A stretch of 64,000 bases of DNA from Halobaculum sp. MBLA0147. GTDB taxonomy: Archaea; Halobacteriota; Halobacteria; Halobacteriales; Haloferacaceae. The DNA is taken from NCBI RefSeq assembly GCF_041361345.1, contig NZ_JBGKAD010000001.1, positions 2,604,001 through 2,668,000 on the forward strand. The letters run 5' to 3'. The notes under the pieces were generated by a model. It worked only from the letters and a program-made list of their open reading frames with translations, had not been told where the DNA came from and ran no database searches. How positions within the stretch are numbered: the stretch's first letter is position 1; every line of letters begins with the position of its first letter. Below are positions 1-64,000 of the stretch, in pieces. Both the position numbers and the translations under genes were made by a program.

Positions 1-1037
1 TGGAAGGCGTGGTCGGCGCCGTACCCCTCGCCGGAGCCGGCGACCTGCCCGTGGCTCGTCCGGAGCCGGATCTGTGCCTGCAACAGCGGCGTCCCGCGGA
101 GCTTCTCTTTGTGCTCGTGGAACCGGACGTGCGCGTGGACGACGGTCATCTCCTGGTACTTCTCGGCGACCTGCGCGATGGACTCGCGGATCTCCTCGCG
201 GGAGATGCCGTCGACGAGTTCCACGTTGGTGATCTGGACGTCGAGCGTCTCCTCCTCGGTGAAGGTCAACGCCCGCAACACGTCCGTCTTGGTGACGACC
301 CCGGCCACGTCGGTCGCGGCGTCGCCGGTGACGACGAGCCCGGCCACGTCCTCCTCGAGCATCCGCCGGACGGCGTCCTCGACGGTCTCCTCGGGGGCCG
401 CGGTGATGACCGGCGCGGACATCATGTCGTACACCGGGATGTCGAGCATCCGGTCCAAGTCGCCCGAGCGGTCGCCACGACCCTGTCGCTCGTCGTCGCG
501 GACGACGAAGTCGACGATGTCGTGGGTCGTGAGGATCCCCGAGAGGTCGCCGTCCTCGTCGAGCACGGGGAGCCGCGAGATGCCGTGCTCGCGCAGGCGG
601 TTGATCGCCTGGCCGACGTGAGCGTCCTCGTGGATCGTGATCGGCTCGTCGGTCGAGATGTCACCGACGGTGATCGCGTCGAGGTTGTCGAGGACGGCCT
701 CCAGGATGGCGTCGGCGGTGACGACGCCGTACAGCGACTCACCCTCGTACACCGGGGCGATCTTGACGCCACCCTCGACGAGGACGCGTGCCACCTCGCG
801 GACGTCCTCGTCGCGGTCGACGGCCGGCGCCGACTTCGCGAGTGCGGCGGCCTTCGTGTCTTCCTCCACCCGCGAGCGGATCAGGTCTCGCTCGCCGATG
901 ACACCCTGCACCTCACCGTCGTCGACCACGACGACCCCGCGCGGGGCGTCGCGGTCGAACAGCGACTGAATCTGTCCGAGGCGGTCGTCGGGCGCGACCT
1001 CGACGAACTCTCGGACCGCGATCTCTGAGATGTCCAT
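1..1037 (-). CDS. CBS-domain protein, 3' end outside window
   Basis: Read on the minus strand from ATG at 1037 (MDISEIAVREFVEVAPDD) the frame stays open to the window edge, so the C-terminus is missing. At least four CBS-like units can be seen: residues about 1-55, 60-120, 125-180 (GISRLPVLDEDGDLSGILTT) and 195-260 (DVAGLVVTGDAATDVAGVVT). After these comes a region (YQEMTVVHAHVRFHEHKEKL) resembling the ribosome-hibernation/HPF-like fold that is fused to CBS domains in some haloarchaeal proteins. CBS pairs bind adenosyl ligands, so a cytoplasmic energy-sensing role is inferred. CBS assignment is firm; the C-terminal domain is a guess. Confidence 0.85.
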   Translation of the reverse strand, partial: MDISEIAVREFVEVAPDDRLGQIQSLFDRDAPRGVVVVDDGEVQGVIGERDLIRSRVEEDTKAAALAKSAPAVDRDEDVREVARVLVEGGVKIAPVYEGESLYGVVTADAILEAVLDNLDAITVGDISTDEPITIHEDAHVGQAINRLREHGISRLPVLDEDGDLSGILTTHDIVDFVVRDDERQGRGDRSGDLDRMLDIPVYDMMSAPVITAAPEETVEDAVRRMLEEDVAGLVVTGDAATDVAGVVTKTDVLRALTFTEEETLDVQITNVELVDGISREEIRESIAQVAEKYQEMTVVHAHVRFHEHKEKLRGTPLLQAQIRLRTSHGQVAGSGEGYGADHAF

Positions 1038-1206
1038 GGTACTCCCCGGAGGATACTGCCTGCCGCGTCTTGAAGATTGGTTTCTGTCCCACTCGATAGG
1101 CCAGACCCGACTCGACGCCGGTCTCGTGGCCGTTCGCGTCGGAATCGCGGTCCCCACCGACGGCCCGAACCTGTTCCGACGCCCCGTCGGTGGACGACGA
1201 CTGCCC

Positions 1207-1343
1207 ACTCCGACGCCGCCAGCGGGGACACACTCTGGCGGCGTCGGCGGTGGCTCACTCCGACGGCGTCAGCGGGGACTCACTCTGGCGGCGCCGGCGG
1301 TGGCTCACTCCGACGGCGTCAGCGGGGACTCACTCCGGCGGCG
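1207..1343. repeat. 50-bp tandem repeat, 2.7 copies
   Basis: Units begin at 1207, 1257 and 1307, each starting actccgacg and containing agcggggac and ctggcggcg blocks. The last, partial unit runs into the nucleoside hydrolase gene and contains its stop codon (1330-1332). The rest of the 1038-1329 gap holds no credible gene. Confidence 0.8.
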
Positions 1344-2430
1344 CGAGGTCGTCGCCGACCACCGTCTCCAGCAGTCGCTCGCGGAACGCCTCCTCGTCGA
1401 CACGCTCGACGACACGGGCGTTCGCCCGGGCCGGCGGGTCGGGGTCCGTCTCGACGACCGTGTGGCCTCGCGTCGGCCCCTCGCGGTCGTCGACGGTGAC
1501 GCGGTGGCGGCCGACCGACTCGACCAACTCCGGGTGGGCGGCGACCGCGGCGGCGAGCCCGTCCGGCTGTGGGACGCGGACGGGACCGGGTCGCGACCGA
1601 CTCCGCTCGCGGGCGCGCTCCGTCACGGCGTCGAGGAACGCCGCCCGCTCGCCGTCGCTGGCGGCGATCCGGTCGAGCGTCGCGGCGTCGAACGAGCCGT
1701 CCCGCAGCGTGAGGCCCCAGTCGACGAGCGTGACGGGGAGCGACTCCACGACGAGTCTGGTCGCGTCGGGGTCGACCCAGGCGTTGTACTCGGCCGCGGG
1801 GGTGACGTTCCCCTCGCAGTGGACCGCGCCGGCCATCAGCCAGACGCCAGCGAGGCGGTCGCCCAAGTCGGGGTCGCGCCGGAGTGCCTCCGCGAGGTTC
1901 GTCGGCGGGCCGATGGCGATCACACCCAACTCGCCGTCGTGTTCGCGAGCGAGTCGCCGGAGTAGGTCGGGGCCGTACTCCTCGACCGGCTCGGGGTCGA
2001 GGGTCGGCTCGAGGTCGCCGCCGAGCCCACCCTCGCCGTGCACGTCGGTCGCGTGCTCCCACGACTTGACGAGCGGGCGGCGTGCGCCGGCGGCCAGTGG
2101 GATCTCCTCGGCGCGGGCCACGGGGGCGTCATCGGCGTCGGGCACGGGTACGTCCTCGCCGCCGGCGACGGCCAACGAGTAGGCCGCGTTGCGGAGTTGG
2201 TCGTCGAAGGGGACGTTCCCGGCGACGACGGTGACCGCCCGGACGTCGAGTCGCGGCTCGCGGGCGGCGTACGCCAGCGCCACCGCGTCGTCGCTCGCGG
2301 TGTCCGTGTCGACGACCACGGGCAGCGGGTCCTCGGCGGTCGGCTGTGGCGGGTCCGGCGGTGGTGTGGCGTCCGCGTCCGCGGTGGTCGAGCCGGTCGC
2401 CGTGTCGTGGGTGTCGTCGGGTGGGGACAC
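1330..2430 (-). CDS. inosine-uridine preferring nucleoside hydrolase family protein
   Basis: A 366-aa protein of the IU-nucleoside hydrolase family, which cleaves the N-glycosidic bond of nucleosides for salvage. The calcium-binding N-terminal motif appears at residues about 41-50 as DTDTASDDAVAL, where family members usually have DTDPGxDDAxAL, so the Pro-Gly step is Thr-Ala-Ser here. Further family signs are IAIGPPTNLA, VWLMAGA and the EYNAWVDPDAT segment near residue 225 that supplies ligands and acid residues. The first 35 residues are a Pro/Asp/Thr-rich, probably unstructured leader. Start is GTG at 2430; a TATA-like box (GGCTTATCC on the minus strand, about 2495) lies upstream. Nucleoside specificity cannot be told. 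Confidence 0.88.
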   Translation of the reverse strand: MSPPDDTHDTATGSTTADADATPPPDPPQPTAEDPLPVVVDTDTASDDAVALAYAAREPRLDVRAVTVVAGNVPFDDQLRNAAYSLAVAGGEDVPVPDADDAPVARAEEIPLAAGARRPLVKSWEHATDVHGEGGLGGDLEPTLDPEPVEEYGPDLLRRLAREHDGELGVIAIGPPTNLAEALRRDPDLGDRLAGVWLMAGAVHCEGNVTPAAEYNAWVDPDATRLVVESLPVTLVDWGLTLRDGSFDAATLDRIAASDGERAAFLDAVTERARERSRSRPGPVRVPQPDGLAAAVAAHPELVESVGRHRVTVDDREGPTRGHTVVETDPDPPARANARVVERVDEEAFRERLLETVVGDDLAPPE

Positions 2431-2510
2431 TGTGCCGGGCGGTCACACGCCGACGGCTTCACTCCTCGGGTGGTGGTGTCGGTAGTGTTCGGATAAGCCG
2501 ATAGCTGCGG

Positions 2511-2850
2511 TTGGCGCGCGAGAAACGCGCGAGGGAGGAGCGAGCGCAGTGAGCGACGAGGCTGGGGAGGGTGAGGCGCTGTGCGGAGCGGATCGGGGCT
2601 TCCTGAGTAGTAGTCTCGTCCGGCTACTCACCTTTATCTGAACACCACCGTGCTGCCCGAAGCTCCGCGGCCCCGGTGCGTGAGCGAGCGGCGCGGGCGG
2701 GTGTGTCGACGGGTGGTGTGCAGGCGTGAGCGTGTGGACCGCCCCGCACGGCACCTCGCCCTCCCCAGCCGTCTCGCTCACTCCGTTCGCGAGACCCTCG
2801 CGCGGCTCGCGGGTCACTTCGTTCCCCGCTCGCGCGCCACCCGCAGCCGT
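2511..2850. repeat. imperfect inverted repeat around a unique core
   Basis: The left arm (about 2511-2592) reads GGCGCGCGAG...AGTGAGCGA...GGCTGGGGAGGG...GAGG...GTGCGGAGCGG. The right arm (about 2741-2850) carries the same blocks in reverse complement, around 150 bp away. A third copy, in plus orientation, starts at 19901. The core (2593-2740) has a small GAGTAG/CTACTC inverted repeat and a TATA-like ctttatc at 2631-2637. Open frames across it give Pro/Ser/Ala-rich translations in several frames and look non-coding. The gap 2431-2933 otherwise holds nothing recognisable. Confidence 0.7.
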
Positions 2851-2933
2851 CGTCGGTCCGACTCTCACGACTCGACGAACCGTGTCGAAATAAGAGCGTA
2901 ATCGTGGCCGGAGAACGACCCCGAGACGCCCGC

Positions 2934-5375
2934 TCAGTAGGTGTACGCGACGACCTCCGTCCCCGTGTCGTCGAAGACGTACACGGTGTCACCACTGTTG
3001 TTCCAGATCGGCGAGGCCGACCCCCAGTAGAGGTCCGTGTCCGTGTCGGTGCCGCTGCCAGTGCGGAGCGTCACCGTGTCGCCGGCCGCCAGCGAGAACC
3101 CGTCGGGGAAGGTGTACCGCGCCCCGGCGGCGTCTTCGACGGCGTAGCCGGTCAACTCGATCGCTCCCGAGCCGGGGTTCTCGAAGACGACGTACTCGTC
3201 GTTCAGGTTGTCGTACTCGTTCCCCGCGGCGTCGGCGTTCACCGACTGGACGGCGATCTCGCCGCTCGACCCGGAGCCACCCGACTCGCTCGTGAACGCG
3301 TCGAACAGCGAGAACGAGGTGTCGAAGCCGGTCGTCGTCGGCACCGTCTGGTCGGCGTTCACGTTGTTCGTCCCGTCGGTCACGCTCCCGGCGCCCACGC
3401 GGAGGTCCGAGCCGAGCGCGTACGAGACGTAGTCGAGGTTGTCGCGCGCCGCCGCGGTGGCGGACGCCGCCCCGAGGAGGAGCACCGCACCGCCGCCGTC
3501 GCGGAACGAGCGCAGCGTGTCCAGCTCCGCGTCGGTGAACCCCTCCGGCGGCGTCGTGATCAGCAGTGCCCGCGCCGCGTCGAGGTTCGTCGCCGACAGC
3601 GTGTTCACCTGGTCGAAGCCGATGCCGACACCCTCCAGGTAGCGCTGGTAGTAGGCGGTGTCCTCGGCCGACAGCGCGAAGTCCGCGCCGAACTGGCCGT
3701 GCCCGCCGTCGATCAACACCTTCCCGTCCGTACTCGACAGCGCGTCCAGCAGGTTCGTCAGGAAGACGAAGTTCTCGAACGTGGACGTGTCGACGGGGTA
3801 GTCTTCGGCCTGCTCGTAGCTCTCGTCGACGAACGGGCTCCCGACCACGGCGAGGTTGGCCGCCTCGTCGACGCCGACTAGCGGCACGTCCCCGTCGTAC
3901 GTCACGGTCCCGCCGTCGTACGTCGCCGTCGACTCGGCGACGACCGGCGCACGCGAGGTGTCGAGTGGCCCACCACTCGTTCGCACCGCGGTCGCGGACG
4001 GGTAGAACAACTCGTCGACGGGGCGGTTGCGGATCTCGGTCGTGTTCGCGGGGTCGCTCTCGGCCCACAGCCCGCGGCCCGCGTCGCGGGCACTCGCCTC
4101 CGCGGCCCGGAAGGCGTCGTGCCGTGAGAAACTGGAACTGTACAGTCGCGCGTACCCCTCCTCGACACACCGACGGTTGTACGGGTCGTCGCGTGTCCCG
4201 TCGCCGGTCGCGTCGTAGTCGACGTACGCCAGGAGGCGCCCGAACGGGTCGAAGATCCCCGGCTCCGCGTCGTCGAAGGAGATCTCGACCGTCTCGGCGG
4301 CCAACTCCGTCTTCGCGAACTCGGAGGCGTTCGCCCCCCAGGTGTCGAGGTACGGCTCCGACTCGATCCCCTCCCACTCCTGGAGCCGCTCGAACCGGTC
4401 GTTGGCGTCCGTCTCCGGCGTGTCGATCCCCAACACCCGGATCGGCTCGCGACGGCCGGTGTCGAAGCGTACGTCCACGGTGTCGCCGTCGGCCACGTCG
4501 ACCACGTCGACGGTGTGGGTCGTCGTCGGGTCGATCTCCAACCCCTCGCGGTCGGCGAACCAGGCGGTGTCGCCGCGGAACCGGTCCGTCGTCGGCTGGA
4601 AGAACTCCCCGCCGTTGACCGTCTCGTCGACGACCTGGTCGTCGTTGAACCGGAAGCCGACGCCCAGTGCCGCTGCCACGTCGTTCAGGGTCGCCGTCTC
4701 GTCGAAGTTCTGGTAGTCGGCGGTGTCGTGACAGAACACGGCGCCGCCCTGCGCCACGAAGTCGGACAGCGCCGACAGTTCCGTGTCGGAGAACGCCGTC
4801 ACGGGCGAGGAGATCACCACGCCGTCGGCGTCCGGGAGGTCGGCCGGCAGGTCCGTCGAGGCGGTGACGGTGTAGTCCCCCTGGACGTCGGCGTAGCGCG
4901 CGAAGTTCGAGAAGTCCGACAGCGTCCGGTAGCTGTCGTGACTCTCGTCGAACAGCACGCGGCCACCCTCGCCGACGAGGGCGTCCCAGACGTTGAGCAG
5001 GAACTCCTCGTTCCCGCTGCGGAAGTTCGCATCGTCGGTGACGAGCTGTGCCCCGAAGCCGGCCACGTTGCCGTCGACGGCCGCCAGCGGGATCGCCGTC
5101 TGGCCGTCGTACAGCGTCGCGTCGCCGTCCCCGTCCGCGTCCTGGTTCGTGGCGGTGTCCTCCGCGACGACCGCCACGACGCCGTCGTCGGTCAACGCCG
5201 TCCCGTCGGGCGCGACCAACGACGCCGTCGAGTCGAACTGGAGGTAGTCGACGGTACTCTGTGCGGCACGGACCCGCTCCGTCGCCGCTCCTGTGCCCCC
5301 TGCGACCGCGACGCCGGCACCCAGCGATGCCAGGAACTCTCGTCGTCGCACGGTGACTGTCACGCAGATTGACAC
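2934..5375 (-). CDS. secreted Tat protein: two GATase-like domains, thermonuclease and lamin-tail domain
   Basis: An 813-aa exported protein. A Tat signal (RRREFLASLGAGVAVAGG, residues 10-27) opens it. Residues about 45-280 and 455-680 are two similar regions of the DUF4350/class-I amidotransferase-like type (GGRVLFDESHDSYRTLSDF; GKVLIDGGHGQFG). Between them, about 283-438, is a staphylococcal-nuclease domain with its active residues: DGDTVDV, IRVLGIDTPET (Arg, Asp, Thr, Glu) and DPFGRLLAYV (second Arg). Residues about 703-813 are a lamin-tail-like beta domain (NLNDEYVVFEN). Start GTG 5375 lies 26 nt after a TATA box centred at 5401. Likely an extracellular or cell-surface nuclease; the roles of the flanking domains are unknown. 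Confidence 0.85.
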   Translation of the reverse strand: MSICVTVTVRRREFLASLGAGVAVAGGTGAATERVRAAQSTVDYLQFDSTASLVAPDGTALTDDGVVAVVAEDTATNQDADGDGDATLYDGQTAIPLAAVDGNVAGFGAQLVTDDANFRSGNEEFLLNVWDALVGEGGRVLFDESHDSYRTLSDFSNFARYADVQGDYTVTASTDLPADLPDADGVVISSPVTAFSDTELSALSDFVAQGGAVFCHDTADYQNFDETATLNDVAAALGVGFRFNDDQVVDETVNGGEFFQPTTDRFRGDTAWFADREGLEIDPTTTHTVDVVDVADGDTVDVRFDTGRREPIRVLGIDTPETDANDRFERLQEWEGIESEPYLDTWGANASEFAKTELAAETVEISFDDAEPGIFDPFGRLLAYVDYDATGDGTRDDPYNRRCVEEGYARLYSSSFSRHDAFRAAEASARDAGRGLWAESDPANTTEIRNRPVDELFYPSATAVRTSGGPLDTSRAPVVAESTATYDGGTVTYDGDVPLVGVDEAANLAVVGSPFVDESYEQAEDYPVDTSTFENFVFLTNLLDALSSTDGKVLIDGGHGQFGADFALSAEDTAYYQRYLEGVGIGFDQVNTLSATNLDAARALLITTPPEGFTDAELDTLRSFRDGGGAVLLLGAASATAAARDNLDYVSYALGSDLRVGAGSVTDGTNNVNADQTVPTTTGFDTSFSLFDAFTSESGGSGSSGEIAVQSVNADAAGNEYDNLNDEYVVFENPGSGAIELTGYAVEDAAGARYTFPDGFSLAAGDTVTLRTGSGTDTDTDLYWGSASPIWNNSGDTVYVFDDTGTEVVAYTY

Positions 5376-5395
5376 GTACCTATCTCCTTCGATTT

Positions 5396-5406
5396 CGAAT
5401 ATAGAT
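5396..5406 (-). promoter_or_regulatory. TATA-box promoter for the nuclease fusion
   Basis: Minus-strand ATCTATATTCG is centred about 26 nt upstream of GTG 5375, which fits a leaderless transcript. A GGAG tract also lies between box and start. Confidence 0.6.
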
Positions 5407-5490
5407 CGTTATGTAGTGGAACCCACACGATGAACTGCAAAAATCACTCGGTGGTGGGCGGATCTGCAGTGAGCGAGCAGCGAGGCGTGC

Positions 5491-5598
5491 GAGTGGTCGG
5501 ACGGGTAGCCGAGCGGGCGGACGAGCGAGTGGTCGGACGGATAGCCGAGTGGGCGGTCGCGAGGTCGCCCCAGACGCTCGCGAGGTCGCCCCAGACGC
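5491..5598. repeat. two short tandem duplications before the SAM hydrolase gene
   Basis: A 30-bp block beginning gagtggtcggacgg occurs at 5491 and 5527 (36-bp period, two mismatches). Immediately after, a perfect 21-bp block beginning tcgcgaggtcgcc occurs at 5557 and 5578. The second duplication would read as two EVAPDAR heptapeptides if the downstream frame were started upstream. Confidence 0.8.
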
Positions 5599-5656
5599 TC
5601 GCGAGGGCGTCCGTCGAGTCGGTGAGGCTTTGATCCGTCGCGTCCGAGGCGGGCGT

Positions 5657-6508
5657 GTGATCACACTCGCGTCGGACTTCGGCAGTCCGTACCCGGCGGC
5701 GATGCGTGGGGTCGTCCACCGGCGGACGACCGGAGGGGTACAGGTGAGCGACGTGGCCCACGACCTCCCGCGGCAGGACCCGCGTGCGGCGGCGTTCTGG
5801 CTGCGGTTCGTCCTCCCGGAGTACCCGCCGGCGACACACTGTGTCGTCGTCGACCCCGGCGTCGGGACGGACCGCGCGGCGCTGGTCGTCCGCGCCGGGG
5901 ACCACGTCCTCGTCGGCCCGGACAACGGCGTGCTCCTCCCGCCGGCACGTGCGCTGGCGGCGAGTGCGGCGGGCGGCGGGGAGCGCGCAGCGGACGACGC
6001 GGTCCCCACCGCGAACCTGGACGTGTACGAGATCGCGGTCGACGATCCGGCGAGTGCGACGTTCCACGGCCGCGACGTGTTCGCACCGACCGCCGCCGAC
6101 GTGCACGAGGTCGGCGTCGACGCGCTGGGAACGCTCGACGCACTCTCGCCGACGGACTCCTCCGTCGACCTCCGGTTCCCGTCACCCACGGTGGAGTCGG
6201 ACGGCGACGGACTGGGGACGCGTGCGACCGGCGAGGTGCTCGTCGTCGACGACTTCGGCAACGCGATCACGAACGTCCCGGGGTCGTTCCTCGACGACAG
6301 ACTGGGCGAGTCGGTGACGGTCACCGCGCCGGACCGGGTGACGACCGCGCCGGCGGTCGAGACGTTCGCCGCCGTCGCCCCCGGCGACCCGCTGGTGACC
6401 GTCGGGAGTCACGGCTACGTGGAGTGTGACGTGAACGAGGGGCGTGGCGAGGAGGCGTTCGGCCTGGCGAGTGGGGATCCAGTGACGCTGGCGTTCGGGC
6501 TGAACTGA
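5657..6508 (+). CDS. SAM hydroxide adenosyltransferase (DUF62 family)
   Basis: A 283-aa member of the S-adenosyl-L-methionine hydroxide adenosyltransferase family, which hydrolyses SAM to adenosine and methionine. Family motifs are in order: ITLASDFGS at the N-terminus, VVVDPGVGTDR, VGPDNGVL and DDFGNAITNV. The C-terminal beta-barrel part (DPLVTVGSHGYVECDVNEG) is also present. I chose GTG at 5657 because the conserved protein begins at ITLASDFG. An in-frame start at 5549 would add 36 residues translated from the 21-bp tandem duplication, which no homologue should need. Cytoplasmic; no operon partners. Confidence 0.9.
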   Translation: MITLASDFGSPYPAAMRGVVHRRTTGGVQVSDVAHDLPRQDPRAAAFWLRFVLPEYPPATHCVVVDPGVGTDRAALVVRAGDHVLVGPDNGVLLPPARALAASAAGGGERAADDAVPTANLDVYEIAVDDPASATFHGRDVFAPTAADVHEVGVDALGTLDALSPTDSSVDLRFPSPTVESDGDGLGTRATGEVLVVDDFGNAITNVPGSFLDDRLGESVTVTAPDRVTTAPAVETFAAVAPGDPLVTVGSHGYVECDVNEGRGEEAFGLASGDPVTLAFGLN

Positions 6509-6528
6509 GAGCCCCCAACCTGGACCGG

Positions 6529-6669
6529 CTACTCGATGTCGACTTCGACATCCTCCGACAGGCCGACGACCGTCCTGATGTCTTCTTCGGTGAGCCGGTA
6601 CGCCTCGATCCGCTCTTCCTCGGTCAGATCCTCGGCGTACGTTCCCGGCGCGACCTGCTTCCAACTCAT
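6529..6669 (-). CDS. small conserved-looking protein, function unknown
   Basis: A 46-aa acidic protein (MSWKQVAPGTYAEDL...). I do not recognise a family. Start ATG 6669 was preferred over an ATG 54 nt upstream because a clear TATA box (6701-6712) would put the transcript start about 10 nt before it. The C-terminal half is Glu/Asp-rich and predicted helical (EERIEAYRLTEEDI). It faces the SAM hydrolase gene convergently. Confidence 0.6.
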   Translation of the reverse strand: MSWKQVAPGTYAEDLTEEERIEAYRLTEEDIRTVVGLSEDVEVDIE

Positions 6670-6700
6670 AGTACCGTCCCCACGTACTTCGCGAACAGAG

Positions 6701-6712
6701 TTATATTTTACA
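6701..6712 (-). promoter_or_regulatory. TATA box for the 46-aa protein gene
   Basis: Minus-strand TGTAAAATATAA, a strong AT island in GC-rich DNA, centred 36 nt upstream of ATG 6669. Confidence 0.6.
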
Positions 6713-6768
6713 AACTGCTGCAACTTCTCCCCTCTATCATCTAGGAGTGACCAGACACCCGAGTTACC

Positions 6769-7953
6769 TCACTTCTCGATGATCGACTCGTCGACGGACT
6801 CCCCGAAGTGGCGGGCCACGTCCTCGTAGTACACCAACACCTCGTCGCCGGCCTCCAGATCCGTCACGGCGCGGCGGCCCTCCGGGGTGGCGACCTTGAT
6901 CGTCTCGGCGTTCTGTAACAGCGTCTCGATGCGGTCGGTGCCGGCCTCCGTCTCCACCTCGGCGGAGACGCGGAACATCGGGCGGCGTTCGATCTTCGCG
7001 CGGCCGACCACCGCCTCGCGGGTGTGGCCGTCCGTCGAGACGATCTGGACCTCGTCGCCGCTGCCCAACTCCGAGAGGTAACTCGTCCCGCCGTCGGGGT
7101 CGCGGGCGTAGGCGTGGACGGCACCGGCGTTCACGCGGAACGGCCGGGAGGCGACGTACGGCGAGTCGGCCGTCTCGGCGTGGACGAAGAACAACCCGCG
7201 AGACATCGAGCCGACGAGCATCCCCTCGTCGTCGTCCATGATCGATCCGGTGTCGACACAGACGCGGTCCGCGGAGCCGACGCGTTCGATCTCCGTCACC
7301 GTCGCCGGCTGGAGGTCCAACTGTTCGCGGGCGGCCTCGTCGCGGGCCTCGCAGGCACCGCGGATCTCGTCGGGGTCGTCCGTGTCGAGGAAGACGCCGT
7401 CGGCGCCGATCTCCAGCGTCTCGAAGGCCGTGGCGGCCTCCTCGGCGGTCGTCGCCCCAGCGACGAGCGTCGTCTCCTCGCCGACGCGGGCGATGAGGTT
7501 CTCCAGGGGGATGATCGTCCAGTCCTCGGCGGCGGCCAACAGGTAGTCGGCGTCGCGGGCGGCCTCGGCGGCGAACGCCTCGTAGTCCTCGTCGAAGATC
7601 CGGACGTACGCGCCGTCGGCGCGCCCGTCGGAGTGGCGCAGCGTCGTCAGGTCCGCCGAGCCGGAGAAGTCCGACGGCAGCTCGACGGTACCGTCACCCT
7701 CGCCGTCCTTGCCGACGAGCACGGCGTCCGGCTCGCCCGAGTGTTCGGCCTCGTCGATCACGTCCACCTCCGCGTCCGACCGGAACGCGGCGACGTTCAC
7801 GTCGCCCAACTCCCGGACCTTCGAGACGTCGCGTTCGTCGACGACCACCCAGTCGACACCCGCCTCCAGCCCCGCCGTGATCCGGCGACGGCGTCGGTCC
7901 CACTCTCCCACCGTGTCGTCTGCCCGCAGCCAGACTGTCCGCTCGCGTGTCAT
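6769..7953 (-). CDS. 3-dehydroquinate synthase II
   Basis: A 394-aa archaeal-type 3-dehydroquinate synthase (AroB' family). It converts 2-amino-3,7-dideoxy-D-threo-hept-6-ulosonate to 3-dehydroquinate in the archaeal shikimate pathway, using NAD. Characteristic segments include AAAEDWTIIPLENLIA, VCVDTGSIMDDDEGMLVGS and PFRVNAGAVHAYA, plus the C-terminal EAVVGRAKIERRPM barrel. ATG 7953 gives the conserved start MTRERTVWL; an upstream extension of 30 residues is Pro/Arg-rich and unlikely. A weak TATA-like element lies near 7982. The partner aldolase-like enzyme is not in this window. Confidence 0.93.
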   Translation of the reverse strand: MTRERTVWLRADDTVGEWDRRRRRITAGLEAGVDWVVVDERDVSKVRELGDVNVAAFRSDAEVDVIDEAEHSGEPDAVLVGKDGEGDGTVELPSDFSGSADLTTLRHSDGRADGAYVRIFDEDYEAFAAEAARDADYLLAAAEDWTIIPLENLIARVGEETTLVAGATTAEEAATAFETLEIGADGVFLDTDDPDEIRGACEARDEAAREQLDLQPATVTEIERVGSADRVCVDTGSIMDDDEGMLVGSMSRGLFFVHAETADSPYVASRPFRVNAGAVHAYARDPDGGTSYLSELGSGDEVQIVSTDGHTREAVVGRAKIERRPMFRVSAEVETEAGTDRIETLLQNAETIKVATPEGRRAVTDLEAGDEVLVYYEDVARHFGESVDESIIEK

Positions 7954-8204
7954 CGTCTCTCCACTCGGCGCGACTCCGCTTGAAGCTGGCGGACCACCCC
8001 GTCGCCGTCGCCCGACCACTCTCGGCACCGGCGTCGTAGACACCCACAGCCTGGGACGTCGGCCGAGACTGAAAGTATTAACACGATGCCGAGTACTGTG
8101 CCAGAAGGCTTACCACCGTGGCCGACCGTACTAGTAGCGACGAGGCACACGGTACCGTTCGCGGCCGCGACGGGGGTCGTGGCCGTTCGTCGGGGGGAAC
8201 TAGC

Positions 8205-9134
8205 ATGGCGTCTCAGAGACACGCACGACACGACTTCGAGGCAGAGTCGCCGACGGTGTTGACCGTCGGCAGCGAGGAGACGGCCCGCGCCGTCGCGGCG
8301 CTGGGGCCCGAGTACGACGACTACCGACCGCCGGACCCGGCGGCGGCACTCGCGCTCGTGGGACAGGTCGACTGCGTCGTCGCGACACACGACCTGCCGG
8401 GCGAGTGGGACGGATTGAGACTGTTCGCGACGATTCGAGAGCGGTCGGCACACCTCCCGTTCGTCCTGGTGACGGAGCCCGGCGACGACCGCGCCGTCGT
8501 CCGCGAGGCGTTCCAGCGCGGGATCACGGCACACGTCCGTGCCGGTGGGCCGGCCCCCGCCACGGACGGCGGGTCGGCCGGGCCCGACGACGGAGCGGCC
8601 GCGACGGACGGCAGACCGACCGCGACGGACGGTGGACGGCTCCCGGAGTCGAGCGACGAGGACGGCGAGCCCCGCGAGCCGGACGCGCAGCGACCGCCGA
8701 CGGCGTTCGTCGAGGCGTTGCGCGACCGGATCGAGGTGGCGGTCGACCACGCGGCGACGGACCGCGAGCGGGTCCGTCGGCGGACGGCCGTCGAGACGAC
8801 GACCGAGCCGGCGGCGACGGTCGACGCCGACGGCACGATCCGCGCGGCCAACGACGCGTACGCCGAGCTGTTCGGCGACGACCTCGAGACGCTCGTCGGC
8901 GGGTCGCTGTCGCGACACCTCCCGGAGGGCGACGCGGACAGACTCAGACGTGCCGGGACGGGAGTCGACACCAGCGGCGGCGACGCCACCGGTGGCGACG
9001 ACCCGTGGTACGGCTCCTGTGTCGCCTTCCACGCGGACGGCCGCGTGCTGCGGCTCCGTGCGGCCGTCTCGCCGCTCCCGGACGGCGGGTTCACGCTCCT
9101 GTTGGCGGACCCGGATGCCGTCTCGCTCGGGTGA
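8205..9134 (+). CDS. degenerate response-regulator receiver with PAS domain
   Basis: A 309-aa cytoplasmic signalling protein. Residues about 14-105 form a receiver-like domain (TVLTVGSEETARAV; DCVVATHDLPGEWDGLRLF; PFVLVTEPGDDRAV). Residues about 195-300 are a PAS domain (EPAATVDADGTIRAANDAYAELFG). A disordered Asp/Gly/Arg linker separates them. The phosphoacceptor aspartate position is Thr in ATHDLP and the conserved lysine appears to be Ala (HVRAG), so phosphorylation is doubtful. There is no kinase or DNA-binding domain. ATG 8205 was chosen; GTG 8118 would add 29 residues and sits about 40 nt after a TATA-like gtattaac (8076-8083). Confidence 0.75.
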   Translation: MASQRHARHDFEAESPTVLTVGSEETARAVAALGPEYDDYRPPDPAAALALVGQVDCVVATHDLPGEWDGLRLFATIRERSAHLPFVLVTEPGDDRAVVREAFQRGITAHVRAGGPAPATDGGSAGPDDGAAATDGRPTATDGGRLPESSDEDGEPREPDAQRPPTAFVEALRDRIEVAVDHAATDRERVRRRTAVETTTEPAATVDADGTIRAANDAYAELFGDDLETLVGGSLSRHLPEGDADRLRRAGTGVDTSGGDATGGDDPWYGSCVAFHADGRVLRLRAAVSPLPDGGFTLLLADPDAVSLG

Positions 9135-9234
9135 CCCGGAGACGGTCGAACTCCCGCACAGGGAGTCCGACCGGAACACACCGAGAGCGGGTGACGACGG
9201 TAGGTTCTTGCCGTCGAGGCGACTGCGTCCGGAC

Positions 9235-10686
9235 GTGAAGCGGCTGGTGCTCGGGGCTGGCGAGACCGGGACGGACGTGGCAGAGGCGTGTCGCCGTCGA
9301 CCGGGAGAGACGCGTGTCGTCTCGCCCGACGAGGGACACGTCGAGACACTCCGCGAGGCCGGGGTGACGGCGACGCTCGCCGACCCGACGGACCCGGACA
9401 CGTACCCGTCGACGGCAGAAGTGGTCGTCGTCGCCGACCCGGACCCGGAGACGGCCGTCGCCGCCGCCGAGACGGCTCGCGAGGCGTTCCCGGACGCAAC
9501 ACTGGTCGTGTCGGTGCCGTCGACGGCCGACGACGAGGAGCGCGAGCGACTGCTGGCGCTCGCGGACCGGACGGTCGACCGTCGGCGCGCGTTGACCGAC
9601 GCCGTCCGAACCGTGACGGACGGCGAGCGACCGCGGCGTCTCCGGCGCCTGTTGGCGACGCTGCGGTCGGCGCCGGAGCCGCTGGCGGTCGTCACACACG
9701 ACAATCCGGACCCGGACGCGATCGCGGCCGCGATGGCACTGGTGGACCTCGCCGAGCGAGTCGGGACGGAGGCGGTGGCCGGCTACACCGGGAAGATCGC
9801 CCACCAGGAGAACCGCGCGCTGGTGAACCTCCTCGACGTGGACCTCGAACACCTCGGGGGCGTCGACGTGACGGAGGCGTACGGCTCCGTCGCACTCGTC
9901 GACCACGCCGTCCCGGGCGTCAACGACAGTCTCTCGCCGACGGTCGAGCCGCTGGTCGTGATCGACCACCACACGCCCGAGGACGGTGTCGACGCGCCGT
10001 TCGTCGACGTGCGGCCGGAGATCGGGGCGACGGCGACGATGCTGACGGAGTACGTGGAGACGATGGGGATCGAACCCCGCCGGGACGTGGCGACGGCACT
10101 GACGTACGGAATCAGAGTGGACACGAGAGACTTCACGCGCGGCGTGACGCGGGCGGACTTCGAGGCGGCGGCGGCGCTCGTCGAGTACGTGGACACCGAC
10201 CTGCTCGACCGCGTCGAGTCGCCCAGTGTCTCCGCCGCGGTGTTCGAGGTGGTGGCGGCGGCGATCCGCAACCGCACCGTCGAGGGTGACGTGGTCGCCT
10301 CCTTCGTCGGGGAACTCCCGGATCGAGACACGCTCTCGCAGGCGGCCGACCGACTCCTCACGATGGAGACGGTGACGGTCGCGGTCGTGTACGGCTACCA
10401 CGACGGAACCGTCTACGTCTCCGGACGGGCACGTGGGGCAGACGTGAACCTCGGCGAGGCGCTGCGGGACGCGTTCGGGAGCGTCGGCTCGGCGGGTGGC
10501 CACGCGAGTATGGCCGGCGCGCAACTGGACTTGGGGATTCTCGGGGAGACGGACGATCCCGAGCAGTTGCGGTCCGTGCTAGAGGAGGTCGTCGCAGACC
10601 GGCTGTTCGACACGCTCCCCGGGACGCGCCGTCCGTCGACGGCCGACGGACCGTGGTCGCCGACCGTCACACCAGGCGGGGAGTGA
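9235..10686 (+). CDS. DHH-family phosphoesterase with N-terminal NAD-binding-like domain
   Basis: A 483-aa protein. Residues 1-100 (LVLGAGETGTDVAEAC) resemble a TrkA-N/Rossmann nucleotide-binding domain. Residues about 145-320 are a DHH phosphoesterase domain with its metal motifs VTHDNPDPDAIAAA, LVDHAVPG and VVIDHHTPE. The C-terminal part carries the DHHA1-type GSAGGHASMAGAQLD. Families with this layout hydrolyse small nucleotides or oligonucleotides such as nanoRNA or cyclic dinucleotide products; the substrate here is not known. Start GTG 9235 precedes the conserved glycine motif. The frame is open far upstream, but that part overlaps the receiver-PAS gene. Confidence 0.85.
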   Translation: MKRLVLGAGETGTDVAEACRRRPGETRVVSPDEGHVETLREAGVTATLADPTDPDTYPSTAEVVVVADPDPETAVAAAETAREAFPDATLVVSVPSTADDEERERLLALADRTVDRRRALTDAVRTVTDGERPRRLRRLLATLRSAPEPLAVVTHDNPDPDAIAAAMALVDLAERVGTEAVAGYTGKIAHQENRALVNLLDVDLEHLGGVDVTEAYGSVALVDHAVPGVNDSLSPTVEPLVVIDHHTPEDGVDAPFVDVRPEIGATATMLTEYVETMGIEPRRDVATALTYGIRVDTRDFTRGVTRADFEAAAALVEYVDTDLLDRVESPSVSAAVFEVVAAAIRNRTVEGDVVASFVGELPDRDTLSQAADRLLTMETVTVAVVYGYHDGTVYVSGRARGADVNLGEALRDAFGSVGSAGGHASMAGAQLDLGILGETDDPEQLRSVLEEVVADRLFDTLPGTRRPSTADGPWSPTVTPGGE

Positions 10687-10757
10687 TCGACCGTGTCCGA
10701 CGAAGTGTGACACGTCGTTCACGCAGGACTCATTACCGCGCCGCTCGACCGACGACC

Positions 10758-11120
10758 GTGAGCGACGACGGTGTCGACCTGACGGACTTCGCCGACGCGC
10801 CGTCCGACGCGGACGACGAGCGCCGCGAGAGCGACGGCGCGTCCGAGGGAGACGACACCGTCGAGACCGACGGCGCGGCCGAGAGAGACGACACCGCCGA
10901 GAGCGACGGCGACACGGCGCCCGATACTACGGAGTCGGACACAGACGCGGACGAGGAGTCCGACCCGGCGGTCGACCCGGAGACGGTCTCCCCGGTGACG
11001 GGGACGTTCGCGTCCGGGCCGGACGAGCGGACGTGTGCCCGCTGTGAGACGGCGGTGCGGACGCTGTGGCACGACGCGGACGCCGACGGCTACGTCTGTG
11101 CCGACTGCAAGGAGTGGTGA
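10758..11120 (+). CDS. acidic haloarchaeal zinc-ribbon protein
   Basis: A 120-aa protein. About 80 residues of Asp/Glu/Ser/Thr-rich, probably disordered sequence precede a compact C-terminal zinc ribbon with two CxxC knuckles (TCARCETAVRTLWH and YVCADCKEW). Small proteins with this design are common in Halobacteria and uncharacterised. Start GTG 10758 lies about 24 nt after a cattacc box, consistent with leaderless transcription. The acidic region contains repeated ERDDTxExDG-like units. Confidence 0.75.
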   Translation: MSDDGVDLTDFADAPSDADDERRESDGASEGDDTVETDGAAERDDTAESDGDTAPDTTESDTDADEESDPAVDPETVSPVTGTFASGPDERTCARCETAVRTLWHDADADGYVCADCKEW

Positions 11121-11205
11121 GGGTCCCCGGCCGCCGGCGTCGTACGGCTCCGAGACGCCAGTTCCGACAGAAGACACTTGTCACGTCCCCAGTCGTTGAC
11201 GAACG

Positions 11206-13599
11206 ATGCCCTCCGACGACGACACGACCGACGGGTGGCGTCGGCGCCGCCTCCTGGGTGTCGGTGCCGCCGGCGCCGCGCTCGGGCTCGCCGGCTGTAC
11301 AGACTCGCTCGGCGACACCGACACCGGGACGGCGGCGAACCAGCCCTCGCCGAGCGGCTCGACGGTGGCACCCACCTCCGAGAGCGACGGGTCTCCCTCG
11401 GCCTCGCTCCCCTCGTCGCTCGCTCTCCGAGGTCCCTGGCCGACGCCGCGCGCCGACCCCGCGAACACGGGTCGCGTGGACGCGCCCGGCCCGCGTGGGA
11501 CGCCGTCCGTCCGGTGGCGTAGTGCGATCTCACTGCAGACGGACACCCTCGCGGCCGTCGGACCGGACGGGCCAGTGGCGACACGGCAGGACGGGCTCGT
11601 CGTCGCGCTCGACCACGACGGGGCGGTCCGGTGGCGACGGCGAGTGGTCCCGGAGACGTACGCCGCGTCCGTCGTCGCGAGCGACGGCACCGTCGTCACC
11701 GCGGGGCTCGACGGGAGGGTCGTCGCACACGACCGCGACGGGACCGAGCGGTGGCACGTGTCGACACCCGAGTCGCTGTACCCACCGCACGCCGGCGACG
11801 CGACGCCGCTGGCGGTCGCCGGCGACGACGTGCTCGTCGCCCACCCGCAGGGACGCGTGTTCGCGTTCGGGCTGGCCGACGGCACCCGTCGGTGGGAGAC
11901 GGATGTCCCCCGTTCACCACACCGACCGGCGGTCGTCGACGGCCGCGCCGTCCTCGTCTGTGAGGGGACGGACGGCCGCGACGAGCCGACACTGCTGTCG
12001 CTGGCGCTCGCGGACGGGCGCCGCGAGTGGGCACGGACCGTCCCCGGTCCGATCTCCGTCGGCCCCGGCACAGACGGCGAGCGAGTCTACACCGGCAGCA
12101 TCCACGGACGTGTGGCGGCACACGCACTCGTCGACGGCGCGGACCTGTGGGCCGAGCGACTCCCCGAACGGGCGTGGGTGAGCACGATTCCGACGCCGTT
12201 CGCGGGGCGCGTGTGGGTCGGGACGCTCGACGAGGGCCTGTTCGCGGTCGACGCCGACAGCGTGCAGGCTCGCGTCGGCGTCGAGAGTCCACTGACCCCG
12301 GCGACGGACGACGAACTGCTGTACACCGCCGTGACCGCGACGGGTGGGACGCCGGTCGCCGGCTCCGGGACCGTGGTCGCAGTCGACGGGTCGGGCGACG
12401 TGCGCTGGCGACGACGGACGACCGGCTTCCCCAACGGGCACGTCCACCTCGACGGCGACGGCGTCGTCGTCGGGACGGACGCCGGGGTCACGACCGCGCT
12501 CGCGGCGACGGACGGGGAGCCGCGCTGGCGCGCGGTCGAACGGCCGCGACGACTCCCGACACCCGTCGTCGGGCCCCGAGCCCTCTACGTGGGCGACCGC
12601 TCGGACCACGTCTCCGGGATGACGCTCGACCGGGGTCTCCAGCACCTCTGGGGGACCCGGTTCGACGGGACTCCGACGGACCCGGTGTCGACGACCGTCG
12701 GTGTCGTGGCCGGTGGCCGCGACGGCGGCCTCGCCGCGACGCCACCCTCGGAGGTGTTCGAGGCGCCGGGTCGACTCACTATCACCCCGACGCCGGAGCC
12801 GGACGCGACCCCGGAACCCCACGTCGACTACCCGTCGCCGGACCCACTCTGGCGGCGGGCACTGGACGAGCCGGTCCACACGGTCGCCGCCGCGCCGACC
12901 CACGGTCCGGACGACGCGGGACGGCTCTACCTCGGGACGGACTCGGGTGTCGTCGCCGCCTCGCCGGGTGGCGAGGTGCAGTGGCGGCAGACACTCGAGG
13001 GGGCGGTCGCGCGCCCACCGGCGGTCGACGAGACGGGACTGTACGCGACGACGACCGCCGGGCGGACCGTCGCACTCGACACGACGGGGACGGTGCGGTG
13101 GCGGACGGCGGTCGGCGAGCGCCCGACGACGCCCGCGCTCGCGACCGGGGTGGGACAGGTGCTCGTCGGGAGTGCCGACGGCGTGGTCGCGCTCGCGACC
13201 GCCGACGGGAGCCAGGTCTGGGAGGGGACCGACGCCCCGGTGGTCGCGGCGCCGGCAGTGGCACGGGGCGAGGCGGACGGCGGCGAGTCGGACGAGGGCG
13301 AACTGGCTGTCGTCGCAGACAGACCCGGCTCGATCGAGGGGCTCCGACTCCCGGCGGGAACGACCGAGTGGCGCGTCGACGCGGGCGCACCCGTCCACGG
13401 GTCCCCGGCAGTCGCCGACGGCGTGGCGTACCTCGGGACGCGTGGCGGCGAACTCCTCGCCGTCCGCGTCGGCGACGGGACGGTCCAGTGGCGACTGTCG
13501 CTGGGCGACTGGGTGGACGGCGCGCCGGTCGTCGGCCACGGCGCGGTGTTCGTCGTCGACCAGTCCGGCTCGGTGAGCGCGGTCGTCGGTGAGAAGTGA
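11206..13599 (+). CDS. PQQ-like beta-propeller Tat lipoprotein
   Basis: A 797-aa lipoprotein. The N-terminus has a twin-arginine signal and lipobox (RRRRLLGVGAAGAALGLAGC) with the lipidated Cys near residue 31. It is followed by a Ser/Thr-rich linker and a PQQ/quinoprotein-like beta-propeller built of many blades of the form AxDGxxxWRxxxxxP (for instance GAVRWRRRVVPETY, TLEGAVARPPAVDETGLY). Such proteins stand on the outer face of the membrane; substrate and partners are unknown. A second protein of the same design is encoded at 56331. A TATA-like cacttgtc lies about 29 nt before ATG. Confidence 0.85.
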   Translation: MPSDDDTTDGWRRRRLLGVGAAGAALGLAGCTDSLGDTDTGTAANQPSPSGSTVAPTSESDGSPSASLPSSLALRGPWPTPRADPANTGRVDAPGPRGTPSVRWRSAISLQTDTLAAVGPDGPVATRQDGLVVALDHDGAVRWRRRVVPETYAASVVASDGTVVTAGLDGRVVAHDRDGTERWHVSTPESLYPPHAGDATPLAVAGDDVLVAHPQGRVFAFGLADGTRRWETDVPRSPHRPAVVDGRAVLVCEGTDGRDEPTLLSLALADGRREWARTVPGPISVGPGTDGERVYTGSIHGRVAAHALVDGADLWAERLPERAWVSTIPTPFAGRVWVGTLDEGLFAVDADSVQARVGVESPLTPATDDELLYTAVTATGGTPVAGSGTVVAVDGSGDVRWRRRTTGFPNGHVHLDGDGVVVGTDAGVTTALAATDGEPRWRAVERPRRLPTPVVGPRALYVGDRSDHVSGMTLDRGLQHLWGTRFDGTPTDPVSTTVGVVAGGRDGGLAATPPSEVFEAPGRLTITPTPEPDATPEPHVDYPSPDPLWRRALDEPVHTVAAAPTHGPDDAGRLYLGTDSGVVAASPGGEVQWRQTLEGAVARPPAVDETGLYATTTAGRTVALDTTGTVRWRTAVGERPTTPALATGVGQVLVGSADGVVALATADGSQVWEGTDAPVVAAPAVARGEADGGESDEGELAVVADRPGSIEGLRLPAGTTEWRVDAGAPVHGSPAVADGVAYLGTRGGELLAVRVGDGTVQWRLSLGDWVDGAPVVGHGAVFVVDQSGSVSAVVGEK

Positions 13600-13621
13600 G
13601 CTACCGACGGCCGTCACACGC

Positions 13622-15412
13622 CTACCCCAGTCGTGTGTTCTCGCGCTCGAACCCACGTGCCAGCGTCGCCTCGTCGACGCGCAACACCGTGGGACGGCCG
13701 TGCGGACAGGCGTACGGTCGCTCGCACTCGCTCAGCCGGTCGAGCAACTGCCGCGCGGTCTCGTCGTCCACCGTCTCACCCGCCCGCAGCGACGGGTGAC
13801 ACGCCACCTCCGCGAGCAGGTCTTCGCGCGGCGTCGGCGTCTCGCCGCGCGCCAGCGTGGCCGCGACCTCCCGGAGCGACTCGGGGGCGGCGGCGCGCCC
13901 GAGCGGCGCCGGGACCGCCGTGACGCGCACCGTGTCGCCGCCGAACTCGCGCACCGCGAATCCCAACTGGCGGAGCCGGTCGGCGTAGTGTTCGACCGCC
14001 GCCACGACGCCGGGATCGAGTGTCACCGTCGCCGGCGGGTCGACGGCCCGACTCGGCACCGCTTCGTCGGCGACGCGTGCCCGGAGGCGTTCGAAGGTGA
14101 CCCGTTCGTGGGCGGCGTGCTGGTCGACGACGAGTAGGTCCTCGTCCGCCTCACACAGTAGGTAGAGATCGCGGTACTGCCCGACGACGCGCGCCGTCGC
14201 GAGCGTGTCGTCCGTCTCGGCGTCGACGGCGTCGAGGGCCGTCTCGAGGTCGACGGCCGTCTCCGCCGGCCGGTCCAACTCCGCCGTCGAGAGGGCGTCC
14301 GCGACCGCGTCGGCGACCACGTCCGCGATCGCTTCGCTCGCGGCGAGGGCGACGCGCTCTTTCGCCGGGTGGACGTTCGGGTCGACGGCCGTCGGCGGGA
14401 CCGTCAGACAGACGACCGCGACCGGCTCTCGGCCGTCCGGGAGTAGCCGTCCGTAGCCGCGCCGGACCGCCCGCGCCAGCCCGTCGTCGGTCACCGGGCG
14501 CCCGTTCACAGCGACGTGGACCCCACGGCGGTCCGACCGCGTGACGGCGGGTGAACAGAGTCGCCCCGACACCGTGACCGCGTCGGCGTCGTCGCCGGCC
14601 ACCACTCCGTCTGTCTCTTCGCCACCCGCCACTCCGCCGGTCTCGTCACCGTCTCCGACGCCGTCCGACTCGTCGAGCCCCGGCACCGACGCCGTCGTCT
14701 CACACGACACCGCGGCGGCAGCGGTCTCCCGGTCGTAGACGGCGAGGAGCGCATCCGTCCGACCGGTCCCGGGTGTCGACTGCACGGGGTCGCCGTCGTG
14801 GACCACCTCGAACGCCACGTCGGCGTGGACCAGTGCGTACCGACTCACGAGCCGCGAGATCCGACCGAACTCCGTCTCCGGCGCGGCCAACCCCTCCCGG
14901 CGTGCCGGACGGTCCGCGAACAGTCCCTCGACGGTGACGGTCGTCCCCCGCCCACGACTCGTCTCCGCCGTCGTGACCGTCTGATCGCCGGCCGTCCCGC
15001 GGACGGTCAGGTCCGTCGCCGCGCCACCGCCGTCGTTCGTGACGAGGTGGACCGTCTCCGCCGCGTCGACGACGCTGGCGAGTGCCTCCCCACGGAACCC
15101 GAGCGTGTCGACCCCCGCGAGGTCGCTCGCGGCGTCGATCTTGCTCGTCGTGTGCGGCCGGACGGCGCGACGGGCGTCCGCGGCCGAGAGCCCGTGGCCG
15201 TCGTCGGCGACGACGATCCGGTCGGTGCCGTCGCCGTCCACGCGGACGGTGACCCGCGAGGCGTCGGCGTCGAGCGCGTTCTCGACGAGTTCCGCGACGA
15301 CGCGCGCCGGACGGGTGATCACCTCGCCGGCCGCGATCCGTTCGACCGTCTCCGTCGGGAGTGTCGAGATCCGCCCCTCGCCAGACGTGGGCGTGTCTCC
15401 CGACACGGTCAC
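13622..15412 (-). CDS. mutL: DNA mismatch repair protein MutL
   Basis: A 596-aa MutL, the ATPase/endonuclease matchmaker of mismatch repair. GHKL ATPase motifs are at residues about 30-110: [21 protein letters not shown] (DDG in place of the usual DNG), HTTSKI and GFRGEALAS. The C-terminal domain carries the metal-dependent nicking motif [12 protein letters not shown] (near residue 427), plus [10 protein letters not shown] and the CPHGRP motif (about 570). It is therefore an endonuclease-type MutL, as in organisms without MutH. A 40-residue Gly/Asp/Glu-rich insertion lies near residues 235-275. GTG start 15412 overlaps the mutS stop by 4 bp, so the two are cotranscribed with translational coupling. 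Confidence 0.96.
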
Positions 15413-18405
15413 ACACCTCCGTCGGTGTCCGTGTCGATCCCGGCGTCCTCGACGCGTCGCTGGAGGTCGTGGAGTCGTTCCAGCGCCTCCATCGGCGTCG
15501 TCCGGGCGGCGTCGAACGCGGCCAACTCGGCCACCACCTCGCGGACCGCCGGGTTGCGGTCGGTGCGGTTCTCGTTCTCGTCCTCGTCTCCGTCTCTACC
15601 ATCGTTCCCGTCCGCGGACTCCGGACGTACGTCTCGGAGTGTCGCCTGTCCGTTCGTCGTCTCGTCGGCCGCGCGCTCCGCGCCGCGCTCGCCGGCCGCG
15701 GCCACGGCGTCGTCTTCATCACCCGTCAAGTGGTCGGTGTCGTCGTCGCCTTCACCACCCGCCGAGCGGCCGGTGTCGTCGTCACCACCCGTCGAGTGGC
15801 TGGTGTCCCCGTCGTCGGCTGCGACCAACTCCCGGGCGCGGTCGACGACCGGCTGGGGGACGCCGGCCATCTCCGCCACCTCGACGCCGTACGACGAGGA
15901 GGCGGCGCCCTCGCGCACCCGGTGGAGGAAGGTCACGTCCCCGTCCTCCCGGCGCGCCGCGAAGTGGCGGTTTCGCACCCGCTGGAGTCGGTCTGCCAAC
16001 CCGGTGAGATCGTGGTAGTGAGTGGCGAAGATCGTCGTCGCGCCCACCTCGTCGTGGAGGAACTCGACGGCGGCGCGGGCGATGGCGTGGCCGTCGGCCG
16101 TCGACGTCCCGCGCCCGACCTCGTCGAGCAACACCAGCGAGCGCCCCGTCGCGTCGTGGAGGATGTCCGTCAACTCCGCCATCTCGCGCATGAACGTCGA
16201 CTGTCCGCCGGCGATGTCGTCGCTCGCCCCGACGCGAGTGAACACGCGGTCGACGACCGGAAGCTGTGCCGCGGTCGCCGGGACGAAACTGCCGGCCTGG
16301 GCCAACACGACCGCCAACGCCACCTGTCGCATGTACGTCGACTTGCCGCTCATGTTCGGTCCGGTCAACAGCGTGACGCTCCCGGCGGGCAGCGTCGCGT
16401 CGTTCGGGACGAACTCCGTCTCCGTCCGCTCGACCACCGGGTGGCGACCGCGCTCGATCTCGAACGGTGGTCGGTCGACGGTCGTCTCACTCGGCGGCTG
16501 GTCGGGGGTCCCCTCGCCCGGTGTCCGGTCGGTGGCGGGCCCGGTCGCCGAGCGATCGGCGTCCGCGCCACCCGTCGGCCCGTCGCCGCGCTCCGGCTCC
16601 GACGCGACGATCTCCGGCCGACAGTAGTCGTGCTCGACGGCGACGGTCGCCAGCGCGGCGAGTGTGTCGAGTCGCGCGACGGCGTCCGCCGTCGCCTGGA
16701 CGCGCTCGCTCTCTGCCGCGACCCGCTCGCGCACCTCACAGAACAGCTCGTACTCCAACTCGTCGCTGCGCTCCTCGGCGCTCAGGATCTCGTCCTCTCG
16801 GCGCTTGAGCTCCGGGGTGTAGAACCGCTCGGCGTTCTTCAGCGTCTGCCGCCGGGTGTAGTCGTCCGGCACCGCGTCGAGGTGGCTGTTCGTCACCTCG
16901 ATGTAGTAACCGTGGACCTGCGTGTACCCCACCTCCAGGTTGTCGATCCCCGTTCGCTCGCGCTCGCGGGCCTCCAGGTCGGCGACCCACTCCCGGCCCG
17001 CCCGCGCCGTCGCCCGCAACTCGTCCAACTCCGCGTCGAACCCCTCGCGGATCACGTCCCCCTCCGTCACGACCTGCGGTGGGTCGGCGACGATCGCCTC
17101 GTCGAGCAACTCCCGCAGGTCCGTCAGCGGTGCCAGCGCCTCGCGAACGTCTGCGAGCGCCTCCACCCCGTCGAGTGCGTCTCGCAACTCCGGAACGACG
17201 GCCAGGGTGTCCGCCAGCGAGCGGAGGTCGCGTGCGTCGGCACGCTCGCGGGCCGCACGTGTCACGAGTCGTTCGAGATCGTAGACGGCGTCGAGGTGGT
17301 CCCGCACCGCGGCGCGTGTCAGTCCGTCGTCTGCCAGTGCCGCCACGGCGTCGTGGCGGGCGCTGATCGCCTCGGCGTCGACGAGCGGTCGTCGGAGCCA
17401 CGCCTCCAGCCGCCGCCGTCCCAGTGCCGACCGCGTCTCGTCGACCGTCTCGACGAGCGTCTGACCCGAGGGTGTGTGCGCCTCGAACAGCTCCAGCCCG
17501 CGGAGCGCGGTCGCGTCGAGTCGCAGCGAGCGCCGGGGGTCCGTCCGGCGGACGCGCGCGACGTACGACAGCGGCCCGTCGTCACCCTGCGTGTACTCGG
17601 CGTACGCCAACAGCGCCCCGGCCGCGACGCGCTCGACGGGTGCGAGCCGATCCGGATCGGTGTAGGGGTGCAGCCGCTCCCGAGCGGCGGCCGGCGCGAA
17701 GGCGTCCGCGTCGAAGGTCGTCGTCGTCGCGTCCGTGTCGAGACGCGCTCGTACCTCTCCGTCGACGCTCGGCCCGAGGAGCAACTCCGCCGGTGCGACG
17801 CGTGCCACCTCGTCGGCGACGGCGGGGAGCGACCCGCTCGTCACCGCACACTCGCCGGTGGACACGTCGACGTGCGCCAGCCCGTACGCGGGCTCGTCGG
17901 TGTCGTCCGCGTCGGGTCGTGCGGAGCGGTCGCCGTTCCTGCCGGCCGCGGCGTCGTCGCCGGCCAGCCGGTCGGCGCTCGCCAGGCAGGCGACGTAGTT
18001 GTTGGCGCCGTCGCCGAGCAGTTCGTCGTCGACGACGGTACCTGGCGTGAGCACCCGCGTGACGGCGCGGTCGACGAGGCCGGTCGTCTCCTCGGGGTCC
18101 TCGACCTGGTCCGCGACGGCGAGACGGTGGCCGGCGTCGAGGAGCCTGTCGAGGTAGGTGGCGGCGTTGTCGACCGGGACGCCACAGGCGGTGTAGGTGC
18201 CGGTGGAGTCCTCGCGTTCGATGCGGGTGAGTTCACAGACGCGGGCGACCTCGTCGGCCGTCTCGCAGAAGGCCTTGTAGAAGTCGCCGACGCGGAACAA
18301 CAACAGCGCGTCGTCGTACGTCTCGGCCAACTCGACGTACTGCGAGAGCATCGGCGTCAGCTCCTCGCGACGCTCGAGCAACTTCGCCGGTGCGCCCGTC
18401 GGCAT
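15409..18405 (-). CDS. mutS: DNA mismatch repair protein MutS
   Basis: A 998-aa MutS1-type mismatch sensor, longer than the usual ~850 aa because of acidic linkers. The domains are an N-terminal mismatch-binding domain ([12 protein letters not shown] near residue 40, [17 protein letters not shown]), connector, lever/clamp, and ABC-type ATPase with Walker A GPNMSGKS (about 678) and Walker [11 protein letters not shown] (about 760). The mismatch-wedging Phe-x-Glu motif reads Phe-Tyr-Lys here. Low-complexity linkers sit near residues 605-645 and 880-970. ATG 18405 fits the family start; an upstream start adds 25 unlikely residues. It heads the mutS-mutL operon, divergent from the DUF2103 gene. 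Confidence 0.95.
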
Positions 18406-18554
18406 GGTCGTGTCGTGGTGGGGTCGGCGACCGACGAAAGCGTTCCGAACGGTACGGGCCGGCGCGTGGACCTCGCACATCGCGAGAGGGGTCGGTGCGC
18501 CGCAGCCGGTACAGAACGGACGCTCTTTTCACCGGGAGCGACGTACCACACACG

Positions 18555-19325
18555 ATGAACTGCCGTCGGTGTGGCCAGCCGCTCGACCGCCCCGGGGACT
18601 ACTGTCTGGGGTGTGAGACGCCGAACCTCGACGCCGTCGTGATCGAGTTCGCGCCGGATCGGGCCACGCTGACGATGGTCGACGGGGAGCCGAGCGAGTC
18701 GACGTTCGAGGATCCCACGGAGACGGACGCGGTCGTCGGCCAGACGCAGATCACGACGGTGCCCGACGAGCCCAACGGGGACCGCGTCGGGCGCGCGCAC
18801 CTACGGAACTACGCGGGACGCGTGGCCGACGAGGTACGCCGGAAGCGGCCGGAGACGGTGTACGCCGCCGGCGAGCGGGAGCCGCTCCGCGAGACGCGCG
18901 CCCAGTTACACTACGAGTTCCTGCGTGTCCCGGACGACGACCCCGTGGCGGCGGTGTTGCGCCGCCGCGGCGAGCCCGCGTTGGACGTGGTCGACAAGCC
19001 GCCGACGGAGAAACTCGGCGGGAGCCACTCGACGGTGATCGGGGACAGAGTGGGGCGGCGGGCGATCACGACGGTCGCGGAACACCCGCACGTGAAGAAG
19101 ATCGTCCCCGGCCCCATCGACGCCGGTGGGAAGGGGTCACAGAGCGGGCTCCGCGCGAAGGTGACGCGTGCGGACGAACACGGGAACGTGCGGCTCCTCT
19201 TACGGGACGGCTCCAGCGTGCAGGAGAACCGCGTGGTGACGACCGCGGGCGACCGCGACACGGGCGAGCGCGTCCGCGACGCCCTCAACGACGTGTTGGC
19301 AGACGAGGAACTCGCCGAGGGGTGA
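18555..19325 (+). CDS. DUF2103 predicted metal-binding protein
   Basis: A 256-aa protein. The N-terminus has a two-knuckle zinc ribbon, MNCRRCGQPL and DYCLGCETPN. The C-terminal 90 residues (GGSHSTVIGDRVGRR...AGGKGSQSGLRAKVTRADEHG) form the conserved block of archaeal DUF2103. The function is unknown; zinc and nucleic-acid binding are plausible from the basic C-terminal block but are inference. ATG 18555 is preceded at about 20-25 nt by a TTTTC box in the 149-bp divergent region shared with mutS. Confidence 0.8.
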   Translation: MNCRRCGQPLDRPGDYCLGCETPNLDAVVIEFAPDRATLTMVDGEPSESTFEDPTETDAVVGQTQITTVPDEPNGDRVGRAHLRNYAGRVADEVRRKRPETVYAAGEREPLRETRAQLHYEFLRVPDDDPVAAVLRRRGEPALDVVDKPPTEKLGGSHSTVIGDRVGRRAITTVAEHPHVKKIVPGPIDAGGKGSQSGLRAKVTRADEHGNVRLLLRDGSSVQENRVVTTAGDRDTGERVRDALNDVLADEELAEG

Positions 19326-19355
19326 GCGGCGCTCACGTTCGACCGCTGCTCCCAC

Positions 19356-19820
19356 CTACCGGTCCGCACCGGCGACGGCGACCACGATCGCGCCCAGACA
19401 GGTCACGGCCGCTCCACCGGTGAGGAGCCCGACGGTCGTCGCCGAGCGGTCGAGTGCGATCCCGACCGCGACCGGGAGCAGCGCGAGTCCGGTGACGGCG
19501 GTCGCCGTCCCGAGGCGGGCCGCGACGGCGGGGCTCGCGTCGGGTGTCGTGAGGAGGTCGTGGCGCCCGCGAACGCGGACGAGCCACCCGGCGACGAGAC
19601 AGGCGACGGCGCACGTGCCGACGGTCGTCGCGCCGACGACGTGGTCCGAGACTGCGGGCGAGACCACGCCCCAGCCGAGCCACGCGAGGCAGACGCCGGT
19701 GACGACGACCGTCGTCCACGAGCGACGCCACGAGGGATCGACCGACTGGCGCCACGCCGCCGCGAGAACCGCGAGCAGCGAGACGCCGGTGAGTCCCACG
19801 ACTGCGAGGGGTGACACCAT
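19356..19820 (-). CDS. small membrane protein with four predicted helices
   Basis: A 154-aa integral membrane protein. Hydrophobic stretches occur at residues about 3-20 (PLAVVGLTGVSLLAVLAAA), 35-60, 62-82 and 105-125, with a last one at 130-150. I recognise no family. Start ATG 19820 puts the first helix at the N-terminus; an upstream extension is Arg/Thr-rich. It faces the DUF2103 gene convergently with a 30-bp gap. Confidence 0.7.
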   Translation of the reverse strand: MVSPLAVVGLTGVSLLAVLAAAWRQSVDPSWRRSWTTVVVTGVCLAWLGWGVVSPAVSDHVVGATTVGTCAVACLVAGWLVRVRGRHDLLTTPDASPAVAARLGTATAVTGLALLPVAVGIALDRSATTVGLLTGGAAVTCLGAIVVAVAGADR

Positions 19821-19900
19821 ACCCGGACTGCGGGTCGTCGTGCGAGAACGTAGTGGTTGGGGTCGCGTCTCGGGCACCGTTCAGACGACCCGACTCCCGT

Positions 19901-20215
19901 GGATGGCGCGCGAGGAACGCGCGAGGGACGAGCGGGCGGTGCGGAGAGCGAGGAGGCTGGGGAGGGTGAGGTGCGGCGCGGTAGCGGAGCGGTGGGGTGG
20001 TGTGGCGGCGGAGCGGCGGCGGAGCGGAGCGGCGGCGGAGCGGTCGTGGTGGCGGTGCGGCGTGGGGCGGTCGCGGGGCGGTCGCGGGGCGGTGGCGGAG
20101 TGGTACGGTGGGGCGTGGGGCGGTCGCGGGACGGTGGCGGTCGCGGAGCGGTGGCGGAGCGGTGGCGGTGCGGCGCGGTGGCGGAGCGGCGGCGGTGCGG
20201 TGGCGGCCACCGCAC
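19901..20215 (+). repeat. dispersed repeat copy followed by a G-rich GCGGAGCGGTGG tract
   Basis: Bases 19901-19990 repeat the element seen at 2511-2592 (GGCGCGCGAGGAACGCGCGAGG, then GAGGCTGGGGAGGGTGAGG; shown here in blocks). About 225 bp of degenerate GCGG(A/T)GCGG and GTGGCGG microsatellite follow, purine-biased on the plus strand. The gap 19821-20327 contains no credible gene: frames across it encode only Arg/Gly/Ala or Pro/His runs. Confidence 0.8.
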
Positions 20216-20225
20216 CGAAATCCAC

Positions 20226-20262
20226 CGCGAGCGCGCCGGAAGGCGCGCTCGCGGCCCTTTTT
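20226..20262 (+). terminator. perfect 12-bp hairpin with GGAA loop and T-run
   Basis: Stem arms are 20226-20237 and 20242-20253, closed by a GGAA tetraloop, then GCCC and TTTTT at 20258-20262. It looks like an intrinsic terminator for plus-strand transcription, yet the nearest upstream plus gene ends at 19325 and an opposing gene lies between. It may end a non-coding transcript from the G-rich tract. Confidence 0.6.
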
Positions 20263-20270
20263 GGTCGAGC

Positions 20271-20318
20271 TTTTTTCCTCGGGTGGCCGCCGCAGGCGGC
20301 CACCCCGAGGAGTGAAAA
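20271..20318. terminator. 15-bp hairpin flanked by T and A runs
   Basis: Arms 20277-20291 and 20295-20310 pair with a single bulged C. Six T precede the stem and AGTGAAAAA follows it. On the minus strand a CTTTTT run lies immediately after the stop codon of the Cmi4-like gene, so this probably ends that gene's transcript; the symmetry allows action in both directions. Confidence 0.5.
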
Positions 20319-20327
20319 AGGTCGGTT

Positions 20328-20921
20328 TCAGAGCTTGACGTCCGTCTCGATGTCCTCGGTCGCCTCGCGGAGACCGTCCTCGCGGGCGTCGGTGGCGAAC
20401 TGGTCCGACAGCGGGGCGTCCGACAGCAACTCCGTCAGGGCGTCGCGGAAGCGGTGGTTGACGCGTCGCGAGGCCAACTCGGCGGCGACGACGGCGGAGT
20501 AGTGAGCAACCGTCGCCTCGTCGGCACCCAGGGTCTCGGCTCGGTCCGCGAGCGGCACGTCGTCGTCGACGAGTCTCCGGAGGCGGTCCAGCGAGAACGG
20601 GGCGTCGCGGTCCCCCTCGCGGACGAGGTGACAGTCGAGACGGGCACGGCGGACCGTCGCCTCGTCGACGTCGAGCGCGGCCGCGATCTCGGCGTCGGAC
20701 TCGTCGTCGAAGACGCCCCGGACGACTCGCTCGTACGCCCCGACGGAGAGGTCCGTCTCGAAGCCGACCGTCTCCCGCACCCGGCGGAGCGTCTCGCGGA
20801 CCCGCTCGTCGTCCGGCTCGTCGACCAGCGAACCGGGTGACTCCGACTGCCCTTCCGTCACCGTCTCCTCGCCGGTCGTCTCGACGAAGATGTCCCGGAG
20901 TGCCGCCGTCTTCTCGTCCAT
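20328..20921 (-). CDS. conditioned medium-induced protein 4 (Cmi4-like)
   Basis: A 197-aa protein that I recognise as the haloarchaeal family annotated conditioned medium-induced protein 4, from its start MDEKTAALRDIFVETTGEETVTE. The middle part (residues about 70-150) contains two helix-turn-helix-like segments (DAEIAAALDVDEATVRRARLD and LADRAETLGADEATVAHY), so it may bind DNA. It belongs to genes described as expressed with culture density, which is established only at the level of the name. A weak CTCTTGTG box lies about 28 nt upstream of ATG 20921. Confidence 0.8.
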   Translation of the reverse strand: MDEKTAALRDIFVETTGEETVTEGQSESPGSLVDEPDDERVRETLRRVRETVGFETDLSVGAYERVVRGVFDDESDAEIAAALDVDEATVRRARLDCHLVREGDRDAPFSLDRLRRLVDDDVPLADRAETLGADEATVAHYSAVVAAELASRRVNHRFRDALTELLSDAPLSDQFATDAREDGLREATEDIETDVKL

Positions 20922-21165
20922 CTCGTCGGGGGCACGCCGCTGAGACACAAGAGGCTGGCGGCGCCTCTCACCGCCCGCGACCGGCGGCCCCGACTCGCGG
21001 GCGACGCCACCACCACCGACACCGGTCGACGACCCGCGAGACTCCACGACCGACGACCCCCAGCGACACGGGCGCCGACGTAATTACTCGTGTTCGAGTT
21101 AGTACCCGGCGAAACCGGCGGTCGGTGTCCCAACCTTTACCCGGAGCGGTCCCCCCGAATCGGGT

Positions 21166-23286
21166 ATGCAAGCCGACCAGGTGACGCGCGAGACGTTCTG
21201 GACGGTCGGCCCGCTGGGGAAGGCGCTCTTCTACTACCTGGCGGCGACGGCCGTGCTACTGTTCGCGTACGGCACCTACCAGCGGTTCGCTCGCTACCGC
21301 GCCGGCACCGACGACTGGTTCGAGCGACTCGACGACCTGCCGCGCCGCGTGCGGGAGGCGGCGGCCATCGTCGGGTCGAACCGCAACCAGTTCGACCGCG
21401 ACCTCTACGCGGGTGTGATGCACTCGTTCATCGTCTGGGGGTTCCTGACGCTGTTGATCGGGACGACCATCCTCGGGATCGACATCGACCTCTACCGGGT
21501 CGCCACCGGGGAGTCGTTCTTCGTCGGGGACTTCTACCTCTCGTACTCCTTCGTGATGGACGCGATGGGACTCCTGTTCACCGTCGGTGTCGGGATGGCG
21601 ATCTACCGGCGGTACGCCGAGCGCGAGGGGCGGCTGTGGGGGAAACACACCTCGCTGGAGGACGACGCCTTCGTCTGGACGCTGTTCTTACTCGGTGCCG
21701 GCGGGTTCGTCTTGGAGGCGTTCCGGATCGTCGGCTCCGCCGGGTTCGTCGCCTACGAGCAGGTGTCGTTCGTCGGGTTCTTCCTCGCGGGCCTGTTCGC
21801 GGAGGCGGGCGTCGGCCCGGCGCTGGCCGAGACGCTGTACCACTGGACGTGGTGGAGTCACGCGCTGCTCGCGTTCGGATTCATCGCGCTGATCCCCTAC
21901 GCCAAGCCGTTCCACATGCTCTCGTCGTTCGCGAACGTGGTCACTCGCGACGAGAAGGCGGGCGTGCGACTCCCGGGCGTGCCCGACGACGCCGACCCGG
22001 ACGAGATCGGCTACGGGTCGATCGACGACTTCTCGTGGCGACACTTGCTCGACCAGGACGCCTGTACGAAGTGTGGGCGCTGTTCGTCGGTGTGTCCCGC
22101 GAACGCGTCGGGGCGGAACCTCGACCCGCGGGACGTGATCTTGGACCTCAAACAGTACCGGCAGGACCTCGACGCCGGGCGGACGGAGGAGGTGGAGATC
22201 GTCGCCGACGGCGGCGAGAGCGTGATCGACGCGGAGTCGATGACGGCGTGTATGTCCTGTATGGCGTGTATGGACGCCTGTCCGGTGGACATCGAACACG
22301 TCTCGGAGTTCACGCAGATGAACCGCCGGCTGACGGAGACGGGCCAGATGGCCCCGGAACTGCAGGACGCGATGATGAACGTGTTCCAGAACGGCAACAC
22401 GTTCGGCGACCCGGCGCGCAAGCGGCCGGAGTGGACCGAGGAACTGGACTTCGAGGTGCCGGACGCCCGCGAGGAGTCCGTCGAGTTCCTCTGGTACGTC
22501 GGCGAGTACCCCAGCTACGACGAGCGGAACCAGCGCGTCGCGCGGTCGTTGGCCCGGCTGTTCGAGCGCGCCGACGTGAGCTACGGCATCCTCTACGAGG
22601 ACGAGCAACACGACGGCAACGACGTGCGTCGCGTCGGCGAGGAGGGGCTCTACGAGATGCTCGTCGAGGACAACACGGAGGCGTTCGCGAAGTGCGAGTT
22701 CGAGCGTGTCGTCACCACCGACCCGCACTCGATGAACACGTTCCGCAACGAGTACCCGGAGGTCTCGGAGTTCGACGACCCGGTCTCACACTACACCGAG
22801 GTGATCGAGGAGTTGGTGACGGAGGGTCGACTCGGGCTGACCGGGACAGAGTTGGACTACACGGCGACGTACCACGACCCGTGTCACCTCGGGCGGATGA
22901 ACGACGTGTACGAGGCGCCACGCGAGTTGATCCGCGCGACCGGGGTGGAGCTCCACGAGATGCCGCGCAACCGCTCGGACTCCTTCTGCTGTGGCGGCGG
23001 TGGCGGCGGACTCTGGACGGACAACGACCAGGACACCAAACCCAGCGAGGAGCGCCTACGCGAGGCGTTGGAGGACACCGACGCGGGCGACGCCGTCGAG
23101 AAGTTCGTCGTCGCCTGTCCGATGTGCGGGACGATGTACGAGGACGGCCGCAAGACGGGGAATTACGAGGACGACATCGAGATCGTCGACATCGCCGAGT
23201 TGCTGTGTGAGGCGCTGTCCGCTCGCGGGGAGTCCGTCGTCTCCGTCGACGCCGACGCGGACGAGGGTGCCGCGGCAGCGGACTGA
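21166..23286 (+). CDS. membrane-anchored Fe-S oxidoreductase, HdrD/GlpC-like
   Basis: A 706-aa fusion. Residues 1-260 hold about five transmembrane helices of the heme-binding narI/HdrE-like type. Two [4Fe-4S] ferredoxin motifs follow: CTKCGRCSSVCP near residue 300 and CMSCMACMDACP near 362. The C-terminal part has a CCG cysteine domain (HDPCHLGR, FCCGGGGGG, ACPMCGTM, residues about 570-655). Homologues pass electrons between cytoplasmic donors such as ETF and the menaquinone pool; that role is inferred here. Start ATG 21166 lies 30 nt after a cctttaccc box. The acyl-CoA dehydrogenase at 55090 is a possible distant functional partner. Confidence 0.88.
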   Translation: MQADQVTRETFWTVGPLGKALFYYLAATAVLLFAYGTYQRFARYRAGTDDWFERLDDLPRRVREAAAIVGSNRNQFDRDLYAGVMHSFIVWGFLTLLIGTTILGIDIDLYRVATGESFFVGDFYLSYSFVMDAMGLLFTVGVGMAIYRRYAEREGRLWGKHTSLEDDAFVWTLFLLGAGGFVLEAFRIVGSAGFVAYEQVSFVGFFLAGLFAEAGVGPALAETLYHWTWWSHALLAFGFIALIPYAKPFHMLSSFANVVTRDEKAGVRLPGVPDDADPDEIGYGSIDDFSWRHLLDQDACTKCGRCSSVCPANASGRNLDPRDVILDLKQYRQDLDAGRTEEVEIVADGGESVIDAESMTACMSCMACMDACPVDIEHVSEFTQMNRRLTETGQMAPELQDAMMNVFQNGNTFGDPARKRPEWTEELDFEVPDAREESVEFLWYVGEYPSYDERNQRVARSLARLFERADVSYGILYEDEQHDGNDVRRVGEEGLYEMLVEDNTEAFAKCEFERVVTTDPHSMNTFRNEYPEVSEFDDPVSHYTEVIEELVTEGRLGLTGTELDYTATYHDPCHLGRMNDVYEAPRELIRATGVELHEMPRNRSDSFCCGGGGGGLWTDNDQDTKPSEERLREALEDTDAGDAVEKFVVACPMCGTMYEDGRKTGNYEDDIEIVDIAELLCEALSARGESVVSVDADADEGAAAAD

Positions 23287-23393
23287 GTGGGTCGGTTCGC
23301 GGTTCGTCGGACGGTGGCTCCGAGTGACGGCCGCTTCACCTGATGTACTCTGGCTGCGGTACGTAGAAGTCCGTTCGGACACGATCAGTCGAC

Positions 23394-23618
23394 GTGCGCG
23401 TCGAGATTGAAGACGGAGAATTACGCCTCCCTGAGGAGGTTCTCGATCGGTACGGCACCCAGTACGAACTGCTCGAGCGAGACGACCGACTCCTGCTCCT
23501 TCCAGTCGCGGAGGAGCCGCTCGCCGCGCTGCGCGAGGAGTTCGCCGATGTCGACGAGTCGTCCGTCGAACTCGCGGCGGGTGCGTTCGAGGAGGCGTCG
23601 GAGCAGGCCGAACGGTGA
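23394..23618 (+). CDS. small AbrB/MazE-like DNA-binding protein
   Basis: A 74-aa acidic protein with start GTG 23394. The first 45 residues (VEIEDGELRLPEEVLDRYG...YELLERDDRLLLLPV) have the swapped-hairpin AbrB pattern of a strand, the LPxEV turn and a second strand pair. The C-terminal 30 residues are helical and could contact a partner. AbrB-type proteins are often antitoxins paired with PIN toxins, but no toxin gene follows. It may be an orphan antitoxin or a regulator. No clear TATA box is seen. Confidence 0.65.
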   Translation: MRVEIEDGELRLPEEVLDRYGTQYELLERDDRLLLLPVAEEPLAALREEFADVDESSVELAAGAFEEASEQAER

Positions 23619-23666
23619 GGCGTGTCCCACGTCGGGACGTGATCGGCGGTAGCTCGGCCGACCCGC

Positions 23667-24368
23667 CTACACCAGTTCCGTCTCGGCCTCCGCCGACAGC
23701 GAGCCGTCGCCCGCGACGGTGACCTCGAGCGTCGAGTCGAGGCGCACGTCGGCCTCGTCGCTCGTCGTCCGCTCGAAGGTGAACGTCCCCGGGCCACACT
23801 CGGCGTCGGCCGCCCACAGCGCCGTGTAGGGTCGTACCACCGAGTCGCCGGGCGAGAGTGACACGTCGGTGAAGAACTGGACGGGATACACTTCGGCGGT
23901 CGCCGTCCAACACGGCACACCTCCACCCGTCCGATCGGTCGGCTCCGCCGGGACGAGTTCGTCGACCGGTGGGTTGGTCGCCTGGCGCTCGATCTCGGGG
24001 AGCAACAGGAGCCGCTTGCCGTCGATCGACCCCGAACTGAAGTCACTGAGTGGCGGCACGTTCCCGAACCGGACGCCGAGCGTGCGGGCCGTCCCGTTGT
24101 GGAGCCGGAGTTCGATCCGCCCGGGTGCCGAGTCGTCCGGTTGTCGCACGACCGTCGCGTCGAGCGTCGGCGACGTGTCGGTGGTCGTGGGCGTATCCGT
24201 GGACTCTGTGGCCGTGCGTGTCCCGGTCGACTCTGCCGTCGACACGGTCTGTGTCGTCGTCCCCGTCTCGGCGACGCCCGCACAGCCGGTGGTCGCGACC
24301 GCGAGCAGGCTGGCGAGTACGAGTCGTCTCTCCGTCGTCCTTCGTCCGTCTCGTTTGCGTCGCGCCAC
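23667..24368 (-). CDS. haloarchaeal lipoprotein, unknown function
   Basis: A 233-aa protein with a lipobox (RRLVLASLLAVATTGCAG; Cys near residue 26). A Thr/Ser-rich linker follows, then a beta-rich domain (ELRLHNGTARTLGVRFGNVPPLS ... VDLSLSPGDSV-like) typical of cell-surface immunoglobulin-like folds. Start GTG 24368 is the one that gives a short positively charged n-region (ARRKRDGRRTTERR). I do not recognise the family. It is convergent with the AbrB-like gene. Confidence 0.75.
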   Translation of the reverse strand: MARRKRDGRRTTERRLVLASLLAVATTGCAGVAETGTTTQTVSTAESTGTRTATESTDTPTTTDTSPTLDATVVRQPDDSAPGRIELRLHNGTARTLGVRFGNVPPLSDFSSGSIDGKRLLLLPEIERQATNPPVDELVPAEPTDRTGGGVPCWTATAEVYPVQFFTDVSLSPGDSVVRPYTALWAADAECGPGTFTFERTTSDEADVRLDSTLEVTVAGDGSLSAEAETELV

Positions 24369-24570
24369 AACGACTGTGTGAGGGGGCGGCTGTCTAAAAC
24401 GTACAGATTCTAAATGCGCCAGATTGGGAGAGCCGTTCGGTCGTCGTCTGGTCGCGATCCAGTTCGGCTCGAAACGTGCCCGCCGGCACGGAGGCGACGG
24501 GGAGCCTCGGACCCGGCGACCACCCGGTTGCACAACCGGCGTTCCCGCGAGTGTTGGTACTCGCCAGTGA

Positions 24571-24600
24571 GTTTATATCCCCACGGTGCGTGAGCCGTGG
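24571..24600 (+). promoter_or_regulatory. TATA box with overlapping palindrome
   Basis: GTTTATATCC (24571-24580) is directly followed by CCACGG-N8-CCGTGG (24581-24600), so a palindrome covers the predicted start site about 25 nt after the box. It may be a repressor operator for the gene at 24674. The rest of 24369-24570 shows nothing recognisable. Confidence 0.55.
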
Positions 24601-24673
24601 TACACAGTGACACGCCCGGTCGGTCGCCGGCGGCGCGGCGCCCGCTCGCGAGCGTGACTCACGACTCAGACAG

Positions 24674-24988
24674 ATGACGACAGACGACACGAATCCGACG
24701 GGAGACGAACCGCGACGAGGCGAACCGAACACAGACGACCGAGACCGACCGCGAGCGGACCGCGCACGGACGGACGGCGGCCGCGACACCGGGAACGTGA
24801 GCGCACAGGGTGTGTGGGGGCGCGGACCCTCGCGGACCACACAGGCGACCGACGACGGACGATCGACGGAGACGACGGGAGACGAGACGGCGACCGACGA
24901 GAGCGACGACGACCGCACGCGTGGCTCCGAGGCGGGCACGGGCCGCGTGAGCGCACAGGGCGTTTTCGACCGCGGCCGCACGCGCTGA
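24674..24988 (+). CDS. two-unit VSAQGV repeat protein, unknown
   Basis: A 104-aa, highly charged protein with no hydrophobic core. It consists of two units of about 50 residues, each a Thr/Asp/Arg-rich disordered stretch ending in TGxVSAQGVxxRG (residues 39-51 TGNVSAQGVWGRG and 89-101 TGRVSAQGVFDRG). The motif is kept at the same 50-residue spacing and ends four residues before the stop. I know of no family. The strong promoter and palindrome about 100 nt upstream argue that it is expressed. It may be a short linear-motif protein that docks on a partner. Confidence 0.6.
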   Translation: MTTDDTNPTGDEPRRGEPNTDDRDRPRADRARTDGGRDTGNVSAQGVWGRGPSRTTQATDDGRSTETTGDETATDESDDDRTRGSEAGTGRVSAQGVFDRGRTR

Positions 24989-25170
24989 CCGACTCCTCGC
25001 AGTACGCACCCACCGAAAGCCGACCGACCAGCGACTGCCACTCCTGCTGCTACCGGCTCTCACTCCGACCGGCACCTCCTCGGAGCACGACGAACTCGAC
25101 GGGTCCACCGGACCGCGACACCTGCCGAACCCGCTCGACGGACGGGCGAGCCCCCGAAGACGGAATCCCG

Positions 25171-25214
25171 CCGCTTATGTAGGGTACGGTGTTAGTAGTG
25201 AAGTGATAACACCG
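25171..25214 (+). promoter_or_regulatory. promoter and 8-bp-arm operator of the RND-TrmB operon
   Basis: A TATA-like CCGCTTATGT (25171-25180) is followed by the inverted repeat CGGTGTTA-N12-TAACACCG (25187-25214), which would cover the start of transcription near 25200. The TrmB-type regulator encoded in the same operon is the obvious candidate to bind it. The leader to GTG 25255 is about 55 nt and contains a GGAGGGGG ribosome-binding tract. Confidence 0.6.
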
Positions 25215-25254
25215 TGATCCGACCAGTCTGTCGCCGAGTGGAGGGGGACTCCCC

Positions 25255-28200
25255 GTGAGTACGTTCGACCGGATCGTCGGGCAGGTGACGGCCCACAGCA
25301 AACTCGCCATCGTCGTGATGCTCGTCGTGACGGCGGGACTCGCCGTCGGTGCGAGCGAGGTGGAGTCGTCGTCGTCGCTCGACCAGTTCCAGACGGACTC
25401 GACCGAGGCGGACAAACTCGACTACATCGACGCCAACTTCTCCACGGGCGACGCGAACACCACGACCGCACAGGTGATCGTCCGCGACGAGGGCGGTAAC
25501 GTCCTCGACAAGGAGACGTTACTGGACACGCTGGAGTACCAGCAGGCCATTCGGACCGACGACCGGACGGCGGACTCGCTGTCCGGCGACACGCCGACCG
25601 TCGGGGTCGCCAACGTGATCGCCGTCGCCGATCGGCGGCAGGCGGAGGGACGGGACGTGCGGCGGGTCGCGACGCGACTCCGCACACTCAACGAGAGCGT
25701 CCAGCAGCGACGGGCCGCACTGGAGGCCAACCGGACGGCGCTGCGCGAACGGCAGGCGCGACTGGAGGCGAACCAGAGTGCACTCCAGAACCGCAGCGCC
25801 CGGTTGAACGAGACGGCCGGCCAGTTGCGCGCCGGACTGACGGAGCTCCGACAGAATCCCCGGCAGAACGTCACGCGGACGTTCGCGGCCGTGCGGGCGA
25901 ACAGTTCCGTCGCGCTCAACGAGACCGATCTGGGGATCTTCCGGCAGGCCGCCCGGAGTCTCCGGACGGCACGGAACCAGAGCCAGGCCGAGCGTGCCTA
26001 CACCCTCGGGACCCAGGGTGTGCTCCGTGACGACTACGCCGAGGTGCGCGAGCGCGGGGCACGGCTGCGTGAACGCGGCGAGCAGTTGCAGGCGGACGCC
26101 GAGGCGCTCGAGGAACGCGGCGAGCAGTTGCAGGCGGACGCGGAGCGACTCCGCGAGCTGGCCGACGAGTTGGAGGCGGAACGGGCGGAGTTGGAGAACG
26201 CGAGCGACCTGACGCTCGACGAGCAGATCGCGCAACTCCGCGAGATGAACGAGTCGGAGGTCGACGAGACCGTCGAACTCGTGCTGGGCGAGAACGCCAG
26301 CGCGAGCGGCGGCGGCGCGTTCGGCTTCATGCCGACGAGCTACGAACCGGGTTCGACGGAGGCCGAGGCGACCATGCTCCTCGTCACGCAGAACTCCGAC
26401 ACGGAGTCGGCCTCGCCGGGTGCAGCCTCCGGTTCGCTGGAGGACGCCCAGTCCGCGATGCAGGAGATCGCGAGCGAGCGGGACGACGGCGTGGAGTACC
26501 TGATCTTCGGCTCCGGGATCATCAGCGAGGAGATCACCGCCTCCCAGACGGACAGCGTCCAGATCGTCGGACCGCTGGCGGCGTTGTTCGTCCTCCTGGC
26601 GCTGATCGTCGCCTACCGCGACGTGGTGGACATCCTGCTCGGCCTCGGCGGGATCGCGGCGGTGCTGGCGTGGACCTTCGGGTTCATGGGGTGGCTCGGC
26701 ATCGACTTCAACCAGATCTTCGTCGCGGTGCCGGTGTTGCTGATCGGGCTGTCCATCGACTACGCGATCCACATCTTCATGCGCCACCGCGAGGAGCGCA
26801 CCGCGGCGGCCGACGACGTGGGGACGCGCCGGTCGATGACCGTCGCGCTCGGCGGGGTCGGCATCGCGCTCGTGTGGGTGACGGCGACGACCGTGATCGG
26901 GTTCCTCTCGAACCTGACGAGTCCGGTGCCGCCGATCCGGGACTTCGGCGTCGTCTCCTCGTTCGGGATCACGGCCGCGTTCCTGATCTTCGGCGTGTTG
27001 ATCCCGGCGCTGAAAGTCGAGATCGACGAACTGCTCGAACGCGTCGGGGTGGACCGCCGCAAGCGGGCGTTCGGCACCGGCGGCGGCGCGTTCTCGTCGG
27101 TGTTGTCCGTCGGGTCGATCGCCGCACGGCGGGCGCCGCGCGTCGTGATCGCGCTGGCGCTGATCGTGACGGTCGTCGCCGGCGTCGGCGGCACACAGGT
27201 GGACACCTCCTTCAGTCAGGAGGACTTCCTCGCCGAGCAGCCGCCGGAGTGGATGGACGAGCTCCCGGAGGAGATCAGGCCGGGTAACTACACCGCGAAG
27301 GCGAACCTCCAGTACGTCAACGACAACTTCGTCCGCGAGGACTCGCAGGCGCAGGTGTTGGTCGAGGCGGGTGACGGCAGCGTCACCGACCCCGAGACAC
27401 TCGACAGGCTGGCGGACGCCGAAGACGCCGCCACGGACAGAGTGGGTGACGACGGCGTCGTGCAGGCGCTGTCGAACGGGGAGGCGGACATCCAGTCGCC
27501 GCTGGAGACGATGCAGTCCGTGGCGGCGGACAACGAGACGTTCCGGACGACGTTCGAGGCCGCCGACACCGACGACGACGGCGTCCCCGAGGAGAACGTC
27601 ACCGCGGTGTACGACACGCTGTACGAGGTCGCGCCGGACCGCGCCGCGGGCGTGATCTACCGCACCGACGACGGCGCGTACGAGGCGCTGCGACTCGTCG
27701 TCTCGATCCAGGGTGGCTCCGCCGGCGCGGACGTGACCGACCAGATGCGAGAGATCGCGGACGTGGCCGACGACGGGGACGGCGGCGTCGTGGTGACGGC
27801 GACCGGCAACTCCATCCTCAACAAGATCGTCCAGGACCAACTGCTGGAGACGGTCGTCGAGAGCCTGGTGATCACACTCGTCGCCGTCTTCCTGTTCCTG
27901 ATGGCGACGTACCGCGTGACGGAGGGGTCGGCGTCGCTGGGCGCGGTGACGCTGTTGCCCGTCGTCTTCTCCGTCGCGTGGATCCTCGGGACGATGTTCG
28001 TCGCGGACATCCCGTTCAACGTGTTGACGGGGACGATCACGAGTCTCACCGTCGGGCTCGGGGTGGCGTACAGCATCCACCTCTCGGAGCGGTACAACCA
28101 GGAGTTGGAGCGGACCGGCGACGTGTTCGACGCGATGGACCGCACGGTGACCGGCACCGGCGGTGCACTGCTCGGCTCGGCGGCGACGACGGCCGGCGGG

Positions 28201-29307
28201 TTCGGCGTGTTGGTGTTCGCCATCCTCCCGCCGCTCCAGCAGTTCGGGACGATCACGGCGATGACGATCGTCTACGCGTTCCTCGCGTCCGTGTTGATCC
28301 TCCCGAGTATGCTCGTCGTCTGGACGAGCTACGTCGGGCCGGACTGGGCGGCTGCCCAGATCCGCGGCGAAGAGCCCGACGACGGACCGGGCACCGTCCC
28401 GACCGGCGCGGCGGTGGCCGAAGCCGCCGAGACCGCCGGGACCGACGGACGTGAGAGGACGAGTGGTCCCGCCGAGCAGTCCGACGGCACACTCGGCGGT
28501 GGCACGGCGGAGGACGGCGCCACCGCGGACGCCGGGGCGACGGCGGACGGCCGGACTGCCGCAGTCTCGGAGACGCCCGCGGACACCGCGGTCTCGGAGG
28601 CTCCCGCAGACGGGACGGTGGCGGAGGCGTCCACAGACGCCGCAGCCGCCGAGCCGACGACGGACGCGACCGAGGCCGCCGACGCACGCCCGGTGGCCGG
28701 CGAGTGGGACGACGCGGAGTTCGTCCCGGCCGCGGTCGTCGCGGGCGAGCCGCACGCGCGCCGCGAGGTGGCGACGACACACGTCGCGCCAGGGTCGTCC
28801 GTGACGGCGACGATCACCGTCTCGGAGGGTGACGGGCGGTTCCTCCTCCGGGAACGGTGCGCGGGGCCGACGCTGTCGGTCGTCGAGGCGACGCCCGAGC
28901 CGGTCGACGTGTTCGAGCGCGACTCGGAGCTGGGTGTCGCCTGGGAGACGAGCGGCGAGGCGACGCTCCGCTACGAGATCCACGTCCCCGAGGACGCGGC
29001 CGACGGGACGGCCTACTCGTTGGACGGGACGCTGTCGACGGACACCGAGGACCGGACGGTCGTTGGCGAGGACACGGTCCAGGTCGTCGCGAACCTCTTC
29101 GAACGGATCGTCTCCGCGGGGACGGTGTCGGACGCGGACCTCCGACTCGCCCGCGAGCGGTACGAGGACGACTCGCTGTCGGAGGCGCAGTTCGACCGCG
29201 TCTACCGCGCGTGGCTCCGCGACGGCGGCAGCGACACGCCGGAACTCGCCGAGGGACCGACGAGTGACGACACGAGTGAGACGGACACGTCCGGAGGTGC
29301 GGGGTGA
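25255..29307 (+). CDS. RND/MMPL-family exporter with C-terminal extension
   Basis: A 1350-aa membrane transporter in two MMPL halves: helix 1 (about 16-35), a large outer loop, helices about 435-590 (including [15 protein letters not shown]), helix 7 near 630, a second loop 650-862, and helices about 868-1025. The first loop has a long heptad-rich coiled coil (about 145-340; [11 protein letters not shown] occurs twice). After the last helix come about 120 residues of Ala/Thr/Asp low complexity and a beta domain plus a helical end ([18 protein letters not shown]) unlike the family norm. It exports lipids or hydrophobic compounds by proton motive force; the substrate is unknown. It overlaps the regulator gene by 4 bp. 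Confidence 0.9.
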
Positions 29308-30233
29308 CGGCGGACGACGAGACGGCCGTCGAGGGGCTGACGACGCTGGGACTCTCGACGTACGAGGCGAAGGTGTTCGTCGGGCTCCACCGGCTCGGCA
29401 CCGGTAGCGCCGGCGAGGTCGCCGAGGTGACGGACGTGCCCCGCTCGCAGGTGTACGGCGCGGCCGAGGGGCTCGAAGAGTTGGGGCTGATCGACATCCA
29501 GGAGGGGACGCCCACCGAGTACCGCCCGATCTCCGTCTCGGAGGCGCGGTACGTCCTCTTCGACCGCATGAAGCGCGCGGGTGACACTGCGTTCGACCAC
29601 GTCGAGGCGGTCGCCGGCTCGCACGCCGACGAGGGGGACACGGGTGAGTCCGTCTGGCGGACGGACGGCAGCGACAGCATCGCCCAGCGCGCGGCCGCCA
29701 CGGTCGCGGCCGCCGACGAGCACGTGACGTACCTCCCCGCAGACGCGAGCCGACTGGAGCCGTCCGTCGTGGAGGCGCTGTCGGACGCGGTCGACCGCGG
29801 CGTGACGGTCGAACTCGCGAGCGCGGACGAGGCGGTTCGGAGTGCGGCTCGCGAGGCCGGGATCACGGTGTCGCCGGTCGACGAGACGGCGTCGCCGGAC
29901 CTGAGCAGCGGTCGGGTGCTCGTCGTGGACGGTGACACGGTGTTGTTGTCCGTGCTGCCGACCGACCGGATGCCGGACGTGTCGACGGAGACCGGCTTCT
30001 GGAGCGAGGACACCGCCTTCGCACGGATCCTCGTCACGCTGCTGCGGGAGTGGCTCGACGAACACGTCGCCGTCGACGTATCCACGGCCGACGACACACA
30101 CGCTGCCGACGACGCCGCCGACACACCTGTCGACGGGACATCCGGCGTCGCCGCCGACAGCACGTCCGACGCTGACAGCGACGACACACCTGTCGACGAG
30201 ACATCCGCAGACGACGCACCCGTCGACAGCTGA
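29304..30233 (+). CDS. TrmB-family transcriptional regulator
   Basis: A 309-aa regulator. The N-terminal TrmB winged helix (residues about 10-85: LGLSTYEAKVFVGLHRLG, GEVAEVTDVPRSQVYGA, LEELGLIDIQEG) is typical. A sensor-like domain follows (about 125-245), then a 60-residue acidic tail with repeated DDTPVD units. The start GTG overlaps the transporter stop (GTGA), so it is coupled to the RND exporter and very likely controls it, probably through the palindrome at 25187-25214. The ligand is unknown. Confidence 0.88.
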   Translation: MTADDETAVEGLTTLGLSTYEAKVFVGLHRLGTGSAGEVAEVTDVPRSQVYGAAEGLEELGLIDIQEGTPTEYRPISVSEARYVLFDRMKRAGDTAFDHVEAVAGSHADEGDTGESVWRTDGSDSIAQRAAATVAAADEHVTYLPADASRLEPSVVEALSDAVDRGVTVELASADEAVRSAAREAGITVSPVDETASPDLSSGRVLVVDGDTVLLSVLPTDRMPDVSTETGFWSEDTAFARILVTLLREWLDEHVAVDVSTADDTHAADDAADTPVDGTSGVAADSTSDADSDDTPVDETSADDAPVDS

Positions 30234-30301
30234 TCGGTGCGGTCGTGGCGTCGCTCGGTCGAACGGGCAAGGCTCTTGTTCACCCCTCTCACAGTACCCG
30301 T

Positions 30302-32071
30302 ATGCGCGCACTGGTTCCGGTGGTGGTTGTGTTGGTCGCCGTCGCGACCGTCCCCGGGGTGGCGACGGCCGCGTCCGGCGGTGTGTCGGTCGCCTCGTCC
30401 GGTAGCGACACGGTGGACCGTCTCGACGGCGAGCGTGTCGCGACGGAGTCGGGCGGGGCGGCGACGTTCGAGGCGACGGCCGCGCCGCAGCGACCGGACC
30501 CGGAGAACGACACGATCGGCTGGGAGGCGGGCTACTGGTACGACGACCCGCTCCCGACCGTCGACGCGTCGGACGGGTTCAACCAGACGGAACTGGACAA
30601 GGTCGTGGCGCGGGCGATGGCACGGGTCGAACGCGTCCGGAAGTTGGAGTTCGAGCGCACCGTCCCCGTCGAGTTGCTCGGCCGGGACACCTACAGAGAG
30701 CGCTACGCGTCGGGCCCCGACGAGAACACCTCGGAGGCGTTCCGGCAGTTCGACAACGCGAAGTTCGAGGCGCTGTTCCTCATCAACGAGTCGACCGACT
30801 CACTGGAGACCCAGAGCACGAACCGCGGTGCCAGCGTCGGTGGGTTCTACAGTCCGAGTCAAGACCGGATCGTGGTCGTCAGCGAGAACACCACGCAGCC
30901 GAAACTCAGCGAGGTGACGCTGTCACAGGAGCTGTTCCACGCGCTCCAAGACCAGCAGTTCGACCTCTCGGCGTTGAACTACTCGACGCGCGAGAAACAC
31001 AACGCCGCCGACGGGATCGTCGAGGGGGACGGCAACCTCGTCGACCGGCTGTACCAGCGGCGGTGTGAGGCCGAGTGGGACTGCTTCGAGGACACGAGCA
31101 ACGGGTCGGGCTCCTCCGGCGGCGGGCTGGCGAACATCGGGGTCTACTTCGTGAAGTTCCAGCCGTACAGCGACGGGCCGACGTTCGTCTCGCAACTCAA
31201 GCGGGAGGGTGGCTGGGCGGCGGTCAACGCGGCCTACGAGAACCCGCCCGCGAGTACCTCGGCGGTGATCTCCCCAGAGGAGTACGGCGAGGAGGAGCCG
31301 AAGACGGTGCGACTCGCCGACCGGACGGGTGACGACTGGCAGCGCGTCCGCCCACCGGGTCGTGTCGACTACGCGGAGGTCGGGCAGGCTGGGATCGCGT
31401 CGATGTTCGCGTACCCGCTGTACGCGGCCGAGAGCGGAGAGCAGCCCCCACGGATCGTCGGCCCGCGCGAGTGGCTCAACTACACTGCGTCCGGCGAACT
31501 GTCAGACACCGACCCGCTGAACTACGGCTTCGCCGCCGCGGAAGGCTGGGCGGGCGACCGGATGCACGTGTACCGCGACGCGGACAACGAGACGGGCTAC
31601 GTCTGGCGGATCGCGTGGGAGTCGCCAGAGGAGGCCGCGGAGTTCCGCGACGCGTACGCGACACTCGTCGAGTTCTGGGGTGGCGAGGCGGTCGGCGAGT
31701 CCACCTACCGGATCTCCGAGGGTGGGTTCGCGGACGCGATCCACGTCGCCGTCTCCGGCGACACGGTGACGATCACGAACGCCCCGACGGTGTCGGAACT
31801 GTCGGCCGTCCGGAGTGGCGTCTCCGTCTCGACGGACGGCACGGACGGCGAGTCGACGGCGACGCCGGACGACGGCGGTGAGGGAGCGGACGACACCGAC
31901 GGCACCGACGGCACGGACGGCGAGTCGACGGCGACGCCGGCCGAGGGTGCGGACGGATCGGCGGGTGACGACCCGGCGACCACCGCACCCGTGCCCGGGT
32001 TCGGCGCGAGTGTCGCCGTGCTGGCGCTCGCGGCCGCGCTCGTCGGCCTGCTCGTACGGCGACGGCGCTGA
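30302..32071 (+). CDS. Hvo_1808-type surface protein with PGF-CTERM anchor
   Basis: A 589-aa exported protein with a Sec signal (residues 1-24, LVPVVVVLVAVATVPGVATA). The body (residues about 60-510) matches the haloarchaeal Hvo_1808 surface-protein family, with LSQELFHALQDQQF resembling a metallopeptidase-like HExxH region in which the motif is ELFHAL rather than HExxH. Then come two DGESTATP repeats and a C-terminal PGFGASVAVLALAAALVGLL helix with Arg tail, the PGF-CTERM signal processed by archaeosortase A. ATG 30302 lies 26 nt after CTCTTGTTC. Confidence 0.85.
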   Translation: MRALVPVVVVLVAVATVPGVATAASGGVSVASSGSDTVDRLDGERVATESGGAATFEATAAPQRPDPENDTIGWEAGYWYDDPLPTVDASDGFNQTELDKVVARAMARVERVRKLEFERTVPVELLGRDTYRERYASGPDENTSEAFRQFDNAKFEALFLINESTDSLETQSTNRGASVGGFYSPSQDRIVVVSENTTQPKLSEVTLSQELFHALQDQQFDLSALNYSTREKHNAADGIVEGDGNLVDRLYQRRCEAEWDCFEDTSNGSGSSGGGLANIGVYFVKFQPYSDGPTFVSQLKREGGWAAVNAAYENPPASTSAVISPEEYGEEEPKTVRLADRTGDDWQRVRPPGRVDYAEVGQAGIASMFAYPLYAAESGEQPPRIVGPREWLNYTASGELSDTDPLNYGFAAAEGWAGDRMHVYRDADNETGYVWRIAWESPEEAAEFRDAYATLVEFWGGEAVGESTYRISEGGFADAIHVAVSGDTVTITNAPTVSELSAVRSGVSVSTDGTDGESTATPDDGGEGADDTDGTDGTDGESTATPAEGADGSAGDDPATTAPVPGFGASVAVLALAAALVGLLVRRRR

Positions 32072-32178
32072 CGGCGGTCACGCGACTCTCCGCCGGGCTC
32101 TTCCGGTCCTTCGCAACCTCGCCACACCACCACCCGGAGCCACCGCTCTCTTGTCGCCGCGACACCTCCGTCCGCGCA

Positions 32179-33096
32179 GTGACGGAGCCACCGACGGACG
32201 ACCCCGAACGGCCGACCGCAGACGGGTCGACGGCGACGCGTGAGAGGAGCGCTGCCGACGACCCGGCGAGTGCGACCGCTCACGCCCCGGGGAGCGTGAC
32301 ACTCGCGTTCGCGCCGGTCGCGGACGGCACCGGCTCGCGCGGGATCAGTCTCGCCACCGCGGACGGGGTGACGGCGACGGTGACGCCCGCCGCCGAGACG
32401 GCGGTGACGCTCGACGGGACGACGACGACGTTCGAACCGGTCGCGGGTGTCCTCGACGGACTCGGCGTCGACGCACACGTCGCGCTCGAGGCCGCGACAC
32501 CCGTCGGCGCGGGGTTCGGAGCCAGTGGCGCGGCGACGCTGGCGACGGCGCTCGCGGCCGACGCCGCGTTCGGACTGGACCGCGACCGCGCGGCGCTGGT
32601 CGAGGCGGCACACCGCGCGGAGGTCGCCGCCGGCACCGGGTTGGGCGACGTGTTCGTCCAAGACCGTGGTGGGATGGCCTACGACGTGGGCGACGGCCGC
32701 CAGCGCCAGGGCCGGACCGACGAGGTGTGGTACGCCTCCCACGGCGGCGTGGCGACGGCGTCGGTACTCGACGACGAGGCGGCGCTCGACCGCGTCCGCG
32801 AGGCGGCCGCCGAGACGTTCGCCGCGTTCGACCCCGCGGCACCGCTGTCGGCGACCGTCACCGAGGCGTGGCAGTTCGCTCGTCGCACCGGACTGGCGAC
32901 CGAGTGGGTCCGCGAGACGGTCGACCGCGTCGAGGCCGCCGGCGGCGTCGCGACGATGGCGATGGTCGGCGAGACCGTCGTGGCCGTCGCCTCGCCCTCC
33001 GACGAGGACCGCTCGTCGGGCGACGGCTGGCCCCCGGACGACTTCTCTCGGACGCAGATCGCCGACACCGGCGCACGTGTGCTCGACCGACCCTGA
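32179..33096 (+). CDS. pantoate kinase
   Basis: A 305-aa GHMP-superfamily kinase of the archaeal pantoate kinase type, which phosphorylates pantoate on the archaeal route to coenzyme A. The GHMP phosphate-binding motif is PVGAGFGASGAAT (residues about 110-122). ATAHAPGSVTLAFAPV near residue 32 is the substrate-binding N-terminal motif, and TGLGDVFVQDRGG follows. The first 30 residues are an acidic leader. GTG 32179 lies 27 nt after a CTCTTGTC box. The partner phosphopantothenate synthetase is not in the window. Confidence 0.92.
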   Translation: MTEPPTDDPERPTADGSTATRERSAADDPASATAHAPGSVTLAFAPVADGTGSRGISLATADGVTATVTPAAETAVTLDGTTTTFEPVAGVLDGLGVDAHVALEAATPVGAGFGASGAATLATALAADAAFGLDRDRAALVEAAHRAEVAAGTGLGDVFVQDRGGMAYDVGDGRQRQGRTDEVWYASHGGVATASVLDDEAALDRVREAAAETFAAFDPAAPLSATVTEAWQFARRTGLATEWVRETVDRVEAAGGVATMAMVGETVVAVASPSDEDRSSGDGWPPDDFSRTQIADTGARVLDRP

Positions 33097-33151
33097 GACC
33101 GGCGCAGACGTGCCCGACTCGCACGGAGACCGGCGCACGTGTGCTCGACCG
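33067..33151. repeat. duplicated 3' end of the pantoate kinase gene
   Basis: A 23-bp block starting accggcgcacgtg at 33067, encoding the C-terminal TGARVLDR, recurs exactly at 33129. The flanking ccctgag also recurs, so the stop-codon context is copied downstream at a 62-bp offset. The second copy is in another frame relative to the gene and untranslated. Confidence 0.85.
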
Positions 33152-33239
33152 GCCCTGAGCCGGCGCGGCACGGAGACGTGTCCGCTCGCCCGCGAGAGTG
33201 TCCCAAACGCTTTACCCGGGGACGGCGGAACCGGCTGGT

Positions 33240-34211
33240 ATGGCTGCGATATCGCTGTCCGGCGTCACCAAGCGGTACGGCGACGTGACCGCCGTCCGCG
33301 AGTTGGACCTCACGGTCGAGTCCGGGGAGATCTACGGATTCCTCGGACCCAACGGGGCCGGCAAGTCGACGACGATCAACATGCTGTTGGACTTCGTCCG
33401 CCCGACGCAGGGGACGGTCGAGGTGCTCTCACACGACGCCCAACGGGAGCCGACGCGAGTCCGCGAACGGATCGGCGTGCTCCCGGAGGGGTACGACGTG
33501 TACGACCGCCTCACCGGACGGAAACACGTCGAGTTCGCCATCGAGTCGAAAGACGTCGACGCCGATCCGGACGCGCTCCTCCGGCGGGTCGGCCTCGACG
33601 GCGACGGCGACCGGAAGGCCGGCGACTACTCGAAGGGGATGCGCCAACGACTCGTCCTCGCGATGTCGTTGGTCGGTGACCCGGAGCTGTTGATCCTCGA
33701 CGAGCCGTCGACGGGGCTCGACCCGGAGGGAGCAAAGGAGATGCGGGAGATCGTCCGCGAGGAGGCGGAGCGTGGCACGACGGTGTTCTTCTCCTCGCAC
33801 GTGCTCGGCCAGGTCGAGACCGTCTGTGACCGCGTCGGGATCATGCGCGACGGGCAGTTGGTCGCCGAAGACAGCATCGAGGGGCTGCGCGAGGCCGTCG
33901 GCGAGGGCGAACGCCTCGTCGTCACCGTCGAGTCCGCGACGAGCGAGCAGGTCGCGGCCGTCGAGGCACTCGACGGCGTCTCGGCCGCCGAGACGGACGG
34001 CGGGACGGTGACGGTGTCGTGCGACCCGGACGTGAAGACGACCGTCGTCTCCACGCTCGAAGACGAGGGGATCACGGTGACGGACTTCACGACCGAGGAG
34101 TCCTCGCTGGAGGACCTGTTCCTCCACTACGCGAGCGGCGGCGACGCCGCCGAGACGGCCGGGACGAGTCCGAGCGGCACCGACGGCTCCGAGGAGGTGA
34201 CGGCAGAGTGA
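33240..34211 (+). CDS. ABC transporter ATP-binding protein
   Basis: A 323-aa ATPase of the export-type (DrrA/CcmA-like) group. Motifs are Walker A GPNGAGKS (residues about 35-42), Q-loop region, signature DYSKGMRQR, Walker B LLILDEPSTGLD and the switch His in SSHVLG. A regulatory C-terminal ferredoxin-like extension (about 220-300) and an acidic tail follow. ATG 33240 lies 27 nt after CTTTACCC. The stop overlaps the permease start (GTGA), so the pair forms one operon. The substrate is unknown. Confidence 0.93.
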   Translation: MAAISLSGVTKRYGDVTAVRELDLTVESGEIYGFLGPNGAGKSTTINMLLDFVRPTQGTVEVLSHDAQREPTRVRERIGVLPEGYDVYDRLTGRKHVEFAIESKDVDADPDALLRRVGLDGDGDRKAGDYSKGMRQRLVLAMSLVGDPELLILDEPSTGLDPEGAKEMREIVREEAERGTTVFFSSHVLGQVETVCDRVGIMRDGQLVAEDSIEGLREAVGEGERLVVTVESATSEQVAAVEALDGVSAAETDGGTVTVSCDPDVKTTVVSTLEDEGITVTDFTTEESSLEDLFLHYASGGDAAETAGTSPSGTDGSEEVTAE

Positions 34212-35056
34212 CCGTCGAAGTGATCGCGAAGAAGGACTTCGAGGACGCGGTGCGGTCGTGGTGGGTACTCGGGTTGACTGCGCTGTTCGTGGCGTTCGCG
34301 GCCGCCATCATGGCGATCGGGTCGCAGTTCCTCGCGAACGAGGGGAACACGTTCACCTCGGACGCGGTCCTCGGGTTCATGAACGGTGGGTTCACGACCT
34401 GGTTCGTGCCGTTGATCGCGCTGGTAGTCGCGTACAACGCGGTCGTCGGCGAACGCGAGTCGGGGTCGTTGAAGCTCCTCCTGTCGTTGCCCCACTCGCG
34501 GGCGGACGTGGTCGCCGGGAAGGTGATCGGCCGGAGTGCGGCCGTCGGCTTCCCGCTGTTCGTCGGCTTCCTGGTCCCGGCACTGATCGCGGCGATCGGG
34601 CCGTTGGCGTTGAGCCCGCTGACCTACGTCGGCTACCTGCTGTTGATGATCGTGTTGGCGACCGTCTACGTCGCCATCGCCGTCGGGTTCTCGGCGGCGG
34701 TCGGCTCGGGGAAACTCGCCGTCGGTGGCGCGATCGGCGTCTACTTCGTGTTCACGGTCGTGTTCGGGGGTGTCAGGACCGCGCTCCCGTTCGTGCTCGG
34801 GATCGGCGGCGGGCCCGACTGGCTGCCGATCCCGGTCGGTGACCTCCAGTTGCTGATGCAGTTGCTCAACCCGAGTGGGGCGTTCAAGATCGTCTCGAGT
34901 GAGTTCCTCGCCGGGAACCTCTTCGCGCAGAGCGTCGAGGCCGGCCAACAGGCGTTCCAACTCTCGACGGAGTTGGCCGCCGTCGTGATGCTGGCCGCCT
35001 GGATCCTGCTGCCGCCGCTACTGGGGCTGTTGCGCTTCGAGGCGGCAGACCTCTAA
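34208..35056 (+). CDS. ABC-2 type permease
   Basis: A 282-aa membrane protein with six predicted helices (about 17-38, 63-82, 107-130, 136-160, 170-190, 250-272). Between helices 2 and 3 stands the ABC-2 motif VVGERESGSLKLLLSLPHSR, which contacts the ATPase. It partners the preceding ATP-binding protein, with overlapping stop and start codons. Direction is export by family; the cargo cannot be told. Confidence 0.9.
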   Translation: MTVEVIAKKDFEDAVRSWWVLGLTALFVAFAAAIMAIGSQFLANEGNTFTSDAVLGFMNGGFTTWFVPLIALVVAYNAVVGERESGSLKLLLSLPHSRADVVAGKVIGRSAAVGFPLFVGFLVPALIAAIGPLALSPLTYVGYLLLMIVLATVYVAIAVGFSAAVGSGKLAVGGAIGVYFVFTVVFGGVRTALPFVLGIGGGPDWLPIPVGDLQLLMQLLNPSGAFKIVSSEFLAGNLFAQSVEAGQQAFQLSTELAAVVMLAAWILLPPLLGLLRFEAADL

Positions 35057-35271
35057 GGATCGAGGCGGGCGGCTTTCGCACTTCGAGGCGGGCGACCTCC
35101 GACGCGGGCTCGTCGCGCGAGCGCCCCGACGGAGTGTCCCGACGACTGTCACCACCCGCGAACACGCGGCAGCCTCGGCCCGGAGAGAAAGGCCTATCCA
35201 CGCGACCACCCCGACGAGTAGACGAACGACCACCGACGACGCTCCCGGCCGACCACTGTCGACCACTCCCT

Positions 35272-35370
35272 GTCGACCCACGACCACACTACCCGTCGAC
35301 CCACGACCACACTACCCGTCGACCCACGACTACCACACCACCTGTCGACCTACGACCACCACACTACCCA
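35272..35370 (+). repeat. four tandem 23-27-bp units before the helicase start
   Basis: Units start at 35272, 35295, 35318 and 35344, each beginning gtcgacc(c/t)acgac. The first two are identical 23-mers and the last two have small insertions. The plus strand has no G outside the tcg and acg steps. The array ends three bases before ATG 35374, so it would form most of the 5' leader. The rest of 35057-35271 holds no gene. Confidence 0.85.
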
Positions 35371-35373
35371 CAG

Positions 35374-37848
35374 ATGAGAGTCGCCGACACAGTCCCGGAG
35401 TTCGCCGACGCCTTCGAGTTCGAGGAGTTCAACCGGATGCAACGCGAGGCGTTGCCGGCCGTCTTGGAGTCCGACGACAACGTCGTCGCGGCCGCGCCGA
35501 CCGCCTCCGGCAAGACCGCGCTGGCGGAGTTGGCGATCTGTCGGACCCTCCAGCGGGGTGGCACCGCCCTGTTCCTCGCGCCGCTGCGTGCACTCACGAC
35601 GGAGAAGGAGTCCGAGTGGGAGCGGTTCGAGTCGTTGGGCTACTCCGTCTACGTCGTCACCGGGGAACGCGACCTCGACCCGCGGCGGGCCGAGCGGGCG
35701 GACATCCTCGTGATGACCCCGGAGAAGGCCGACTCCGCGACGCGGAAACACGAGTCGGCGCGGTACAGCTTCGTGACGGACGTGGACTGCGTGGTGATCG
35801 ACGAGGTTCACCTGCTGGACTCCGAGAAACGCGGCTCCGTGTTGGAGGTGACCGTCTCGCGGCTCCGTCGACTGTGCGACCCCCGGGTGATCGCGCTGTC
35901 GGCGACGATGAAGAACGTCGAGGACGTGGCCGACTGGCTCGACGCGCCGCCGTCGGCGACGTTCCAGTTCGGCGACGACTACCGACCCGTCGAGTTGGAG
36001 ACCGGCGTGAAGACGTACACCCACGGGGAGAACTCCTTCGCGGACAAGTACCGCCGGCTCTACCGCGCGCTGGATCTGGCGGAGCCACACGTCCGCGAGG
36101 ACGGGCAGGCGCTGGTGTTCGTCGCCTCTCGCCAGGACGCGGTGATGGCCGCGAAGAAGGCCCGCGACGAACTCGCCGAGCGGGACGTGCCGATGGGTGC
36201 TCGCGGCGACTACGACCTCCACACGGACGCCCAGGAGTTGGACAACGACACACTCCGGCAGTCGATCCCCGACGGGGTCGCCTTCCACCACGCCGGGTTG
36301 TCGACACACGACCGCAACGCCGTCGAGGAGTGGTTCCGCGAGGGGACCGTCGGCGTCCTCTTCTCCACCTCGACGCTGGCGTGGGGGGTGAACCTCCCGG
36401 CGCGGTGTGTGGTGATCCGCGACACGAAGTACCACGACCCCCTGGAGGGGGACGTGGACGTGAGCCCCTTGGACGTGCTCCAGATGCTCGGGCGCGCCGG
36501 GCGGCCGGGGTACGACGACGTGGGGTACGGCTGGGTCGTGTGTGACCGGTCGGAGGCGGACAAGTACCGCTCGCTGTTGCGGGAGGGCAAGGAGATCGAG
36601 TCGCGGCTCGCGGGGCAACCCGGCGCGGCGGCCGGCGGGCCGAACGGGGACCGCGGGGGCGACGACCCGTCCGGCGCCGGGGGGCGTGCGACCGGCGACT
36701 TGGAGGCACACCTCAACGCCGAGATCGCGCTGGGCACCGTCGGCGGGTTGGAAGACGTGATGGACTGGCTGGAGACGACGTTCTACTACGTCCGCGCTCG
36801 CTCGCGGCCGGAGGCGTACGGCTTCTCGGATCTGCGCGAGCGCGTCCGCGGGACCGTCGACTCGCTCGTCGGTCGCGGGTTCGTCGAGACGGACGCGAAC
36901 CTGGGGCTGGAGCCGACCGCACTCGGACGGCTCGCCTCGGACTACTACCTCCGACTGGACACCGCAGAGCGGTTCCGGCGGCTCGCCGAGCGCGACCGGA
37001 TCGACGAGGCGGCCGTGTTGCGCGCCGTCGCGACGGCGACGGAGTTCGACTCGGTCTCGGCGCGCAGTTCGGAACGCGACGCCGTCGACACCGTGTTGTC
37101 CGGTGGCGCCGCTCCCGTCTCCGACGTCGACGGCGCCGGATCCGCTTCGGCCTCGGCGACCGACGAGTTGGACGACGGCGAGCGGAAGGTGCTCGCGATC
37201 CTGCGGGCGTCCGTCGCGGACGCCGTGCCGAGCGACCTGCGGTCGGACGCGTGGGTGATCCGCCAGAACGCGACGCGGCTCCTGTCGGCGCTGCGGGAGT
37301 TCTGCGAGGAGTTCGCCGGCCCCCGGGCGGCGAACCTCGTCCGGCGCGTCACGGCCCGCGTGGAACACGGCGTCCCGGCCGACGCGGTCGGACTCACGGC
37401 CGTCGAGGGGATCGGCTCGGGGCGTGCCGACACGCTCGCGGCTGCGGGGGTCGAGACGCCCGGCGACGTGGTCGACGCGGGCGTGTCGACGCTGACGGGT
37501 GCCGGACTGACGGCCGGCGTCGCCGAGCGGGTGCTCGACCAGGCCGGCGACTGCCCCCGCGCGAGTGTCGCGTGGGGGTCGTTCCCGGAGACGGTCGGCG
37601 CGGGCGAGAACGAACTCTGCGAGGTGACGGTGCGGAACCGCGGCGGTGCCGCCCGCGCCGGTGTCCGCGTCACCGCCAACGGGGTCGAGATGCACGCGAA
37701 GACGCTGTACCTCGACGGTGAGACGACCGTCCCGGTGGCGGTGTTCGGCTCGCCCGAGACGGAGGAGGTGACGTACACCGTCGAGGTGGTGTACCCCGAA
37801 CGGCCGCTCTTGCCGCAGTGCGACTCTCGCACCGTCTCGGTCGAGTGA
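35374..37848 (+). CDS. Ski2/Hel308-like DEAD/DEAH-box helicase
   Basis: An 824-aa superfamily-2 helicase. Motifs are Q-like FNRMQREALP, Walker A APTASGKTAL (residue about 46), motif II DEVH (about 142), motif III SATMK, VAFHHAGLSTHDR, TLAWGVNLP and motif VI GRAGRPG (about 374). A winged-helix and ratchet region follow, then a helix-hairpin-helix (VEGIGSGRADTLAAAGV, about 685) and a C-terminal immunoglobulin-like Sec63 part (CEVTVRNRGGAAR). A Gly/Asp-rich insertion sits at about 410-440. Roles in replication-fork repair or RNA metabolism are known for relatives; which applies here is not certain. Confidence 0.9.
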   Translation: MRVADTVPEFADAFEFEEFNRMQREALPAVLESDDNVVAAAPTASGKTALAELAICRTLQRGGTALFLAPLRALTTEKESEWERFESLGYSVYVVTGERDLDPRRAERADILVMTPEKADSATRKHESARYSFVTDVDCVVIDEVHLLDSEKRGSVLEVTVSRLRRLCDPRVIALSATMKNVEDVADWLDAPPSATFQFGDDYRPVELETGVKTYTHGENSFADKYRRLYRALDLAEPHVREDGQALVFVASRQDAVMAAKKARDELAERDVPMGARGDYDLHTDAQELDNDTLRQSIPDGVAFHHAGLSTHDRNAVEEWFREGTVGVLFSTSTLAWGVNLPARCVVIRDTKYHDPLEGDVDVSPLDVLQMLGRAGRPGYDDVGYGWVVCDRSEADKYRSLLREGKEIESRLAGQPGAAAGGPNGDRGGDDPSGAGGRATGDLEAHLNAEIALGTVGGLEDVMDWLETTFYYVRARSRPEAYGFSDLRERVRGTVDSLVGRGFVETDANLGLEPTALGRLASDYYLRLDTAERFRRLAERDRIDEAAVLRAVATATEFDSVSARSSERDAVDTVLSGGAAPVSDVDGAGSASASATDELDDGERKVLAILRASVADAVPSDLRSDAWVIRQNATRLLSALREFCEEFAGPRAANLVRRVTARVEHGVPADAVGLTAVEGIGSGRADTLAAAGVETPGDVVDAGVSTLTGAGLTAGVAERVLDQAGDCPRASVAWGSFPETVGAGENELCEVTVRNRGGAARAGVRVTANGVEMHAKTLYLDGETTVPVAVFGSPETEEVTYTVEVVYPERPLLPQCDSRTVSVE

Positions 37849-37903
37849 GTCTCACGCTCGACTCGTGGGAGGTCCCTCGACGTTCTCGACGTGACTCCGG
37901 GGT

Positions 37904-38344
37904 CTACTCGCCGGACGTGGCCGCCGAGACGGCCGTCCAGAGGGCGTCGGCACTCTCGACGACCTCGTCGGCGGGCGAGAGGTCGCTGTCGGCGTTGTGC
38001 TCGTCGCGGTAGGCGATCACCCACGCGCCGGCCCGTGCACCGGCGCGGACGCCGTTCGCGGAGTCCTCGACGACCACCGTCTCCGCGGGTGCCACGCCGA
38101 GATCCTCCATCGCCGCCTCGTACACGCCCGGTTCCGGCTTGCTCGGCCCGTCGTACTCGTCGGCCGACCGGACGCGGTCGACGGCGAGGTCGAACCGCTC
38201 TAGGACGGTGTCGATCCAGTCCGTCGGCGACGAGGAGACGACGGCCGTCGCGACGCCACGCTCGTGGAGGTCGGCGAGAGCGTCGCTCGTCCCCGGGAGC
38301 AGACGGACTTGTTCGCCGTAGAAATCGGTACACCGATCACTCAT
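37904..38344 (-). pseudogene. N-terminally truncated HAD-family hydrolase
   Basis: A 146-aa fragment. From FYGEQVRLLPGTSDAL it matches the later two thirds of haloarchaeal HAD phosphatases: motif II VVSSSPTDW, the lysine region GPSKPEPGVYE and motif III VVVEDSANGVRAG. The first ~75 residues, with the nucleophile motif DxDGxxxDS and the cap start, are missing: 18 bp upstream the divergent PPC gene begins, and no matching coding is seen in any frame there. No TATA box precedes ATG 38344. Without the catalytic aspartates it cannot work as a normal phosphatase, so a gene remnant is most likely. Confidence 0.75.
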
Positions 38345-38362
38345 CAGAACGGAGACTCGGGT

Positions 38363-38788
38363 ATGCGACACCGCGAAGTCGAGGTTGAGGCGGAGTACGT
38401 CGGCCGGATGGAGACCGGGGCGGACTGGCGCGAGGAGATCGAGGCGCTGGCCGCCGCCGAGTCGGTCGACGCCGGCTGGTTCACGGCGATAGGTGCGGTG
38501 CGGGCCGCGGAGGTGTGGTTCTACGACCAACGCGAGCAGGAGTACCGCGCCGTCGAGTTCGACGAACCGTTGGAGGTCGCGGCCTGCGTCGGCAACGTCT
38601 CGCTGCTCGACGGCGAGCGGTTCGCCCACACTCACGCCGTCCTCTCCAGAGAGAACGGGCAGGCCCTGGCGGGCCACCTCGACAGCGCGCGGGTGTTCGC
38701 GGGGGAGGTCCACCTCCGGGCGTTCGCCGAGCCGCTGGAGCGGACCCACGACGAGCGGACGGATCTGGACCTCTGGCTGAACGACTGA
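38363..38788 (+). CDS. PPC-domain (DUF296) protein
   Basis: A 141-aa single-domain protein of the plant-and-prokaryote-conserved family. Evidence is VEVEAEYVGRMETGADWREEIEALA, WFTAIGAVRAAEVWFYD (each shown within 25 residues of the start or middle) and the metal-site motif HTHAVLSRENGQALAGHL, where three histidines are expected to bind zinc. These proteins form trimers; some are DNA-binding, and most prokaryotic ones are uncharacterised. It is divergent from the HAD remnant with only 18 bp between the two starts. Confidence 0.88.
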   Translation: MRHREVEVEAEYVGRMETGADWREEIEALAAAESVDAGWFTAIGAVRAAEVWFYDQREQEYRAVEFDEPLEVAACVGNVSLLDGERFAHTHAVLSRENGQALAGHLDSARVFAGEVHLRAFAEPLERTHDERTDLDLWLND

Positions 38789-38924
38789 TCGACCAGAACC
38801 GCTGGATTGCGGCGCTCCGCGACCCGCTCGATCGTCCCGACGACGGGCGGACCCGCACTCACCCGCGACGGCGATCGACGCGGGAACCACTGCCCCTTTC
38901 ACCGCCCCGCCGAAACGGGAGACG

Positions 38925-39815
38925 ATGAGTGACCGCCGGGTCGCGCTCGTCGGTGACGACGGATCGGTCGCGAGCGCCGCTCGTGACGCCGGTGTGACGG
39001 TCACCGCGAGTGTCGCCTCGCTCGGCAGCCCCGCGATGGTCGACACTGCGACCCCACTGCCGTCGCTCCCGGTCGACGACGAGACGGACGAGGCTGACGA
39101 GACGGACGAGGTTGACGAGACGGACTGGGCGGGTCGCACGACGCCCTCTGGGACCCAGCTCCCGCTCGACGAGTCGAGCCTCGACGCGATCGTCGCCGTC
39201 GGGGAGCGGGCGCTGTGCGAGACGCTCCGGGCCGCCCCAGGTGTGCCGGTGCTCCCCGTGGCCGTCGCGGGCGAGGAACCGCCGGAGGCGACGGCCGAGA
39301 CGACTGCGACGGACGGCGACCCGATCGAGACGGCGCCCTCGACCGCACTGTCGGCGTTCGCGTCGGGCGCGGTGCGGACGGTCGACCACCGCCCGGTGAC
39401 GGTGTCGGTCGACGGGACGGCCGTCGGCGTCGCCGTGCTCGACACGGGGTTGGTGACGAGCGAGCCGGCGCGGATCTCCGAGTACTCTGTCCACGACGGG
39501 GACCGCCACGTCGAGACGGTCCGTTCGGACGCGATCGTCGTCTCGACGCCGCTCGGCTCGCGCGGTTACGGACGCGCGGCCGGCGGCCCGGTGTTGGCGC
39601 CCGGGACGGGGCTCGCGGTCACACCCGTCGCGCCCTTCGCGACCGCGGCGAGTCCGCAGGTGTTGCCCGAGACGGTCCGGCTCTGCGTCGAACGCGACGA
39701 GGGAGACGTGTCGCTGCTCGTCGACGACAGGGCCGTGGGCCGCGTCCCGCCCGAGACGCCGGTCCGTGTCGTGCCACGTGATTCCGTGGCGGTGGTGGTG
39801 CCGACGGAGGGGTGA
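38925..39815 (+). CDS. NAD-kinase-like protein lacking the GGDGT motif
   Basis: A 296-aa protein. The C-terminal half is clearly the NAD-kinase fold: ISEYSVHDGDRHVETVRSD, VVSTPLGSRGYGRAAGGPV (the conserved TPTGSxAYxxxAGG region) and VTPVAPF. The N-terminal half should hold GGDGT but reads IVAVGERALCETL, and Asp/Glu repeats (ETDEADETDEVDETD) interrupt it. Phosphoryl transfer is therefore doubtful; it may bind NAD(P) in a regulatory way. ATG 38925 lies 27 nt after CCTTTCACC. An active paralogue should exist elsewhere in the genome. Confidence 0.82.
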   Translation: MSDRRVALVGDDGSVASAARDAGVTVTASVASLGSPAMVDTATPLPSLPVDDETDEADETDEVDETDWAGRTTPSGTQLPLDESSLDAIVAVGERALCETLRAAPGVPVLPVAVAGEEPPEATAETTATDGDPIETAPSTALSAFASGAVRTVDHRPVTVSVDGTAVGVAVLDTGLVTSEPARISEYSVHDGDRHVETVRSDAIVVSTPLGSRGYGRAAGGPVLAPGTGLAVTPVAPFATAASPQVLPETVRLCVERDEGDVSLLVDDRAVGRVPPETPVRVVPRDSVAVVVPTEG

Positions 39816-39962
39816 GAGCCGAGACACGACTGCGGTGTCGACGATGACAGGTGGGAGAGAACCGTGGGGTGTCTCGCCCGAGACGTGCGAATCCGACACA
39901 CGGCGCCAGCGACGGCCGAGTGATTGGAAACCTTCTAATGAGTCAACGACAGACGTGCGGGT

Positions 39963-40415
39963 ATGAGCACGGTTCCACTCGCGTTCCCGTTCCCGGTGGG
40001 AGCGTTGGAGAGCGTCTCCGGGCAGTTGCCGTACGTCGTGATGGCGCTCGTCGTGGTGAACTTCGTCACCAGGTTCCTCGCCCACCGCACTCACGTCGCG
40101 CAGGCGGCCGCCGGCGACGACGACGAGGAGCTGTCGCGGTACCGCCCACACGAGGCGAGCAACGTCCTCCTCCTGTTGGCGTCGTTGGCGTTCCTCGTCG
40201 TCGAGCCCCACGGCGGGATGGTGATGTCCGTCCTCGTCCTCGGGCTGTTCCTCACGGACTTCTTCGAGTACGAGTCGCGCCGCGTCGAGGCACGCAACGA
40301 TCTCACGGTCGAACAGCCGAAGAGTTCGCTCGTCGCCTCGGGCTTGGTGTTCCTGTACGCCGGGTTCCAGTCGCTGTTCTTCGTCGTCCAGCCGATCTGG
40401 AACGCCATCGTCTGA
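39963..40415 (+). CDS. haloarchaeal membrane protein, function unknown
   Basis: A 150-aa protein with four hydrophobic segments (residues about 20-38, 65-82, 84-98 and 125-147) separated by an acidic loop (AGDDDEELSRYRPHEASN). The charged DFFEYESRRVEARND segment lies in the loop before the last helix. It looks like a conserved haloarchaeal membrane family, but I cannot name a role. A ccttctaatg box lies 26 nt upstream of ATG. Confidence 0.75.
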   Translation: MSTVPLAFPFPVGALESVSGQLPYVVMALVVVNFVTRFLAHRTHVAQAAAGDDDEELSRYRPHEASNVLLLLASLAFLVVEPHGGMVMSVLVLGLFLTDFFEYESRRVEARNDLTVEQPKSSLVASGLVFLYAGFQSLFFVVQPIWNAIV

Positions 40416-40548
40416 CGGCCGCGGACACAACCTACTTCTCGCCACACGGCGTCGTCGGGGACGTGCCACGCCGACTGCACCGCCGCGACGGAGCGAGTGG
40501 GACCGGAGCACCGACCATCACCGTCGGAACCGACCCGAGGTGGGTCGC

Positions 40549-40731
40549 GTGACGGAGCCGCCGGCGACACCCGCGGCGACGGAACTGCGTGACGTGACCG
40601 TCGAGTTCGCCGAAGCCGCCGAGTTCTCGCGGTACGGTGGGGTCGTTCGACTCCACGACAGCGGCTGGGTGGAGGTCCCGGAACTCCGCCGTCTGTTCCC
40701 GCCGGACGCCGTCGACGAGATCAGGTACTGA
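40549..40731 (+). CDS. small acidic protein, unknown
   Basis: A 60-aa protein (TEPPATPAATELRDVTVEFA... ending DAVDEIRY). The central strands (VTVEFAEAAEFSRYGGVVRLHDSGWVEVP is the span; key residues are Tyr, His and Trp) suggest a small beta sheet, perhaps a protein-interaction module. Start GTG 40549 is likely; GTG 40540 would add three residues. It has no clear promoter of its own. Confidence 0.6.
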   Translation: MTEPPATPAATELRDVTVEFAEAAEFSRYGGVVRLHDSGWVEVPELRRLFPPDAVDEIRY

Positions 40732-40826
40732 GACCTCCTCCGGTGCGGGGATCGTCACCACACGCCGGTGTTCCGACGATCCGGCACGGCCCCGTGTGGA
40801 TTCGTCCCAGAGCCGGGCACGCCCAA

Positions 40827-40840
40827 AAGATACTTATTTC
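40827..40840 (+). promoter_or_regulatory. strong promoter before the candidate RNA
   Basis: AAAAGATACTTATT has a purine-rich BRE followed by a TATA element centred near 40836. It predicts transcription starting at about 40857-40861, where the structured segment begins, and no plus-strand gene follows for over 1 kb. Confidence 0.6.
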
Positions 40841-40856
40841 GTACCCGATCAACCCA

Positions 40857-40930
40857 GGGTGCGCGCCGTGAGGCGCGGTCCCCGGCACCGTGCCGGGCAG
40901 CTAGCACATGGTCGGGCTGGCATCCCACAC
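40857..40930 (+). ncRNA. candidate structured RNA, tRNA-sized, not a tRNA
   Basis: About 70 nt that fold by hand into a closed multi-branch. The closing stem pairs GGGUGC (40857-40862) with GCAUCC (40920-40925). Hairpin 1 pairs GCGCC/GGCGC (40863-40876) with a GUGA tetraloop. Hairpin 2 is the near-perfect palindrome CCCGGCAC-C-GUGCCGGG (40881-40897). A weaker third arm pairs CAGC/GCUG (40898-40919). The T-loop and anticodon-U signatures of a tRNA are absent. Frames across it are short and unlike proteins. Flanks 40732-40826 and 40931-41063 show nothing. Confidence 0.5.
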
Positions 40931-41063
40931 CACTGCCTTCTGCACACGACACGAGACCACGAGCCACGGAGCCGTCGGGCGAGACGGCCGTCTCCGATCG
41001 GCGGTGACGCGCTCTGACGAGCGACGGTCGCTCGCGGGCGACGGTCTCCGATGAGCGACGGTA

Positions 41064-41960
41064 CTACTCTGCGAGCGACTCGTAGGTGTCGCGGACTGTC
41101 TCGGCGAGGAGTCCGTCGCGTCTGAAGACGACGTAGACGACGACGAACGCGCCGTCGACTGGACGCAGGACGAACACCTCCCGCGGCGGAAGACCGTCGG
41201 TCTCGGACACCGCGTCCCCACCACGCTCCGTGCCGTCACCGGCCGCGGCCGTCGCGTCCTCGTCGGCTTGCTCCGTGCGGTCTCCGGCAGACTGCTCCTC
41301 GTCGCCACTGGCGGCCGTCTCCTCGTCCGCCTGTGGGAGTCGCGAGGCGAGACTGCCGGCCGCGAACGACCCACCGTCGGAGCCCCCCACTCTCCCCGCG
41401 CCCGCAGCCTCGGCTCCTCCCTCCCTCTCATCCTCACCCTCGTCGCCCTCGCGCGCGGCCGCAGCCTCGTCGACACGCTCGACGAGTGGGTCGATCGGCC
41501 GGCGACCGCTCCGGAACTCGTGGAACACGTCCCGGCCCGCGGGGTCGCCGAACACGTACAACGAACCGTTCGGCTCGCCGTCCGTGTCGCGGGTGACGCG
41601 AGCGTTCACGGCGTCGCCGTCGCGGCGTGCCGCCTCCCACGCGTCGCGTGCGGCTTCGAACAACCCCTCGACCTCGTCGGCGAACCGGAAGCGTGTGCGC
41701 CGCTCGACGGACAGCGTCTCGAAACTCGCGGTCGCGTCCGGGCCGGTCCAGTCCAGCGTCGCGGCCACGCGGTTCCCCGTCTCCAACTCGGCGACGGTCT
41801 CCGCGAGCGCCCCCTCGTAGCCGTCTGCGGCCACGACGACCGGCTCGTACGCCTCCGCGGGGTCGTCCGTCTCCGCACAGTCGATCAACACGAACGCGGA
41901 TTCCCCGTCGCGGGTGATCCGGGCGTGGACGCGGTAGCGCCCGGGAGTGTCGTCGGTCAT
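41064..41960 (-). CDS. haloarchaeal uncharacterised protein (DUF6663-like)
   Basis: A 298-aa acidic protein. The N-terminal half (RYRVHARITRDGESAFVLID, EPVVVAADGYEGAL, NRVAATLDW) and the C-terminal end (FVLRPVDGAFVVVYVVFRRDG) look conserved and beta-rich, and are separated by about 100 residues of Glu/Gly/Ala/Asp low complexity. I believe it belongs to the haloarchaeal DUF6663 group, from memory of its N-terminus, without certainty. CAGTTTGTCC lies 28 nt upstream of ATG 41960. Confidence 0.7.
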   Translation of the reverse strand: MTDDTPGRYRVHARITRDGESAFVLIDCAETDDPAEAYEPVVVAADGYEGALAETVAELETGNRVAATLDWTGPDATASFETLSVERRTRFRFADEVEGLFEAARDAWEAARRDGDAVNARVTRDTDGEPNGSLYVFGDPAGRDVFHEFRSGRRPIDPLVERVDEAAAAREGDEGEDEREGGAEAAGAGRVGGSDGGSFAAGSLASRLPQADEETAASGDEEQSAGDRTEQADEDATAAAGDGTERGGDAVSETDGLPPREVFVLRPVDGAFVVVYVVFRRDGLLAETVRDTYESLAE

Positions 41961-42170
41961 GCTACCTGGTCGGCGCCGCGCGGACAAACTGGTGTCGCTC
42001 CCGTCGCCGGGTCGCGACACCCACACTCTCGCCGCCGCCCGGCGACACCCACCTCTCCCCGTCACGTCCGCGACGACGGCGCGAGTCCACTCCCGTCGTT
42101 TCAACCTTCGGACGAGCGACGCGACGCCGCCGCCTTGTCCCGCCGTTTCACTTTCACTCTGCTGTTAACG

Positions 42171-42180
42171 GGGGTTTATG
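42171..42180 (+). promoter_or_regulatory. TATA box of radA
   Basis: GGGGTTTATG centred near 42175 predicts a start of transcription at about 42200, giving a leader of under 10 nt to ATG 42208. Confidence 0.55.
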
Positions 42181-42207
42181 TGTCGTCCCGCACCAGAGTA
42201 TGGTACG

Positions 42208-43239
42208 ATGGCAGACGACGACCTCGAAGCCCTCCCGGGCGTCGGCCCGGCGACGGCGGACAAACTCGTGGACGCAGGATTCGAGACGTACCAGAGCATC
42301 GCGGTCGCCAGCGCGGGCGACCTGGCGAACACGGCCGACATCGGCGACTCGACATCGGCAGACATCATCCAGGCGGCCCGCGAGGCCGCGGACGTGGGTG
42401 GGTTCGAGTCCGGCTCGACCGTGCTCGAACGACGCCAGCGGATCGGGAAGCTCTCCTGGCAGATCGACGAGGTGGACGAGCTCCTCGACGGCGGGCTGGA
42501 GACGCAGTCGATCACCGAGGTGTACGGCGAGTTCGGCTCCGGGAAGTCGCAGGTGACACACCAGATGTCGGTGAACGTCCAGCTCCCGCCGGAACACGGC
42601 GGCCTGGGCGGCGGCGCGGTGTTCATCGACTCCGAGGACACGTTCCGGCCCGAACGGATCGACGACATGATCCGCGGGCTCGACGACGAGATCCTCGCCG
42701 ACGAGCTGGAGCGGCGCGAGATCGAGGGCGAGCCGGGCGACGAGGAGACGATGCAGGCGCTGTTGGAGGACTTCCTCGACCACATCCACGTCGCGAAGGC
42801 GTTCAACGCCAACCACCAGATGCTGCTGGCGGAGAAGGCCGAGGAACTCGCCGCGGACGCCGAGGACACGGAGTACCCGGTGAAGCTGCTGTGTGTCGAC
42901 TCGCTGACGGCCCACTTCCGCGCGGAGTACGTCGGCCGGGGTGAACTCGCTGAACGGCAACAGAAGCTGAACAAACACCTCCACGACCTCGACCAGGTCG
43001 GGAACCTCCACAACGCCGCCGTGCTGGTGACGAACCAGGTCGCCTCGAACCCGGACTCGTACTTCGGGGACCCGACTCAGCCAATCGGTGGGAACATCCT
43101 GGGTCACAAGTCGACGTTCCGGATCTACCTCCGGAAGTCGAAGGGTGACAAGCGGATCGTCCGGCTCGTCGACGCGCCGAACCTCGCCGACGGCGAGGCC
43201 GTGATGCGCGTCGAGGACGGCGGTCTGATGCCGGAGTAG
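42208..43239 (+). CDS. radA: DNA repair and recombination protein RadA
   Basis: A 343-aa archaeal RecA/Rad51 recombinase that forms filaments on single-stranded DNA for strand exchange. The N-terminal helix-hairpin-helix domain ([20 protein letters not shown], residues about 4-23) and the linker are followed by the ATPase core: Walker [10 protein letters not shown] (about 110), VFIDSEDTF, Walker [10 protein letters not shown] (about 230), and loop L2 region around [20 protein letters not shown]. Length matches haloarchaeal RadA. ATG 42208 gives the conserved start [13 protein letters not shown]. Confidence 0.97.
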
Positions 43240-43384
43240 GGCCCGCCGACGAAGGGGCACACCGTCCGGCCCGACGCCGACGGGCCGTGTCTCGTCGCGT
43301 GTTCTAGCGAGCCACACCGACCACTCCCACGGTCGGAGTCGAAAGCACGACGTGGTCTCGACGCTATCACAGTACGGACGCCGT

Positions 43385-43777
43385 CTACCGACTCGTCGTC
43401 GCTTCACCGTGCCGTGCCCACTCGATCGCCCTCTCGAAGTCGTCGAACGTGGCTATCTCGGCACCCTCGATGTCGTACTTGGCCTTCAGTGACATCGCCT
43501 TGATCCGCTCTGCACACAGGGCAGCACGCTGGAAGTTCGGGAGCCGTGCCGACTCCTGTGCGGCGGCTTCCCAGACTTCGAACGCGTCCTTCGAGAACGG
43601 GTCCGTGATGTTCACCAAGTCTGCACTCGCGACGACGTCTTCCTCGTATCTGTCGACGATCTCCCCGTACGCAGCACCTGCGTAGTCGAACGCCTCCATC
43701 GGCATCTCCTCGTGGAACCGTCCGACGACGACACCGTCCTGGTACTCGATGCTCCAGTGGTCACCTTCTCTGCGCAT
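43385..43777 (-). CDS. STAS/SpoIIAA-like protein
   Basis: A 130-aa cytoplasmic protein. The pattern WSIEYQDGVVVGRFHEEM..., VVASADLVNITDPFSKDAF, FQRAALCAERIKAMSLKAKY and IATFDDFERAIEWAR matches the SpoIIAA/STAS-like fold of alternating strands and helices. Such proteins bind partners or lipids; nothing more specific can be said. Its codon use is less GC-rich than its neighbours (visibly more A/T at third positions), suggesting later arrival. A CATAAATG box lies about 22 nt before ATG. Confidence 0.7.
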   Translation of the reverse strand: MRREGDHWSIEYQDGVVVGRFHEEMPMEAFDYAGAAYGEIVDRYEEDVVASADLVNITDPFSKDAFEVWEAAAQESARLPNFQRAALCAERIKAMSLKAKYDIEGAEIATFDDFERAIEWARHGEATTSR

Positions 43778-43794
43778 AGTCTGGCCGATGTGAT

Positions 43795-43803
43795 CATTTA
43801 TGA
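43795..43803 (-). promoter_or_regulatory. TATA box for the STAS-like gene
   Basis: Minus-strand TCATAAATG is centred 22 nt upstream of ATG 43777, within an AT-rich island (43786-43870) unusual for this genome. Confidence 0.5.
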
Positions 43804-43897
43804 AGAAACTTCTGAATGGTACATACTACGAGGAGTTCAATCACGAACGGAGAGTCCGAAAGTGTGTGAACCCTCTCCCGTTCGTTCTCACTCTCCG

Positions 43898-44326
43898 CTA
43901 CTCCTCGGTCTTCGTCACGTCCAGATCTTCGATGTCGCCCTCGTGGAGCTTCGCGCCGTCTTGGGCCACCTGTCGAGCCAACACGGCACACTTGATCCGC
44001 ATCGGAGAGATGTCGACCCCGAGCATCTCCGTCACGTCGTCGCGGTCCAACTCCTCGAGTTCCGCGAGCGTCATCCCGTGGAGTCGCTCCGACAGCATCG
44101 AGGCCGAGGCCTGCGAGATGGCACAGCCGTCGCCGGAGAACACCACCCGCTCGATCGTCTCCCCGTCGTCGGCCAGGCGCACGTCGACGGTGATCGTGTC
44201 GCCACACGAGGGGTTCTCGCCGGTGTGCGAGAAGTCCGGCTCCTCCAGTTCTCCGTAGTTGCGCGGGTTCTTGTAGTGGTCGAGGATCTGCTGTCTGTAC
44301 ATGTCCGAGCCGCCACCGATACCCAT
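43898..44326 (-). CDS. sufU: Fe-S cluster assembly scaffold/sulfur-transfer protein SufU
   Basis: A 142-aa NifU-N/SufU-type protein that accepts sulfur for Fe-S cluster assembly. It starts DMYRQQILDHYKNPRNYGEL and keeps the three ligand cysteines: ENPSCGDTITV (Cys41 with Asp43), FSGDGCAISQASASML (Cys68) and RIKCAVLA (near residue 120). The insertion GMTLAELEELDRDD between the second and third cysteine favours SufU over IscU. ATG 44326 lies about 30 nt after a CCTTTTGC box. The other suf genes are not in the window. Confidence 0.9.
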   Translation of the reverse strand: MGIGGGSDMYRQQILDHYKNPRNYGELEEPDFSHTGENPSCGDTITVDVRLADDGETIERVVFSGDGCAISQASASMLSERLHGMTLAELEELDRDDVTEMLGVDISPMRIKCAVLARQVAQDGAKLHEGDIEDLDVTKTEE

Positions 44327-44379
44327 AGTGTCTGGAGTTGGGTCGTCTGGCGCAAAAGGATTCCGGGGAGGGCCCACTT

Positions 44380-44515
44380 CGTCGTGTCTCGGGAGAGGCA
44401 ACGTCGTCGTGTCTCGGGAGAGGCAACGTCGTCGCGTCCGTGGTGCGTCGACTCCGTCGTGTCTGTGGTGAGGTCCACTCCGTCCCGTCTGTGGTGCGTC
44501 GACTCCGTCCCGTCT
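44380..44515. repeat. two families of ~25-bp tandem repeats between sufU and the photolyase gene
   Basis: The unit cgtcgtgtctcgggagaggc occurs at 44380 and 44405. Three diverged copies of a unit containing gtggtgcgtcgactccgtc follow from about 44436 to 44509. The remaining part of 44327-44655 holds a CCTCTTTGTC box near 44583 and no further gene. Confidence 0.75.
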
Positions 44516-44655
44516 CCCTCGTGGTGAGCGTGCGGTGTCGGCGCCGACGGGCCTCGGGAGCCTCCGCCCGCCGCCCAACCTCTTTGTCGGCGACGCCCCT
44601 ACGAGTGGTACCACGACCGGGCCCGCCACCGGGACCCGGCGTCGCGACACCACCC

Positions 44656-46206
44656 ATGACACTCTGGCTACTCGGCAACCAACTCTCGGTCGACGCCGCA
44701 CCGCTCGCGGGCGAGGACGAGGTGCTCATGATCGAGGCGTACGACTTCGCCGACCGACTCCCGTACCACCCGTACAAGTTGACGCTCGTCTTCTCCGCGA
44801 TGCGTCACGTCCGCGACCGGCTCCGTGCGGACGGCTACGACGTGACGTACCTGCAGGCGGAGTCGTTCGCGGCGGGGCTCGCGGAGTACGCCGCCGCCGC
44901 GCCGGACGACGACCTGGTCCTACAGCGACCCGCCGCACACCGTGCCGGCGAACGACTGCAGGACCTCGCCGCCGACGCCGGCCTCACGGTGACCCTCGTC
45001 GAGAACGACCTGTTCCTCACCACCCCTGCGGAGTGGGACGAGTGGGCCGCGGACCGCGGCGACACGTACCGACAGGAACACTGGTACCGCCACGTCCGCC
45101 GGGAGACCGGCGTGTTGATGGACGACGGCGACCCCGTCGGCGGGGAGTGGAACTACGACGACGACAACCGCGAGACGCCGCCGGACGACTGGGAGCCGCC
45201 CGCGCTGGCGACGTTCGAGCCCGACGAGATCACCCGCGAGGTCCACGCGATGGTCATCGAGCGGTACGACCACCTCTGGGGGAACCACGAGTTGGACGAG
45301 TTCTGTTGGCCGGTCACCCGCGCGGAGGCGCTCCAGGCGCTGGAACAGTTCGTCGAGGTGCGACTCCCCGCGTTCGGGCCGTACCAGGACGCGATGGTCG
45401 AGGGGGAGTGGGCTCTGGACCACTCGCTGTTGTCGCCGGCGATCAACCTCGGGCTACTCGACCCGATGGAGGTGGTCGAACGCGTCGAGACCGCCTACGA
45501 GGAGCGCGGCGTCGAACCCGGTGCGCCGGCCGAGGCGGTGACCCGCGAGGGGACGATCCCGCTCAACAGCGTCGAGGGGTTCGTCCGGCAGATCCTCGGC
45601 TGGCGGGAGTTCATGCGACACGTCTACCGGGAGGCGATGCCGGAGTTGGCGGAGACGAACCAGTTGGACGCGACCCGCGAGTTGCCGGAGCTGTACTACA
45701 GCGGCGAGACGGAGATGACCTGCATGTCGGAGGCGGTCGGACACGTCTGGGAACGGGGGTACGCCCACCACATCGAGCGGCTGATGCTGTTGGCGAACTT
45801 CGCGACGCTGTACGGCGCGGACCCGCACGAACTCGACGAGTGGTTCCACTTCGGGTTCGTCGACGCCTACGACTGGGTGACGACGCCGAACACCGTCGGG
45901 ATGGGGTCGTTCGCGACGGACGTACTCTCCTCGAAGCCGTACGCCTCCTCGGCGAACTACGTCAACGATATGAGCGACCACTGCTCGTCGTGTGCCTACT
46001 ACCACACGAAGACGACGGGTGAGGGCGCGTGTCCGTTCAACAGTCTCTACTGGGACTTCCTGAAGGAGAACGAGGCGGTGCTCCGCGGCACCGGCCGGAT
46101 GGGACTGATGTACAACCACGTCGACGGGAAGGACGACGAAGAGTGGGCCGCCATCCGCGAGCGGGCCGACGAGGTGCGGGCGATGGCCCGCGACGGGGAG
46201 TTGTGA
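44656..46206 (+). CDS. Fe-S bacterial-type cryptochrome/photolyase family protein
   Basis: A 516-aa protein of the PhrB/FeS-BCP branch, which uses FAD and blue light to repair (6-4) photoproducts. It starts LWLLGNQLSVDAAPL (antenna domain). The FAD-binding helical part includes GFVRQILGWREFMRHVYREAMP, and the four Fe-S cysteines are in MTCMSEAVGH, CSSCAYYHTK and GACPFN (residues about 355-460). Start ATG 44656 gives the family N-terminus; an in-frame GTG at 44605 lies about 22 nt after a CCTCTTTGTC box and would add 17 Pro-rich residues. Chain-end LRGTGRMGLMYNHVDGK is also typical. Confidence 0.92.
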   Translation: MTLWLLGNQLSVDAAPLAGEDEVLMIEAYDFADRLPYHPYKLTLVFSAMRHVRDRLRADGYDVTYLQAESFAAGLAEYAAAAPDDDLVLQRPAAHRAGERLQDLAADAGLTVTLVENDLFLTTPAEWDEWAADRGDTYRQEHWYRHVRRETGVLMDDGDPVGGEWNYDDDNRETPPDDWEPPALATFEPDEITREVHAMVIERYDHLWGNHELDEFCWPVTRAEALQALEQFVEVRLPAFGPYQDAMVEGEWALDHSLLSPAINLGLLDPMEVVERVETAYEERGVEPGAPAEAVTREGTIPLNSVEGFVRQILGWREFMRHVYREAMPELAETNQLDATRELPELYYSGETEMTCMSEAVGHVWERGYAHHIERLMLLANFATLYGADPHELDEWFHFGFVDAYDWVTTPNTVGMGSFATDVLSSKPYASSANYVNDMSDHCSSCAYYHTKTTGEGACPFNSLYWDFLKENEAVLRGTGRMGLMYNHVDGKDDEEWAAIRERADEVRAMARDGEL

Positions 46207-46266
46207 GGACGGGCGGACGACACCGAGTCGACTCTCGACGCCCGCACCGGGGACCCCCGCAGCGCA

Positions 46267-46446
46267 TCACTCGACAGGTGGGTTCCGGAACAGGCCGTCG
46301 GCCATCGCGCCGGTCGCGACGACGGTGCCGGTGCCGGCGACCAGCCCCGTCGGCGCGGCGGTCACGCCCCCCAAGACGACCGCCAGCAACCCCACCCCGA
46401 TCACCGCCAACAGTGCGTCGGGACGCGCGATGCCTGTCTGGGACAC
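46267..46446 (-). CDS. small two-helix membrane protein, unannotated-size ORF
   Basis: A 59-aa frame from GTG 46446 to TGA 46267. Residues about 12-30 (LLAVIGVGLLAVVLGGVTA) and 33-48 form two hydrophobic helices; the end is DGLFRNPPVE. Small proteins of this design are frequent in Halobacteria. GTG start, a minus-strand AT-rich box (TGTAATTAC, about 46457-46467) and lack of any competing gene support it, but its small size keeps confidence moderate. Confidence 0.5.
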   Translation of the reverse strand: MSQTGIARPDALLAVIGVGLLAVVLGGVTAAPTGLVAGTGTVVATGAMADGLFRNPPVE

Positions 46447-46569
46447 GCTAATGAGATGTAATTACAGGTAGGAGTATCTTGTGGACGCGCCCGGCCGGTG
46501 GGACCGCCGTCGCGTCGGGCCCCTCGCCCGGGGGTCGACTCTCTCGACGGGCTGAGGATGTCGTCGGTG

Positions 46570-46812
46570 TCAGGCCGTCGCGCCGACGAACGGCGCTACG
46601 TCGGCGACGATCTGGTCGAGGTCGAACTCGTCCTCGTCGGCGTCGAACAGCAGTTCGTCGTCGGCACGGACCTCGAAGACGCCGCCGTCGCCGGTGACGA
46701 GTGCGACCTCGTCGAGTTCGAGACCGTACTCCTCGAGGATCGCGGCCTGGACGGACTGTGCACGCTCCAACATCCCACACGGGACGCAGTACTCGATCTC
46801 GACTGTCGTCAT
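46570..46812 (-). CDS. SelT/SelW/SelH-type (Rdx) thioredoxin-fold protein
   Basis: An 80-aa protein with the Rdx-family redox motif at the N-terminus (VEIEYCVPCGMLERA, CxxC), in which cysteine stands where selenocysteine occurs in some relatives. Conserved GVFEVRADDELLFD follows. Family members are small thioredoxin-like redox proteins of unclear substrate. GGCTTTGCACC lies about 30 nt before ATG 46812. It is convergent with nothing; the 46813-47019 gap holds no gene. Confidence 0.88.
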   Translation of the reverse strand: MTTVEIEYCVPCGMLERAQSVQAAILEEYGLELDEVALVTGDGGVFEVRADDELLFDADEDEFDLDQIVADVAPFVGATA

Positions 46813-47019
46813 AGACGGGCGTACAGTAGAGCCGTGGGTGCAAAGCCGTGGCGGTGGCGGCCAGCCGGGTGGCGACTCCGTGTCACGGCGAGGATCCGAC
46901 GTCCAGACGACGACTCGGCACCCAGACGACGACGCGACAGTTCGACCGAGCGACGACGCGGCCGTCCCGTCGTCGCGGAGAGCGGAACACCTAACCCGTC
47001 GCCAGCCCCCGGTCCGGAC

Positions 47020-47262
47020 GTGAGTGGGAGCGACGACGGCGCACGCCTCCAGCCACGGCGGGTGCTGATCGGTGGGTTCTCGGTGTTGGCCGCGGTCGCC
47101 GGCTACCTCCTCGTCCGGCTGGTCGTCGCGACGCAGGGACTCGACCGCGCGTTGACCATCGTCGCGATGCCCGCGTTCGGCGCGCTCGGCGTCGTCGGCT
47201 TCGTCGTGTTGATCGCCGGTGTCGTCCCGAGCGAGCGCCGGCAGGCGAGCGACGGGGAGTGA
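47020..47262 (+). CDS. small two-helix membrane protein
   Basis: An 80-aa protein from GTG 47020. Helices at residues about 17-37 (IGGFSVLAAVAGYLLVRLVV) and 45-70 (FGALGVVGFVVLIAGVV), with an acidic N-terminus and an Arg/Ser-rich end. CCTAACCC lies 27 nt upstream. I recognise no family. Confidence 0.65.
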   Translation: MSGSDDGARLQPRRVLIGGFSVLAAVAGYLLVRLVVATQGLDRALTIVAMPAFGALGVVGFVVLIAGVVPSERRQASDGE

Positions 47263-47372
47263 GTCGCCGCGTGGCGTGAGCCGCCGGCACGACCCTCGCC
47301 GGGGGTGGGTTCGACGTCGACCCGTCGCCACGAACGGGTGCGTTTTTGTGGCTCTCCGTCGAGCCACGGCGT

Positions 47373-47735
47373 GTGAGTGGACTCGTCTTCTTCCGGACGA
47401 CCCAGCGGGACTGCGTCGTGGAGTGGTACACCGAGACGGTCGGGGCCGAGGTGTGGCTCGAACAGCCCGGCTGCACGATCCTCGAGTACGACGGGTTCCG
47501 GATCGGGTTCTGTGACGCCGACGAGCAGGGCACCGGTACGGAGACGGAGGGGATCGTCACCTTCGTCTACGACGACCGCGCGGGCGTCGACGCCGCCCAC
47601 GAGCGGGTCGGCGACGCCGCCCGCGAGGCGCCACACGTCAACGAGCGCTACGAGATCTACCAGTTCTTCGCCGACGATCCGGACGGCCGTACGACGGAGT
47701 TTCAGACGTTCCTGCACGAGACCCCGGACGAGTAG
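47373..47735 (+). CDS. VOC-family (glyoxalase-fold) protein
   Basis: A 120-aa vicinal-oxygen-chelate protein: FFRTTQRDCVVEWYTETVGA at the start, IGFCDADEQG, and QFFADDPDGRTTEFQTF at the end, with the usual beta-alpha-beta-beta-beta halves. It may bind a metal or a small ligand; the reaction is unknown. GTG 47373 lies 28 nt after GTTTTTGTG. Confidence 0.85.
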   Translation: MSGLVFFRTTQRDCVVEWYTETVGAEVWLEQPGCTILEYDGFRIGFCDADEQGTGTETEGIVTFVYDDRAGVDAAHERVGDAAREAPHVNERYEIYQFFADDPDGRTTEFQTFLHETPDE

Positions 47736-47789
47736 CCGACCGACAGTCGAGGGTTCACCCGACCGTTCGTCCGAGTTGAACGGCCCGAG

Positions 47790-48428
47790 TCACCCCTCGC
47801 GCTCGGCGCCCGTCGCCTCGCGTCTGACCGTCGAGTTCTCGTCGATCAGGTAGGTGAACGACTGCGTGAACCAGTCGGCGTGGAGCTCCGTCGGACTCGC
47901 GGTACCGTCCGTCGGGCCACCGGTGTTCGAGTAGGCGGTGCAGGTGACGACCGCCTTCCAGCCCACGTCGACGCGCTCGACGGTGTCGACCTCACAGTCG
48001 GCCGACACGTCGGAGTACTCGTCGTACCACAGCGCGTTGTACACGTACCGGTACTCGAACGTCCGCGCGTAGCGCCGGACCGTCTCCGCGGTGAGTTCCG
48101 ACGGCCGTTCTGGCGCGACCTTCGGCCCCTCGGGGAGCGAGACCGTCTCGTTCGGGAGCGGTGTCGCCGGGCCGGCGACGGGCGTGTCCGTCGGACTCTC
48201 CGCGGGCGAGCCGTCGGGTGTCGTGTCCGCGTCGTCGGGTGGTGGGGTCTGCGTGGGCGAGTCGGTCCCGGGCGAACCGGTGGCCGTCGCGCTCGTGTCC
48301 GTATCGCTCGGCGCGGTGCCGGGCGTGGCGACACACCCGGCCGTCGCGACCGCCAGCGCGACGGCGAGGACGGCGAGTGTCGCTCGACGCACCGCGCCGT
48401 GGGGTGCGAGTCCGTCGTGGAGGGCCAT
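47790..48428 (-). CDS. lipoprotein with Ser/Thr/Pro linker
   Basis: A 212-aa exported protein: signal and lipobox (LAVLAVALAVATAGCVA, Cys near residue 32), about 65 residues of Thr/Pro/Asp-rich linker, then a compact domain (about 105-212; ETVRRYARTFEYRYVYNALW, VDVGWKAVVTCTAYSNTGG). I do not recognise the family; the domain has two cysteines that could form a disulfide. GTTTACC lies 27 nt before ATG 48428. Confidence 0.75.
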   Translation of the reverse strand: MALHDGLAPHGAVRRATLAVLAVALAVATAGCVATPGTAPSDTDTSATATGSPGTDSPTQTPPPDDADTTPDGSPAESPTDTPVAGPATPLPNETVSLPEGPKVAPERPSELTAETVRRYARTFEYRYVYNALWYDEYSDVSADCEVDTVERVDVGWKAVVTCTAYSNTGGPTDGTASPTELHADWFTQSFTYLIDENSTVRREATGAEREG

Positions 48429-48534
48429 CGCCTGCGTCGTCTCCTCCTCGTGGTAAACGTCTTCTGTGCTTGTTGTCCCGGGGAGCGCCGCACGCGCCGC
48501 GGGAGCTAAACCGGCGGGGACCGGACGGACCGGT

Positions 48535-49275
48535 GTGATCGTCGTCGTCACGAGCGACTTCGCGTTGTACCACGCAGCCGTCTCCGAACTCCGGGACCGC
48601 GCCGCGACGTTCACCACCGCGGAGCCGGGCGAGCCGCTCCCGGAGCGGGCGGAGGTAGTGCTGTCGGCGGCCGAGGACGGCGTCTCCTACCCCGAGGCGG
48701 GCGTCGAGCACGTCACGACGACCGCCGACACGGCTCGCGAGGGTGTCGCGGAGGCGATGGGGCTGTTGCGCGGCGACGACGCGCGGACCGTCGTCGGCGT
48801 CGACCCTGGCGAGCGGCCCGGCATCGCCGTGTTGTCCGGCGACACCGTCGTCACGGCTTACCACGTCCCGCTGTCGGAAGCCGTCGACACGGTCCGCGGG
48901 GAGGTGGCCGGCGAACCGGACGCGCTCGTCCGCGTCGGCGACGGCGCGCGGCTCCACGGCGCGCGTCTGGTGAACGAACTCGAGGACGTGGCCGTCGAGT
49001 TGGTCGACGAGACGGGGACGACGCCGTCGCTGGGCACCGGTGCGACGGGGAAGGGGATGGCCGACGTGCTCGCGGCGGTGAACATCGCCCGGATGGAGGG
49101 GGAGCCGGTCGAGACCCGTGACGTGGAGCCGACGCCGGGGGAGATCCAGCGCGTGCAGAACCGCTCGCGGGAACTGTCCGACGGCGACCGCACCATCGAC
49201 GCCGACCTCGCGCGCCGCGTCGCGCTGGGCGAGCTCACCGTCTCGGACGCGCTGGCGACGCACCGCGAGGAGTGA
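48535..49275 (+). CDS. RuvC/YqgF-like RNase H-fold protein
   Basis: A 246-aa archaeal protein. The central region TVVGVDPGERPGIAVLSGD (residues about 85-103) is the first strand-pair of an RNase H-fold as in RuvC and YqgF, with the metal-binding Asp. RVGDGARLHGARLVNEL and ATGKGMADVLAAVNIARM supply the later acidic positions. Some members are thought to be Holliday-junction or RNA nucleases; activity here is not shown. The C-terminus (ALGELTVSDALATH) is helical. GTG 48535 is 27 nt after GCTAAACC. Confidence 0.7.
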   Translation: MIVVVTSDFALYHAAVSELRDRAATFTTAEPGEPLPERAEVVLSAAEDGVSYPEAGVEHVTTTADTAREGVAEAMGLLRGDDARTVVGVDPGERPGIAVLSGDTVVTAYHVPLSEAVDTVRGEVAGEPDALVRVGDGARLHGARLVNELEDVAVELVDETGTTPSLGTGATGKGMADVLAAVNIARMEGEPVETRDVEPTPGEIQRVQNRSRELSDGDRTIDADLARRVALGELTVSDALATHREE

Positions 49276-49365
49276 CCCTCCGCCACTGGGAGACTCGTCA
49301 CGGCGTGGTGAGGTGTGACACTCCGGGACGGCGGGCTTTTGGTCGTCCCGCCCCAGGGAACGGAC

Positions 49366-50718
49366 ATGAGCACCACCCCACCCGGACCGAAGGGTGTCCC
49401 CGTGTTCGGCAACGGACGACAGTACGCGCGGGACCCCTTCGAGTTCATCGGCGCCTGCGAGGCGGCCTACGGCGACGTGGTCCACCTCGAACTCGGACCG
49501 CGGGAGACGTACATGCTCACGAACCCCCGCGACGTGGAGCGTGTCCTCGTCTCCGAGTGGGCGAAGTTCCGGAAACCCGACCTCGACAGCGCGATGGACG
49601 ACCTGCTGGGCGACGGACTGCTGCTCTCGGAGGGCGACACCTGGGAGCGGCAACGCGACCTCGCGAACCCGGCGTTCCACGCCCGACGCGTCGCCGGGCT
49701 CGACGACGTGATGGTCGACCACGCACGCGACACCGTCGGCGACTGGAGCGCCGGCGACCGCGTCGACGTCCAACTGGAGATGGCACGGCTCACCGTCCGG
49801 ATCATCGTCTCGGCGATGTTCGGCACCTCGATCTCCGCGGAGACGGTTCGCCGCGTCCAGGAGAACCTCGAACCCCTCGGCCAGCGCTTCGAGCCGAGTC
49901 CGATGCGAGCGATCGTCCCCGACTGGGCCCCGACGGCCGAGAACCGGGAGTTCGACGCCGCCGTCGCCGCGTTGGAGGACGTGCTCGACGACGTGCTCGC
50001 CGAGCGACGCGGGACGGCCCGCGACCACCCGGACCCGGCGGGCGACGCCGTCGACAGCAGTCTGCCGATGGATCTACTGTCGATCCTGCTGCGGGCCCGC
50101 GACCGCGGGGAGCAGTCGGACCGCCAGCTCCGCGACGAACTGATGACGATGCTGTTGGCGGGTCACGACACCACCGCCCTCACACTGACGTACACCTACT
50201 ACCTGCTGTCGGAGCACCCGGCGGTGCGCGAGCGCGTCCACGCGGAACTCGACGGGATCGACGGGCGGCCGACGGCGACCGACGTGCGCGGGCTCGACTA
50301 CCTCGACCGCGTGCTCTCGGAGGCGATGCGACTGTACCCGCCGGTGTACACGCTGTTCCGCGAGCCGAAGACGGACGTACGGATCGCCGGCTACCGCATC
50401 CCGGCGGGCTCGATCCTGATGCTCCCGCAGTGGGGGATCCACCGCTCGGAGCGGTGGTACGACGACCCGCTGACGTTCGACCCGGACCGGTGGGAACCGG
50501 AGCGGCGCGCCGACCGACCGCGGTTCTCGTACTTCCCGTTCGGCGGCGGCCCGCGTCACTGTATCGGCAAACAGCTCTCGCTGCTGGAGGCGAAGCTGAT
50601 CCTCGCGACGGTTGGCAGCGAGTACGAACTCGACTACGAGGGGCCCGAGTTGGACCTCCGCGGCTCGCTGACGATGCACCCGGACCACCCGATGCCGATG
50701 CGCGTCCGCGAGCGGTAG
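49366..50718 (+). CDS. cytochrome P450
   Basis: A 450-aa soluble P450 monooxygenase. Features: N-terminal PPGPKGVPVFGN, I-helix oxygen-activation motif LLAGHDTTAL (residues about 262-271), K-helix ExxR (EAMRL), PERF-like FDPDRWEPER and the heme-thiolate motif FPFGGGPRHCIG (Cys near 399). Length fits CYP. Family members hydroxylate lipids, terpenes or retinoid-type molecules; the substrate and redox partners are not in the window. GCTTTTGG lies 28 nt upstream of ATG. Confidence 0.95.
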   Translation: MSTTPPGPKGVPVFGNGRQYARDPFEFIGACEAAYGDVVHLELGPRETYMLTNPRDVERVLVSEWAKFRKPDLDSAMDDLLGDGLLLSEGDTWERQRDLANPAFHARRVAGLDDVMVDHARDTVGDWSAGDRVDVQLEMARLTVRIIVSAMFGTSISAETVRRVQENLEPLGQRFEPSPMRAIVPDWAPTAENREFDAAVAALEDVLDDVLAERRGTARDHPDPAGDAVDSSLPMDLLSILLRARDRGEQSDRQLRDELMTMLLAGHDTTALTLTYTYYLLSEHPAVRERVHAELDGIDGRPTATDVRGLDYLDRVLSEAMRLYPPVYTLFREPKTDVRIAGYRIPAGSILMLPQWGIHRSERWYDDPLTFDPDRWEPERRADRPRFSYFPFGGGPRHCIGKQLSLLEAKLILATVGSEYELDYEGPELDLRGSLTMHPDHPMPMRVRER

Positions 50719-50840
50719 ACCGGCGGCGGTCCGGCAGAACGCTCTTGTCGGACGGCCCCGTCTGTCCCGGTACGTTCTCACGCGGCCGGAGCGGCAGCAC
50801 CGTCCGGCCGGTCGTCGCACGTCACGCGACGACGACACAG

Positions 50841-51965
50841 ATGACAGTCGACGACGCAGTCCATGACACGCTCGCACAGTACACGGACGACTACGCCGTC
50901 GAGCGCGAACTCCACGCGGTGCCGCCGTACCGCGTCCACGAGGTCCGCGTCGACGGGCGTCGTGCGGTTCTGAAACGCGACGCGCACCGCCGCGGACACG
51001 CCGCCGTCGAGGGTCACGTCCACGCCTACGCGGCCGCGGAGACGCGTGTCCCCGTGCCGCCGGTGCTCGCCGTCGGCGCCGACCACTACCTCGTCGCCTG
51101 GGACGACACGGTTCCGGACGAGCCACCCGAACCGGACACGGCGTGGTGTCGCGCCGCCGGCGTCGTGCTCGCACGACTCCACGCGGACTCCGCCGACGCG
51201 GTCTCGACGTACGGGTCGTTCACGACGGCTTCCGACGCGGACGCCACGACGACCGACGGCGATCACACTGCCTCCGTCGCGGACGCCACGACGACTTGCG
51301 TCGCGAACGACCTGGACGGACCGAGGATGGGCATCGCGGACGACTCGGACGGGACGCGACGCTCCTCCACTGGGACCGAGTTGTCGCTCGGGTCGTCGGA
51401 CGGCGTCGCCCTCGTCGTCGACGGCGCGACGACGTGGTGCGAGGCGGTGTGTGACCGGCTCCGCGGCCACAGGCAGTACCTCGCGAGCCGGGAGCGGTCG
51501 GCGGCGGTCGCGCGTGCCGACGCGGTCCTCGACTACCTCGCCGCCACGCCCGACGCCTTCGCCGCCGTCGGCGAGCCGGTCTGTTGTCACGGCAACGTGC
51601 TCCCGGACCACCTCGGAGTCGTCGACGGGTCGCCGGCGTCGCTGATCGACTTCGAACACGCGCTCGCCGCGCCGCCGGGCTACGACTACTGGCGGACCGT
51701 CGGCCCGCTCGGCGGCGACGACGAGCCGGCGCTGGTGACGGCGTTCAGAGAGGGGTACGAGTCCGTCCGCCCACTCCCGACGGGCGCGAGGGGCTGTGCT
51801 CGCGCGTACCGGCTGGTGAACGCGGTCGCGTACCTGGAGGCGCTGTTCCTCCAACGGAACCGAGACGAGACGGAGCGCGAACGGGTCGCCGAACGACTGT
51901 GTGACGCGATTGACGAGTGGCTCGCCGCGGCGCGGGCAGACGGCGACGAGACGACGGACGGGTGA
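50841..51965 (+). CDS. aminoglycoside/choline-kinase-like protein, degenerate catalytic loop
   Basis: A 374-aa protein with the APH/kinase fold: N-lobe RRAVLKRDAHRRGHAAVEGHV, hinge DHYLVAWDD, C-lobe CCHGNVLPDHLGVV and SLIDFEHALAAPPGYDYW. The Brenner motif HGDxxxxN appears as HGNVLPDH, with the catalytic Asp as Asn and the Asn as His; the metal-binding DFE is kept. Residues about 120-185 are a Thr/Asp-rich insertion with repeated SDADATTTxG-like units. Substrate unknown; it may be a pseudokinase. It lies 122 bp downstream of the P450 gene. Confidence 0.8.
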   Translation: MTVDDAVHDTLAQYTDDYAVERELHAVPPYRVHEVRVDGRRAVLKRDAHRRGHAAVEGHVHAYAAAETRVPVPPVLAVGADHYLVAWDDTVPDEPPEPDTAWCRAAGVVLARLHADSADAVSTYGSFTTASDADATTTDGDHTASVADATTTCVANDLDGPRMGIADDSDGTRRSSTGTELSLGSSDGVALVVDGATTWCEAVCDRLRGHRQYLASRERSAAVARADAVLDYLAATPDAFAAVGEPVCCHGNVLPDHLGVVDGSPASLIDFEHALAAPPGYDYWRTVGPLGGDDEPALVTAFREGYESVRPLPTGARGCARAYRLVNAVAYLEALFLQRNRDETERERVAERLCDAIDEWLAAARADGDETTDG

Positions 51966-52058
51966 GGTGACGAGCGAGCGGGGAGAGGAGCGGACGGGGA
52001 GAGGAGCGGCCGACGTGTCGGGCGACTCGTTGAAGCCGCCGGCCCCCGTAGACGGCCC

Positions 52059-52559
52059 GTGACCGACGCAGACGACGCGGAGGCGACGGGTGCGACGGAC
52101 GACGGGGGGCCGTCGGCGACGGGTGTGACAGACGACGCGGAGCCGCCGGCGACGGAGGAGACGGAGTCGGCGGCGGCGACGACCGACGAGTCGACACTGG
52201 AAGACCTCCTCGCCACGCCCGTCGACCCGGCGGCACCGTTCGCCGGTGTGACGGAGCGCGCGCCAGAACGACTCGCGACGGCGCTGGCGGCGATCCAGGC
52301 CGCCGTCCGCGAGTCACCCAGCGTCGCGGACGTGGCGTACGAGTACCGGCGCGCGTTCCCCGCGGACCCACTCGTTGAGCGACACGGCGACGCCTACTAC
52401 CTCGCCGTCCCGGCGCACGTGTGGCCGGAGTTCGCGAGTGCCACCGATCTCGACCGAGAGACGTGCGACGACTGTCGACGTGTCCACGCGGCCGCCTTCC
52501 GTGCCGTCGTCGGCGAGCAGCCGGCGGCCGACACGGACCCACTCGTCCTGGTCGGGTGA
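52059..52559 (+). CDS. haloarchaeal uncharacterised protein
   Basis: A 166-aa protein from GTG 52059. Residues 1-45 are a Thr/Asp/Ala-rich disordered leader. Residues about 50-165 are a folded domain (LLATPVDPAAPFAGV, YEYRRAFPADPLVERHGDAYY, TCDDCRRVHAAAFRA) with a CxxC pair. It is likely conserved in Halobacteria but I cannot name it. CGTTGAAGC lies 25 nt upstream. Confidence 0.65.
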   Translation: MTDADDAEATGATDDGGPSATGVTDDAEPPATEETESAAATTDESTLEDLLATPVDPAAPFAGVTERAPERLATALAAIQAAVRESPSVADVAYEYRRAFPADPLVERHGDAYYLAVPAHVWPEFASATDLDRETCDDCRRVHAAAFRAVVGEQPAADTDPLVLVG

Positions 52560-52592
52560 GACGACGAGGGCGTGACCGGGCCGCCCCCGAAG

Positions 52593-54947
52593 TCACTCCG
52601 CCGGATCGTCGTCCGTGTCTCCCCCGTCTGGTGTGCCGCTGCCCGCACTCTCGCCGTCCGAGGTGCCGCCCGGCTTGTCGCCGTCCGTCGCGTCCGCGGG
52701 TCGTTCGACTGGCGCGGCGAGTTCGAGGGTGACAGCCGAGCCGCGGGGGTCCCGCTCGGCGAAGGAGACGTTGCCGTTCACGCTGTCGGTGATCCACTTC
52801 ACGAGCCAGAGCCCGAGGCCGCTCCCGTGTTCCAGTGCCGTCTCGGTGCCGTGTGCCAACACCTTCCGCTCTGACTCCGGGATGCCTGGCCCGTCGTCGG
52901 TGACCGTGACGTGGACCCAGTCGTCACCACGCTCGACGGAGAGGCGCACCCACGGTTCCTCGCTGTCGTTGTGTTCGATCCCGTTCGAGACGAGGTGCCA
53001 CAGCGCGGACTCGACGAGTTCGTTCCCCTGTGCACTCACCGAGTCGGGACAGTCCGTGTCGACCTGTGCGTCCGGATACGTCTCGCGTGCCCGCCACGCC
53101 ACGCTGTCGATCGCGTCGTCGAGGTCGATCCGGTGCGTCTCGCCACCCTCCGCGTGGAGCGTCCGGTCGACCTCGCGGGCCTGCTCGCCGAGCTCTACGA
53201 GGCGGTTCGCCTTCCGCCGCACCGCCTCCGCGCGCTCTCTGATCCCCGGGTCCAGGTCCGACTTCAACAGGAGGTCGGCGTACCCCAACACGACGTTGGC
53301 GTCGTTGCGGAGGTCGTGTCTGAGCACCCGGTTGAGCACGCGCAACCGCTGTTCGTACCGCTGTCTGTCCGTCACGTCCCGGACGTTCACGAGCAGTCGG
53401 TCGCCACGGTCCCCGACACCGGCGGCGACGACCGCCTCGACGGTCCGCCACCCACCGTCGCCGTGACGGATCCGGAACCGCTCTCTGTCGCGTGCGTCCT
53501 CACCCACGTCGCCGCCGGACGGTTCCTCGCCCGGCTGGCGGTCGTCCGCTCGTCCACCACTCGCTCGTCCGTCGTCGGTCGGCCCCTCGATCCGGTCGAC
53601 CGTCGTCGCGCTACCGACCCGATCGACTCCGTCGTCGCCACCGACCCGGTCGACGCCAGTCGTCGCCCCGACACCCGTCGTCGATCCGTCTTCGGCGTCG
53701 TCGACCACCCGCCCGCCGTCGGTCACGGACCGGAACACTCGGTGGATGTCCGACTGGTCGTCCGGGTGGACGAGCGAGAAGACCGTCCGGCCCTCGATCG
53801 ACTCCGGGGGCCGGCCGAACACCCGTTCGGCGGCGGCGCTCACGTACTCCACGGTCGTCTCGTCGTCGAGGACCATCAGCGCGTCGTTCGACTGCTCGAC
53901 GTACGTGCGGAAGCGGCGCTCGACCCGCTGGCGGTCGGTCACGTCCCGGAACACCAACACGCGGCTGTCGCCGGCCCGGTTCCCGACGGACAGCGAGGTG
54001 ACCGTCGCCTCGTAGTGGCGGTCGTCGCCCGTCGAGAGCGTCGTCTCCTCGCCGGCGAGCAGCCGGTCGACCGCGGCCGCGTTCGGCAACACGTCGGTCG
54101 CGGCGCGTCCCACGTCACTCTCGTCGACGCCGAACGCCGCCGTCGCCGCCGGGTTGCTGTCGACCACGCGTCCACGTCCGTCGACGATGACGACCGCGTC
54201 GTCGATCTCCGCGATGATCGTCTCGTGAGCCACCGGCGACACGTCGAACAGTCCGTACGCCCGGATCGCGACGACGAGCAGCAGCGACGAGAGTCCCAAC
54301 CACACCGGCGTCGTGTTGTACGCCGGCGCCAGCGGGACCTCGGCCAACGTCGCTCCAGTCGTACAGATCGGGATCGCCACCGCCACACACAACAGCGCCG
54401 CCTGTCGTCGGTAGGGTCCCTCCGTCGCGACCGCCTCCACCGCGAACAGCAGCGTGGCCCCGAGTCCGACGACGAGGCTGTACACCGAGTGGACGAGCAG
54501 CGCCGTCCCCGGAACCGGGACGAGGACGACTCCCTCACCCAGCGCGACGGTCTCGGTCCCGACCACGTACAGCTCGTGGAGGTGGTTCGTCGCCGCCAGC
54601 GACGCCGCGGCGGTCGGTTCCACCGCCAACGCCGCCGCCGTCCACTGTCCCAACACGCCGCCGTTGCCCGTCTGGAACAACGCGAACACCAGCGCGAGCG
54701 TCGGGAGTGCCGTCGAGACGACGAGCCCGACGCGGAACCAGGTCAGCGCGGTCCCGACGCCACCCGCCGAGACACGGAACCCGAACGAGACCGCCCACAA
54801 CGCGGCGACGAGCGCCACCCCGGCGAGTGCGTCGCCCGCGACACGGCTGCTCCCGCGGCTCCGCGACACCGCAGCCAGTGCCGTCGCCCCGGACACGGCC
54901 GCCGACACGAACGCCGTCACCGTCAACAACGTCTCGTTGTAGGCCAT
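52593..54947 (-). CDS. membrane sensor histidine kinase, 7TM plus two PAS
   Basis: A 784-aa kinase. Residues 1-225 are seven transmembrane helices of the histidine-kinase N-terminal 7TM type. PAS domains are at about 240-345 (AVVIVDGRGRVVDSNPAA) and 355-530 (ALMVLDDETTVEYVSAAAE), the second interrupted by repeats of GVDRVG and related units. The phosphoacceptor H-box is VLRHDLRNDANVV near residue 545. HATPase motifs are HLVSNGIEHND (N-box), DDGPGIP and GSGLGLWLVK. The partner regulator is not adjacent. A TATA box at 54990-55001 is 49 nt from ATG 54947. Confidence 0.92.
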   Translation of the reverse strand: MAYNETLLTVTAFVSAAVSGATALAAVSRSRGSSRVAGDALAGVALVAALWAVSFGFRVSAGGVGTALTWFRVGLVVSTALPTLALVFALFQTGNGGVLGQWTAAALAVEPTAAASLAATNHLHELYVVGTETVALGEGVVLVPVPGTALLVHSVYSLVVGLGATLLFAVEAVATEGPYRRQAALLCVAVAIPICTTGATLAEVPLAPAYNTTPVWLGLSSLLLVVAIRAYGLFDVSPVAHETIIAEIDDAVVIVDGRGRVVDSNPAATAAFGVDESDVGRAATDVLPNAAAVDRLLAGEETTLSTGDDRHYEATVTSLSVGNRAGDSRVLVFRDVTDRQRVERRFRTYVEQSNDALMVLDDETTVEYVSAAAERVFGRPPESIEGRTVFSLVHPDDQSDIHRVFRSVTDGGRVVDDAEDGSTTGVGATTGVDRVGGDDGVDRVGSATTVDRIEGPTDDGRASGGRADDRQPGEEPSGGDVGEDARDRERFRIRHGDGGWRTVEAVVAAGVGDRGDRLLVNVRDVTDRQRYEQRLRVLNRVLRHDLRNDANVVLGYADLLLKSDLDPGIRERAEAVRRKANRLVELGEQAREVDRTLHAEGGETHRIDLDDAIDSVAWRARETYPDAQVDTDCPDSVSAQGNELVESALWHLVSNGIEHNDSEEPWVRLSVERGDDWVHVTVTDDGPGIPESERKVLAHGTETALEHGSGLGLWLVKWITDSVNGNVSFAERDPRGSAVTLELAAPVERPADATDGDKPGGTSDGESAGSGTPDGGDTDDDPAE

Positions 54948-54989
54948 CGATCGTGTGAACCCGTCTCGGGTGAGGATTCGCCCCCGGAA

Positions 54990-55001
54990 GTATAAATACA
55001 C
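54990..55001 (-). promoter_or_regulatory. TATA box of the histidine kinase gene
   Basis: Minus-strand GTGTATTTATAC is one of the most AT-rich boxes in the window, centred about 49 nt from the start codon, giving a leader of about 22 nt. Confidence 0.6.
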
Positions 55002-55089
55002 TGCCGGTGGGACGACGCGGTCGTGCGTCGACACGGCCTCGGCCGTCGGGTCGTCGCGGTGACGAGGAGGGAGTCGCCTGCCTCGTGAG

Positions 55090-56229
55090 CTACAGTCCGA
55101 GTTCCCGGCCGATGACGAGGTGTTGGATCTCGCTGGTCCCCTCGCCGATCTCCATCAGCTTCGCGTCGCGGTAGTACCGCTGTGGCGAGAAGTCCTCGGT
55201 GTACCCGTACCCACCCAACACTTGGACGGCGTCCTCGGCGACCTCGCGGGCCGCCTCCGAGGCGTCCAGTTTCGCCAGCGAGGACTCGCGCGTCACCGAC
55301 TCACCCTGGTCGTACAGCGTCGCCGCCTTGTGGGTGAGCAGCCGCGCCCGCTCCGTCTTCCGGTGCATGTCGACGAGTGTGTCGCGGATCGCGTCGAACT
55401 TCGAGATCGGCTTCCCGAACTGCTCGCGGTCGCCGGCGTACGCCTCCGCCGCCTCGTAGGCACCCTGCGCCAGCCCGGTCGACAGCGCCGCGATGGAGAT
55501 CCGTCCGCCGTCGAGCGTCTTCATCGTCTGTTTCCACCCTTCACCCTCCTCGCCGAGCAGTCGGTCCTCGGGGATGCGCACGTCGTCGAGACGGATCTCG
55601 CAGGTGGGCGAACAGTTGAGACCCATCTTGTCCCAGATCGTCGTCACCTCGAACCCGTCGTCCTCGGGGTCGACGATGAACGTCGAGATGCCGTCGTAGC
55701 CGGCCTCGGGGTCGGTGACGGCCTTCACGAGCACGCTGTTGGCCTCGCTGGCGTTGGTGATGAACTGCTTGGTGCCGTTCAGGACGTACTCGTCGCCGTC
55801 CTTCTCGGCCATCGTGTCCATGTCGGAGGCGTCCGAGCCGGACTCCGGCTCCGTGAGCGCCCACGCACCCATCTCCTCGCCCTCGGCGAGCGGGCGGAGC
55901 CACTCCTCCTTCTGCTCGTCGGTGCCGAACAGTTCGATCGGCTTCGAGCCGAGCGAGACGTGTGCGGCGTACGAGAGTCCGATCCCGCCGGAGACACGGC
56001 CGAGTTCTTCGGTGACGAGCGCGTACATGAGTTGGTCGCCGCCGAGCCCGCCGTACTCCTCGGAGACGGGGACACCCATGATGTCCAACTCCGCCAACTG
56101 GTCGAAGATCTCCGCCGGGAAGCGGTGGTCGTCCTCGATCTCCTGGGCGACGGGTTCGATCTCTTCGTCCGCGAACTCGCGCACCTGGTCGCGGATCATC
56201 CGGTGCTCCGCCGAGAGTCCGAAATCCAT
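55090..56229 (-). CDS. acyl-CoA dehydrogenase
   Basis: A 379-aa FAD enzyme that oxidises acyl-CoA to enoyl-CoA and gives electrons to ETF. Motifs: WALTEPESGSDASDM and FITNASEANSVLVKA (FAD and substrate binding), GFEVTTIWDKMGL, VQVLGGYGYTEDF and the catalytic-glutamate segment IGEGTSEIQ near the C-terminus. The position of the Glu fits short/medium-chain enzymes, but chain length cannot be decided. ATG 56229 lies 28 nt after GGTTTATG. Confidence 0.95.
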   Translation of the reverse strand: MDFGLSAEHRMIRDQVREFADEEIEPVAQEIEDDHRFPAEIFDQLAELDIMGVPVSEEYGGLGGDQLMYALVTEELGRVSGGIGLSYAAHVSLGSKPIELFGTDEQKEEWLRPLAEGEEMGAWALTEPESGSDASDMDTMAEKDGDEYVLNGTKQFITNASEANSVLVKAVTDPEAGYDGISTFIVDPEDDGFEVTTIWDKMGLNCSPTCEIRLDDVRIPEDRLLGEEGEGWKQTMKTLDGGRISIAALSTGLAQGAYEAAEAYAGDREQFGKPISKFDAIRDTLVDMHRKTERARLLTHKAATLYDQGESVTRESSLAKLDASEAAREVAEDAVQVLGGYGYTEDFSPQRYYRDAKLMEIGEGTSEIQHLVIGRELGL

Positions 56230-56330
56230 GCGCAATTCTTGCGAACCGGGGCGCATAAACCTCCCGAACGGCCGGTCGTCGCGGCTCACGCCCGCCGAAC
56301 GCTTACCCCCACGGAGCCCGGTGTGTGGGC

Positions 56331-57953
56331 GTGAACCGTCGACGCCTCCTGTCGCGCGTCGGTGCCTTCGCCGGGGCCGTCGCGACCGGCACGACCGCGG
56401 GGTGTCTGGGACTCGGTGCGGACACGAGCGAGGACGCGCCGACCGTCAACCCCGTACTCGACGGGACGCCGACGCAGTCCCCGACGGCGACGCCGCCCGC
56501 GACGACGTGGTCCGTCCCCGCCGGCGGTGCCGTCCCGCCGGTGGTGCTCGGCGGTCACGTCGTCACGGCGACCGGGCCACCGGCGGAGCGGCGGGTGGTC
56601 GGACTCGACCCCGCCGACGGTCGTCCGGCGTGGCGACGGGCGTTCGACCCGCCGTTGACCGTCGACACCGACGGGCGCCTGCTGAGCGTCGCGAGCGAGG
56701 TCACGGCGACCGAGCCGTTCGGGGAACTCCTCGACCCGCGGACCGGTCGGCGACTGTGGCGGACGGACCACGTGATCGGAGTGGCAGCGTCTCGCCCCGG
56801 CCGGGCGGTCGTCCGACTGTGGCGCTCCGACGGCCGCGGTCCCGACGAGCACGCGGTACTCGAAGCGGTCGACGGTCCGGCGACCGACGGGACGGAGAAC
56901 GAGACGGAGCGTGGGACAGAGCGCGAGACGCAGCGTGCGACGGAGCGCCAGACGAGCGGCGACGGTGGGAGCGACGACACGCCCGGCGGTGGCGGGAGTA
57001 GACGCGCGACGCGCGACGCCGAGGACCGTGGCGACCGGGTCCGTGGCGGCGAGTGGCGCGAGGCGTGGCGGGTCCGCGGCCGGCCGCGACTCCTCGGCGA
57101 CGGACGGGTCGTCGTCACCAGACTCGCGGACGACTTCGCCACCGTCGAGGGGCGGCGCGTCGCCGACGGCTCGCTCCGGTGGCGCCGCCGGTGGGCGACG
57201 GACGAGGGCCTCTGGTGGGTGGGAGCCCTCGACACGACGGCGCTGGTCGGCGTCGCGGGGGCCGTCCGGGCGCTGGCGCTCTCGGACGGCCACACCCGAG
57301 ACACGATCCCGGAACCGGCCGGTGGGGTCGCGGCGGCCACCGTCGGTGGGGCCACGGGGGTCGTCGAGAACGGCCGCCGCTACCTCGGCCGGGGCTTGAT
57401 CGGCGACGGGAGCGGCGGTGGTGGTGTCGTCGCCTTCGACGAGCCCGCCGGGCGGTTCGTCGAGACGGAGTTGGGTGCGCCGGCACGTCCCGTCGCCGCT
57501 CACGAGGGACCGATCGTCCAGTTCGCGGACGGGCGCCGCCGCTGGGTGGCCGCGTACACGCCGACCCTGTCGACGCGTCGGTGGCGCCGAGCGGGGACGG
57601 CCGTGGCCGTCGGGGAGCGCGGGCCGTACCTCGTCGCCGGGGACCGGCTCGTCGCGCTCGACACGGCCGGTCGCGAGCGGTGGACCGTCCGCCCGCGACT
57701 GGGTGACGCACCTGCCGACGTCGCCTCGCTGACGGAGTGGGACTTCCCGCGGATCGTCGCCGGCGACGCCGTCGTGACGACGGGGCCGCGGGGCGTCGCG
57801 ACATACGCCGCCGTCGACGGTACCGAGCGCACCCGCGTGACGGGGGTGTCGGTCGGGGAGCTCCTCCCGCGGAGTCGACTGGGTCCGACGACCCCGCTCG
57901 CGGGCAACGTGTTCGTCGTCGGTGGCGGCGCGATCCACGCAGTTCCGGTGTGA
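56331..57953 (+). CDS. second PQQ-like propeller Tat lipoprotein
   Basis: A 540-aa lipoprotein with Tat signal and lipobox (NRRRLLSRVGAFAGAVATGT then TAGC; Cys near residue 23), a Thr/Pro linker, and propeller blades such as PADGRPAWRRAFDPPL, RTGRRLWRTDHV and RVADGSLRWRRRW. A Glu/Thr/Arg repeat (ERGTERETQRATERQ) lies at about 185-205. It resembles the protein at 11206 in design but is shorter. GTG 56331 is 28 nt after GCTTACC; a GTG six bases upstream is an alternative. Confidence 0.82.
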   Translation: MNRRRLLSRVGAFAGAVATGTTAGCLGLGADTSEDAPTVNPVLDGTPTQSPTATPPATTWSVPAGGAVPPVVLGGHVVTATGPPAERRVVGLDPADGRPAWRRAFDPPLTVDTDGRLLSVASEVTATEPFGELLDPRTGRRLWRTDHVIGVAASRPGRAVVRLWRSDGRGPDEHAVLEAVDGPATDGTENETERGTERETQRATERQTSGDGGSDDTPGGGGSRRATRDAEDRGDRVRGGEWREAWRVRGRPRLLGDGRVVVTRLADDFATVEGRRVADGSLRWRRRWATDEGLWWVGALDTTALVGVAGAVRALALSDGHTRDTIPEPAGGVAAATVGGATGVVENGRRYLGRGLIGDGSGGGGVVAFDEPAGRFVETELGAPARPVAAHEGPIVQFADGRRRWVAAYTPTLSTRRWRRAGTAVAVGERGPYLVAGDRLVALDTAGRERWTVRPRLGDAPADVASLTEWDFPRIVAGDAVVTTGPRGVATYAAVDGTERTRVTGVSVGELLPRSRLGPTTPLAGNVFVVGGGAIHAVPV

Positions 57954-58160
57954 GCCTCCGGACGCCGTCGTGGAGCCGTCGTACGCCCGATCCTCACGGT
58001 GATCGGTCCGGTCGCTCGGACTCCGTCGGGGCACCACACGGCGTCCGATCCTCGCGGCGCCGGTCGCTGCGGTCACGGTCTCACCGCGTCGTCTCCCCGT
58101 CGGCCGCGTTCCGACAGGTTCCTGACTCCCGCCCGCGAACCGGAGCGACGTGACACGGAG

Positions 58161-58370
58161 GGCGACGGCAAGTGTGGTGACGGCAGGCGTAGCGACGGCA
58201 AGTGTGGCGACGGCAAATGTGGTGACGGCAAGTGTGGTGACGGCAGGCGTAGCGACGGCAAGTGTGGCGACGGCAGGCGTAGCGACGGCAAGTGTAGCGA
58301 CGGCAAGTGTGGCGACGGCAAGTGTGGCGACGGCAGGCGTAGCGACGGCAAGTGTGGTGACGGCGGGTGT
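58161..58370 (+). repeat. 15-bp minisatellite, 14 units of two types
   Basis: Unit type K is ggcaagtgtggcgac-like and type R is ggcaggcgtagcgac-like. The order is K R K K K R K R K K K R K and a variant last unit. The unit length is a multiple of three, so all six frames stay open; in one frame it reads as (S/G)DGKC and GDGRR pentapeptides. It fills most of the 57954-58409 gap ahead of the glycosyltransferase gene. Nothing else is seen in that gap. Confidence 0.9.
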
Positions 58371-58409
58371 CGACGGCGTGGGGAGCGACCGCTGCGGAGG
58401 TGTCCACCG

Positions 58410-59429
58410 GTGTTGGTGAGCCACTACTTCGAGTGGGAGCGGTTCGTCACCGGCGGCCACTACCAGACGGTGCAGAACCAGCGGCGTGTCCTCGACGAGC
58501 ACGGGATCGAGTACACGACGCGGCCGGTGCCGGACGCCGACCTGCTCCACCTCAACAACATGGGGCCGCGGTCGGTCGCCGCGGCGGTCCGTGCCCGTCG
58601 CCACGACACACCCGTGTTGGTCCACACCCACCAGACGGCGGAGGACTTCGAGGAGAGTTTCGCGTTCTCGAACGTCCTGGCGAAGCCGCTGCGGCCGTAC
58701 CTCGCGTTCGCGTACGGACTGGCGGACCACCTCGTCTGTCCGTCGCCGTACACCCGCGACGTGATCGACGACTACACCGACCTGCCGAAGACGGTGATCT
58801 CCAACGGGTTCGACGCCGAGCGGTTGGCGGGGTACGACGATCCCGACCTCCGGGAGCGCACCTTGTCGGCGTACGACCTGGAACCGCCGGTCGTGTTCAA
58901 CGTCGGCCACGTGATCGAGCGGAAGGGACTGTCGGCGTTCGTCGAGACCGCTCGACGGCTCCCCGAGGTGGACTTCGCGTGGTTCGGCTACCTCAACCCC
59001 ACCGGCGGGACGCTGGACGCGGTGTTACAGAGCTCCGACACCCGGCGGATCGTCCGCGAGAGTCCAGACAACTGCACGTTCACGGGGTACGTCGAGGACC
59101 CGCGCGCCGCGTTCGCGGCCGGGGACGTGTTCCTCTTCCCGACGAAGAACGAGAACGAGGGGATGGCGCTGCTGGAGGCGATGTCGTGTGGCGCGCCGCC
59201 GGTCGTCCGTGACATCCCCACCTTCGACTGGCTCACGGACGGCGAGGACTGTCTGAAGGCCGCGGACGTGGACGGGTTCGTCGCGGCACTCGACCGACTC
59301 GTCGACGACGCGGATCGCCGCGAGGCGCTGGGCGAGGGTGCTGCGACCGCCAGCGAGCCGTACGCGCTGGAGGCCGTCGGCGACCAGTTGGTCGCGCTGT
59401 ACCGCGAGTTGGTCGACGGCGAGGAGTGA
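58410..59429 (+). CDS. glycosyltransferase family 4 protein
   Basis: A 339-aa GT-B enzyme. N-lobe HYFEWERFVTGGHYQTVQNQ, middle TVISNGFDAERLAG and VVFNVGHVIERKGL, and the donor-binding E-x7-E motif NENEGMALLEAMSCG with PPVVRDIPTF near residue 250. It transfers a sugar from a nucleotide donor, likely to a lipid or glycan on the cytoplasmic membrane face. Start GTG 58410 (or GTG 58416) is chosen because the family begins at VSHYFEWE. An upstream ATG at 57999 would add the minisatellite as a Cys-rich (GDGKC)n leader, which is unlikely. Confidence 0.88.
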   Translation: MLVSHYFEWERFVTGGHYQTVQNQRRVLDEHGIEYTTRPVPDADLLHLNNMGPRSVAAAVRARRHDTPVLVHTHQTAEDFEESFAFSNVLAKPLRPYLAFAYGLADHLVCPSPYTRDVIDDYTDLPKTVISNGFDAERLAGYDDPDLRERTLSAYDLEPPVVFNVGHVIERKGLSAFVETARRLPEVDFAWFGYLNPTGGTLDAVLQSSDTRRIVRESPDNCTFTGYVEDPRAAFAAGDVFLFPTKNENEGMALLEAMSCGAPPVVRDIPTFDWLTDGEDCLKAADVDGFVAALDRLVDDADRREALGEGAATASEPYALEAVGDQLVALYRELVDGEE

Positions 59430-59446
59430 GTGTCGGACAGTCGAGT

Positions 59447-59875
59447 TCAGTAGCCGTACTCGACGGCGTAGCCGTTCATCCGCGCGAACTCGACGATGTG
59501 CTGGCACAACTCTATCGTGCGGTCGTCCCCGACCGACAGTCGCCCTGTCGTCGCGAGGGTGTCACGAGCGCTCTCGAGCCACTCGTGTAGTGCGTCGAGT
59601 CCCTCGGGGTCGCCGATCGTGTTGCCGTCGTCCGCGTGTGCGGAGAGAACGTCCCGAGCCGGTCCCTCGGCAGCAGCCACTACCCGTCTCGTCGGCTTCT
59701 TCCAGATTCCGAACTTTCCTCCCTCTTCGAGTGCGTCGACGAAGCTGTCGAACTCGACGGGATCGTGGAGAGACTCGTCGTACTCGGAGTGATCGACGTG
59801 GTACTCGTAGAACCTGCGCCCCGTCTGGAGCGTCCGTTCTTGTTCTGGAACGACGAGTGAGACGATCGTACCCAT
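59447..59875 (-). CDS. small protein, family shared with the right-edge array (divergent copy)
   Basis: A 142-aa protein with no recognised family but clear relatives at 63034, 63489 and 63947. Shared landmarks: TGRRFYEYHV near residue 20, a Lys-rich or aromatic centre (FGIWKKPTRRVVAAAEG), LHEWLESARDTLA, and the C-terminus TIELCQHIVEFARMNGYAVEYGY. It is predicted helical with one invariant Cys-Gln-His. This copy is more GC-rich than the array members. Convergent with the glycosyltransferase gene (17-bp gap). Function unknown. Confidence 0.75.
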   Translation of the reverse strand: MGTIVSLVVPEQERTLQTGRRFYEYHVDHSEYDESLHDPVEFDSFVDALEEGGKFGIWKKPTRRVVAAAEGPARDVLSAHADDGNTIGDPEGLDALHEWLESARDTLATTGRLSVGDDRTIELCQHIVEFARMNGYAVEYGY

Positions 59876-60017
59876 CTCTGTTCTTGACCCCGTCGTCTCG
59901 TTCGAGTGTGACTCGACGTGTACGATTTTCTACTTCTACCTCTCCGGAGCTGGGCCGAAGAGGTCGATACGCGGTAGACTCGACGGAGTGAGAGCGTACC
60001 GACACGGAGTCGTTACT

Positions 60018-60026
60018 CTTATGCAT
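60018..60026 (+). promoter_or_regulatory. TATA box of the metY-metX operon
   Basis: CTTATGCAT is centred 34 nt upstream of ATG 60056, within an AT-rich stretch that also contains tgatatac (60039-60046). Confidence 0.5.
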
Positions 60027-60055
60027 ACTGGATTCTCCTGATATACACGAGAAAC

Positions 60056-61474
60056 ATGAGTCGCGACGGAGAGGCGACCGACGCCACGGAGGCGGGGGAC
60101 GCAGACGCGGTCGAGGAGCCACCCGTCGACACTGGCGACGCGGAGGCGCCTGCCGGCGGTGCGGACACGCCGTCACACCGTCCCGCGACGGCGGCGATCC
60201 ACGCCGGGTGGGACGACGGGCCGGCGGCGCGGTCGCGGTCGCCGCCGATCCACCAGTCGGCGTCGTTCGGGTTCCCGAGCGCCGAGGCGGCCGCGGAGAC
60301 GTACGCACTCCGCGAGCAGCGAGACGTGTACACGCGGATCTCGAACCCGACGACGCGAGCACTGGAGCGACGCCTCGCGGCGCTGTCCGGCGGGACGGAC
60401 GCGGTCGCGACGAACTCTGGGATGGCCGCCGTCGACACAATCACCACCGTGTTGGCGCAGGCCGGCGACAACGTCGTCGCCGGTGCGGAGATGTACGGCG
60501 GGACGAGCAGTTACCTCGCCAACACCGCGAGTCGTCGTGGAGTGGAACTGCGCGCGGTCGAGACGACGGAGCCGGACGCGTACGCGGCGGCGATCGACGA
60601 AGACACCGCGTACGTCCACGTCGAGACGCTGGCGAACCCGTCGGTGGCGACGCCGGACCTCGCGGCCGTCGCCGAGGTCGCCCACGACCACGCCGTTCCG
60701 TTGGTCGTCGACAACACCTTCGCCACGCCGGCACTGTGTCGCCCGATCGACCACGGCGCCGATATCGTGTGGAGTTCCACGACGAAGTGGCTCCACGGGG
60801 CGGGGACGACGATCGGCGGCGTGATCGTCGACGGCGGGACGTTCCCGTGGGACCACCCGGACGCCGACTACGCGGAGCTGTCGGGTGAGAACCCCGCGTT
60901 CGGCTTCGACTTCGTCGAGCGGTTCGGCGACCGCGCGTTCGGTGCCGTCGCGCGCCACCGCGGCGTCCGCGCGCTCGGCAACGCGCAGTCACCGTTCGAC
61001 GCCTGGCAGACGCTCCAGGGAGTGAACACGCTGCCGACGCGGATGGAGCGCCACTGCGAGAACACCCGCCGGGTCGCCGAGCACCTGCGCGAGCACCCGG
61101 ACGTAGCGTGGGTCCGGTACCCGGGCTTCGCGGACCACCCGACGCACGACGCCGCCGCGGAGTACCTCGACGACTTCGGGAGCGTCGTCGTCTTCGGGAT
61201 CGAGGGCGGGTACGAGGCGGGCGTGGCGTTCTGTGAAGCCGTCGAGACGATCTCGTTCGTCGCCAACATCGGCGACGCACGCTCGCTGGTCGTCCACCCG
61301 GCCAGCACCACTCACGCGCAACTCGACGAGGCCGCACAGCGCGAGGCCGGCGTCACACCCGACCTCCTCCGCCTCTCCGTCGGGCTGGAAGACCCAGCCG
61401 ACATCTGTCGCGACGTCGACCAGGCGATCGAGACAGCGGTCGCGACCGCGAGCGACGGAGGTGCGTCGTCGTGA
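60056..61474 (+). CDS. metY: O-acetylhomoserine sulfhydrylase (aminocarboxypropyltransferase)
   Basis: A 472-aa PLP enzyme of the Cys/Met metabolism family. It makes homocysteine from O-acetylhomoserine and sulfide. After an acidic 40-residue leader, family motifs are [54 protein letters not shown], the PLP lysine in SSTTKWLHG (near residue 245) and [14 protein letters not shown]. It heads a two-gene operon and its stop overlaps the metX start (GTGA), which fits MetX supplying its substrate. A role as cystathionine synthase cannot be excluded. Confidence 0.93.
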
Positions 61475-63006
61475 CGCGACACGCGACACTGGGCGCCTTC
61501 GAGTTCGCGTCCGGCGAGACGGTCCCGGAGCTGACGCTCGCCTACGAGACGTACGGCAGCTACGACGGCTCGAACGCGGTGTTGGTGTGTCACGCACTCA
61601 CTGGGAGTCACCACGTCCGCCCGCCAGCGGAGGGTGACACGAACGCCGACGGACCGCCGTCGAGTCACGGCTGGTGGGAGGAGGTCGTCGCTCCCGGTGG
61701 TCCGGTCGACACCGACGAGTGGTTCGTGATCTGTGCGAACGTCCCGGGCTCGTGTCACGGCTCGACGGCGCCGGCGAGTCCCCGTCCGACGGCGAGTGGC
61801 TCCGACGGGGGCACGCCCGTCGGAGACACACCTGCCGGAGACACGCCCGCTGGGGAAACACTCGACGGGGACACGCCCGACGGTCCGACTGCAGACGGAT
61901 CGTCCGGCGAGGCGTCACCCGACGGCGCGGCGCGGTGGGGCAGCGCGTTCCCGACCGTGACGGTCGGCGACTGGACGCGGGCACAGGCGCGCCTGCTCGA
62001 CCGGCTCGGCGTCGACACGCTGGCGGCCGTGATCGGTGGCAGCGTCGGCGGGATGAACGCACTCGACTGGGCGGCGCGGTTCCCCGACCGCGTCGAGCGC
62101 GTGGCGGCGGTCGCGTCCGGCGCCCGCCTCGACACGGAGTGTCTCGCACTGAACACGGTCGCGCGGCGTGCGATCACGACGGACCCCGCCTGGCACGGTG
62201 GCGACTACCACGAGACGGCCGGGCGCCCGGTCGACGGGTTGGCGCAGGCGCGCCGGATCGGCCACGTCATGTACCGCTCGAAGGCGTCGCTCGACGAGCA
62301 GTTCGGACGCGACGCCGCGGGTCGCACGTCGCCGCTCGCGGCGGTCGACCCGACGAGCGACGCCGGCACCTACCGGGCGGTCGAGTCGTACCTCGACTAC
62401 AACGCCGAGCGGTTCGCGCGAGCGTTCGACGCGGGGAGCTACCTCCGACTGCTCCGCGCGATGGACGAGTACGACCTCGCGCGTGTCGGCTCTGGGGGGA
62501 GCGGTGACGCCGCGAGTGGGGGGAGCGGTGACGCCGCGAGTGGGAGGAGCGACGACGCAGCCGGCGGAGTCGAGGGCGACGCGGCGACCGCCGCCGCCGT
62601 CGACGCGTCGGCCGTCGACGGGGCGGTCGACACGGGTGTCGCGCGGGCGCTGGCGGGGTTCGACGGGGACCTCTGTCTGGTCTCGTACACCGGCGACTGG
62701 CACTTCCCGGTCGCCGCCTCGGAGACGGTGGCGGACGCCGCTCGCGCGGCCGGCGTCGACGTGACTCACCACACCGTCGTCTCCGAGTACGGCCACGACG
62801 CCTTCCTCGCCGACCAGTCGACGCTCGTCGACCCACTGTCGGCGCTGTTGGCGGACGACGCGGGGACGGATCGGCGGCGGCGTGCTGGCGGCTCGTCTGG
62901 GGTTCGATCCGAGAGCGGACGGGAGGCGTCCGGCGAGGACCGGGTTCTCGGGCGATCGAGTGTGGACTCGACCGCGCCGGTTCACTCGAGTCTGTACGGG
63001 CGGTGA
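61471..63006 (+). CDS. metX: homoserine O-acetyltransferase
   Basis: A 511-aa alpha/beta hydrolase-fold enzyme that acetylates homoserine using acetyl-CoA. Motifs: [34 protein letters not shown], nucleophile elbow [12 protein letters not shown], catalytic Asp in YTGDWHFPV and His in YGHDAFL. It is about 120 residues longer than usual, owing to insertions near residues 100-150 (repeats of GDTPAG type in the loop after SCHGSTAP), near 345-390 (GSGDAASG repeats) and a Ser/Arg-rich tail. GTG 61471 overlaps the metY stop by 4 bp. Confidence 0.93.
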
Positions 63007-63033
63007 GGAGTGTCGCTCGCGGGGACCGACGCT

Positions 63034-63462
63034 TCAGTAGCTGTAGGCCACATCGTAGCCGTGTTCGAGCGCGAACTCGATCATGTGCTGACACGTGGCG
63101 ATGGTCTGATCAGTGGGGTCGGACAGTTCGTCGTTGGCGGCCAGTGTGGTCCGTGCACTCTCGAGCCACGCGGAGAACGCCTCCATCCCCTCGCGGTCGG
63201 TGAATCGGTGTCCGTTCTCCGTGTGTTCGTCGAGTAGATCCGGCAGTGTGTCTGGAGCAGCCTCGATGATTGTGTGAGGTATTTTCTTGTAGATCATAAA
63301 TAGACCACTCTCCCTCATACGACGTATAAAGTGTTGGTACGGAGGGTAGCCCTCGATAGAGTCGAGATGCTCCGACCGTTCAACATGATACGTATAAAAC
63401 TGTCTGCCCATTTCGGCTGTCTCTTTATTCGCAGGCACTTCGAGTGAGAGTCCAGATCCCAT
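63034..63462 (-). CDS. tandem array member 3 of unknown ~142-aa family
   Basis: A 142-aa protein (MGSGLSLEVPANKETAEMGR...). It shares with the neighbour at 63489 the start MGSxLSLEVPA, FYxYHVExSEHLDS, FMIYKKIPHTIIEAAP, DREGMEAFSAWLESAR and the end TCQHMIEFALEHGYDVAYSY. It looks cytoplasmic, helical, with no signal or membrane segment. The region is visibly AT-richer than the genome around it. Last of at least three genes read leftward with 26-bp gaps, convergent with metX. Function unknown. Confidence 0.8.
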   Translation of the reverse strand: MGSGLSLEVPANKETAEMGRQFYTYHVERSEHLDSIEGYPPYQHFIRRMRESGLFMIYKKIPHTIIEAAPDTLPDLLDEHTENGHRFTDREGMEAFSAWLESARTTLAANDELSDPTDQTIATCQHMIEFALEHGYDVAYSY

Positions 63463-63488
63463 CGTTCACGCTCGTGCTGATCGGTGAT

Positions 63489-63920
63489 TCAGTGACTATA
63501 GACGACGCTGTAGCCGTGTTCGAGAGCGAACTCGACCATGTGTTGGCACTTGGAGATCGTTTGGTTGTTTGCTCTTACCAAGTCTTCCTTGCCGGTTGTC
63601 GGCGACTCCCGAGCACTTTCGAGCCACGCCGAGAGCGCTTCCATTCCCTCACGATCAGTGAACTCGTACCCGTCTTCTGTGTGTTCTTTACATACTTCCC
63701 ACAGCGGCTCCGGAGCAGCCTCAAAGATCGAATGTGGAATCTTCTGATAGATCATAAATCGGTTACGCTCTCTTATTCGACGCGTAAACTGCTCGTAGGG
63801 GAGATGGTCGTCAACAGAGTCGAGATGTTCGGACTGTTCGACGTGATACTCGTAGAACCGCCTTCCTGTCTCGACTGTCTGCTCGTCGGCTGGCACTTCG
63901 AGTGAGAGTGCTGATCCCAT
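63489..63920 (-). CDS. tandem array member 2 of unknown ~143-aa family
   Basis: A 143-aa paralogue (MGSALSLEVPADEQTVETGR...) of the next gene, with about half of residues identical by eye. Differences cluster in the middle (PEPLWEVCKEHTEDGYEF) and in the linker before the C-terminus (GKEDLVRANNQ), while both ends are conserved. The 26-bp gap to the following gene equals the gap to the previous one, pointing to tandem duplication and a single transcript. Confidence 0.8.
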   Translation of the reverse strand: MGSALSLEVPADEQTVETGRRFYEYHVEQSEHLDSVDDHLPYEQFTRRIRERNRFMIYQKIPHSIFEAAPEPLWEVCKEHTEDGYEFTDREGMEALSAWLESARESPTTGKEDLVRANNQTISKCQHMVEFALEHGYSVVYSH

Positions 63921-63946
63921 ACCTTACCCTTGTGTCGACTGACGGT

Positions 63947-64000
63947 TCAGTAGCTGTAGACGATGTCGTAGTCGTGTTCGAGGGCGAACTCGATCATGTG
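63947..64000 (-). CDS. tandem array member 1, C-terminal end only
   Basis: Seventeen codons and a TGA read as HMIEFALEHDYDIVYSY, the exact C-terminal signature of the family. The rest of the gene lies beyond the window. The 26-bp spacing to the next gene matches that between members 2 and 3. Confidence 0.75.
   Translation of the reverse strand, partial: HMIEFALEHDYDIVYSY

Follow-up and report, generated by a model that had tools for sequence, protein, structure and literature searches.

The window studied here, 64,000 nucleotides of haloarchaeal DNA (G000:C1:2604001-2668000), contains, between positions ~40860 and ~40937 of its plus strand, what we take with high confidence to be a genuine RNA gene whose family has not been described before. 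The end of the element lies seven bases beyond position 40930, where the preliminary description had placed it. That description had proposed a structured small RNA expressed from a promoter of its own; the promoter and the conserved core stood up to analysis, and the RNA structure gained the support of covariation, while the tRNA-like multibranch fold had to be given up in favor of a pseudoknot. This 3′ H-type pseudoknot (40914-40937) had been missed, being partly outside the interval then considered.

The BRE/TATA-type promoter (CCCAAAAGATACTTATT, 40822-40838, plus strand) was read directly in the sequence and is conserved in the genus. The sequence AAAAGATACTTATT occupies positions 40825-40838, and a conserved block begins ca. 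27 nt after it (counted from the TATA-box center), which agrees with the earlier remark that such an element stands at the right distance from the RNA. The CCCAAAA stretch and most of the TATA core are invariant in all four genus members; the adjacent DNA has diverged. In all four, the block starts at 40860, and 40860-40861 (plus strand) are the predicted transcription start and first RNA bases. Since an archaeal start is expected at this place for a TATA box at 40822-40838, we infer that transcription begins at ~40860.

The 70-base core was searched for in 60 relatives and retrieved from four genus members, the genome under study included; a 33-base piece of it found in G034 was taken as a chance match. 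A blastn search of 170 genomes of the family (E ≤ 0.1) gave matches in 140, nearly all of them short and directed to G+C-rich stems. The short matches outside the genus were also regarded as chance; similarity over the full length is confined to the four genus members, and the remaining copies described below share mainly the 3′ domain. The four loci have identical neighbors, and the promoter and the core are nearly unchanged, while the DNA before, between and after them has diverged. Mean column identity over the 78 columns of the core is 95%, with changes mostly in the loop of hairpin 2. In G003, the length of this loop is altered by one base, so that any shared reading frame is broken, which argues against a coding function and against the conserved short ORF that the preliminary description would have counted against an RNA. 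By free energy the segment 40850-40930 does not stand out (z −0.80), since 41 of 200 shuffled sequences fold equally well. It is conservation, and not folding energy, that sets the element apart from chance.

No plus-strand gene comes next, as had been stated. The first gene on that strand is radA (42178-43239), and the gene in between (41064-42104), coding for a DUF6663 protein (Pfam PF20368, E 9.9e-38), is convergent on the minus strand, which speaks against a co-transcribed plus-strand gene. The RadA protein matches the Rad51 profile in two stretches, and this split suggests that it carries a short insertion. The upstream neighbor is a 63-aa ORF (40540-40731, plus strand), for which searches of Pfam and NCBIfam yielded no match; the three other genus members have it in the corresponding position, with 73-82% identity. 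A gene for DUF7313 occurs widely, in 50 of 60 genomes, and among 30 loci inspected it is followed by the 63-aa ORF and the DUF6663 gene only in the four genus members. In the gene at 38925-39815, Pfam recognizes only the C-terminal domain of ATP-NAD kinase. An omega RNA of the IS200/IS605 type was considered and discarded: there is no tnpB, the neighbors being the 63-aa ORF, the DUF6663 gene and then radA.

Two hairpins of the original fold were borne out. Hairpin 1 (CGCGCC-GUGA-GGCGCG, 40862-40877, plus strand), with its GUGA tetraloop, is invariant within the genus, and hairpin 2 (CCCGGC-ACCGU-GCCGGG, 40881-40897, plus strand) shows compensatory changes. The closed multibranch drawn around them, with a GGGUGC/GCAUCCC closing stem, was ruled out because the closing bases (GGG, 40857-40859) precede the conserved block, and the other three members of the genus have GGC, GCT and CGA there. 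A hairpin predicted by folding at 40900-40921 (GCUAGC/GGCUGGC) was likewise rejected, and replaced by the pseudoknot, since one of its pairs is broken in G003 and it is absent from other copies.

Stem 1 of the pseudoknot pairs GGG (40914-40916) with CCC (40924-40926) across the loop CUGGCAU, as seen in two alignments, A6 and A10. Stem 2 pairs GGCA (40919-40922) with UGCC (40934-40937), and its core GCA/UGC is supported by covariation. Loop 3 (40927-40933) carries a conserved ACCAC, and the corresponding AYCAC is nearly invariant in both alignments. All these features are on the plus strand. An outer GUG/CAC stem around stem 1, visible by eye in several copies, is not claimed: its 3′ side barely varies, and copies such as L138 and L139 break the pairing. 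Just 3′ of the core, the pseudoknot module is duplicated in tandem in two genus members (L003 of G001 and L002 of G002), the second copy (CACATGGTYGGGCTGGCACCCC...) being complete in G001 and incomplete in G002.

Copies from outside the genus were collected with a pattern describing the 3′ end. Allowing up to three mismatches, it matched 26 places in 20 of 392 genomes of the order, versus 7 places for the reversed pattern, and most of the matches have upstream of them an A+T-rich stretch resembling a TATA box as well as one or two hairpins. Alignment A6 comprises 29 copies in 28 distinct rows; two of the 26 places (L136 and L137) were left out by eye. Its motif is GGG-CUNGYAY-CCC-NNN-AYCAC-URC, where the GYA of the loop pairs with the URC of the tail in 28 of 28 distinct rows (C-G in 19, U-A in 9). 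The covariation score of the pseudoknot was reached by none of 500 shuffles.

The larger alignment A10 consists of 58 copies, those of A6 included, in 56 distinct rows; these rows are related, so that the counts below are not counts of independent events. The middle pair of stem 2 is C-G in 27 rows and U-A in 27, and is broken in two (L175 and L212); the outer pair is G-C in 55 rows and A-U in one (L221). Stem 1 shows a single replacement of G-C by A-U (L176), and its outermost pair is C-G in 33 rows, U-A in 5, G-C in 1, broken in 3 and a gap in 14, the copy of the window being one of the gaps. Here too, none of 500 shuffles reached the covariation score, and sliding the pairing partner lowered pairing from 98.7% to at most 51%. 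Approximately 17 of the 24 pseudoknot nucleotides are near-fixed across unrelated contexts, loop positions included.

Covariation within the four genus members, where one hairpin-2 pair changes from C-G to U-A in G003, is not significant (101 of 500 shuffles are as good). Ten copies with two hairpins, from the genus, genus g6 and family f4, were compared, with the arms placed by hand. The preliminary description had looked to compensatory changes in the hairpins and in the closing stem. They were found in hairpin 2, where four of the six positions show compensatory types, all 60 cells pair and 17 of 2000 re-dealings are as good; the closing stem is not conserved. In hairpin 1, 56 of 60 cells pair, and with 340 of 2000 re-dealings as good the result is not significant alone. 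Since placement of arms by hand favors pairing, the hairpin covariation counts as support and not as proof. The loop of hairpin 1 is a GNRA tetraloop in 7 of the 10 sequences, and six copies from other genera have arms UGUCCC/GGGACA or similar. Halorussus-like copies contain one hairpin, then GUGUCUGUCAUCCC and the pseudoknot, often followed by CCCAAACUGG. A further conserved tail, CCCAAACTGG(A), is seen 3′ of the pseudoknot in several Halorussus-type copies (L125, L131, L166, L168, L170, L197 and L198). The 52 bases that precede the motif fold better, over 54 copies, than control segments do (mean z −1.31 versus −0.46; Mann-Whitney p 1.8e-4).

The covariance search in other Halobacteria, proposed earlier as a check, was carried out with two models. 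The first, R1, describes the 78 positions of the core; run on 167 genomes of the family (E ≤ 0.1), it matched 20, the four genus members among them, and yielded only weak matches beyond the genus. As judged by eye, the matches in G124 and G133 keep the layout of the core, their hairpin arms being different and their 3′ end nearly identical. Those in the other 14 genomes were taken as chance; on inspection by eye, three of the loci (L075, L077 and L080) resemble a single conserved gene for a protein. The second model, R2, describes the motif without the pseudoknot pairs and was used to widen the set. At E < 0.001 it located 54 places, distributed over 29 of 392 Halobacteriales genomes; at E ≤ 0.05, 87 of 392 genomes were matched, the weaker places being treated as background and only those at E < 0.001 being used. 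One match (L175, in G273) breaks the pseudoknot and may be due to chance; it is kept in the R2 and A10 counts.

The copies are scattered, with one main copy per genus relative and several per genome in genus g44, which plasmid matches suggest to be Halorussus or a close relative. The pseudoknot, with matching base changes, is present in several haloarchaeal families. When 40 haloarchaeal copies were aligned on the motif, A+T content peaked at −85 to −80 and at −65 to −60, positions that would fit promoters of the two layouts, with one and with two hairpins. Downstream genes differ among the copies, being unrelated or on the opposite strand, and many copies face a convergent gene; both facts speak for separate small RNAs. 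A constant downstream neighbor, a GNAT gene, was seen only for one orthologous Halorussus copy. Searches of phage, plasmid and E. coli collections with viral and archaeal copies gave only Halorussus plasmids as further accepted matches.

The motif also occurs in viruses. The 24-base pseudoknot, written as the pattern GGGCTNGCANCCCNNNACCACTGC, was present in 24 IMG/VR contigs, 20 of which were also recovered in a separate search. Control patterns with a tail or loop base changed matched 1, 0 and 1 contigs, and both of these matches break the pair. Stem 1 is strictly GGG/CCC in the viral copies, as scans with a relaxed stem 1 gained no contig. Grouped by the 40 upstream bases, the 24 copies fall into 18 clusters, a few of which visibly resemble one another, and in 17 of 18 cluster representatives the pseudoknot is located between a stop codon and the following start codon. 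The products encoded downstream vary (HNH-like, portal, rIIA, ATPase or polynucleotide-kinase-like, DNA-repair-photolyase-like), and four of the nine tested gave no family match. Microcystis phage matches H4 and H5 were rejected because the AYCAC-URC half is missing. It may be that the viral motif is convergent with the archaeal one. One viral copy (L199:239-346) lies 13 bases before a tRNA gene. In L200:2270-2450 and in L201 (both IMG/VR), the motif is found within a longer, structured-looking region that is similar in both, has no Rfam match and is possibly a separate structured RNA. A borderline Rfam match to SorX in Microcystis phage Mel-JY03 (L204:3021-3104; 46.9 bits against 46.6) is probably a chance one.

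Rfam 15 gave no match at the gathering cut-off over the whole window, and neither ARAGORN nor the Rfam tRNA model detected a tRNA, in line with the original remark that, for all its tRNA-like size and shape, T-loop and anticodon features are missing. Searches of 20 haloarchaeal loci with Rfam returned only two separate tRNAs, and 11 viral loci returned nothing; from 8 further loci, two tRNAs and one borderline SorX were obtained, none of them on the motif. No Rfam guide family of the box C/D or H/ACA type reached the threshold, and C, D and k-turn motifs were not seen by eye. In open-licence PMC papers, no text with the letters of the motif was found, nor does the accessible part of these papers (PMC7247131, PMC12710915 and PMC7002113 among them) contain a description naming it. 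According to the accessible part of a study of RNA from a halite community, conserved intergenic RNAs without assigned function exist in Halobacteria (PMC7002113); the RNA at 40860-40937 may thus have been sequenced already and left unnamed.

We propose that the locus gives rise to a noncoding RNA of about 80 nt, which would be transcribed from its own BRE/TATA promoter and belong to an undescribed, patchily distributed and often multi-copy haloarchaeal family. The family would be defined by the 3′ pseudoknot, with one or two 5′ hairpins that differ between copies. Such an RNA may act in trans as a ribonucleoprotein: the pseudoknot would serve as a common handle that is bound by a widespread factor and guards the RNA against exonucleases, and the variable 5′ hairpins would give each copy a target or partner of its own. 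The intergenic pseudoknot of viruses would then be the same module employed by itself in mRNA, for stability or recognition. Taken as a whole, this account is tentative, its chances being a little short of even. Conservation of the promoter, covariation, the distribution of copies and the lack of a common downstream gene are read from sequence, and the trans-acting, handle-plus-variable-arm step is suggested by analogy.

A broader statement can be made about the pseudoknot itself. Possibly, and with somewhat less assurance than the account above, its 24 nucleotides constitute a single undescribed module of archaea and bacteria with a universal partner (the ribosome, RNase P, an exonuclease or a common ligand). 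Haloarchaeal small RNAs would end in the knot and carry interchangeable 5′ hairpins, and bacterial viruses would carry the bare knot between genes.

The chief rival sees in the pseudoknot a processing signal, recognized and cleaved by a universal RNase, of which RNase P is the most plausible. Cleavage would define the ends of the small RNAs in haloarchaea and divide polycistronic mRNAs in viruses. We consider this unlikely, even though the nearly invariant ACCAC of loop 3 is RCCA-like, the viral copies are mostly intergenic and one of them just precedes a tRNA. As far as the accessible text of PMC12710915 describes it, RNase P RNA, bacterial and archaeal, cuts a pseudoknot with a 3′ GCCAC trailer, so that a pseudoknot with an RCCA motif is a known type of substrate; however, the trailer of the substrate tested there is at the 3′ end, whereas ACCAC is internal here, inside the knot and between the stems. 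Furthermore, stem 1 is short, at 3-4 pairs. RNase P is not known to need the degree of invariance seen in the loop-1 CU and in stem 1, which is strict in viruses.

Somewhat less likely again is a catalytic or ligand-binding role, the pseudoknot being the core of a self-cleaving ribozyme or of an aptamer, with an origin or a spread in haloarchaea and in viruses of bacteria. In its favor are the near-fixed nucleotides, loops included, in unrelated contexts, the scattered distribution and the strict GGG/CCC of viral stem 1. However, no known ribozyme or riboswitch model matches, the haloarchaeal copies lack a consistent regulated gene, and the 24-nt core is shorter than any natural ribozyme we know of. 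We attach the same low probability to a cis-regulatory leader of the downstream gene. Viral copies do precede start codons, and five orthologous Halorussus-type copies are found 105-132 nt upstream of the GNAT gene, the same arrangement being present in H. limi and H. aquaticus; against this, the next gene is convergent in the window and in three relatives, and other copies are followed by genes that have no relation to one another or lie on the opposite strand.

A conserved DNA element, such as a binding or replication site, would be consistent with very high full-length conservation limited to the genus, but it is highly improbable given the preferred spacing to TATA-like boxes, the covariation in hairpins and pseudoknot, and, in G128, a U-G pair of hairpin 1 that on the other strand would be a C-A mismatch. 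A short protein-coding gene or a chance structure is hardly credible: the ordinary free energy and ORFs of 55-126 aa that cross this G+C-rich region in several frames would allow it, but base-level invariance combined with a 1-nt change of loop length and covariation in both kinds of structure argue against it.

A small RNA with its own promoter and a 3′ pseudoknot can be compared with several known systems. The frameshift pseudoknot of BWYV, a luteovirus, likewise has a short stem 1, a 3-nt loop 1, a 3-bp stem 2, a one-base junction and an A/C-rich loop 3 of 7-8 nt; unlike the BWYV element, the present motif is located outside coding sequence, and its conserved sequence is different. Exonuclease-resistant RNAs are arranged in tandem in some viruses, as the motif is in G001. 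In the accessible part of PMC7603331, flavivirus RNAs of this kind are compact pseudoknots able to stop an exonuclease, the likeness seen being one of compact, knotted form and not of sequence. The haloarchaeal RNAs sRNA132 and s479 of Haloferax volcanii are also small and intergenic, and by the descriptions available they are thought to act on mRNAs; by the same descriptions they are single RNAs, whereas the family reported here has many copies with a common 3′ pseudoknot.

The family is new to Rfam, no match having been obtained on the element in the window or in 39 related loci, and covariation-supported structures are, to our knowledge, rare among haloarchaeal small RNAs. The occurrence of one short, near-fixed motif in RNA genes of archaea and in viruses of bacteria points to a common partner. 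Since the motif is small, probing, structure determination and pull-down would be quick, which makes its function directly testable.

What the first reader, a model, noticed from the sequence alone, without database searches (positions are those of the whole stretch)
63034..64000. Tandem array of at least three genes of an unrecognised ~142-aa family
Three consecutive minus-strand genes encode paralogues with conserved ends (MGSxLSLEVPA; CQHMxEFALEHGY) and variable middles, separated by identical 26-bp gaps, in DNA clearly less GC-rich than the rest. The array continues off the window. Tandem, diversifying small cytoplasmic paralogues of foreign composition recall immunity-gene arrays next to toxins, or defence-associated expansions. 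I do not recognise the family.
Basis: partly seen in the sequence, partly recalled or inferred. Interest (0 to 1): 0.7.

Follow-up and report, generated by a model that had tools for sequence, protein, structure and literature searches.

The report
Archaeal toxin with triple immunity array
Just beyond the window edge sits a gene built like the toxins that salt-loving archaea use against neighbours, and the three look-alike genes in the window are almost certainly its antidotes, of a family no database searched describes yet.

Summary
The array is real. It holds exactly three 142-143-aa paralogues on the minus strand, 62-70% identical, with two 26-bp gaps of different sequence, in DNA of 53-56% G+C against about 72% around it. 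Its upstream end lies just outside the window. There it abuts a 526-aa gene (TGA followed directly by ATG) with an N-terminal eCIS_core/DUF4157 domain and an unannotated C-terminal domain. The genome has 16 such genes. Their heads are homologous in all 120 pairs, but their C-termini differ; some are Pfam toxins (GH-E nuclease, BURPS668_1122 deaminase) followed by ankyrin or SUKH immunity genes. In 391 genomes of the class, the array's C-terminal domain occurs in four. In each, a member of the 142-aa family lies directly downstream, including two cases where the domain tips a giant protein. The toxin is tentatively a PD-(D/E)XK-like nuclease. The kind of system is known (Zhang 2012; Zachs 2024); the toxin and immunity families appear new. 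Oddly, the held genome lacks the contractile-injection sheath and baseplate that every other toxin-rich relative sampled has.

The parts
63034..63462 (-). Third (distal) immunity-like gene of the array, 142 aa (immC)
   Evidence: ORF; 70% identical to the toxin-proximal copy; confident alpha/beta model, pLDDT 93.7; no Pfam, NCBIfam, PHROGs or PADLOC family
63463..63488 (-). 26-bp intergenic gap between immB and immC
63489..63920 (-). Second immunity-like gene, 143 aa (immB)
   Evidence: ORF; 62-63% identical to immC
63921..63946 (-). 26-bp intergenic gap between immA and immB (same length as the other gap, different sequence)
63947..64000 (-). 3' end of the first, toxin-proximal immunity-like gene (immA); the gene continues off-window to window-equivalent 64378 (L006:4947-5378) and abuts the 526-aa eCIS_core toxin-like gene at window-equivalent 64379-65959 (L006:5379-6959, P0001)
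   Evidence: junction GGGTGAATGATG
59447..59875 (-). Orphan paralogue of the immunity-like family, 142 aa, with no toxin or toxin remnant beside it
   Evidence: 42% identical over the full length; GC3 0.78; tblastn of the toxin C-terminal domain finds no remnant nearby

Best explanation
The three genes are a homogeneous polyimmunity array for a polymorphic toxin. The toxin is the 526-aa protein encoded directly upstream. It has a shared N-terminal head carrying eCIS_core/DUF4157 (about residues 1-240) and an unannotated C-terminal tip of about 220-240 aa that is the presumed toxic domain, most likely a PD-(D/E)XK-like nuclease. Proposed action: the protein is delivered into neighbouring cells by a contractile injection system (as shown for DUF4157 proteins of Halogeometricum borinquense), the tip cuts nucleic acid, and the abutting 142-aa protein (immA) binds the tip in the producer and its kin to block it. 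immB and immC, diverged partly by recombination between the paralogues, would cover variants of the toxin carried by competitors. Shown here: gene order, head/tip modularity, co-inheritance of tip and immunity, mosaicism, low G+C. Inferred: toxicity, nuclease activity, neutralisation, delivery and the role of the extra copies.
For: (1) The toxin-like gene abuts the array, TGA followed directly by ATG, with eCIS_core at E=5e-28. (2) 16 genes with this head lie in the genome. Heads match in all 120 pairs, while the C-terminal part of this gene matches no other. Against the L043 gene the head is 86.5% identical in DNA over 728 nt, then identity collapses at about residue 240. (3) Sister tips are known toxin domains with known immunity types next door: GH-E nuclease plus ankyrin-repeat gene(s), BURPS668_1122 deaminase plus SUKH-1. 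(4) The tip profile hits 4 of 391 class genomes and the 142-aa family hits 6; all four tip genomes have the family directly downstream, chance overlap 1.6e-8 ignoring phylogeny. (5) In two genomes the tip-immunity pair is carried by a 1731-aa or 2174-aa protein instead of an eCIS_core head. (6) GC3 falls from 0.85 (head) to 0.62 (tip) and 0.60-0.71 (array). (7) immA and immC agree at 21% of two-state sites before nt 179 and 71% after, permutation p=0.0005. (8) Tip motif E-[FYI]-D followed by E-x-K, weak NERD matches in two related tips, tip profiles related at 96.5% probability. (9) Experimental precedent: DUF4157 toxins with downstream immunity genes in H. borinquense (PMC11566945).
Against: No toxicity or binding has been tested. 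The toxin tip has no annotated domain and its structure prediction failed (pLDDT 47). The catalytic lysine is missing in the G209 homologue. The held genome has no sheath and no Baseplate_J gene, so delivery by its own injection system is not supported. Why three copies exist is inferred from analogy.
Confidence: 0.88

Rival explanations
1. The small proteins are not immunity proteins but chaperones or loading adaptors for the eCIS_core protein.
For: They abut the gene, and are small and acidic; effector adaptors also sit next to their effectors.
Against: An adaptor should follow the conserved head, but the family follows the variable tip: of 16 eCIS_core genes in the genome only one has it next door, and it accompanies the same tip on unrelated giant heads. 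Tandem diversified copies and orphan copies without a toxin fit immunity better.
Confidence: 0.06
2. An anti-phage defence or abortive-infection module with an effector and duplicated regulators.
For: Foreign composition and a patchy distribution.
Against: No PADLOC match for any component. The head belongs to a secreted effector class, the sister genes carry interbacterial-type toxin tips, and no other defence gene was recognised next to it.
Confidence: 0.03
3. A relic arsenal (compatible with the toxin-immunity reading): the strain has lost its injection system, and the toxin and array are kept passively or only as protection against armed relatives.
For: Sheath and Baseplate_J are absent in the held assembly while 16 of 16 other family genomes with strong eCIS_core matches have both. 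Orphan immunity genes exist.
Against: All sixteen eCIS_core ORFs are open with no stops inside and the array genes have dN well below dS, so selection has been acting. The assembly is 97.4% complete in six contigs and may lack a replicon. A WHD-AAA+ ATPase gene homologous to one in a relative's injection cluster is present.
Confidence: 0.2

Closest known systems
DUF4157 toxin-immunity pairs of the archaeal T6SS of Halogeometricum borinquense (Zachs et al. 2024, PMC11566945)
   Same: Haloarchaeon; DUF4157 protein with a closely linked downstream small gene; several copies scattered in the genome
   Different: Here the tip and immunity families are unannotated, immunity is in triplicate, and the held genome lacks sheath and baseplate genes
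PVC-metallopeptidase polymorphic toxins and homogeneous polyimmunity loci (Zhang et al. 2012, PMC3482391)
   Same: Constant N-terminal PVC-metallopeptidase (now eCIS_core) head, variable C-terminal toxin, tandem paralogous immunity genes; the paper already notes such toxins in haloarchaea
   Different: The 142-aa family matches no model in Pfam, NCBIfam, PHROGs or PADLOC; only three copies, below the paper's four for an 'extended' locus
Tandem esaG and tipC immunity paralogues of type VII secretion (Garrett et al. 2022, PMC9484751)
   Same: Strings of non-identical immunity paralogues with conserved blocks, diversified by recombination between copies
   Different: Unrelated family, archaeal, injection-system type head
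CdiA-CT/CdiI E479 of Burkholderia pseudomallei (PDB 5j4a; PMC9086364)
   Same: Nuclease-fold contact toxin with a small immunity protein; chain B is the third-ranked structural match to the array protein (Z 4.7, 82 residues, 3.0 A)
   Different: Z under 5 and tied with unrelated folds; whether chain B is toxin or immunity was not established here; no sequence relation shown

Membership tests
Polymorphic toxin system with eCIS_core/DUF4157 (PVC-metallopeptidase) head | Conserved N-terminal trafficking domain | tested here: met
   PF13699 E=5.2e-28, 97.5 bits against cut-off 22, in the 526-aa gene
Polymorphic toxin system with eCIS_core/DUF4157 (PVC-metallopeptidase) head | Same head joined to different C-terminal domains in paralogues | tested here: met
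   Head similarity in 120/120 pairs; this tip matches no other; sister tips GH-E and BURPS668_1122 deaminase
Polymorphic toxin system with eCIS_core/DUF4157 (PVC-metallopeptidase) head | Immunity gene immediately downstream, co-inherited with the tip and not with the head | tested here: met
   Directly downstream in 4/4 genomes with the tip, on two kinds of head
Polymorphic toxin system with eCIS_core/DUF4157 (PVC-metallopeptidase) head | C-terminal domain is toxic and is neutralised by the immunity protein | not testable with these tools
   Needs expression experiments
Homogeneous polyimmunity locus (Zhang et al. 2012) | Tandem, same-strand paralogues of one immunity family | tested here: met
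   Three copies, 62-70% identical, 26-bp gaps
Homogeneous polyimmunity locus (Zhang et al. 2012) | For the 'extended' class only: four or more genes | tested here: not met
   The array ends at three
Effector of an archaeal contractile injection system (T6SS/eCIS) | DUF4157 domain | tested here: met
Effector of an archaeal contractile injection system (T6SS/eCIS) | Injection apparatus encoded in the same genome | tested here: not met
   No Phage_sheath_1 or Baseplate_J in G000, while both ring in 16/16 other family genomes with strong eCIS_core matches; the assembly is only 97.4% complete
Effector of an archaeal contractile injection system (T6SS/eCIS) | Apparatus-dependent secretion | not testable with these tools
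   Needs secretome comparison
PD-(D/E)XK nuclease superfamily (toxin tip) | Catalytic D...E-x-K motif | tested here: inconclusive
   E-[FYI]-D and E-x-K present in 4 of 5 homologues; the lysine is absent in G209
PD-(D/E)XK nuclease superfamily (toxin tip) | Fold or curated-domain match | tested here: inconclusive
   NERD only below cut-off and only in the related tips of G380 and G025; AF2 model of this tip failed, pLDDT 47
Known immunity families (SUKH, Imm-, ankyrin and others in Pfam/NCBIfam) | Curated model match | tested here: not met
   No match for the 142-aa proteins above chance
Anti-phage defence system | Match to a known defence protein model | tested here: not met
   No PADLOC match

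The most novel reading that the evidence does not exclude
The genome keeps a large (16-gene) DUF4157 toxin arsenal with immunity genes but has no contractile injection machine, so either these toxins leave the cell by another, undescribed route, or the strain lives on immunity alone among armed relatives. The toxin-immunity cassette itself moves between injection-type heads and giant TSP3-repeat proteins.
Probability: 0.2. Interest if true: 0.75.

Novelty: new member of a known kind. Interest (0 to 1): 0.5.

Why it matters
It adds an undescribed toxin tip and an undescribed immunity family to the little-known arsenal of archaeal weapons aimed at other cells. It shows in archaea two features known from bacteria: tandem immunity paralogues that recombine, and one toxin-immunity cassette used on two unrelated delivery heads. 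A genome with 16 such toxins and no visible injection machine makes a testable case for weapon loss with immunity kept, or for another export route.

Tried and rejected
Family libraries (Pfam, NCBIfam, PHROGs, PADLOC) gave nothing above chance for the 142-aa proteins. A scan of IMG/VR viral contigs found no relative, so the array is not an obvious virus gene. A genome-contig scan with the immunity alignment found nothing, and with the tip alignment only Haloferax elongans. The AF2 model of the toxin tip, with three sequences, is unusable; it was not fold-searched. PDB sequence searches with the tip and immunity profiles gave chance-level hits. The structural search with the good immunity model gave only weak matches: Foldseek best DMP12, E=0.034; VIA-align best YfbM (Z 5.2), DMP12 (Z 5.1), 5j4a chain B (Z 4.7). 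They are not used as evidence. No toxin remnant was found beside the two orphan immunity copies. The Phage_T4_gp19 search in G000 is uninformative because no control rang. Positive selection on the array was considered: whole-gene dN is below dS for all pairs, so it is not claimed.

Full report
Observation. The window is G000:C1:2604001-2668000 of a six-contig, 4.29-Mb haloarchaeal assembly, 97.4% complete. Two full minus-strand ORFs (63034-63462 and 63489-63920) and the end of a third (stop at 63947) are present. Outside the window the third gene is complete and the array ends there: three genes, 142-143 aa, 62-70% identical. Both gaps are 26 bp but differ in sequence. Array G+C is 0.53-0.56 and GC3 0.60-0.71, against GC3 0.87-0.91 for metY, metX and an M20 peptidase on either side. 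Two further relatives exist in the genome: 59447-59875 in the window (42% identical) and one at G000:C1:1842166 (62%). Neither has a toxin or toxin remnant beside it.

What lies next to it. Directly upstream of the array, with TGA followed at once by ATG, is a 526-aa gene. Residues 161-237 are eCIS_core (PF13699, DUF4157), E=5e-28, with an HELAH motif; the C-terminal 240 aa have no Pfam match. The genome has 16 matches over the eCIS_core cut-off. Fetching all of them shows one plan: a shared head, a variable tip, and small genes abutting downstream, often tandem. Two related tips are GH-E nucleases (one tested by Pfam, the other 90% identical to it); beside one of them are three tandem ORFs, one of which was checked and is ankyrin-repeat. 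One tip is a BURPS668_1122 deaminase with a SUKH-1 gene. Most others have glycine-rich tips followed by a ~317-aa family. All 120 head pairs are similar; this gene's tip is similar to none. Against L043, the head is 86.5% identical in DNA over 728 nt and similarity stops at about residue 240.

Tip and immunity travel together. With profiles, the 142-aa family is found in 6 of 391 genomes of the class and the tip in 4. The chance overlap is 1.6e-8, ignoring relatedness. The G380 immunity homologue is weak (E=2e-6). In G209 and G380 the tip is the end of a 1731-aa or 2174-aa protein, the latter with TSP3 repeats. In a plasmid of Haloprofundus salinisoli (G025), a family member lies downstream of a 999-aa repeat protein with a related nuclease-like end, two small genes away. 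So the small gene follows the tip and not the head, which is what an immunity protein does and an adaptor would not. In G046 only a broken family fragment is left, near another eCIS_core gene.

What the toxin may do. Five homologous tips share E-[FYI]-D followed by E-x-K (lysine lost in G209) and a glutamine further on. The G380 and G025 tips match the nuclease-related domain NERD below cut-off, and their profile matches the tip profile at 96.5% probability. This points to a PD-(D/E)XK-like nuclease, but the structure model failed, so it stays a hypothesis. The immunity protein is modelled with high confidence (pLDDT 93.7) as a small alpha/beta protein without a convincing fold match.

How the array diversifies. 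immA and immC are alike in the last 60% and unlike in the first 40%: the share of two-state sites at which they agree against immB rises from 0.21 to 0.71 at nt 179 (permutation p=0.0005). This fits recombination or gene conversion between tandem copies, as reported for esaG and tipC (PMC9484751), although uneven constraint along the gene could add to the pattern. Whole-gene dN is below dS, so diversifying selection is not shown.

Delivery. In Halogeometricum borinquense, DUF4157 proteins are secreted in a contractile-injection-dependent way and several are toxins neutralised by the downstream gene (PMC11566945). In 119 genomes of the window's family, the 16 other genomes with strong eCIS_core matches (E below 1e-20) all have a sheath gene and Baseplate_J. 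The window's genome, with the most eCIS_core matches (16), has neither. It does have a WHD-AAA+ ATPase gene next to a toxin locus, like the one in the Haloferax elongans injection cluster, and two similar-looking ORFs beside two others. A missing replicon, a lost machine or another export route are all possible.

Verdict. The kind of system is known: PVC-metallopeptidase toxins in haloarchaea and homogeneous polyimmunity loci were described in 2012 (PMC3482391) and toxin-immunity function of DUF4157 pairs in 2024. The tip and immunity families are in none of the libraries searched. Novelty: new member of a known kind.

Noticed in passing
G000 genome, 16 loci (L006, L031-L045): Sixteen eCIS_core toxin-like genes but no Phage_sheath_1 or Baseplate_J gene in the held assembly, unlike all 16 other strongly eCIS_core-positive genomes sampled in the family.
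   Followed up: partly
L032:320-3307, L035:5179-7986, L040:253-3138: Three similar long ORFs next to eCIS_core toxin genes; the one tested (L040) is a WHD-AAA+ ATPase like one in the Haloferax elongans injection cluster (L068:16380-18560).
   Followed up: partly
L031, L033, L034, L036, L038, L041, L042 (e.g. L033:5387-5839): A conserved ~150-aa gene beginning MCSNDSPSEKDDG is divergently transcribed upstream of seven eCIS_core genes, with no family match in NCBIfam; role unknown. A possibly diverged version lies upstream of the toxin at L006:7217-7596.
   Followed up: partly
L031-L040 downstream genes; L068:3729-9223: A ~317-aa family without Pfam or NCBIfam match follows most glycine-rich-tip eCIS_core genes, is often duplicated, and occurs in the Haloferax elongans injection cluster; a likely second undescribed immunity family.
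   Followed up: partly
L047:8713-9517 and L068:4547-5659: Headless toxin cassettes carrying only part of eCIS_core plus a different tip, sitting behind a complete toxin-immunity pair; they look like stored or displaced tips.
   Followed up: no
L006:9497-9569, 9672-9694: tRNA-Arg (CCT) gene whose last 23 nt are repeated 124 bp downstream, followed by a low-G+C patch (9896-10820); possible integration scar.
   Followed up: no
window 58161-58364: Tandem 15/30-bp minisatellite (6.8 copies of 30 bp) at the 5' end of a glycosyltransferase-like ORF, probably upstream of its true start.
   Followed up: no
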